Below, one piece after another: positions 1-23,035 of a stretch of DNA of 23,035 nucleotides (position 1 is its first letter; each line of letters opens with the position of its first letter). The notes below the pieces were generated by a model. That model saw only the letters and a program-made list of their open reading frames with translations. It was not told the origin of the DNA and made no database searches. The translations under genes and the position numbers were made by a program. This stretch comes from a virus: the IMG/VR virus record IMGVR_UViG_3300030060_002875, positions 1 through 23,035 of that record, one strand, 5' to 3'.

Positions 1-2724
1 CTGGCAGGGTACATCGCGTCAAAATTTGAATCAGTACACGCAGAAGAACGTGAGATGGTTGGTCGCTATCTAGAAAGAACCATGCTCGCGTTAAGCGAAG
101 TACATTTGGCAGGCGATGAAATGGCTACGTTAGGCCGATACCAGACAGAGCGTTGGCACACAAAGCTAGGTTTAATTGACAAGATAGATGATGATCTAGC
201 TAAAGCGTACAACAGCAACGCACGCATACGATACTATGATCGTATGATAGAAAGTGTGTATCGTGACACTCGTACATTACAGAATGACCTTGGATTGAAG
301 GTTGCGGTTTATCGTAATGGAGAACCACAGTATGTTCCCGGTCAACACACGCTTGAATATACTCCTGAGATTATTGCTCAAGACAAACGCCGAATCTTGA
401 TGAAAGGCGAGAAGCAAAGCAAAGAGTATCAAGAACTCAAGACGCAACTCATCAAGTATTGGAAGTCCATATCCAAAGATATGTCTGACGAGGAATTCAA
501 TGATGCAGTCAAGCAGTCAGAGGAAGCAGGAATCAAGGATGAGAGTGACAATGTTTCGCTACCAAGTGAAAAGGGTAAGACCAACGACGAGAAGCTAGAG
601 ATACTTTTTGATAATTTTGCTGGCGCATTAAGAGCGACAGACAAACAGATAGGTTCACACAAGTTCAAGGCACTCCGCGTTGCAACGGGCAAGCTAGGTA
701 TTCCTGCTGCTTGGGTTGAAGCAAACGCAGTTCAACGTATGACTCGTTACGTTGTTCGTTTTGCTAAAGACATGGCGATGTTTAAGCATATAGAACTTGA
801 TCCGAAAGCCAGACAGATTCTTGGTATGCCAGATCAAGAAGGTAAGTACATTACAGAGTACGACCTTGATGGCATGGAGAATGGAGGCCCGTTCAATCTG
901 CCAACATACGACAAGGAGAACATCAAAGTAAAAAGCGGCAAGGCACTATATGACTCAAACGAGATTGAGGCAGTCATGGAGAACTACATCGGATACTACG
1001 AAGGTTATGATCTAGCCATTCGTACATTCAATAGGTTAGTTACATCTAGTTGGCTGGGCGCTGGTGCTGGTATTCGTGATTTCTTTTCGTCTTACTTATT
1101 TGCTTTGCCTTACATGAGGTTGCAGGACTTACCAATTCTTGCAACTCACCTGTTGGATATACGAGATGCATGGCGCAAGAGTTTTGAGTATGGAATCAAC
1201 AAGACCAACTTAAACAATCTTGAGTATAAAGCTGAGAGTATCAATCGGATTGCTGATTACGCAAACCGAGCCGCTGATACTGCACTTCGTGTTGGTGGTC
1301 GTAACATTCTTGAGCAAGGTACTCGCGCATTACAGTTTGCTTTTGGCAAGCAGATTACTTGGGCCGCACTTCATATGCGCCCACTCGATGCAATCACAAC
1401 AGATTGGACTGCAAACAGACTGCTAAACAATTTACAGAAGCAGATGGGTGACGTTGTTATCAACGGCAAGAAGCAGAACTTAATGGACTATGTTGGTCGC
1501 GGCACTAAAGTACCAGACGAGTTGATGGACAAAGCTGCTGCTGCATGGGTTGAGATAAATCAGGGAACCTATGATGCAAGAGGGTTGCCGAAGTTCACGC
1601 AGCGCGGTGTTCTCAGCATGGTGACTTCATTGTCACGTTGGTCTATTGAGAAATCAGACCGCATGGTCAAGGATGTCATCGGCCCATTGAAGACTCAGGG
1701 CGATCCGTTACCGTTAGTTAAAGCAACGATTGGTGCAGTCATTGGAGGCGAAGCATTGAAGTATATCTCGGAGCAGATTGCGAACAAGATGCAAAGTGAT
1801 CCAAAGATTATAGAAGCATTACACATGGAGAACGATAAGGAACTAGCTTATGCTGTTCTTAACTCTATGCAGTACGCTGGTTTCTTTGGGTTTCAGTCTG
1901 CGTTGATTTATGACCTAGTCAAGACTTCGCGATTTGGTGTAATGGATGGTATTCCCGGTGGCTTTACTTTTCCTGCGTTCGATCAAGCATCAAAGATTGT
2001 ACAAGACTTCTCCAAGTTCTTTTCGTCAGGCGAAATGACAGGCGAGAACTTCGGAACAGTCTGGACAAAGTTTATCCGCAAAACATTTACTGACTTGAAC
2101 CAGACAACTCGTTACGCAGCAAATCATCTGCTGTTGTCTGAAGATATGTCTGAGTTTAACGCACGGGCAAGTCTGCGTAAGTGGGAGCGACTGACAACAG
2201 ATAAAGACCGACAAGGAGTATCACCGGACGTTGGCAATGAGTATGTTCATCCAGCCAGAAAAGAATTTAGAAAAGCCAACAACATAGCTGACGCAAGAAA
2301 ACTTCTGCCAGCAGCAGTTCGTGAAGCAGCGCGTGATGCGATGCAGAAAAAACCAAACGATCTTGCTGCGCAACAAAAGATATTTAAGGATAATCTAAAC
2401 ACGCTATGGGAAGGTAATTGGTCAACAACCCCTGCATTATCATCTAGCAGAGAGTATGTAAGGCAGAAGGATCGTATTCAATACCTTGGAATTGAGCCGA
2501 GCAAAGCTGATCTAGCTAGGTTCCCCGACTTGGCAACAATCAACCGAAGCGAGAAGGGCGCAATGTTATCTCGGAAGTTTGGCTCAAAGATGATGCCCGG
2601 TACAATCATTGAGCGGGAACAAGCAGAAGGCTTAATCAAAACTGAGAAAGAATTCGAGAGACTAAAGGAACAAAAGAAAGCACTCATCTATAGATACATT
2701 GGATCTAAAGGTAAGTTGTTGTGA
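1..2724 (+). CDS. Large phage virion-type protein, C-terminal part (polyvalent-protein-like), 5' partial
   Basis: The reading frame is open from the first base, so the gene begins upstream; 907 codons are visible and an in-frame ATG at 55 need not be the true start. The N-terminal half is charged and helical. At about nt 980-1150 there is a segment (YEGYDLAIRTFNRL...SSWLGAGAGIRDFFSSYLFAL) that resembles the 'large polyvalent protein-associated' domains (LPD38-like) found at the ends of giant phage proteins that are probably ejected with the DNA. A second hydrophobic patch lies at about nt 1720-1790 (KATIGAVIGGEALKYI), and the C-terminus is lysine-rich. Inferred role: an internal virion or injected protein. 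Its stop overlaps the next gene by 4 bases (GTGA). The family assignment is by eye only; another structural protein is possible. Confidence 0.6.
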   Translation: MAGYIASKFESVHAEEREMVGRYLERTMLALSEVHLAGDEMATLGRYQTERWHTKLGLIDKIDDDLAKAYNSNARIRYYDRMIESVYRDTRTLQNDLGLKVAVYRNGEPQYVPGQHTLEYTPEIIAQDKRRILMKGEKQSKEYQELKTQLIKYWKSISKDMSDEEFNDAVKQSEEAGIKDESDNVSLPSEKGKTNDEKLEILFDNFAGALRATDKQIGSHKFKALRVATGKLGIPAAWVEANAVQRMTRYVVRFAKDMAMFKHIELDPKARQILGMPDQEGKYITEYDLDGMENGGPFNLPTYDKENIKVKSGKALYDSNEIEAVMENYIGYYEGYDLAIRTFNRLVTSSWLGAGAGIRDFFSSYLFALPYMRLQDLPILATHLLDIRDAWRKSFEYGINKTNLNNLEYKAESINRIADYANRAADTALRVGGRNILEQGTRALQFAFGKQITWAALHMRPLDAITTDWTANRLLNNLQKQMGDVVINGKKQNLMDYVGRGTKVPDELMDKAAAAWVEINQGTYDARGLPKFTQRGVLSMVTSLSRWSIEKSDRMVKDVIGPLKTQGDPLPLVKATIGAVIGGEALKYISEQIANKMQSDPKIIEALHMENDKELAYAVLNSMQYAGFFGFQSALIYDLVKTSRFGVMDGIPGGFTFPAFDQASKIVQDFSKFFSSGEMTGENFGTVWTKFIRKTFTDLNQTTRYAANHLLLSEDMSEFNARASLRKWERLTTDKDRQGVSPDVGNEYVHPARKEFRKANNIADARKLLPAAVREAARDAMQKKPNDLAAQQKIFKDNLNTLWEGNWSTTPALSSSREYVRQKDRIQYLGIEPSKADLARFPDLATINRSEKGAMLSRKFGSKMMPGTIIEREQAEGLIKTEKEFERLKEQKKALIYRYIGSKGKLL

Positions 2725-3113
2725 AGACTATTGGATCACGGGGAGAACTTATCGTTGCACAAGAGTTGATGCGTCGTGAGTGGAACGTAGCCTTTCCGTA
2801 TGGAGACAATTGTTATTACGATTTAATCGCAGAAAAGTTTCAGCACTTCTGTCGCATTCAAGTTAAGTGTACTGAGAAAGTTGCATTAACAGTTCAGAAT
2901 CACGGGCCACATTACGCATTCAGCTTGAGTCACGGCAATTTTGCTAAAGAGGCTTACACGAAAGAACACATTGATTTTTTCATTTGTTGTGTTATTGATG
3001 GCAACCGCTTTTGGGTCGTGCCAGTAGAGGATGTTGCCACAAAGACTCTGAAGATATTTAGAGACGGCAAGAAGTATCACGAATACGAAGGCGCATGGGA
3101 CTTGCTACGATGA
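2721..3113 (+). CDS. PD-(D/E)XK endonuclease, Holliday-junction-resolvase-like
   Basis: This 130-residue protein starts with GTG inside the stop of the preceding gene. It shows the small Hjc/PD-(D/E)XK layout: an N-terminal helix with GSRGE (E9), then a strand with D34 (YYDLIAE), then the QVK strand (Q47, K49), and a later HIDFFICCVID strand common in this family. These would form a metal-dependent DNA-cleaving site. The likely role is cutting branched DNA made during replication or recombination, clearing it before packaging. It is unusual in lying in the rightward virion block rather than in the replication block. A homing or group-I-intron-type PD-(D/E)XK nuclease is an alternative, but the size and lack of extra DNA-binding domains favour a resolvase-like enzyme. 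Confidence 0.7.
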   Translation: MKTIGSRGELIVAQELMRREWNVAFPYGDNCYYDLIAEKFQHFCRIQVKCTEKVALTVQNHGPHYAFSLSHGNFAKEAYTKEHIDFFICCVIDGNRFWVVPVEDVATKTLKIFRDGKKYHEYEGAWDLLR

Positions 3114-3235
3114 CTGAATTAATAGAAAACCTACATGAAGCACTACAACTTGCAGAGACTAGAGGTCAGCGTAAGATTCTACTCCGCGCTATCGAGTTGG
3201 CTGAAAGACTCAAGGCTACCATCAAAGTCGAATGA
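3110..3235 (+). CDS. Small helical hypothetical protein (41 aa)
   Basis: An ATG overlaps the stop of the nuclease gene as ATGA and opens a 41-residue frame beginning MTELIENLHEALQL and ending in TIKVE. The sequence is leucine- and glutamate-rich and would form one or two amphipathic helices. No family is recognised. The tight coupling to the upstream gene is the main support for it being expressed. Its last 57 bases overlap, on the opposite strand, the end of the convergent leftward gene, which is unusual for two real genes; one of the two may be spurious. Confidence 0.5.
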   Translation: MTELIENLHEALQLAETRGQRKILLRAIELAERLKATIKVE

Positions 3236-3385
3236 GCCTAGTTCTTTATAAGACTTACCCTGCTTCCGCAGGTAAGTAATCTTACCCTCGCATCCTGCCA
3301 TACAATCTTTATCTTTGATTAGTTCAACAGCACGTTTGCCGTTTGTATCAAGACGCAGATGAGTTGTTCCTCTTGGCGGTTTCAT
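3179..3385 (-). CDS. Hypothetical protein, last gene of leftward block (68 aa)
   Basis: The ATG at 3385 is chosen because the residues after it (MKPPRGTTHLRLDTNGK) look like an ordinary soluble protein. The in-frame extension upstream starts only at a TTG and is hydrophobic and unlike its neighbours. The protein has a C-x3-C pair (CMAGC, near residues 28-32) and an acidic C-terminus. No family is recognised. It sits 75 bases beyond the ATPase gene and is convergent with, and overlaps, the end of the small rightward gene. No good ribosome-binding site is visible. Confidence 0.5.
   Translation of the reverse strand: MKPPRGTTHLRLDTNGKRAVELIKDKDCMAGCEGKITYLRKQGKSYKELGSFDFDGSLESFSQLDSAE
3253..3277. 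repeat. Hairpin at the convergent gene junction
   Basis: ACTTACC and GGTAAGT pair perfectly (7 bp) and continue into TGC/GCA across one bulged C, with a TTCC loop, giving a 10-bp stem. It lies just past the end of the rightward unit and inside the last leftward gene. There is no T tract, so a classical terminator is not supported. A structural stop to colliding transcription, or chance within coding sequence, are both possible. Confidence 0.4.
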
Positions 3386-3460
3386 GAAACTGGTCGAGCC
3401 TTGGAAAACCAAGAAAAACAAGACCCGCAAACAGACATCGCTACAAATGCCTGACCCAGT

Positions 3461-4699
3461 TTAGAAGTTAAGGCTATCGTAAACATCGTCAACCAAGGGT
3501 CTAAACCATCCTCCGGTATTCTCGACTTGCTCCGTAGTTACGAGGAACTCTAGCACTTGGTCTAGTTCCTGTTTCGTAACCTCAGATACAAATTTCAGCC
3601 ATAACTTTTTGTAGCGAACACCTGAGTCCGAGTCAATAATATATCTTAAAATGTGTTTGGTGATTTCACCAATCGGATTACGTCCAACAGTATTGAACGC
3701 TTCATGCATCTTGTGTTCCGTTATAGTCAACAACTTGAATGCACGTTTGATCTGCGACAATGAAATCTCCTTCGTCGTGCCATCAGCGAAATGCATCAAC
3801 ATGGCAGTCTTCAACAGATGAACATTCTTCCTGCCATAATAATTATCGAGTCGAGGGTCTTTGTTCACTCGCTTTCTATCCAGTTCTCCTGACTCATAAA
3901 GATGTTTGTGCCACGCAGACGCTTCGGCATCCAACTTACATTCACCTGAGATTTTGCGCATTGCGTACAGCCAACTGACAATGTCGTTACGGCAACGTAT
4001 CTGCTCGTCTGATAGACCGGGAAACTGACGAAAGAATCTAGGCGCATGACCGAATACAATGATGACGCGAGAAGTAAAACCCTGCGATATAATCCTATCA
4101 CTAAACGCTTCGCGAATGAATGAAGGTGTTGTTCCTCCCAGCATTGTTACGCAGATGTTCGTGATGTCGTCTGAGCCTTGGTGTTTACTCTTGTAATGGT
4201 AACTGCGTGAATCATAAAACTGGTTCAGCATATTCACCATGTCCTCGGAGTTCTTGCGAAAGAGTACACCGAGTTCTTCAATCATAAAGCAGATGGAATG
4301 ATGCGACTTATTCTTGAGCGCACTTCCACCAAGACGAGTATCGGGTATAGTAAACGTCCGCATACAATCATCACGCATATAACGAAGCAACGATTCTTGC
4401 GTAGTTGTGTCTGCACCGTAAGGATACATCGGAACCATCTCGTTTTTCTCAACGTCAAATTCCATGAGCTTCTCGCTCTTTATGATGTCGGTAACTTGCG
4501 AGATCACGCGAGATTTACCAGCAGCAGGAGGCCCGACAAGCAACGTAAAGATGTTCGGATATATGGACATTGAGTCTGGATACAACCAGACTCGCCTCTG
4601 TAACGCAGCACTAATCAAACTGTAGAAACTCCAATCAATAAATAGATCGGGTGATTCCAAATCTTTGAGATAGTGCCGCCACTTCTCAAGATTAGTCAT
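3461..4699 (-). CDS. P-loop ATPase, DUF3987-like putative replicative helicase
   Basis: This is a 412-residue protein counted from the ATG at 4699; an in-frame TTG one codon earlier is less likely. Numbering with that extra codon, Walker A is GPPAAGKS (57-64), Walker B is the ICFMIEE strand (137-143), a sensor-like strand CVTMLGGTTPS lies at about 184-194, and a candidate arginine finger is R212. The order resembles DUF3987-type phage helicase/primase-associated ATPases. The C-terminal 100 residues look like a winged-helix segment (YIIDSDSGVRYKKLWLKFVSEVTKQELDQVLEFL). It lies directly after the DNA polymerase and a tiny gene, with an 8-base overlap (ATGACTAA), which supports a replication-fork role. 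No primase domain is visible, and the helicase activity is inferred. Confidence 0.65.
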   Translation of the reverse strand: MTNLEKWRHYLKDLESPDLFIDWSFYSLISAALQRRVWLYPDSMSIYPNIFTLLVGPPAAGKSRVISQVTDIIKSEKLMEFDVEKNEMVPMYPYGADTTTQESLLRYMRDDCMRTFTIPDTRLGGSALKNKSHHSICFMIEELGVLFRKNSEDMVNMLNQFYDSRSYHYKSKHQGSDDITNICVTMLGGTTPSFIREAFSDRIISQGFTSRVIIVFGHAPRFFRQFPGLSDEQIRCRNDIVSWLYAMRKISGECKLDAEASAWHKHLYESGELDRKRVNKDPRLDNYYGRKNVHLLKTAMLMHFADGTTKEISLSQIKRAFKLLTITEHKMHEAFNTVGRNPIGEITKHILRYIIDSDSGVRYKKLWLKFVSEVTKQELDQVLEFLVTTEQVENTGGWFRPLVDDVYDSLNF

Positions 4700-4877
4700 C
4701 AAGTGTTTCTATCAGTTTTGCGATTATTGAATACTGCTCAAAGGTTAAAGCAGGGAATGGTTTTCCATCTATGGTGATAAACAAGACAGGCTGAGTTTCA
4801 TCTCCATCGAAGAAGTTATCGAATGTGACACTTATATTTGTGTCATCCACGTTGTAGCTTATTGTTGGTTTAGACAT
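4692..4877 (-). CDS. Small hypothetical protein between polymerase and ATPase (61 aa)
   Basis: A 61-residue acidic protein that looks mostly beta-stranded (TISYNVDDTNISVTFDNFF...PVLFITIDG) and ends in a short helix. Its start overlaps the polymerase stop by 8 bases (ATGTCTAA) and its stop overlaps the ATPase start by 8 bases. This symmetrical coupling suggests it is made in step with both. Binding to the polymerase or helicase is conceivable but unsupported. No family is recognised. Confidence 0.7.
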   Translation of the reverse strand: MSKPTISYNVDDTNISVTFDNFFDGDETQPVLFITIDGKPFPALTFEQYSIIAKLIETLDD

Positions 4878-7236
4878 CTATCATTTCTTTCCAGTTATCC
4901 CCGATCATTGCTTCCGATCTCATGGAGAATCGTTCGCCACGGGGAGAAATCATTTCACGATTCAGGTGCTTCATTGCTTCTTGGGCAACGAATTCTGAAT
5001 GCTCAGGTGCGCATTGAAGCAGCACACTATCATGGTTGTTCTGGAGTACGTCAACTCCTAACTCTTGCAAATCTTGCCGGTTCTGTAGCTCGACAAATGC
5101 GAGGTTCGTGATACATCCGACAGTCGATTGAGGCACGAATGCATACGCTTCCTTGTACATTGATTCATCAATGATGCCGGTGAAGTATCGCGGATACCCA
5201 AACAGGTTCTTGAGTGTTCGTGTTTCCTTTAGTCGCTCGACAGTCTCGTTGTGCCATTGGTTTATCTCAGGGAACAACTTGTGATAAGTGCTGAGAAATC
5301 GTTTAGCCTCTTTCGATTCAAGGGCGATTGCACCTTGAGACTTTTGCAAGATATTTGTACGGAAGGTTGGTGCTTTCATTCCGTAGTTCGATGCGTGACA
5401 AACCATCTTGGCCATGAAGTAGTAGCGTTTATCGGCAGTCCAATTGTCGCTATCTTTGATTACACTATTGAGTTCATCCCAACCTTTGATGTCCTTGAGT
5501 TCATGGATGGGGGCTTCGCAGAATTCGTCGATGCTTCTACCAAGTTCAGCAGACCAGACATCAGGAAACAGACGCATAGCAACAAACACATGAGACTTGA
5601 TGCCTTCAAGGAATAGTGTGCGGAAGTTGCCTTGTGTACATAGGTAGCCAACGATCATTGCCTCTGCTCCTGCTTGGTCAGCTTGCACAAGAACCTTACC
5701 TTCATCAGCAATGAACAGATGTCGCAACTTCTTTGGTATGTTCTGGATGTTCGTACCCCAGCGACCAAGTAGCTTGCGACTTGCCAATCTGAATGTAGAT
5801 GTACCAGCCAAGTTGTACGAGGTCGTGATTCGATCAACCATCGGTTTGTTGTGCAGACCGTCGTAAGGATTGTACTTTAGTTGGCCTGATTCTTTGGCGA
5901 TTGATCGGTACTTGAGAATTATTGAGATTGCTGGAAGATCATACTTGAGTCGATGTTGAAGCAGGGTCTTCTCGTTTGTTAAATCCTTCGCTGGTTTCTT
6001 GAGCTTCATGCGGTCATACAAATAGACAGACACTTGCTTCGGACTGTTTGGATTTAGATCGTGACCGACAAGAAGACTCAGCATTCTGCGAAGTTGATTC
6101 TTGTGTCGCTCGTTGCGCATCAGAATCTTCTTCTTCTCTGCTGTATTGATGCGGAGTCCCTGACACATTGCAGTAAGATACGGCACTACCATTGAGTTAG
6201 CTTGTTCAATGGATTTAGTTGCGCCCATCGTAACTGCGAGTTCGTCAATGGATGGCTTGATCAACGCCATCGTGAGTACGTCCTTGACGTTGTAATGGTA
6301 GAGTTGATCAAACTGTTCTGCGTTCTGTGGATTGTAGCAACCTTCGTTCTTGTGATAAGGTTGATCTGTGTAAAGTGATATGCAATGTCCGAGAGACTTC
6401 TCTATTTCAGGGAACAGCCTATGATGCGCCAGCATTGTATCATAAACTTTGCGAGGCGCAGGAATACCATATCGGTATGCGACAACGAACAAATCAAAGA
6501 GTGCGTTGTGTATGACTACTGTGTTGTCTCTGAATGCAACGGCAAGTGCGCGTAAAATCTGATGAGTCTCGTCGTAATGGTAGTAGTTTATTCGCAGCAT
6601 TGGTACGCAGTAGCCTTTGCCGCCAAACGAGAACCCGAAACAAGTCATCTCAAGGCTAGGATTTGTCTCGATGTCAAAGAACATATCCTTGCCTTTAGTG
6701 TTTGTTAGTAAATCTATAACTTCGGATGCTTTGGGATAGATGTCACTCTCACCTTCGATGGGATTAGGTGGAGTCTTGAGATAACCGGCAGCTTTTGATA
6801 CATCCCGTTGCATCCAGTATCGCCAGTTGGATCGTTTGGTTTTGCCGTGTCTCTCGGTTTCGTCGTAATCGTACTCGGTTTCGTGTGCGAGCGGATTGAA
6901 GTATGCCTTGCGATCAATGGCATTTTGCGGAGCGAACGTAGCAATGTAGGTGCGTCCATGTACCATCCAAGGACAGCCACGCTGACCACCGAGTTTTGAG
7001 TTCTTGAAAGTTTTAAGAGCCTTCTCGCCCAACAACAAAATTACTTTTGTGTCGGGGAGAAAGCCTTCGCCCAAGGTATTGAGCAATCTGATGTCGCAAG
7101 ATTGTCTCGGAATACCAAGGGCGTTTTGGAATAGATGACCAGCGTAGCCTGAGATTAGACTACCCTTGTCGAATCTACTTGGACTTTCGAGAATTACCGT
7201 TAGACCGCTGTACTTTAGACTTGGTTTGTGTCTCAC
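4870..7236 (-). CDS. Family A DNA polymerase with 3'-5' exonuclease and a UDG-like N-terminal domain
   Basis: A replicative polymerase of 788 residues from a GTG. Residues 10-115 resemble the family 4 uracil-DNA glycosylase fold (VILESPSRFDKG..., then ILLLGEKAL, then RGCPW, then TFAPQNAI), but the usual GEAPG and HPS catalytic motifs read LESPS and APQ. The proofreading exonuclease has DIE (D188, E190), N244-x3-D248 and Y315-x3-D319. The polymerase core has TSTFRL (479-484), motif A around D520, motif B with K610, H614 and Y618-G619, and motif C as HDS (735-737). H614 occupies the place usually held by Phe or Tyr, and Ser replaces Glu in the common HDE. There is no 5'-3' exonuclease. The GTG lies 62 bases inside the preceding gene; a later start would cut into the first beta strand of the UDG-like domain. 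The replicative assignment is strong; UDG activity is doubtful. Confidence 0.92.
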   Translation of the reverse strand: MRHKPSLKYSGLTVILESPSRFDKGSLISGYAGHLFQNALGIPRQSCDIRLLNTLGEGFLPDTKVILLLGEKALKTFKNSKLGGQRGCPWMVHGRTYIATFAPQNAIDRKAYFNPLAHETEYDYDETERHGKTKRSNWRYWMQRDVSKAAGYLKTPPNPIEGESDIYPKASEVIDLLTNTKGKDMFFDIETNPSLEMTCFGFSFGGKGYCVPMLRINYYHYDETHQILRALAVAFRDNTVVIHNALFDLFVVAYRYGIPAPRKVYDTMLAHHRLFPEIEKSLGHCISLYTDQPYHKNEGCYNPQNAEQFDQLYHYNVKDVLTMALIKPSIDELAVTMGATKSIEQANSMVVPYLTAMCQGLRINTAEKKKILMRNERHKNQLRRMLSLLVGHDLNPNSPKQVSVYLYDRMKLKKPAKDLTNEKTLLQHRLKYDLPAISIILKYRSIAKESGQLKYNPYDGLHNKPMVDRITTSYNLAGTSTFRLASRKLLGRWGTNIQNIPKKLRHLFIADEGKVLVQADQAGAEAMIVGYLCTQGNFRTLFLEGIKSHVFVAMRLFPDVWSAELGRSIDEFCEAPIHELKDIKGWDELNSVIKDSDNWTADKRYYFMAKMVCHASNYGMKAPTFRTNILQKSQGAIALESKEAKRFLSTYHKLFPEINQWHNETVERLKETRTLKNLFGYPRYFTGIIDESMYKEAYAFVPQSTVGCITNLAFVELQNRQDLQELGVDVLQNNHDSVLLQCAPEHSEFVAQEAMKHLNREMISPRGERFSMRSEAMIGDNWKEMIDV

Positions 7237-7447
7237 GCGCCTTGAGTGCTTCTTGTTTGAGCTTGTCCTTGATTGAATCTTGTTTGATGTAATCTTGTAG
7301 CATTAGGATTGCATCAGAGATTCCCGATAGATAACCGTCTGCTAAAGCCTCGGCTTGCATCTCAGTCGTCTTGATTCGTAACCGTTCCAACGCTTGTGCA
7401 TTGTCCTTGGTACGAATGTCATCAATTATGGTCGTTAATTCTTTCAC
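7175..7447 (-). CDS. Small helical hypothetical protein (90 aa)
   Basis: A 90-residue, largely helical protein with a central YLSGISDAILMLQDYI helix and a strongly basic tail (KARETQTKSKVQRSNGNSRKSK), which could touch nucleic acid. The start overlaps the previous gene by 26 bases, and its basic tail is encoded across the polymerase start (62-base overlap). The low-complexity lysine/serine tail may simply reflect constraint from the overlapping polymerase codons. No family is recognised. Confidence 0.65.
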   Translation of the reverse strand: MKELTTIIDDIRTKDNAQALERLRIKTTEMQAEALADGYLSGISDAILMLQDYIKQDSIKDKLKQEALKARETQTKSKVQRSNGNSRKSK

Positions 7448-7655
7448 AGTATTTTCTTTTAACGTAGTCAGGTGTTCCGTATCTTTTTCTTACTTCAGCA
7501 GTTCGCCGCTTCTTGTGCGGAAAATCTACTTTGTAATCCATTGTGCGACTTTCGTGATGGCCAACTTCGCTGGGCTTGAGTCCATGTCGTCGCGCAAATT
7601 TCTTAAATTTTCTGTCGATGTCTTCCTTGTTTATTTCTAGGTCGTTTATTTTCAT
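7422..7655 (-). CDS. Small basic hypothetical protein (77 aa)
   Basis: A 77-residue, lysine- and arginine-rich protein (EDIDRKFKKFARRHGLKPSEVG..., then KKRRTAEVRKRYG), suggesting nucleic acid binding. No family is recognised. The ATG lies only two bases beyond the T tract of an intrinsic terminator, so any message for it must come from transcription that reads through that hairpin, and no Shine-Dalgarno sequence is available there. This makes it a candidate for attenuation control. Confidence 0.6.
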   Translation of the reverse strand: MKINDLEINKEDIDRKFKKFARRHGLKPSEVGHHESRTMDYKVDFPHKKRRTAEVRKRYGTPDYVKRKYCERINDHN

Positions 7656-7657
7656 GG

Positions 7658-7685
7658 AAAAAAGGGGGAGGTTTTACCCTCCCCC
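7658..7685 (-). terminator. Intrinsic terminator after the DUF669 gene
   Basis: On the leftward strand an 8-bp perfect stem, GGGGGAGG with CCTCCCCC, closes a six-base loop and is followed directly by six T residues. It sits 6 bases past the stop of the SSB-like gene and just before the next ATG, so it probably lowers rather than abolishes expression of the polymerase genes beyond. Confidence 0.88.
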
Positions 7686-7691
7686 ATGTGG

Positions 7692-8195
7692 TTACGCAAG
7701 ATCGTGTTCGGGTGCTTTACTGATCAGTTCCCCAACTGAATACGAGTTGAAGGTGATAGGGTCGCCGGTAGACGGATCTACCATTGCCTCACCTTCCGCA
7801 TTCTTCCTTACAACCTTCTCGGTCTTGATGGTTGCATAGGCAGCCTTGCCCTTATAAATAGAACCATCCGGCTCGACAGTACCCCAAGGGTCGCTCTCGT
7901 CGGAACAATTCAACTCGAAAGGCAAATCGAGAACACGATGAGTACGCTTGACGCGCAATGCCATCTTCTCGATAAACACGAGGTACTCACGGAATTGCAA
8001 ACCAGCAATCCGTACATTTCCCAAGTCTGGATCTTCGATAGACTCAGGTGCAACGATTTCCCAAGTCAAGACAACCATCGGGTTGCCACTCTGTGACTGA
8101 CGGGTTTCGGTATCGGCTACACGAATAGTGTAGTTGTTTGAAGGCAGAAACGGACGAGCGTTCTCCTTTACATCATTTAGGTTAATAGTAGGCAT
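7692..8195 (-). CDS. DUF669-family protein, putative single-strand DNA-binding protein
   Basis: This 167-residue protein has the layout of DUF669 phage proteins: a short N-terminal segment ending in LPSNNYTIRVADTETRQSQSGNPMVVLTWEIV, an OB-like beta region, then VRIAGLQFREYLVF and HRVLDLPF, and a C-terminal strand block (YATIKTEKV...FNSYSV) with a short tail. DUF669 genes commonly accompany Sak4/RecA-like ATPases and are thought to act as SSB in phage replication and annealing. Here the Sak4-like gene lies just upstream. A purine-rich AGGA lies 12 bases before the ATG, longer than ideal. A strong terminator follows, so this gene can be expressed at a higher level than those downstream. Confidence 0.75.
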   Translation of the reverse strand: MPTINLNDVKENARPFLPSNNYTIRVADTETRQSQSGNPMVVLTWEIVAPESIEDPDLGNVRIAGLQFREYLVFIEKMALRVKRTHRVLDLPFELNCSDESDPWGTVEPDGSIYKGKAAYATIKTEKVVRKNAEGEAMVDPSTGDPITFNSYSVGELISKAPEHDLA

Positions 8196-8329
8196 TTTTA
8201 CCAGTTATCCTCACTTCGTGTGAGAAAGTATCGACGGGCGATCAATGCAGGGACATACTGGCCAACTGAGGAAACCAGTAACCGATAATCCTGTCTGCAT
8301 CTTAATAGCAGTATGTACCCGTCTGAAAT
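8196..8329. repeat. 134-base intergenic gap with nested inverted repeats
   Basis: This is the widest gap in the replication genes of the leftward block. ACATACTG at 8253-8260 pairs perfectly with CAGTATGT at 8309-8316, and an inner TACTGG (8255-8260) can instead pair with CCAGTA at 8275-8280. These mutually exclusive stems in the leader of the SSB-like gene could be regulatory. I see no convincing -35/-10 pair. Confidence 0.35.
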
Positions 8330-8629
8330 TCATCCCGCAAAAAGATTCTTTTTGTCGGCTATACTTGTTCTTGTCCGAAAGATTCCATCGTACTTTGGAA
8401 ATACTTTGTGAAACTTACGGGCATAGAACGCTTTGTAGTTATTGTTTAGTTTGAAATCTGTATCACTTGTTTCGATGAGAGTCTCCCATCTGATACGTTC
8501 AGCAACCAACGCAACACTAAAGTTATCATATCCTTTATTAATTGCCTCAAACGTAAACCTCTTGAACAACTCCCACACATAAGGGTTGTCTGCATGAAAC
8601 TTGTCGAACTTTTCTTGTAAGTCAGGCAT
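8330..8629 (-). CDS. Conserved phage protein of unknown function (99 aa)
   Basis: The ATG at 8629 overlaps the ATPase stop by 8 bases (ATGCCTGA) and gives MPDLQEKFDKFHADNPYVWELF. The pattern FHADNPYVWELFKRFTFEA..., then ERIRWET, then FKLNNNYKAFYARKF, ending GIFRTR, is familiar from many phage genomes as an uncharacterised conserved protein, often near replication genes. It is helical and rich in aromatic and basic residues. No catalytic motif is evident. Placement directly after the Sak4-like gene suggests a replication or recombination accessory role, which is inference only. Confidence 0.75.
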   Translation of the reverse strand: MPDLQEKFDKFHADNPYVWELFKRFTFEAINKGYDNFSVALVAERIRWETLIETSDTDFKLNNNYKAFYARKFHKVFPKYDGIFRTRTSIADKKNLFAG

Positions 8630-9266
8630 AATATTCGTTGCAGGACTTGATGACTTCGTTGAGATCGTTGGGTATGTAGAGATCATCAAACATACCAAGA
8701 GGAGTCTTCGCAGATGTCACTCCATCAGAGTTTGTCTGGAAACAATAGTCGATGGAGTTCTCTCCCTTACGAACTTCTGTGAATAGAACCATCAGCAGTT
8801 CCTTCTCGATGCAACCTTCGTGCTGCTTGCCTTGCACCTTGATGCGTCGAGTATTGTACTCACCGCCAGTTGGCTGAGTGACGCGCACGATCTCGTCGAT
8901 TGCTGTGAATATGAAGATGGCTTTTTCATTTTTCACTTTGTCGAGTAGGTCACGAATCTGTTTGTTGTAGTACGACCAGACATCGTAACCCTTGTACATC
9001 TTACCGGCGTAACTAGATAGTTGTTCGCAGTATTTGGTGAAGGATTCAAAGACAACAATATCTGAGTTCTTGATTGCCTTTTCGATGGCAGGATTAACGT
9101 CAGGTATCTTGTCTACCGATATGATGTCGAACTTCTTTGCTTCCTTGAACGGGAAGCCTTTGCGTTCTAGGTCGATGATGGTTGTCTTGTCTGCTGGTAG
9201 ATTGCGCAGGGATGTTGATTTGCCCGTGCCACTACCGCCAACTATTCCGATGATAGGTTTGTTCAT
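8622..9266 (-). CDS. RecA-fold P-loop ATPase, Sak4-like recombination protein
   Basis: In this 214-residue protein Walker A is GGSGTGKS (10-17), a second strand TTIIDLERKG follows at about 28-37, and the Walker B position is DIVVFES (69-75), with Glu rather than Asp. A later strand AIFIFTAIDE fits the core of the RecA-like AAA_24/Sak4 group. Sak4 proteins are short phage recombinases that promote single-strand annealing or exchange with an SSB partner; the DUF669 gene nearby fits this pairing. It overlaps the upstream gene by ATGA. No zinc-binding or helicase extensions are visible. Classification as Sak4 rather than another small phage ATPase is likely but not proven. Confidence 0.8.
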   Translation of the reverse strand: MNKPIIGIVGGSGTGKSTSLRNLPADKTTIIDLERKGFPFKEAKKFDIISVDKIPDVNPAIEKAIKNSDIVVFESFTKYCEQLSSYAGKMYKGYDVWSYYNKQIRDLLDKVKNEKAIFIFTAIDEIVRVTQPTGGEYNTRRIKVQGKQHEGCIEKELLMVLFTEVRKGENSIDYCFQTNSDGVTSAKTPLGMFDDLYIPNDLNEVIKSCNEYYA

Positions 9267-9655
9267 TGTCTAATTAAGATTTCGATGTTGCGAGGTTGAG
9301 GTTGTTCCGTTGTTGGCCAAGTGTTTTCGATTAGTTGTTGGCCGATCAATCCATAGTTCACTATGTCTTGAAAAGTATCAGCAAGTGATTCGTTGTTCGG
9401 TTCGCGGTTGTTCTCAAGTAGATTCTTGAGTCTGAAGATTTTATCGACGAGCCGAGTCTTCAATCCAAGTAGTCCCTCGGATGAAATGTTCAATGGCCCG
9501 TAGTCCAACTGTTTCGCGTCAAGCAACTCTAGGCAATCAAGTGCATTGTGCATTGCTTGAAAACCAGCAGCAGTATTTAGTGTTAGTTCGTATTTAATTA
9601 CCGGAGGATTGTTGTCTCCATCTATCATTTTACTTTGTACTTTGATTTTATTCAT
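9263..9655 (-). CDS. DUF1599 (nucleotide modification associated domain 1) protein
   Basis: In this 130-residue protein the segment 45-110 matches the DUF1599 pattern: LDYGPLNISSEGLLGLKTRLVDK (D71, K72), R75 in IFRLKNLL, then N88-E89-S-x-x-D93-x3-D97 and NYGLIGQQLI. DUF1599 occurs in phages and is associated by genome context with pathways that make or handle modified nucleotides; its chemistry is not established. It lies between the Cas4-like nuclease (8-base overlap) and the Sak4-like ATPase (ATGA). No kinase or thymidylate-synthase-like partner is seen in this window, so a link to base modification here is weak. Confidence 0.72.
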   Translation of the reverse strand: MNKIKVQSKMIDGDNNPPVIKYELTLNTAAGFQAMHNALDCLELLDAKQLDYGPLNISSEGLLGLKTRLVDKIFRLKNLLENNREPNNESLADTFQDIVNYGLIGQQLIENTWPTTEQPQPRNIEILIRQ

Positions 9656-10553
9656 TGAAGTTTAGTGGGTTATATTTTTTAGTGTAAAAGTCGTTCTCGA
9701 TTACTGCTTCGCCAAAGTCTCCTGCATTGCAGATTCTAGTGAACTTGCACATTCCGAATTTGGTTTCGCAGCAGTTAAAGTTTGGCAAGAAGTATTGTTT
9801 ATCTTCCTTGATGTTCTTGGTAAGTAGCTCGACGAAGTTGACGAGAGTCTCAGTAAGATGCTGCTCAAAGTATGCGAGCTTCTGATTTGAGTAATCTAGG
9901 ATTGCGCTTCGCTGAAACTTGTTGCGACCAGAGCGAGACAAGAAGATGCCGTTGATGAGTGCTTGATAGTTTCTGTCAGGGAACAGCTTGCGCATCACCA
10001 ATGTATACAACATAAGTTGCGTAGACATTTCGTATGAAGCCAAGTAACGGTCAACTGTTGTGACTGCCGTTGACTTGTGATCGCATATAATGTTCTGACC
10101 AAAGTATGTACCAATGAAGTCAATTGTTCCGCAAAGAATGATGTCGATGAACCCGTTTGTGTAAAAGGGATAAGCAAACTTCATTTCAAGAAGCGGTTTA
10201 CCTTCGTGCTTCTCTACCTTGAGTCCGTCTACGTCTGAGTAGTGATCAAAGTATTGTGTGATACAGTTGGCGAGATGCCCTTGAGTACGCCAGTCATTGA
10301 CGGGAACGTGAATGTCTGGATTAGAAAAATGTGTTAACGCTTCATTCATAGACTGAACCTTATCACCAGTTGCGTAATAAGATTCTAGTGCCTTGTGGTA
10401 TGCCGTGCCGTATTCCATCTTGTGATTCATGTAACTACTACGCAAACCTCTTACAGTTGTGTAATAGAACTTGAGGGAACAGGCAGATTCTTTGTAGGCA
10501 GATGCGTCTATGCGAAGAATGTAGCGGTCTTCAGCTTTCTCTAATTTAATCAA
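9648..10553 (-). CDS. PD-(D/E)XK nuclease, Cas4/RecB-like with C-terminal Cys cluster
   Basis: This 301-residue protein begins at a TTG that is supported by a good upstream AGAGGAAAG. It carries the RecB-nuclease motifs in order: H53 (GTAYHKALE), D145 (GTIDFIG), D158-x-K160 (ICDHKST) and Q179-x3-Y183 (QLMLY). C25 near the N-terminus and C261, C262, C269 and C275 near the C-terminus match the four-cysteine iron-sulfur arrangement of Cas4/AddB-type nucleases (C25 plus three of the last four). The likely role is resecting or trimming DNA ends in recombination alongside the Sak4-like and SSB-like proteins. No Cas1/Cas2 or CRISPR array is present, so this is not a CRISPR adaptation gene here. Confidence 0.88.
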   Translation of the reverse strand: MIKLEKAEDRYILRIDASAYKESACSLKFYYTTVRGLRSSYMNHKMEYGTAYHKALESYYATGDKVQSMNEALTHFSNPDIHVPVNDWRTQGHLANCITQYFDHYSDVDGLKVEKHEGKPLLEMKFAYPFYTNGFIDIILCGTIDFIGTYFGQNIICDHKSTAVTTVDRYLASYEMSTQLMLYTLVMRKLFPDRNYQALINGIFLSRSGRNKFQRSAILDYSNQKLAYFEQHLTETLVNFVELLTKNIKEDKQYFLPNFNCCETKFGMCKFTRICNAGDFGEAVIENDFYTKKYNPLNFNE

Positions 10554-10710
10554 GTTTGATCTTTCCTCTGGTTTTCTTTTGTACTTTCAGTTCTTCTAAC
10601 TCGTCCGGTCTTGAGATTTTTAAGTAAGGTGCTAGGTGTTCTTGCAACTTTGAGTCAGGCATTGCCTCTAGTTCCTCGACTGAAATCTCCAGCAGTTGTT
10701 CTATTGTCAT
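10546..10710 (-). CDS. Small acidic-basic hypothetical protein (54 aa)
   Basis: A 54-residue frame, MTIEQLLEISVEELEAMPDS..., has an acidic N-terminal helix and a basic end (VQKKTRGKIKLD). It overlaps the 28-residue membrane protein gene by ATGA and runs 8 bases into the nuclease gene. Its final codons also carry the ribosome-binding site of the nuclease. No family is recognised; the continuous overlap chain supports a real gene. Confidence 0.65.
   Translation of the reverse strand: MTIEQLLEISVEELEAMPDSKLQEHLAPYLKISRPDELEELKVQKKTRGKIKLD
10561..10569 (-). promoter_or_regulatory. Ribosome-binding site deciding a TTG start
   Basis: AGAGGAAAG lies 7 bases before the TTG of the Cas4-like nuclease. 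It is one of the clearest Shine-Dalgarno sequences in the window and is the reason for choosing this unusual start codon. Confidence 0.65.
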
Positions 10711-10793
10711 TCAAGTCCTGATAGAATTGCGCAAATTGTACCGAATATAAAGTAGAGTAGTCCGAGTGCGCATAAGATATCGAAGTAAATCAT
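10707..10793 (-). CDS. Tiny single-pass membrane protein (28 aa)
   Basis: The frame encodes MIYFDILCALGLLYFIFGTI followed by CAILSGLE, nearly all hydrophobic and long enough for one membrane helix. Its ATG overlaps the stop of the upstream gene (ATGA) and its TGA overlaps the next ATG (ATGA), so both ends obey the operon's coupling rule. There is no signal-peptidase site or other domain. It might act on the host membrane, but no function can be assigned. Confidence 0.6.
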   Translation of the reverse strand: MIYFDILCALGLLYFIFGTICAILSGLE

Positions 10794-11302
10794 TTCATTA
10801 CGCGAACAGAAGTGTCGGTAATATCTACTTCTGAATCTTCATTGACTAGATTGTATACGAATTCACGATCAGCTTCGGAGACAGAGACGTTACGCTCAAA
10901 GAGTTCTGTGTCCTTGGCAGTCTTGTACCAAGTTTCTAGTTCGTTCTTCCACGCAATAGAATCATTAAACTCGTAGTCTATTGCTTTAGACTTTAGTGCG
11001 TTTTGTATCGTACCTTTGAAGTAGATTATGATGCCGTCATCAGTCTTGCGTATGGCGACTTTGTTTCGGAGTAGCGAATATTTTGTTTCGTCAAAGTTGT
11101 CTAGGATGAACTTGAATCCATCGTTGAATTTGACGTACAAAGTATTTGCTGTGTATCCGGTTTGCTGGGCGTTGACGTAAACGTCTTGTCCAGTTTCGAT
11201 TAACCTATCGAGTATTGGCTGTACTTGCTTGGCCGCATTAGGACTGTAAGTAGAGCGTTTCGGTTTTGGTTTATGTTCTATTGTAATGTTTTCGATTTGC
11301 AT
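10790..11302 (-). CDS. Hypothetical protein (170 aa)
   Basis: This is a 170-residue protein with a basic N-terminus (EHKPKPKRSTY), a central mixed region (DVYVNAQQTGYTANTLYVKFNDGFKFILDNFDE, then KVAIRKTDDGIIIYFKG) that looks beta-rich, and an acidic C-terminus. The basic lead and strand pattern could suit nucleic acid binding, but no family is recognised. It overlaps its upstream partner by 25 bases, so the two are probably co-translated. Both lie directly downstream of the sigma-54-type promoter at 11708-11723. Confidence 0.7.
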   Translation of the reverse strand: MQIENITIEHKPKPKRSTYSPNAAKQVQPILDRLIETGQDVYVNAQQTGYTANTLYVKFNDGFKFILDNFDETKYSLLRNKVAIRKTDDGIIIYFKGTIQNALKSKAIDYEFNDSIAWKNELETWYKTAKDTELFERNVSVSEADREFVYNLVNEDSEVDITDTSVRVMK

Positions 11303-11679
11303 TGATCCATGTATTTAGCAGCAGTTTCTTTATTACCCTTTGCTAGTTCTGCTTGTGCCAGCATAAAGAGTTTCTTGGCTGAAAGTTCTTTGAGTGAAGG
11401 AGTCCACTTTGCAGCTTCATCCTGCGAGAAAAGAATTCCATCCGGTTTCTCACGATATAATTCATCCTTGAATCTCTCCAAGTCTGATGTCGGTAGGTTC
11501 TTTGGTAAACCATTCTTAACCTTGGCACGAATGCGTAACTGAGCTTGTTGATTTATTAGGGCGATTGTTGTTTTCTCACCGTAAGCCTCAACAACTTCAT
11601 CAATAGACTCAAAGACCGGAGTATAAAACCCGAAACCCTTGAAATCCCCGTCGATAAACTGTTCTTTTTTATAGGTCAT
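11278..11679 (-). CDS. Hypothetical protein, first gene after the sigma-54-like promoter (133 aa)
   Basis: The ATG at 11679 is chosen over a TTG two codons earlier. The 133-residue product begins MTYKKEQFIDGDFKGFGFYTP and is helical further on (FESIDEVVEAYGEKTTIALINQQAQLRIRAKVKNGLP). Its C-terminal ELSAKKLFMLAQAELAKGNKETAAKYMDQC resembles a short TPR-like helical pair. No named family is recognised. Transcription from the predicted -24/-12 promoter would start about 18 bases ahead of the ATG, giving a short leader without an evident Shine-Dalgarno sequence. Regulation by the neighbouring activator is inferred. Confidence 0.72.
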   Translation of the reverse strand: MTYKKEQFIDGDFKGFGFYTPVFESIDEVVEAYGEKTTIALINQQAQLRIRAKVKNGLPKNLPTSDLERFKDELYREKPDGILFSQDEAAKWTPSLKELSAKKLFMLAQAELAKGNKETAAKYMDQCKSKTLQ

Positions 11680-11707
11680 TTTCAAAAAATATGACAGTTA
11701 ATATATA

Positions 11708-11723
11708 AGCAACCTTCGTGCCA
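11708..11723 (-). promoter_or_regulatory. Sigma-54 (RpoN) -24/-12 promoter, full consensus match
   Basis: On the leftward strand the sequence reads TGGCACG-AAGG-TTGCT, matching TGGCACGNNNNTTGCW at all twelve informative positions with exact spacing. It lies in the 66-base gap between the sigma-54-type activator gene and the next gene. Transcription would start near 11697. Confidence 0.75.
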
Positions 11724-11745
11724 ACTTTTTTGGGGGTAGGTGATA

Positions 11746-12453
11746 TTAATAGATGATTAATTTACCTAGTGTCTTGTAACGTGCAAGTATAGATTGTAGT
11801 TCTCTATAGTTGCCGGTGAGTTTGGTTTGATCTAGGATTTGAAGCATCAATCCTTCGGGGTCTTCGACTTCTTGTTTCTTGAGGTAGAGAGTTATGTCGT
11901 CTGTTCTATCTCGGAGTGGTGATGTCTTGATGATGAAGGTTGATATGCGGTGATAGAGATCGAGTCTGAAATTTCCTGCCTCGACTTCTTTGCGTAAGTC
12001 CTTGTTGGTTGAGAACACGAAGCGACAAGTTGCGTTGTGTTCCTCGGCTTCGCCTATGCGACTGTACTTCTTGTGTTGAATGAAGCGCAGTAGCTTGGGC
12101 TGTAGATGTAGGGGAAGTTCTCCGATCTCATCTAGGAATAACGTGCCTTTGTGTGCTCGCTGAACGAAACCAGTTGTGTCTCTGGTCGCTCCCGTGAATG
12201 AGCCTTTGAGATGTCCGTAAAGAAGCGATTCAAACAAGTCTTCTTGGAGTGTAGTTACGTTTACAGGAACGAAGTTATTTTGTATTTTGGCGTTCGATGC
12301 TGCTTGCCTGTCTCCATGTAAGATTTCTGCGATAGTCTCCTTACCCGTGCCAGACTCCCCCATCACTAGGACGGGGGAATCGTGGCTGGACAGAATGTGC
12401 GCATGGTAGATTTGCTCTAGCATGAACTTGTCTTCTGTGATTAGTTCTTCCAT
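11746..12453 (-). CDS. Stand-alone sigma-54 activator AAA+ domain protein
   Basis: This 235-residue protein is essentially only the central domain of a bacterial enhancer-binding protein, the ATPase that remodels sigma-54 RNA polymerase closed complexes. Walker A is GESGTGKE (32-39); the sigma-54-contact loop is GSFTGA (84-89, usually GAFTGA); Walker B is TLFLDE (104-109); Arg fingers lie in FRLDLYHR (R163, R169); PLRDR is at 179-183; and the sensor II GNYREL is at 214-219. It has no receiver, GAF or other sensor domain at the N-terminus and no Fis-type helix-turn-helix at the C-terminus, so it probably acts from solution or with a partner. Its start overlaps the upstream small gene by 13 bases. 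A full-match sigma-54 promoter lies just beyond its stop. Confidence 0.9.
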   Translation of the reverse strand: MEELITEDKFMLEQIYHAHILSSHDSPVLVMGESGTGKETIAEILHGDRQAASNAKIQNNFVPVNVTTLQEDLFESLLYGHLKGSFTGATRDTTGFVQRAHKGTLFLDEIGELPLHLQPKLLRFIQHKKYSRIGEAEEHNATCRFVFSTNKDLRKEVEAGNFRLDLYHRISTFIIKTSPLRDRTDDITLYLKKQEVEDPEGLMLQILDQTKLTGNYRELQSILARYKTLGKLIIY

Positions 12454-12644
12454 GTAACTTCTACAATATCTGCATCAAGTATGTCATCCCACTTCCAGTC
12501 TTGTGGGTGTTCGTGTACTTTAGGATTCCATTTGAACTTGAGATGTACTTCAACTGTCTCTAGATTAGGTTCGTCGTGTTGCGGAGGGTCTTGGTTCTCT
12601 CGCTGACCCCATGCATCATGCTGTGTGAAGTTCATTTGATTCAT
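12441..12644 (-). CDS. Small acidic protein preceding the sigma-54 activator (67 aa)
   Basis: The N-terminal half of this 67-residue protein is low-complexity and polar (NFTQHDAWGQRENQDPPQHDE) and the rest is tryptophan-rich (FKWNPKVHEHPQDWKWDDILDADIVEVTW). A second ATG at 12635 is an equally possible start. It overlaps the DUF932 gene and runs 13 bases into the activator gene, so the two are coupled; acting as a partner or control subunit for the domain-poor activator is possible but unsupported. No family is recognised. Confidence 0.62.
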   Translation of the reverse strand: MNQMNFTQHDAWGQRENQDPPQHDEPNLETVEVHLKFKWNPKVHEHPQDWKWDDILDADIVEVTWKN

Positions 12645-13395
12645 GCTGTAAGAATTTGAGTACGCTGCGATTGGTTCTTGCCACTAGCTCAAAACTTTTG
12701 TCCATCTCTGGAGTTAGGTTTTGCGTTACCGCATTGTATAGATTGTATATGTTGCGGTCTTTATCTTGCGAGTATGTGGGATTACGCCATATATCCAAGA
12801 TGTCCTTGCCTCGCCTTTCACCGATCTTCTTGGTTTCTACCAGTTTTTCGATGAGCGATTCGCCCTTTTGTTGGGTGATCTTGAAACCATGCAAGACTCT
12901 GTAGCCTTCAACTGATGCATCAAACTCACGCTTGGCTGAGTTGATTGAATCGTTGATGTAGTCCAAGTCTAGGTTCATTGAATGACTGCCTGACTGCTTG
13001 GTGTTCATGCATGGTGATGTCATACCATTAGTGCAGACAAGACGTAATGCTCCTGCATCTATTGGTATGCCAGAAGAACGGTCGTATGAATTGCGTACCG
13101 TGACGCGCATCCCGATGATGTCTCCTTTTGCTACTTCAGCACGTTGTTCTTTGAAGTCATAGACTGCATAGAGTCTTGCCCCATTGTTGGGACAATAGAT
13201 TTTCCTCTGAAACTCACCGAGTTTCAGACAAGATTCAACTCTGTCTATTACTTCTTTATGATGAACGATCTTGTACTTATCTGAAACGATAGCAAGATGC
13301 TCGCCCGTATCCTCGCGAAAGTTCTCGCGATGTCCTTCGATTTCTTGTCCTCGTATGTTGAATACGGGACGACTCTTTACATTGAACTCATACAT
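12616..13395 (-). CDS. DUF932-family protein
   Basis: This 259-residue protein shows the DUF932/phage-plasmid-like pattern: YKIVHHKEVIDRVE near residues 41-54, then a beta-rich region, NSYDRSSG, and the signature ALRLVCTNGMTSP at about 115-128, followed by a long helical C-terminus. DUF932 proteins are common in phages and plasmids. Their biochemical role is not established, though neighbouring genes often concern DNA replication or repair. Its start overlaps the preceding gene by 19 bases. It lacks an obvious catalytic motif. The family call is firm; the function is open. Confidence 0.85.
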   Translation of the reverse strand: MYEFNVKSRPVFNIRGQEIEGHRENFREDTGEHLAIVSDKYKIVHHKEVIDRVESCLKLGEFQRKIYCPNNGARLYAVYDFKEQRAEVAKGDIIGMRVTVRNSYDRSSGIPIDAGALRLVCTNGMTSPCMNTKQSGSHSMNLDLDYINDSINSAKREFDASVEGYRVLHGFKITQQKGESLIEKLVETKKIGERRGKDILDIWRNPTYSQDKDRNIYNLYNAVTQNLTPEMDKSFELVARTNRSVLKFLQHESNELHTA

Positions 13396-13613
13396 TGTTC
13401 GATTAGTTTTACTTGGTTTTGTGTTAATGCTTTATCGAATTGATAAAACAAAAATTTGTCATCACTTGTACAACATTCTGCTGTACCCGTCTGATAGATT
13501 TCGTCGATTGTTTGGTCTTCATCGGATATTACAATGAGTCCAATTTCATTTTGTAGCATATCAACGTCACTAGGTTCAAGATGATTTACTTGCCAGATGT
13601 AAGTGTGTGCCAT
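13377..13613 (-). CDS. Small acidic hypothetical protein (78 aa)
   Basis: The ATG at 13613 (MAHTYIWQVNHLEPSDVDML) gives a natural 78-residue protein; another in-frame ATG eight codons upstream would add a polar stretch and lengthen the overlap. The body is acidic (GLIVISDEDQTIDEIYQTG) with a CC pair near the centre and helix-forming ends. No family is recognised. Overlaps on both sides (28 and 19 bases) place it firmly in the operon. Confidence 0.62.
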   Translation of the reverse strand: MAHTYIWQVNHLEPSDVDMLQNEIGLIVISDEDQTIDEIYQTGTAECCTSDDKFLFYQFDKALTQNQVKLIEQCMSSM

Positions 13614-14119
13614 TTTGGTCTGTCTCTGCGTGTCCATTGTGCAAACGGTTTGTCTAGTTGTATGTACAGTCTGTATTTTTCTACTATTGGTAGGTCATCA
13701 AAGTTCGGTTGCTTGCGACAGTTCATGTCCTTCGCTATAGCTACAGCAAACTCGGTTCTTGATCCGATAGGCGCATAAGAATCTTTGAGGTTCTCGTAGC
13801 ACCAAGCAATGAAGTCGAGAGTGTAATGGTCTTTACCCCAACGGTATCGACGTTCTTCGCCCATCTCAATGGCATGACTTATCAGCCAGCTCATGTTGTC
13901 GCGAGTCTTGAATGTCCATTGTGTGCATGGGTGATAGCGATAGCTATGTACTCTAGCGCGGCCTAGTGCGTTGCGAGGACAGTCGTCTGCTGCGAGTCTG
14001 GATAAAGGAAAACCGTTGGCCAGCATTTGCGCTGACTCAACGATCATCTTGTTTATATGTTTGTCGCAGAGATTACGCGCTGCAACAATCGGGTCATCAT
14101 CAGTTACAAAGATGTTCAT
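13586..14119 (-). CDS. Conserved phage protein of unknown function (177 aa)
   Basis: The start at 14119 gives MNIFVTDDDPIVAARNLCDKHINKMIVESAQML, which closely follows a pattern repeated in many phages: a short strand, then DP..AA..LCDKH..KM..ES.QML. Further conserved-looking features are the H-Y-H-P segment (RYHPCTQW), a NMSWL helix and the C-terminal WTRRDRPKWH. An in-frame extension upstream is unlike the family and is rejected. The conserved His, Lys, Glu and Trp residues suggest an enzyme or nucleic-acid-binding fold, but I know no assigned function. It overlaps the zinc-protein gene by 20 bases. Confidence 0.78.
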   Translation of the reverse strand: MNIFVTDDDPIVAARNLCDKHINKMIVESAQMLANGFPLSRLAADDCPRNALGRARVHSYRYHPCTQWTFKTRDNMSWLISHAIEMGEERRYRWGKDHYTLDFIAWCYENLKDSYAPIGSRTEFAVAIAKDMNCRKQPNFDDLPIVEKYRLYIQLDKPFAQWTRRDRPKWHTLTSGK

Positions 14120-14297
14120 TGTACTCTGGGCAATCCTCGTTAAACTTGAGTATCTTTTGTCCACAACTCTCACATTCTTTATGTTGCATACCTGTTCCAG
14201 CACAATCAGTACATTTTTGACATAATTGTCCTACATTTAAGTAGCCTTTGCCTTCGCATAATTCGCAAAGATCAACAATTCTTTTTGTGTAGCTCAT
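14100..14297 (-). CDS. DnaJ-type zinc-ribbon small protein (65 aa)
   Basis: This 65-residue protein has three CxxC pairs and CxxCxGxG-type repeats like the cysteine-rich centre of DnaJ (CELCEGKGY, CTDCAGTGM, CESCGQK). These would bind one or two zinc ions; no J domain or substrate-binding domain is present. Such small zinc proteins are common in phages and may bind proteins or nucleic acids. It overlaps the preceding basic gene by ATGA and the next gene by 20 bases. Confidence 0.75.
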   Translation of the reverse strand: MSYTKRIVDLCELCEGKGYLNVGQLCQKCTDCAGTGMQHKECESCGQKILKFNEDCPEYNEHLCN

Positions 14298-14434
14298 CGT
14301 TTCTTTGGTTTTGTACGGTTCGTTGATTTAGTTCTGTTTGAATTGGCAGAACGCGTGTTTGACTTACCCGTTTTTAGCATTTGCGCCTGTCTCTTGGTGT
14401 AATAAGGTTGCCTACGGTTTCGTGTTTCTTTCAT
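14294..14434 (-). CDS. Very basic small protein (46 aa)
   Basis: A 46-residue frame between two ATGA overlaps encodes MKETRNRRQPYYTKRQAQML and then a Lys/Arg/Asn/Ser/Thr-rich tail ending KPKKR. The charge suggests nucleic acid binding. No family is recognised. The exact ATGA junctions at both ends are the main evidence that it is translated. Confidence 0.62.
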   Translation of the reverse strand: MKETRNRRQPYYTKRQAQMLKTGKSNTRSANSNRTKSTNRTKPKKR

Positions 14435-14613
14435 CGTTTATGTTTCTTTGCTTTGATGATGCAACGTGTCAATGCTGCGTTCCAACTGTCTTGGCGTAAG
14501 GATTGACTAGGATTTTCAGTAACGCTTGGACTTTCTATGCGAGTCCAGCTTATTGCTTTGTCTGGTATGTCTACCAGTTCGACGTTTCCGTTAACTATTG
14601 TTATTGCTTTCAT
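14431..14613 (-). CDS. Small hypothetical protein (60 aa)
   Basis: This 60-residue protein has a beta-like N-terminus (MKAITIVNGNVELVDIPDKAISWTRI), a polar linker and a basic helical tail (NAALTRCIIKAKKHKR). No family is recognised. It overlaps the upstream gene by 23 bases and the next by ATGA. Confidence 0.62.
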   Translation of the reverse strand: MKAITIVNGNVELVDIPDKAISWTRIESPSVTENPSQSLRQDSWNAALTRCIIKAKKHKR

Positions 14614-14905
14614 TGAACTTTAAGTAGTCTGGTGATCTATGAAACAGGTTGTGTACCCACTTCGCTGACGTTCTGTCTAGGTAATGTTCGTTACCTTGGA
14701 TAGAGTAGTCTGGCGGGAATAGTATTTCCATGTCTGGTAGGTCGCAATGGACAAGATGTTCTTTGTGATATTCATGCCAATCAGGATGCTTGCGTAGATT
14801 CTCAGGCCCGTATCCACACAAGTTGCACTCATGCAACGCGTTGATAGCCGTTAGATGGGAACGGTTCGGATGTTTGAGTGCTACGGTCAAAGATGTATTG
14901 CTCAT
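14591..14905 (-). CDS. Small Cys/His-rich hypothetical protein (104 aa or shorter)
   Basis: A C-x2-C pair (CNLCGYG, residues 27-30) followed by many histidines (KHPDWHEYHKEHLVHC) suggests a zinc site, perhaps C2H2- or HNH-like, but no full nuclease motif is seen. The ATG at 14905 gives a 77-base overlap with the upstream gene, long for this operon. A TTG at 14836 would leave the usual 8-base overlap and start right at the zinc motif, and may be the real start. Confidence 0.58.
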   Translation of the reverse strand: MSNTSLTVALKHPNRSHLTAINALHECNLCGYGPENLRKHPDWHEYHKEHLVHCDLPDMEILFPPDYSIQGNEHYLDRTSAKWVHNLFHRSPDYLKFNESNNNS

Positions 14906-15173
14906 GTTTCTCTTGGTATAAGTGTTTCTGGATGTTTAACGTGTCGAGTAATCCGTTCAGTCTCTCGCGTGTTGTCATTGTGGGCCAGCCACAAAGTGAA
15001 ATGTGGAGCGAGTTTACTGTCTGTTCTGCGATACAATGCCCGTGCAAGTAGAGTTGCGTGACGTTGTCATCTGCGAATCGCAGGTCTTTCTTGACTTCGA
15101 CGCGAGTGTTGTCACGACTGAAGTTCTTGCCTTGTTTGAATGCGCGTGCTGCGTCTTGTGTTATTTTTCTCAT
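14829..15173 (-). CDS. Conserved phage protein of unknown function (114 aa)
   Basis: The opening MRKITQDAARAFKQGKNFSRDNTRVE, then LYLHGHCIAE, then SLCGWPTMTTRERLNGLL, is a pattern widely shared among phage proteins of about this size. The T-T-R-E-R-L-N motif near residues 66-72 is the most distinctive. It is predicted to be a small mixed alpha/beta protein. No function is known to me. It overlaps the preceding gene by 4 bases. Confidence 0.75.
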   Translation of the reverse strand: MRKITQDAARAFKQGKNFSRDNTRVEVKKDLRFADDNVTQLYLHGHCIAEQTVNSLHISLCGWPTMTTRERLNGLLDTLNIQKHLYQEKHEQYIFDRSTQTSEPFPSNGYQRVA

Positions 15174-15541
15174 TTGTTGTATTTGTAGTTGTTGTAGTCT
15201 TTATGTAAGGGGTGGTTGATTACCCAGTCGTATAGTTCTTTGTTGTCGTTGTAGAGATCGGATAGAATGCCAGAGTAAAGCGTCTTTACTGGCGAACTGA
15301 TCTTGACCTTGAATTTATTGCTGAATGTATATTCGGGTTGTGACTCAGATGCCTTGCTAGAGTAGCCGCCTTGGCATCTGCGAATGTTGGTTGATATTTT
15401 ACCATCACCCCAAATGTCTTTACCTAGTGCGGCTTGTAGTGCGATGCCGCGACTTAATTCTCTCATAAGAGACTCACGTTCTTCAATTTGTTTACTTATC
15501 TTTTCGGATAGTACTTCTAGTTTAACTATAGATTCAGACAT
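15170..15541 (-). CDS. Hypothetical protein with N-terminal coiled coil (123 aa)
   Basis: The ATG at 15541 gives the 8-base overlap (ATGTCTGA) typical of this operon; an ATG two codons upstream is also possible. The N-terminus is a likely coiled coil (SESIVKLEVLSEKISKQIEERESLMRELSRG). The centre is polar and the C-terminus is tyrosine- and asparagine-rich (DLYNDNKELYDWVINHPLHKDYNNYKYNK). No family is recognised. Confidence 0.65.
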   Translation of the reverse strand: MSESIVKLEVLSEKISKQIEERESLMRELSRGIALQAALGKDIWGDGKISTNIRRCQGGYSSKASESQPEYTFSNKFKVKISSPVKTLYSGILSDLYNDNKELYDWVINHPLHKDYNNYKYNK

Positions 15542-15806
15542 TTTCATGTAGAGTATTTGTTAAAGTTGTGTAAGTTGTGAGAGAGTAGCGTTCACCTGCG
15601 AGACTAGTTAAGCAGGAATCGCAGGGTTCTTTTGAGAAATCGTCTGTCTTGTCTCCGGTGATTAAGTAGCCGTGCTTGGCTAGTTTATCGAGTCCGTTAT
15701 TTATTTCGGTGTATCTTGTTTGGGCTTCGTCTCCTTGGTAGTCGAGGAATGAGGCATCGCCGGTTGCGTTAAGCGCGTGGCAGTCGGTGCAGATTGTGAA
15801 TTTCAT
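15534..15806 (-). CDS. Small zinc-ribbon-like conserved phage protein (90 aa)
   Basis: Two CxxC pairs at the ends (C6-C9 in TICTDCHALN and C62-C65 in PCDSCLTSLAGERY) would form one zinc ribbon; the 'C-x2-C-x3-LAG-x-R' ending is familiar from small phage proteins of unknown role. It begins 5 bases past the T tract of a terminator, so its expression depends on read-through. No Shine-Dalgarno sequence is visible. Confidence 0.68.
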   Translation of the reverse strand: MKFTICTDCHALNATGDASFLDYQGDEAQTRYTEINNGLDKLAKHGYLITGDKTDDFSKEPCDSCLTSLAGERYSLTTYTTLTNTLHENV

Positions 15807-15811
15807 GTGAG

Positions 15812-15835
15812 AAAAAAGGGGGGATTTCTCCCCCC
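15812..15835 (-). terminator. Intrinsic terminator after the 196-residue gene
   Basis: Leftward, six G pair with six C across a six-base loop, followed at once by six T. It lies 7 bases past the stop of one gene and just before the next ATG, as at 7658-7685. Confidence 0.88.
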
Positions 15836-15842
15836 ATTGAGG

Positions 15843-16433
15843 TTAGGCGAATAGTGCGTCTGCCTCGATGTCGAGAGCATCAATCTTGGCTTGGATTGTC
15901 GCAGCCTTTTCGGCGGATTTTTCCTTGCGATGTTTAGCTTCAAGGGCGCGACGTTCGGAGAAGATTTCTTGCATCCTTTGTGCGCGTGTCTCGGAGGCTT
16001 CTAGCTTCTTGGTTAGTGCAGCTTTGCCGTCTGACTTTGCGCGTTCCTTGAATGCATCCCCGTCAAGTGCTTGCGCAATGTTGGAGAGTTTTTCGTCGTC
16101 GGTGTACGAGTCTGTTCTTTTGCCGTCGATTGATTTCTTTTGGACGGTCTTGTATTTGCCGTTATTGAGACGGTAAAGACAAGCGTCTTTTATCCATGAG
16201 TCGGCATCGTTGTCTAGGACTCCAGCTTCGTTGAGGGCGGCAATCCAGTCGCGGATGTCGTTCAAGTCGTTGGTTGAATCGGAGCCGGTTTCATGCGCCC
16301 AGTATTTGAATGGGCCGTCTTGTCCCTTGGTTGATTCAAGAAGAGTCAAGTCAAGGTTCGCGAGTGTTTTGTCGTTGTTAATCAAGGCGAGTTGGGCCTT
16401 GCCGTTTTCGTTTGTTATTATTTTGGTTTTCAT
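15843..16433 (-). CDS. Hypothetical protein with C-terminal coiled coil (196 aa)
   Basis: The ATG at 16433 is chosen because upstream codons give a proline/leucine-rich stretch and because a promoter ends just ahead of it. The N-terminal half is mixed (KTKIITNENGKAQLALINND..., DIRDWIAALNEAGVLDNDADSWI) and the last 60 residues form a likely coiled coil (SETRAQRMQEIFSERRALEAKHRKEKSAEKAATIQAKI). No family is recognised. With its own TTGACA promoter and its own strong terminator it appears to be an independently controlled, perhaps strongly expressed, early gene; the leader would be very short. Confidence 0.68.
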   Translation of the reverse strand: MKTKIITNENGKAQLALINNDKTLANLDLTLLESTKGQDGPFKYWAHETGSDSTNDLNDIRDWIAALNEAGVLDNDADSWIKDACLYRLNNGKYKTVQKKSIDGKRTDSYTDDEKLSNIAQALDGDAFKERAKSDGKAALTKKLEASETRAQRMQEIFSERRALEAKHRKEKSAEKAATIQAKIDALDIEADALFA

Positions 16434-16452
16434 AATAGCCCGAAGGCGAGAC

Positions 16453-16481
16453 AAGATTAGCAGAGGGGGGAGGGGTGTCAA
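16453..16481 (-). promoter_or_regulatory. Sigma-70-type promoter for the 196-residue gene
   Basis: Leftward, a perfect -35 TTGACA (16476-16481) is 17 bases from a weak -10 AATCTT (16453-16458). The predicted start lies about 12 bases before the ATG at 16433. The spacer is a C-rich tract. Confidence 0.5.
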
Positions 16482-16543
16482 CCCTTATATGAGATTTATT
16501 GAAAAAATTATTTTTTGTATATATTGATCTGCTCATGGTTGTG

Positions 16544-16579
16544 TTGATTATTAAATTTATCTATCAACATTAATCAACC
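16544..16579 (+). repeat. 36-bp inverted repeat, left arm
   Basis: The first 17 bases are TTGATTATTAAATTTAT and the arm ends in AACATTAATCAACC. It matches the reverse complement of 16664-16699 at 34 of 36 positions. Each arm is itself near-symmetrical (TTGATTA ... TAATCAA). The arms flank 84 bases of AT-rich sequence in a gene-free region (16434-16778) next to a ribbon-helix-helix gene. Confidence 0.85.
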
Positions 16580-16663
16580 ATAGGTATCCCCTTACGCTAG
16601 TCTATATATATATAAATATGTATCTTTTTTTCTTGTTTCGTCAACGTATCAATGAGGGGGGTA

Positions 16664-16699
16664 GGTTGATTAATGTTTATAAATAAATTTAATAATCAA
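16664..16699 (-). repeat. 36-bp inverted repeat, right arm
   Basis: Reverse-complement partner of 16544-16579, differing at two positions. Between the arms lie a run of alternating TA (about 16602-16612) and a T-rich stretch. Candidate roles are an origin of replication, an operator pair for the adjacent regulator, or a partition-type site. I see no gene in 16434-16778. Confidence 0.85.
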
Positions 16700-16778
16700 C
16701 CTTTGCCCCGTTTATTTACATTAACTAGATAAGAACCTCCGTGAAGCGTTTCGGCTTAATAGATTCCTTACGGGGGGG

Positions 16779-17033
16779 TCATGTTGCGTTTAATAATTCA
16801 ACAAGTTTGCTTTTGTGCCTGTCTAATTCGGCAATCCTGGCAAGCAATATCAAATCATTTAATTTTTTATCCTGACAGCCATTGGCGTAGGTTATCAGTA
16901 TTTCCAAGACTGTTGTTTCTGTGAAATTGTGCCTTACTGCTAATTCACCCAATTGTTTTTTTATATCGTCCCTCATTCGATAACTGACCATGACCTTGCT
17001 TGCTTTACTGTTCTTGTTTTCAATTATATTCAT
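16779..17033 (-). CDS. Ribbon-helix-helix DNA-binding protein (84 aa)
   Basis: Residues 13-50 have the ribbon-helix-helix layout: a strand KVMVSYRM (13-20), helix A DDIKKQLGELAVRHN (22-36) and helix B TETTVLEILITYANG (38-52). Such proteins dimerise and read DNA with the paired strand, usually at inverted repeats. The C-terminal 30 residues form another helix (LNDLILLARIAELDRHKSKLVELL). It lies directly upstream of a gene-free region holding two 36-bp inverted arms, a natural candidate target. No promoter of its own is visible; a terminator lies just ahead of its start, so it may depend on read-through. The specific target is an inference. Confidence 0.75.
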   Translation of the reverse strand: MNIIENKNSKASKVMVSYRMRDDIKKQLGELAVRHNFTETTVLEILITYANGCQDKKLNDLILLARIAELDRHKSKLVELLNAT

Positions 17034-17062
17034 TTTAAGTTATTAATGTAGTAATTCATAAG

Positions 17063-17084
17063 AAAAAAAAGGGGCTTGCGCCCC
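17063..17084 (-). terminator. Intrinsic terminator after the 68-residue gene
   Basis: Leftward, GGGGC and GCCCC close a GCAA (GNRA) tetraloop, followed by eight T. It begins 4 bases past the stop codon and would stop most transcription from the divergent region before the RHH gene. Confidence 0.88.
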
Positions 17085-17088
17085 CATG

Positions 17089-17295
17089 TTATGACCAGTC
17101 GAGTGAGACGCTGATATCTCCGTCGTTTACCATGTCTTTAACGGTGGTTTGGATTTCTCTTTTACGTTCAGCTTCATCTGGTTGCAAATCTAGTTCATCA
17201 ACCTTTTTATCAATAGCCTTTTGAATGATCTCGATCATTTCCGTTACAAAGTAATCGGAAAGACTCTCAATTTTTTCTTTAGTAGTTTTATTCAT
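17089..17295 (-). CDS. Small acidic helical protein, first leftward gene (68 aa)
   Basis: The ATG at 17295 gives MNKTTKEKIESLSDYFVTEM, a helical acidic protein; an ATG four codons upstream (17307) is equally possible. The centre is helical (IEIIQKAIDKKVDELDLQPDEAERKREIQTTVKDMV) and the end is beta-like (GDISVSLDWS). No family is recognised. It is the first gene of the leftward direction, behind a promoter whose start site is covered by a perfect palindrome, and is followed at once by a strong terminator, so it is probably a strongly made, repressible early product. Confidence 0.65.
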   Translation of the reverse strand: MNKTTKEKIESLSDYFVTEMIEIIQKAIDKKVDELDLQPDEAERKREIQTTVKDMVNDGDISVSLDWS

Positions 17296-17320
17296 GTTTA
17301 GTGCCATGCGGCAAAGACAG

Positions 17321-17347
17321 GTTGACATAAACAACAAATATGTCAAC
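17321..17347. promoter_or_regulatory. Operator-like palindrome
   Basis: GTTGACATA and TATGTCAAC form a perfect 9-bp inverted repeat around nine bases. On the leftward strand it immediately follows the predicted -10 box, so a bound repressor would block transcription start. In DNA it is a good dimeric repressor site; as RNA it would form a 5' hairpin. Confidence 0.6.
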
Positions 17348-17376
17348 ACTTTATGAAAGAAAAAATCTCATGTAAA
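17348..17376 (-). promoter_or_regulatory. Leftward sigma-70-type promoter
   Basis: TTTACA (17371-17376) and TAAAGT (17348-17353) are separated by exactly 17 bases on the leftward strand, with the operator palindrome just beyond. It would drive the 68-residue gene. Confidence 0.5.
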
Positions 17377-17378
17377 AT
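17350..17378 (+). promoter_or_regulatory. Rightward promoter ahead of the structured RNA
   Basis: A good -10 TAAAAT (17373-17378) has a poor -35 TTTATG (17350-17355) at 17-base spacing. It overlaps the leftward promoter on the other strand, so the two would compete. The start would be near 17385. Confidence 0.35.
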
Positions 17379-17384
17379 GCATTT

Positions 17385-17515
17385 AGGGGTTGCGTTTCTC
17401 TGGACAGCCCGAGACAAGGGACGACGAAGGAGTTCCCTCGGGCTGTACTAACTAATACCCGAAGGGACTCGGCAGAGGTGACTGGAAAGGAACAATTAGT
17501 TAGTTATATTTTTTA
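17385..17515 (+). ncRNA. Structured RNA candidate with ANGGA loops (RsmY/CsrB-like)
   Basis: Two helices lie back to back with no spacer. P1 pairs ACAGCCCGAG (17404-17413) with CTCGGGCTGT (17437-17446), and P2 pairs ACTAACTAAT (17447-17456) with ATTAGTTAGT (17495-17504). P2 holds an inner hairpin, CCGA/TCGG, with loop AGGGAC. The loops contain four ANGGA motifs (AGGGA and AAGGA in P1, AGGGA and AAGGA in P2), the motif bound by CsrA/RsmA. GTTCC (17432-17436) could also pair with GGAAC (17489-17493) as a pseudoknot. A T-rich tract follows P2. The region 17348-17690 holds no gene. Both helices are perfect over 10 bp; transcription and CsrA binding are inferred. An origin, recombination site or riboswitch is the alternative. 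Confidence 0.45.
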
Positions 17516-17538
17516 TTTTCGTCTCAGTAGAAAAGGCA

Positions 17539-17553
17539 GGGGCCGAAGCCCCC
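17539..17553 (-). terminator. UUCG-tetraloop hairpin
   Basis: Leftward, GGGGC-TTCG-GCCCC is an extra-stable C(UUCG)G hairpin followed by TGCCTTTTCT, a weak T tract. No leftward gene precedes it, so it may insulate the structured-RNA region from transcription entering from the right. Confidence 0.45.
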
Positions 17554-17557
17554 ACCA

Positions 17558-17567
17558 ATGTTATGAC
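17558..17567 (+). repeat. ATGTTATGAC repeat beside hairpins (three copies)
   Basis: The same ten bases occur at 17086-17095, 17558-17567 and 17686-17695, each a few bases to the right of a short GC-rich hairpin (17071-17084, 17539-17553, 17670-17684). One copy overlaps the end of a leftward gene and one spans the start of a rightward gene. Confidence 0.6.
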
Positions 17568-17636
17568 TCGCCCGAAAGCAGAGACAGACTATCAACCACT
17601 CATAACAAGTCAATATAAAAATAAAAAATAAATAGG

Positions 17637-17664
17637 TTGACGCAAATTCTGATTCTGGTACTTT
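17637..17664 (+). promoter_or_regulatory. Rightward promoter for the coiled-coil gene
   Basis: TTGACG (17637-17642) and TACTTT (17659-17664) are spaced by 16 bases. The start would fall near 17671, at the foot of a TGCGGT-ATT-ACCGCA hairpin (17670-17684), leaving a short leader before the ATG at 17691. Confidence 0.4.
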
Positions 17665-17690
17665 GGGGGTGCGGTATTACCGCAAATGTT

Positions 17691-17918
17691 ATGACAATAG
17701 AAAACCTAAAGTTGGCCGTTCGCGCAATGGGATCAGTAATCAATGATCTCACGAACGAGTTGGATGCATTGCAAGATAAGTACGACGACCTCAAACGGGA
17801 TGAGCGTCGATACGCTGAGTGGTGGAATGAGGAAACTAAAGAGACTGATAGGCTCAAGGCTATACTTGAGAAAAGCGGCATGGCCTCAGAACCAGTAGAA
17901 GCCGATGAATCGAACTGA
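17691..17918 (+). CDS. Small coiled-coil protein (75 aa)
   Basis: The ATG at 17691 begins MTIENLKLAVRAMGSVINDL and is preferred over an upstream TTG, which lies inside the predicted promoter. Residues 5-60 form a heptad-patterned coiled coil (NDLTNELDALQDKYDDLKRDERRYAEWW) and the tail is acidic. No family is recognised. It is a single-gene unit: its own promoter, a 5' hairpin and a terminator 50 bases past the stop. It is the first rightward gene of the divergent control region and could be an early regulator or host-takeover protein. Confidence 0.68.
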   Translation: MTIENLKLAVRAMGSVINDLTNELDALQDKYDDLKRDERRYAEWWNEETKETDRLKAILEKSGMASEPVEADESN

Positions 17919-17968
17919 TAAATTCTGCCTATGCTTTTTGTTAGGCTTCATAATAATTGTGATAGTCA

Positions 17969-17994
17969 AGTCCCTCAGTTGAGGGGCTTTTTTT
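17969..17994 (+). terminator. Intrinsic terminator after the coiled-coil gene
   Basis: CCCTC and GAGGG close an AGTT loop (extended by a T-G pair) and are followed by C and seven T. A small GCCTA/TAGGC stem-loop lies upstream at about 17927-17945. Confidence 0.85.
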
Positions 17995-18003
17995 GTGCCT
18001 AGA

Positions 18004-18031
18004 GGGGGAGGGGATCAAAGGGGGAGGGGGG
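18004..18031 (+). other. G-quadruplex motif
   Basis: Four G tracts of 5, 4, 5 and 6 bases, separated by one, six and one bases, form an almost direct-repeat G-quadruplex motif. It sits just after the terminator and ahead of the late block; the rest of 17995-18091 shows no gene. Confidence 0.7.
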
Positions 18032-18091
18032 CCAGAAGTCGTGCCGCTACTGGACTATAACCCTCTCTGAAAAAATGACCCAAAAAACACT

Positions 18092-18244
18092 ATGAGACAA
18101 AACGTACTTTATCTTATAAAATTATGGCACGAACTCTGCTTCAACCGCCCCATGTGTGAACGATCAATCGAAATCTGCAAATCAACGCCTCTAATTCAGT
18201 ACGCCCTCTTCTTCAACCCGCACCTATTCGATGTCCGAAACTAA
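18092..18244 (+). CDS. Possible small protein ahead of the 970-residue gene (50 aa)
   Basis: This open frame encodes MRQNVLYLIKLWHELCFNRP and continues to QYALFFNPHLFDVRN, with aromatic and cysteine residues. It overlaps the next gene by 14 bases, which would explain the missing ribosome-binding site there. A six-codon mini-frame from 18075 ends in the same ATGA. However, the sigma-54-like promoter at 18125-18140 lies inside it, and transcripts from that promoter would not include its start. It may be real, or merely open leader sequence. Confidence 0.4.
   Translation: MRQNVLYLIKLWHELCFNRPMCERSIEICKSTPLIQYALFFNPHLFDVRN
18125..18140 (+). promoter_or_regulatory. Sigma-54 (RpoN)-like -24/-12 promoter facing late genes
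   Basis: TGGCACG-AACT-CTGCT matches TGGCACGNNNNTTGCW at 11 of 12 informative positions with exact spacing, and the GG and GC dinucleotides are intact. Transcription would start near 18151, about 80 bases before the ATG of the 970-residue gene. Confidence 0.55.
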
Positions 18245-21143
18245 CATCGTCAAAGAATTCGCTGATGGGCCAACTGCTGATACCGTTGACGCATTCGGCA
18301 AAGTAGCTGAAGGCCCACTCATAAAGTACAATCCCGGTGGTTTCGCCCAATTCCGGGCTGAGACAACTGGATTACCACCTGCTCGCGCTCAATTCGGCGA
18401 CGAAGAATTTTGGGGTCAACTCGTCACACCCACAACCACAAAACTAGACACAGAGCCAAAAGGCCCAACAGGCCCAACAGATTTAGATGGCACAGGACTA
18501 TCGAATGACCAAATAGACGCAATCGTAAAAGAAAGCGACGATGCACACAAAGAACTTCAAGATTGGTATCGCAGATCAAGTAGTGATGACCTAGTAGATT
18601 TTGATAAGTACCGACTCGACATACCAGACCCAAAAATCAACTGGGACACCAGCGATATTGGCTACACCGGCTACGATTACAGAAAAGACCCCGATTTCTT
18701 AACTGGTGACCTAATCAGCGCAGACCGTAATTTCACACCATATAGTCCACCAACCGGGCCAACAGAATTACCGAAGACTCCAACATACATTCCGCCTCCG
18801 CCAAAAGACGGCGATAAAGACGGCCCACTCGTTAGATTTTCACCAAGGCCAGCAGAAGATAGAACTTTAACGGAAAAAGCAGAAGACGATAAAATAGCTA
18901 GTGTAGGAATATTTAAACCTACACTAACAGAAAGAGCAGGACAATCTTTACAAGATATACTTTCTGTTGTAGAAAAACCAATAAAAGCAGTATTAGGTAA
19001 AACACGTTATGATGTAGAAGGCCCACACCCAAAAGGTTCTGACTACGATAATTTAGGTAAAGTATCACAGAATTTTACATTAAAATTAAAAGATTGGGCA
19101 AAAGGTTTAGATGATGAAAGTCTTAAATTATGGGAGACTAAAGGTATACCGTCAGAGGTAACAGGACGCGCTCCTGTTGGCCCGAAATACGGCAAGATGC
19201 TGGCTAACTTTGTTCGCATACTCAAGAACAAGGAAAACATACAGACACAAGAATACGGCAATCTTCAATTTCTTGCTGCATTGAACACGGCAGCCTTAAT
19301 CAGTCAGTATGGTGCAATAGGTGGTGCAATCCCCGTATTGCTAACTGTATCAGACGATTTAATGTCGGCACTTAATAATATGACTGCCAAGCGACCTGAG
19401 ATGGCAGGAAATCCAATTCAAGATTTTGTGCATGGCACAACATGGGTACTCGGCAAAACCCTACAGAAAACCTACAACAACACACTAGGCCAAGTTTTAC
19501 CCAAGATCAAAGATACACGGATAAAGGACAAGCTAGGTAACATCGACGAGTTTATGAAAGCCCCTCGTCGTCCTAATATGGGTACAAAGACCGTAATCTC
19601 AATGCCTGATCCCGATGGCACAATAACAATACCAGAACCCGAAACACCCACAAAACGCAAAGAAGTCGTAGCAGAAAAACCAGAACCTTTTGTAGCACCA
19701 GAACCAGAACCGCCAGTAACAGGAGAAACAATTCAAGTTAAACCCGAAGAACCAAACAATGTTGTAATTGATGATGGTGATACACCTGTCTCACAAAAAA
19801 CAAGCACACTACCAAAAGTCGAAACTTCTGAAGCACTTACAGTTATGCCAACAACTGACCCAACAATTGACCCAAACATTGAAACAATAACAGATGGGGT
19901 AAAAGGCGTAATAATTCGAGATGTAGAAGATTTTGAAAAAGGTTTAACTGAAATAGATACATCAAACATAGAAACGGCAGAACTAGATTTAGCTGAATTA
20001 CCAGTAACAAAAACACTCAAAGGTGAAGAAGGCCAAACAGTCAAACCGACAAAACCTGAAAAGCAAGAAGAACAAAAAGGTACAACAATAGACAAAGGCA
20101 CAATAGAAGGACTTGGTAAAATAATAAAACGCGAACGAGATCGCGAAGCAACAGCCGCCGAACGGCAACAAGTATTAAAAGATTTAGGTGCATCAGTATT
20201 TCAGACAGGTTTTCCTGATATGTCTCAAGATGATTTAGGTAAATTCAGAACTGAGAATAAAAATTGGATACAACACGGAACAAGAAACTACGAAGTTCCT
20301 AGCGGAGAAGAAATACAAATTCAAATTCAACTGTCTGATATACAAGACCAATTAGCTAATGCAGATTTTTATAATTTAAGTTATGAAGATATTCAAAATC
20401 TTGAACAGAAACAAATGGATTTGAATCTAGAATTAACTAATATAGCACCAACAGAAATTCCATCGCCACTTAAATTCTATCTTGATGGATATTCTACAGA
20501 AGATTCTTTTATATTATTTAATGCTTATCTAAAAAAGGCAAACCAAAGTCTAGATCAAAAATTTAATGACAGACAGTTTAAGCACGAACAAAATATGCAA
20601 GATTTTCAAATTAAACTTGCTGATAAATTTATAGAAAATATAATAAAAGAATCTGAAGAAGGTAGATTAAGTAGCGAGAAAGCTGAACAAGAATTTGAAG
20701 AATGGAAAAAATTTGATAAAGAGCAAGAGGAACGCAGAAAAGAATTAGAAAAACAAGAGCAAGAAAGAGCAGAAAAAATTCTAACCGCAGTTAAAGGTTA
20801 TCTAAAAACTGACCGAGATAGACTTGTTAAATGGGGCTTAATGACGCAAGAGGAAGCAGACGCACAAGTAGAATTTGCTGACAAGATTGCCAAGACAGAA
20901 GGCGGTCTACAAATTTTACATAAAGGTGACGATGGTAAGGTCGTCCCGCAAAAAGATAAAGAAGGTAAGATTAAAGGCTACGCATACATCAGCAAAGACG
21001 ATGCAGAATTTTTAGAAAAATATAAAGACGGCGCACTAGAATACGGGCCTGACAAAACAGCCGAAGGTTCTGGCCCCGAGCGAGTACCAACAAGAAGCGG
21101 AATTGAATATGAAGGTGTATTTTATCCGAACCCTGATCCATGA
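18231..21143 (+). CDS. Large multi-segment phage protein, probable virion component (970 aa)
   Basis: No family is recognised for this 970-residue protein. Residues 1-230 are Gly/Pro/Asp-rich and probably disordered (PTGPTDLDGTG; PPPPKDGDKDGP). Residues about 285-450 are folded and helical, with a hydrophobic stretch near 342-380 (LAALNTAALISQYGAIGGAIPVLLTV). Residues about 470-640 are Pro/Glu/Thr/Val-rich linker, and about 790-880 are a highly charged coiled coil (EFEEWKKFDKEQEERRKELE). The C-terminal 90 residues look folded again. Base use changes along the gene: about 18860-19140 and 20200-20830 are clearly AT-rich, while 19141-19610 resembles neighbouring genes, suggesting a mosaic. The ATG follows a predicted sigma-54 promoter. 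A structural or injected protein is inferred. Confidence 0.7.
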   Translation: MSETNIVKEFADGPTADTVDAFGKVAEGPLIKYNPGGFAQFRAETTGLPPARAQFGDEEFWGQLVTPTTTKLDTEPKGPTGPTDLDGTGLSNDQIDAIVKESDDAHKELQDWYRRSSSDDLVDFDKYRLDIPDPKINWDTSDIGYTGYDYRKDPDFLTGDLISADRNFTPYSPPTGPTELPKTPTYIPPPPKDGDKDGPLVRFSPRPAEDRTLTEKAEDDKIASVGIFKPTLTERAGQSLQDILSVVEKPIKAVLGKTRYDVEGPHPKGSDYDNLGKVSQNFTLKLKDWAKGLDDESLKLWETKGIPSEVTGRAPVGPKYGKMLANFVRILKNKENIQTQEYGNLQFLAALNTAALISQYGAIGGAIPVLLTVSDDLMSALNNMTAKRPEMAGNPIQDFVHGTTWVLGKTLQKTYNNTLGQVLPKIKDTRIKDKLGNIDEFMKAPRRPNMGTKTVISMPDPDGTITIPEPETPTKRKEVVAEKPEPFVAPEPEPPVTGETIQVKPEEPNNVVIDDGDTPVSQKTSTLPKVETSEALTVMPTTDPTIDPNIETITDGVKGVIIRDVEDFEKGLTEIDTSNIETAELDLAELPVTKTLKGEEGQTVKPTKPEKQEEQKGTTIDKGTIEGLGKIIKRERDREATAAERQQVLKDLGASVFQTGFPDMSQDDLGKFRTENKNWIQHGTRNYEVPSGEEIQIQIQLSDIQDQLANADFYNLSYEDIQNLEQKQMDLNLELTNIAPTEIPSPLKFYLDGYSTEDSFILFNAYLKKANQSLDQKFNDRQFKHEQNMQDFQIKLADKFIENIIKESEEGRLSSEKAEQEFEEWKKFDKEQEERRKELEKQEQERAEKILTAVKGYLKTDRDRLVKWGLMTQEEADAQVEFADKIAKTEGGLQILHKGDDGKVVPQKDKEGKIKGYAYISKDDAEFLEKYKDGALEYGPDKTAEGSGPERVPTRSGIEYEGVFYPNPDP

Positions 21144-21496
21144 GTAGTCATCAAGTAGTTAGATTAGCGAAGGAAGGTTTCTCGGTTGAAGAAATTGTAG
21201 AAGACCTTGGGTATGAACGTGAGAACGTCGAGTTAATCCTAGCAGGAAACAAGAAAGCTAAAGATACTCCGCTTGCTAAAAAATTTGAGGAACTAGAAGA
21301 CACGGCACTAGACGTAGTTCGCGTTGCGCTACAAACAGGAACAGCGAATGCTCCTGCGCTAAAAGCTGCTTTCTACGTTCTTGACCAGAGGCAGGGACTC
21401 AAGACACCTCATGGTACAACTAACGTGAACATATCAGATTTTAACCTCCGACTAGAAAAAGCGCGAGAGGTTATGACTAAAGCCATAGAAGTATGA
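21140..21496 (+). CDS. terS: Terminase small subunit-like protein
   Basis: The N-terminus of this 118-residue protein has a helix-turn-helix pattern (VVRLAKEGFSVEEIVEDLGYERENVELILAG, residues 6-36), then a helical middle (KKFEELEDTALDVVRVALQTGTANAPALKAAFYVLDQRQG) and a C-terminal helix. Size, HTH and position shortly upstream of the large terminase fit a small terminase subunit, which would recognise phage DNA and start packaging as a ring. It overlaps the preceding gene by ATGA. Small subunits diverge quickly, so the call rests mainly on context. Confidence 0.68.
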   Translation: MSSHQVVRLAKEGFSVEEIVEDLGYERENVELILAGNKKAKDTPLAKKFEELEDTALDVVRVALQTGTANAPALKAAFYVLDQRQGLKTPHGTTNVNISDFNLRLEKAREVMTKAIEV

Positions 21497-21711
21497 CAGT
21501 AAAAAACGGACGGCTATTCGCCGTAAAGAACAAGAGCCGAAAATTCGGTGCTACAAACAAATACGTATTCACGTACCTTGAAGACAGTAACGGTGACAAC
21601 GAGTTACCCTACTTATTCACGCCAAGCCAGTTACGAGTAGCACGAAAACGTGCTGAAGATAATCCAGAAGACTTGCTCGAAAAAGACTTGTTAACTGACT
21701 GGCTTGATTAA
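21493..21711 (+). CDS. Small conserved phage protein beside terminase (72 aa)
   Basis: In this 72-residue protein a basic N-terminal half (TVKNGRLFAVKNKSRKFGATNKYVFTYLE) is followed by LFTPSQLRVARKRAEDNPEDL, a short motif (T-x2-L-x2-A-x2-R-A-x2-N-P-E-D) I have seen in small phage proteins of unknown role. It overlaps the small terminase gene by ATGA and the nuclease gene by one base (TAATG). The N-terminus could bind DNA; a packaging role is inferred from position only. Confidence 0.65.
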   Translation: MTVKNGRLFAVKNKSRKFGATNKYVFTYLEDSNGDNELPYLFTPSQLRVARKRAEDNPEDLLEKDLLTDWLD

Positions 21712-22067
21712 TGGAACTATACAATTATAAAGCAGAAGTTACCAGAGTTGTTGACGGTGATACTGTTGACGCTTTTATTGATCTTGGTTTTGATATGCAT
21801 TCAAAGCAGCGTGTACGTCTTTACGGTATTAACGCACCGGAGACACGGACTCGCGACTTGATCGAGAAGAAGCACGGCAAAGCTGCGACGAGACGTTTGG
21901 TTGAGATGCTTGAAGAAAACAAAAACAAGTGCATTATAAAAACGTCACTCGACAAAAAAGGTAAATACGGTCGTGTGTTAGGCACATTATTTATTGACGA
22001 CAAAAACCTAAACGAGACTCTGGTAGAAGAAGGTTACGCAGAAACCTACCATGGAGAAAAGCGGTAA
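21711..22067 (+). CDS. Staphylococcal-nuclease-like (SNase/TNase) endonuclease
   Basis: This 118-residue protein has the SNase core: VVDGDT (D15, D17, T18), RVRLYGINAPE (R36, N41, E44) and KYGR (R88), then NLNETLVEEGYAETYHG. D15 and D17 would bind the catalytic calcium, with R36, E44 and R88 as catalytic residues; N41 stands where the type enzyme has a calcium-binding Asp. No signal peptide is present, so it acts in the infected cell. It lies between the terminase genes and overlaps TerL by 17 bases, suggesting a part in trimming or degrading DNA around packaging. Cutting host DNA is an alternative. Confidence 0.88.
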   Translation: MELYNYKAEVTRVVDGDTVDAFIDLGFDMHSKQRVRLYGINAPETRTRDLIEKKHGKAATRRLVEMLEENKNKCIIKTSLDKKGKYGRVLGTLFIDDKNLNETLVEEGYAETYHGEKR

Positions 22068-23035
22068 CATACAATTCAAAGACCCTTACGAGATGTTGAC
22101 CGTTATTGACGACGACATCTTGGAGGGACGCATTTCTCTACACAAATGGCAGCGTGAAATCCTAGAGGATTACGGCAAGCCATCAAATGCCAGTAAACCA
22201 TTCAAGGCCGCAGTAAGAGCGGCGAATGGTTCTGGCAAAGATCAATTTGTTATAGCCCCTTGCGCCTTATGGACTTGCATGGCATCAGCTAATGCAGTCT
22301 CGATAGTTACGACCGCATCCGGTAATCAGCTAGATCGCCAAACAGACAAATACATCAAACAGCTAATGAACACCATTAACAAGATGTTTGGTACACAAGT
22401 CTGGAAGATGAACTATCGTCATTACACCAACCTACTAAATGGCTCAACAATCGAGTTATTCGTAACGGATGAGGCTGGTAGAGCAGAAGGTTGGCATCCG
22501 GTAGTTCCCGGCGGGGAACTAGCAATATTTGTTTCGGAAGCCAAGTCAGTACCCGACGAGATATTTACAGCGTTGGCTCGTTGCACAGGCTTCACCAAAC
22601 GAGTGGACGTATCTAGTCCCGGCCCACCTTCCGGTCACTTCTACAATATGTGTACTGGAGGTAACTGGAAGCAATATCATGTCACAGCTTTCGACTGCCC
22701 CCATCTATCAGAAGAATACATTGCTGAAATCAAAGACTCGTATGGAGAAACCTCCGCTCTATATAAGTCCATGATAATGGCTGAGTTTGGTGGTATGGAC
22801 GAGCAAGTCGTAATAAATCACCAGAAACTTGTAGACTTGGACAAGCACGAAATAGAACACCTAGAAGAAGAATACAACGTAGCTGGCCTAGATTTATCAG
22901 CAGGAGGTGACGAGCAGGTTCTAGTAATCCGAAATGGCAACAAAACGCTTGCAGTCGAAGCCTTTAACTTCCGCGACACAGTCGCCTTGATAAATCACCT
23001 AGAACACCTATTCAGAAAATACAAATTAGACCACG
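22051..23035 (+). CDS. terL: Terminase large subunit, 3' partial
   Basis: The window ends inside this gene; 328 codons are visible. Walker A is in RAANGSGKD (K63), preceded by the HKWQREIL helix (31-38) typical of terminases; the Walker B position is LAIFVSEA (E163); the coupling motif is VDVSSPGPPSG (186-195). The C-terminal nuclease begins at AGLDLSAGGDE with D281 as its first metal ligand. The enzyme powers DNA translocation into the prohead and cuts the concatemer. Its ATG lies 17 bases inside the nuclease gene. In place of the common DEA the Walker B has SEA. Confidence 0.92.
   Translation, partial: MEKSGNIQFKDPYEMLTVIDDDILEGRISLHKWQREILEDYGKPSNASKPFKAAVRAANGSGKDQFVIAPCALWTCMASANAVSIVTTASGNQLDRQTDKYIKQLMNTINKMFGTQVWKMNYRHYTNLLNGSTIELFVTDEAGRAEGWHPVVPGGELAIFVSEAKSVPDEIFTALARCTGFTKRVDVSSPGPPSGHFYNMCTGGNWKQYHVTAFDCPHLSEEYIAEIKDSYGETSALYKSMIMAEFGGMDEQVVINHQKLVDLDKHEIEHLEEEYNVAGLDLSAGGDEQVLVIRNGNKTLAVEAFNFRDTVALINHLEHLFRKYKLDH

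Follow-up and report, generated by a model that had tools for sequence, protein, structure and literature searches.

A sigma-54 activator reduced to its AAA+ domain and conserved -24/-12 sites suggest a sigma-54-dependent middle and late transcription programme in a phage lineage

The stretch of DNA analysed here, referred to as the window, comprises 23,035 bases and is classed as a virus record by IMG/VR (IMGVR_UViG_3300030060_002875). Its leftward genes include one for a sigma-54 activator, followed by a predicted -24/-12 sigma-54 promoter (site 1) and, on the same strand, by genes associated with replication and recombination:

11746..12453 (-), sigma-54 activator, 235 aa, a bare AAA+ domain (PF00158, 8.2e-54; PDB matches; fold search)
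12360-12337 (-), Walker A of the activator, GESGTGKE
12204-12187 (-), L1 loop of the activator, GSFTGA, the sigma-54 contact loop
12144-12127 (-), Walker B of the activator, TLFLDE
11814-11797 (-), GNYREL of the activator
11723-11708 (-), site 1, predicted -24/-12 sigma-54 promoter TGGCACGAAGGTTGCT, with GG at 11722-11721 and GC at 11710-11709
11278..11685 (-), first gene past site 1, 133 aa from the ATG at 11679; homologues follow site 1 in relatives
3461..10553 (-), proposed middle genes past site 1, same strand, presumably one transcription unit
9648-10553 (-), PD-(D/E)XK nuclease
8622-9266 (-), Sak4-like protein
7692-8195 (-), SSB-like protein (weak match)
4870-7236 (-), family A DNA polymerase
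3461-4702 (-), DUF3987 primase/helicase-like protein

The identity of the activator is evident from its sequence. The AAA+ core of a bEBP (Walker A, Walker B, R-finger region and sensor II) is present according to PF00158, alignment and fold; the PDB sequence matches are FleQ, NtrC-type activators and PspF, and the closest PDB folds to the predicted model (pLDDT 84.9) in the fold search are FleQ, FlrC, NtrC-type and PspF. Site 1 thus adjoins the gene of a protein with a sigma-54 activator domain, as an earlier note on this DNA had claimed. Walker A and B, G[SA][FY]TGA, FR.DL..R and GNYRE are kept across 20 aligned relatives, the contact loop G[SA][FY]TGA being found in all 20; the L1 loop is slightly more varied in divergent copies (GSYSGA in L204, GAFTGS in L203). 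A C-terminal HTH that binds enhancers is the rule in bEBPs, though with exceptions; Pfam recognised no HTH family and no sensor domain in the window activator (E up to 0.01), and the same holds for 10 divergent homologues at E up to 0.001. The E-sigma54 holoenzyme forms a closed complex that has to be remodelled by an AAA+ activator, the GAFTGA loop touching sigma-54, as described in PMC7175178; the phage protein would be expected to open such complexes in an ATP-dependent manner.

Site 1 matches the full -24/-12 search pattern TGGCACGNNNNTTGCW with no mismatch at 11708-11723 (-) and is the sole full match in the window, just as the earlier note had stated, and the estimate given there of fewer than 0.01 such sites by chance agrees with a mean of 0.0067 exact matches per dinucleotide-preserving shuffle of the window (600 shuffles). 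Its strand directs it toward the next genes, also as claimed, and the start predicted for it near 11697 is consistent with the rule that transcription begins at the motif centre plus 19 bp, as given in PMC4591121. From -24/-12 promoters, RpoN-dependent starts are expected 12 nt beyond the GC. The site had been described as lying in a 66-base gap of an otherwise overlapping operon; the gap from the activator to the next gene is indeed 66 bases when measured to the ATG at 11679 (60 bases to the mechanical TTG start at 11685), but the leftward genes have a second gap of 79 bases between 10790 and 10710.

Scored with a matrix made from 42 E. coli ChIP-seq motifs (PMC4591121, Table 1), site 1 reaches 17.8, compared with a median of 16.3 for the E. 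coli motifs themselves. A score of at least 17.8 was reached in 15 of the 600 window shuffles, so a chance origin of site 1, considered by itself, is only moderately improbable, and the evidence from this single site is suggestive rather than overwhelming. The two best scores in the window are 17.8 and 16.8, the third best is 12.2, and two sites as good as the first two occurred in none of the 600 shuffles.

The second of these sites (site 2) faces the rightward genes:

18052..18079 (+), conserved single-copy block GAACTATAACCNNCTCTGAAAWWATGAC (1 mismatch in the window), 45 nt upstream of site 2
18125-18140 (+), site 2, predicted -24/-12 sigma-54 promoter TGGCACGAACTCTGCT, score 16.8, predicted start near 18151
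18231..21143 (+), 970-aa ORF, first large rightward gene
22051..23035 (+), terminase large subunit, cut by the window end; about 33% identical to annotated phage terminases by tblastn

Site 2 lies 90 nt upstream of the 970-aa ORF, which opens the rightward packaging and structural operon. The terminase has in addition a weak match to Terminase_6N (E 0.025, below the family cut-off). A small conserved ORF of 30 aa (MCERSIEICKSTPLIQY..., 18152-18244, +) begins one base past the predicted start of the site-2 transcript and is therefore possibly leaderless.

Relatives were gathered by their DNA polymerases (77 loci, 56-99% identical). Of the 88 sources in this first set, 54 contained the activator, counting the window as well as contigs represented by more than one locus; a TGGCA..TGC[T] site follows it in all 54, with varying distance, flanks and spacer letters. 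A scan of viral contigs with an alignment of activators added the best 80 of 226 loci, so divergent activators were sampled rather than counted. The strict pattern used thereafter, TGGCA[CT][GA]N5TGC[TA], was fixed after the first relatives had been seen; as a safeguard, the E. coli matrix was derived solely from E. coli sites in the literature. Distinct activators of at least 200 aa with at least 100 nt of downstream sequence number 68; a strict site occurs within 250 nt past the stop codon in 61 of them (64 of 71 before the 200-aa filter), compared with 0 of 68 for the reversed pattern and 0 of 68 for the opposite strand. When the proteins were clustered at 55% identity, the site was found after every member of the two main clusters (31 and 25 proteins; 56 of 56) and after 5 of the 12 others. 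The 22 distinct site sequences following activators have GG-N10-GC with TGGCA..TGC around it, and their invariant and free positions follow the sigma-54 motif, the spacer letters being free. This freedom and the constancy in the two main clusters support the reading of site 1 as a sigma-54 promoter offered in the earlier note. The sites are placed before genes, oriented toward them and conserved, with the exceptions detailed below.

One relative, G007 (45,479 bases), has a direct end repeat of about 180 bases and is on that account probably a complete map. It holds exactly three strict sites: one past the activator, one ahead of the first large rightward gene and one (site 3) ahead of a 464-aa gene. 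Three strict sites at matching places were also found in G001, G005, G010, G015, G016, G017, G023 and G028, the DNA polymerases of relatives with this arrangement being about 60% identical. In G025 the contig stops short of site 3, and sites 1 and 2 are present; G012 has a strict site 1 with sites 2 and 3 one base off. A scan with an RpoN weight matrix had been proposed in the earlier note: the E. coli matrix puts sites 1-3 on top in 6 of 6 genomes (G007, G010, G016, G017, G023 and G028), these being all the genomes with three strict sites among the 13 records scanned in this way, and each of the six holds 3 strict sites versus 0.13-0.28 expected. A second matrix, applied to G016 and to divergent contigs among others, had approximate base frequencies; in G016 it ranks an extra intergenic site at 26853 (16.0) above the strict site 3 (14.8). 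Gene calls in the scripted counts were mechanical ORF choices.

The same arrangement extends to more distant members, 11 divergent records containing 37 strict sites versus 0 of the reversed pattern. G030:C112 is a phage contig that was assigned by binning to a bacterial MAG; its polymerase is 41% identical over residues 1-449. Three of its four strict sites correspond in position: one precedes the first rightward gene block, another the site-3 gene and the third a homologue (7e-11) of the window gene past site 1. The activator of this contig lies about 2 kb upstream of site 1, still in the same gene block, and the site stays with the following gene. A chance match to a short consensus, for which the shuffles that equal the score of site 1 could be cited, is contradicted by these comparative data: the window has a second site, the genome has a third, and divergent relatives have them in the same positions. 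Chance can be given almost no credence as an explanation.

The most divergent members have more than three strict sites (G030:C112, at 10385-10400 (-) among others, G031, G034, G038 and G039), some of the extra ones preceding genes upstream of the activator; a larger sigma-54 regulon may therefore exist there, possibly with feedback on the activator.

Site 3 is outside the window. In G007 it lies 86 nt upstream of the 464-aa gene, which itself comes after putative portal and scaffold genes. The gene is putatively that of the major capsid protein, judging by gene order (terminase, putative portal, putative scaffold) and conservation. Together with the divergent homologues tested, it had no match among PHROG, Pfam, PDB sequences or phage records, and its AlphaFold model is poor (mean pLDDT 43.7). 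A profile of the protein matches 8 of 8 divergent contigs, and a strict site stands 120-161 nt before the gene in six of these (G030C112, G031, G032, G034, G038 and G039) and is absent in G035 and G042.

The leader of the site-3 gene contains two tandem hairpins with the common loop AGGGCA, at 3222 and 3248 in reverse-complement coordinates of G007 and likewise in G001, G005, G010, G012, G015, G016, G017, G023, G028, G032 and G042. Their stems vary by clade (GCCA/TGGC, GGTA/TACC, TGTGA/TCACA, GCGA/TCGC, and others in G032). Two such hairpins were found in 12 of 20 contigs scanned, one in G038 and none in seven, and they were found nowhere else in these contigs. Consensus folding retained the second hairpin with one compensatory pair, and Rfam had no match at this leader. 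The hairpins are perhaps a translational operator.

Seven of the 68 activators have no strict site within 250 nt. In two of these (L170 and L198), a strict site is located about 575-580 nt past the stop codon, before the next large gene. Among 28 distinct contigs found via the site-3 gene (31 loci, 3 repeats), 13 have a strict site before that gene, six have TGGCAG[AG]..TGCT, which is one base off, and nine have none. In the clade of these nine contigs, searched together with a tenth member, G051, the activator was found in 7 of the 10 (G042-G046, G048 and G051), all seven with a strict site after it, and G042 retains a site 2 that is one base off (TGGCATCAAAGTTGCT). Activators are also present in the clade of G035, G036, G037 and G040, but its four records have only two strict sites in total, neither of them after the activator; in G035, the sequences before the site-3 gene (TGGCACGAATAAAGCT) and after the activator (TGGTCCTAGAAATGCT) both keep GG-N10-GC and are otherwise poor matches. 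A faecal phage record, MT121960, encodes a PF00158 protein and has no strict site. Most of the matches to the activator in the phage collection (66 records, 60 of them listed) seem to be bacterial contigs that were submitted as phage; several, such as contigs of Acinetobacter phage MD-2021a, carry ordinary bacterial regulators, glnG and prpR among them, and resemble host chromosome.

The activator of MT121960, standing without a strict site, might be taken to mean that the AAA+ protein works elsewhere, such as in replication, and that the motif is the site of another protein and resembles a -24/-12 element by coincidence. Against this, the sigma-54 contact loop is intact in every aligned activator, the invariant and free positions of the sites are those of the sigma-54 motif, and a matrix that knows only E. 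coli promoters ranks the sites first. The use of protein and motif for unrelated purposes is accordingly very improbable.

The sigma factor would have to come from outside the phage. No sigma-54 gene (PF04552) was found in 16 phage records, whereas control genomes were positive, and therefore the host must supply it. T7-type RNA polymerase (PF00940) was found in none of 11 records, a weak negative because no control genome gave a signal. A scan of genome contigs for hosts yielded a single MAG contig, G030:C112; the MAG that holds this relative has RpoN, and the contig may be misbinned. By megablast, the window has no cultured relative among 50,697 phage records, and polymerase matches in those records are 21.8-25.7% identical (25 of 121 matches listed).

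Very probably, middle and late transcription from the three phage promoters depends on host E-sigma54 that the phage bEBP unlocks. Host sigma-70 RNA polymerase would make the leftward genes, the activator among them; the accumulated activator would then remodel host RNA polymerase with host sigma-54 at sites 1, 2 and 3. Site 1 would start the genes of replication and recombination, site 2 the rightward packaging and structural operon, and site 3 the putative major capsid gene, the net effect being a switch from early to middle and late transcription. Because the E-sigma54 closed complex cannot melt DNA without an activator, the operons would be off until the activator accumulates, and since site 1 is downstream of the activator gene, site 1 itself would exert no feedback on the activator. 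The sequence shows what the activator is, where the sites lie and that they are conserved; that the activator drives these promoters, that the sites fire in vivo and that they do so in this temporal order is inferred.

In the leftward early region, terminator-like hairpins are present at 15835-15816, 17085-17069 and 17556-17535 (-). Between 11200 and 18400, 16 terminator-like sites were found versus 6.9 expected, and early sigma-70 promoters were not above chance (10 found versus 13.2 expected). The hairpins may mean that further early promoters or read-through are needed.

How the activator would reach the promoters is a separate question. No shared motif that could be a common enhancer was detected upstream of the strict sites when 9-mer sharing was compared with controls. 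In G007, G010, G017, G023, G028, G031 and G030C112, shared 9-mers were about as numerous as the control mean or fewer; they exceeded it in G016 (11 versus 4.4, AT-rich words), G039 (77 versus 51) and G034 (212 versus 35), with all three of the latter counts within the control maximum. Of 20 contigs scanned, 13 have the GAACTATAACCNNCTCTGAAAWWATGAC block, 39-80 nt ahead of site 2, and it was found nowhere else in those contigs; the distance is enhancer-like, and the block may be an enhancer, an early promoter or another element.

The want of a common enhancer and of a recognised DNA-binding domain with which to reach phage promoters would suit a different arrangement, in which the sites are real sigma-54 promoters driven by bEBPs of the host, so that the phage reads host physiology, and the phage AAA+ protein acts mainly on sigma-54 genes of the host. 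This is improbable in view of the co-occurrence of activator and sites throughout the family and the position of site 1 directly past the activator in the great majority of distinct activators; even in G030:C112, where site 1 stays with the following gene, the activator is in the same gene block.

If the phage activator does serve the phage promoters, action from solution is plausible because activators without an HTH exist (FlgR and CtcC). Because no sensor or DNA-binding domain was recognised, it may tentatively be proposed, at somewhat less than even chances, that the protein is an always-on enzyme that unlocks any E-sigma54 closed complex from solution. If so, three phage operons and the whole sigma-54 regulon of the host (nitrogen scavenging, transport, motility) would be switched on at infection, and induction of the host regulon could be a side effect or an asset. 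A takeover of transcription by this route would form a new class, found in many uncultured phages.

The phage switches known so far redirect the sigma-70 form of RNA polymerase, supply a sigma factor or a polymerase, or act by antitermination. The nearest bacterial parallels to the phage protein are FlgR and CtcC, bEBPs of the type placed in group 5 by PMC7175178 (for CtcC, PMC7482065): like it they are AAA+ sigma-54 activators without a DNA-binding domain, but as described there they have a response-regulator domain under a sensor kinase, whereas no sensor domain was recognised in the phage protein. PspF and its fragment PspF(1-275), placed in group 4 by PMC7175178, share with it the AAA+ fold and the lack of an N-terminal regulatory domain; native PspF has an HTH, and it is the truncated AAA+ form that the phage protein resembles. 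MotA/AsiA and gp55/gp33/gp45 of T4 and other phage activators of RNA polymerase likewise redirect the host enzyme to middle or late promoters, but the accounts of them drawn on here describe neither host sigma-54 nor a bEBP-type ATPase. The P7 protein of Xp10 also touches sigma-54 RNA polymerase; according to the account drawn on, it inhibits both forms of the host enzyme, whereas the activator described here would be expected to activate the sigma-54 form. Among the matches listed in a search of open-access titles and abstracts, a scope that mostly leaves out subscription papers and preprints, no phage sigma-54 regulon appeared, so a report elsewhere is possible. What appears to be new is the proposed joint use of a sigma-54 activator and such promoters as a phage middle/late switch, with an activator that is a bare AAA+ domain; each part is known.

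A lineage using the ATP-gated sigma-54 of its host would add to phage gene control the logic of a tight off state with enzymatic release. Such a programme would tie phage growth to hosts with RpoN and so predict possible hosts, and a natural bare-AAA+ activator would serve to ask whether bEBPs need enhancers at all.

Two further features of the relatives concern their genomes at large. The DNA polymerase gene is split in two in G030:C112 (L117, 10001-14711), with intervening ORFs, one of 484 aa, and two polymerase pieces are also found in G031, G032, G034, G035 and G039; introns, inteins or split genes are the options. G005 (IMGVR_UViG_3300030372_002239) has 65,640 bases compared with a genome map of about 45 kb, and its last 750 bases resemble its 19.5-20.3 kb region at 84-94% identity; the contig may therefore join two related strains.
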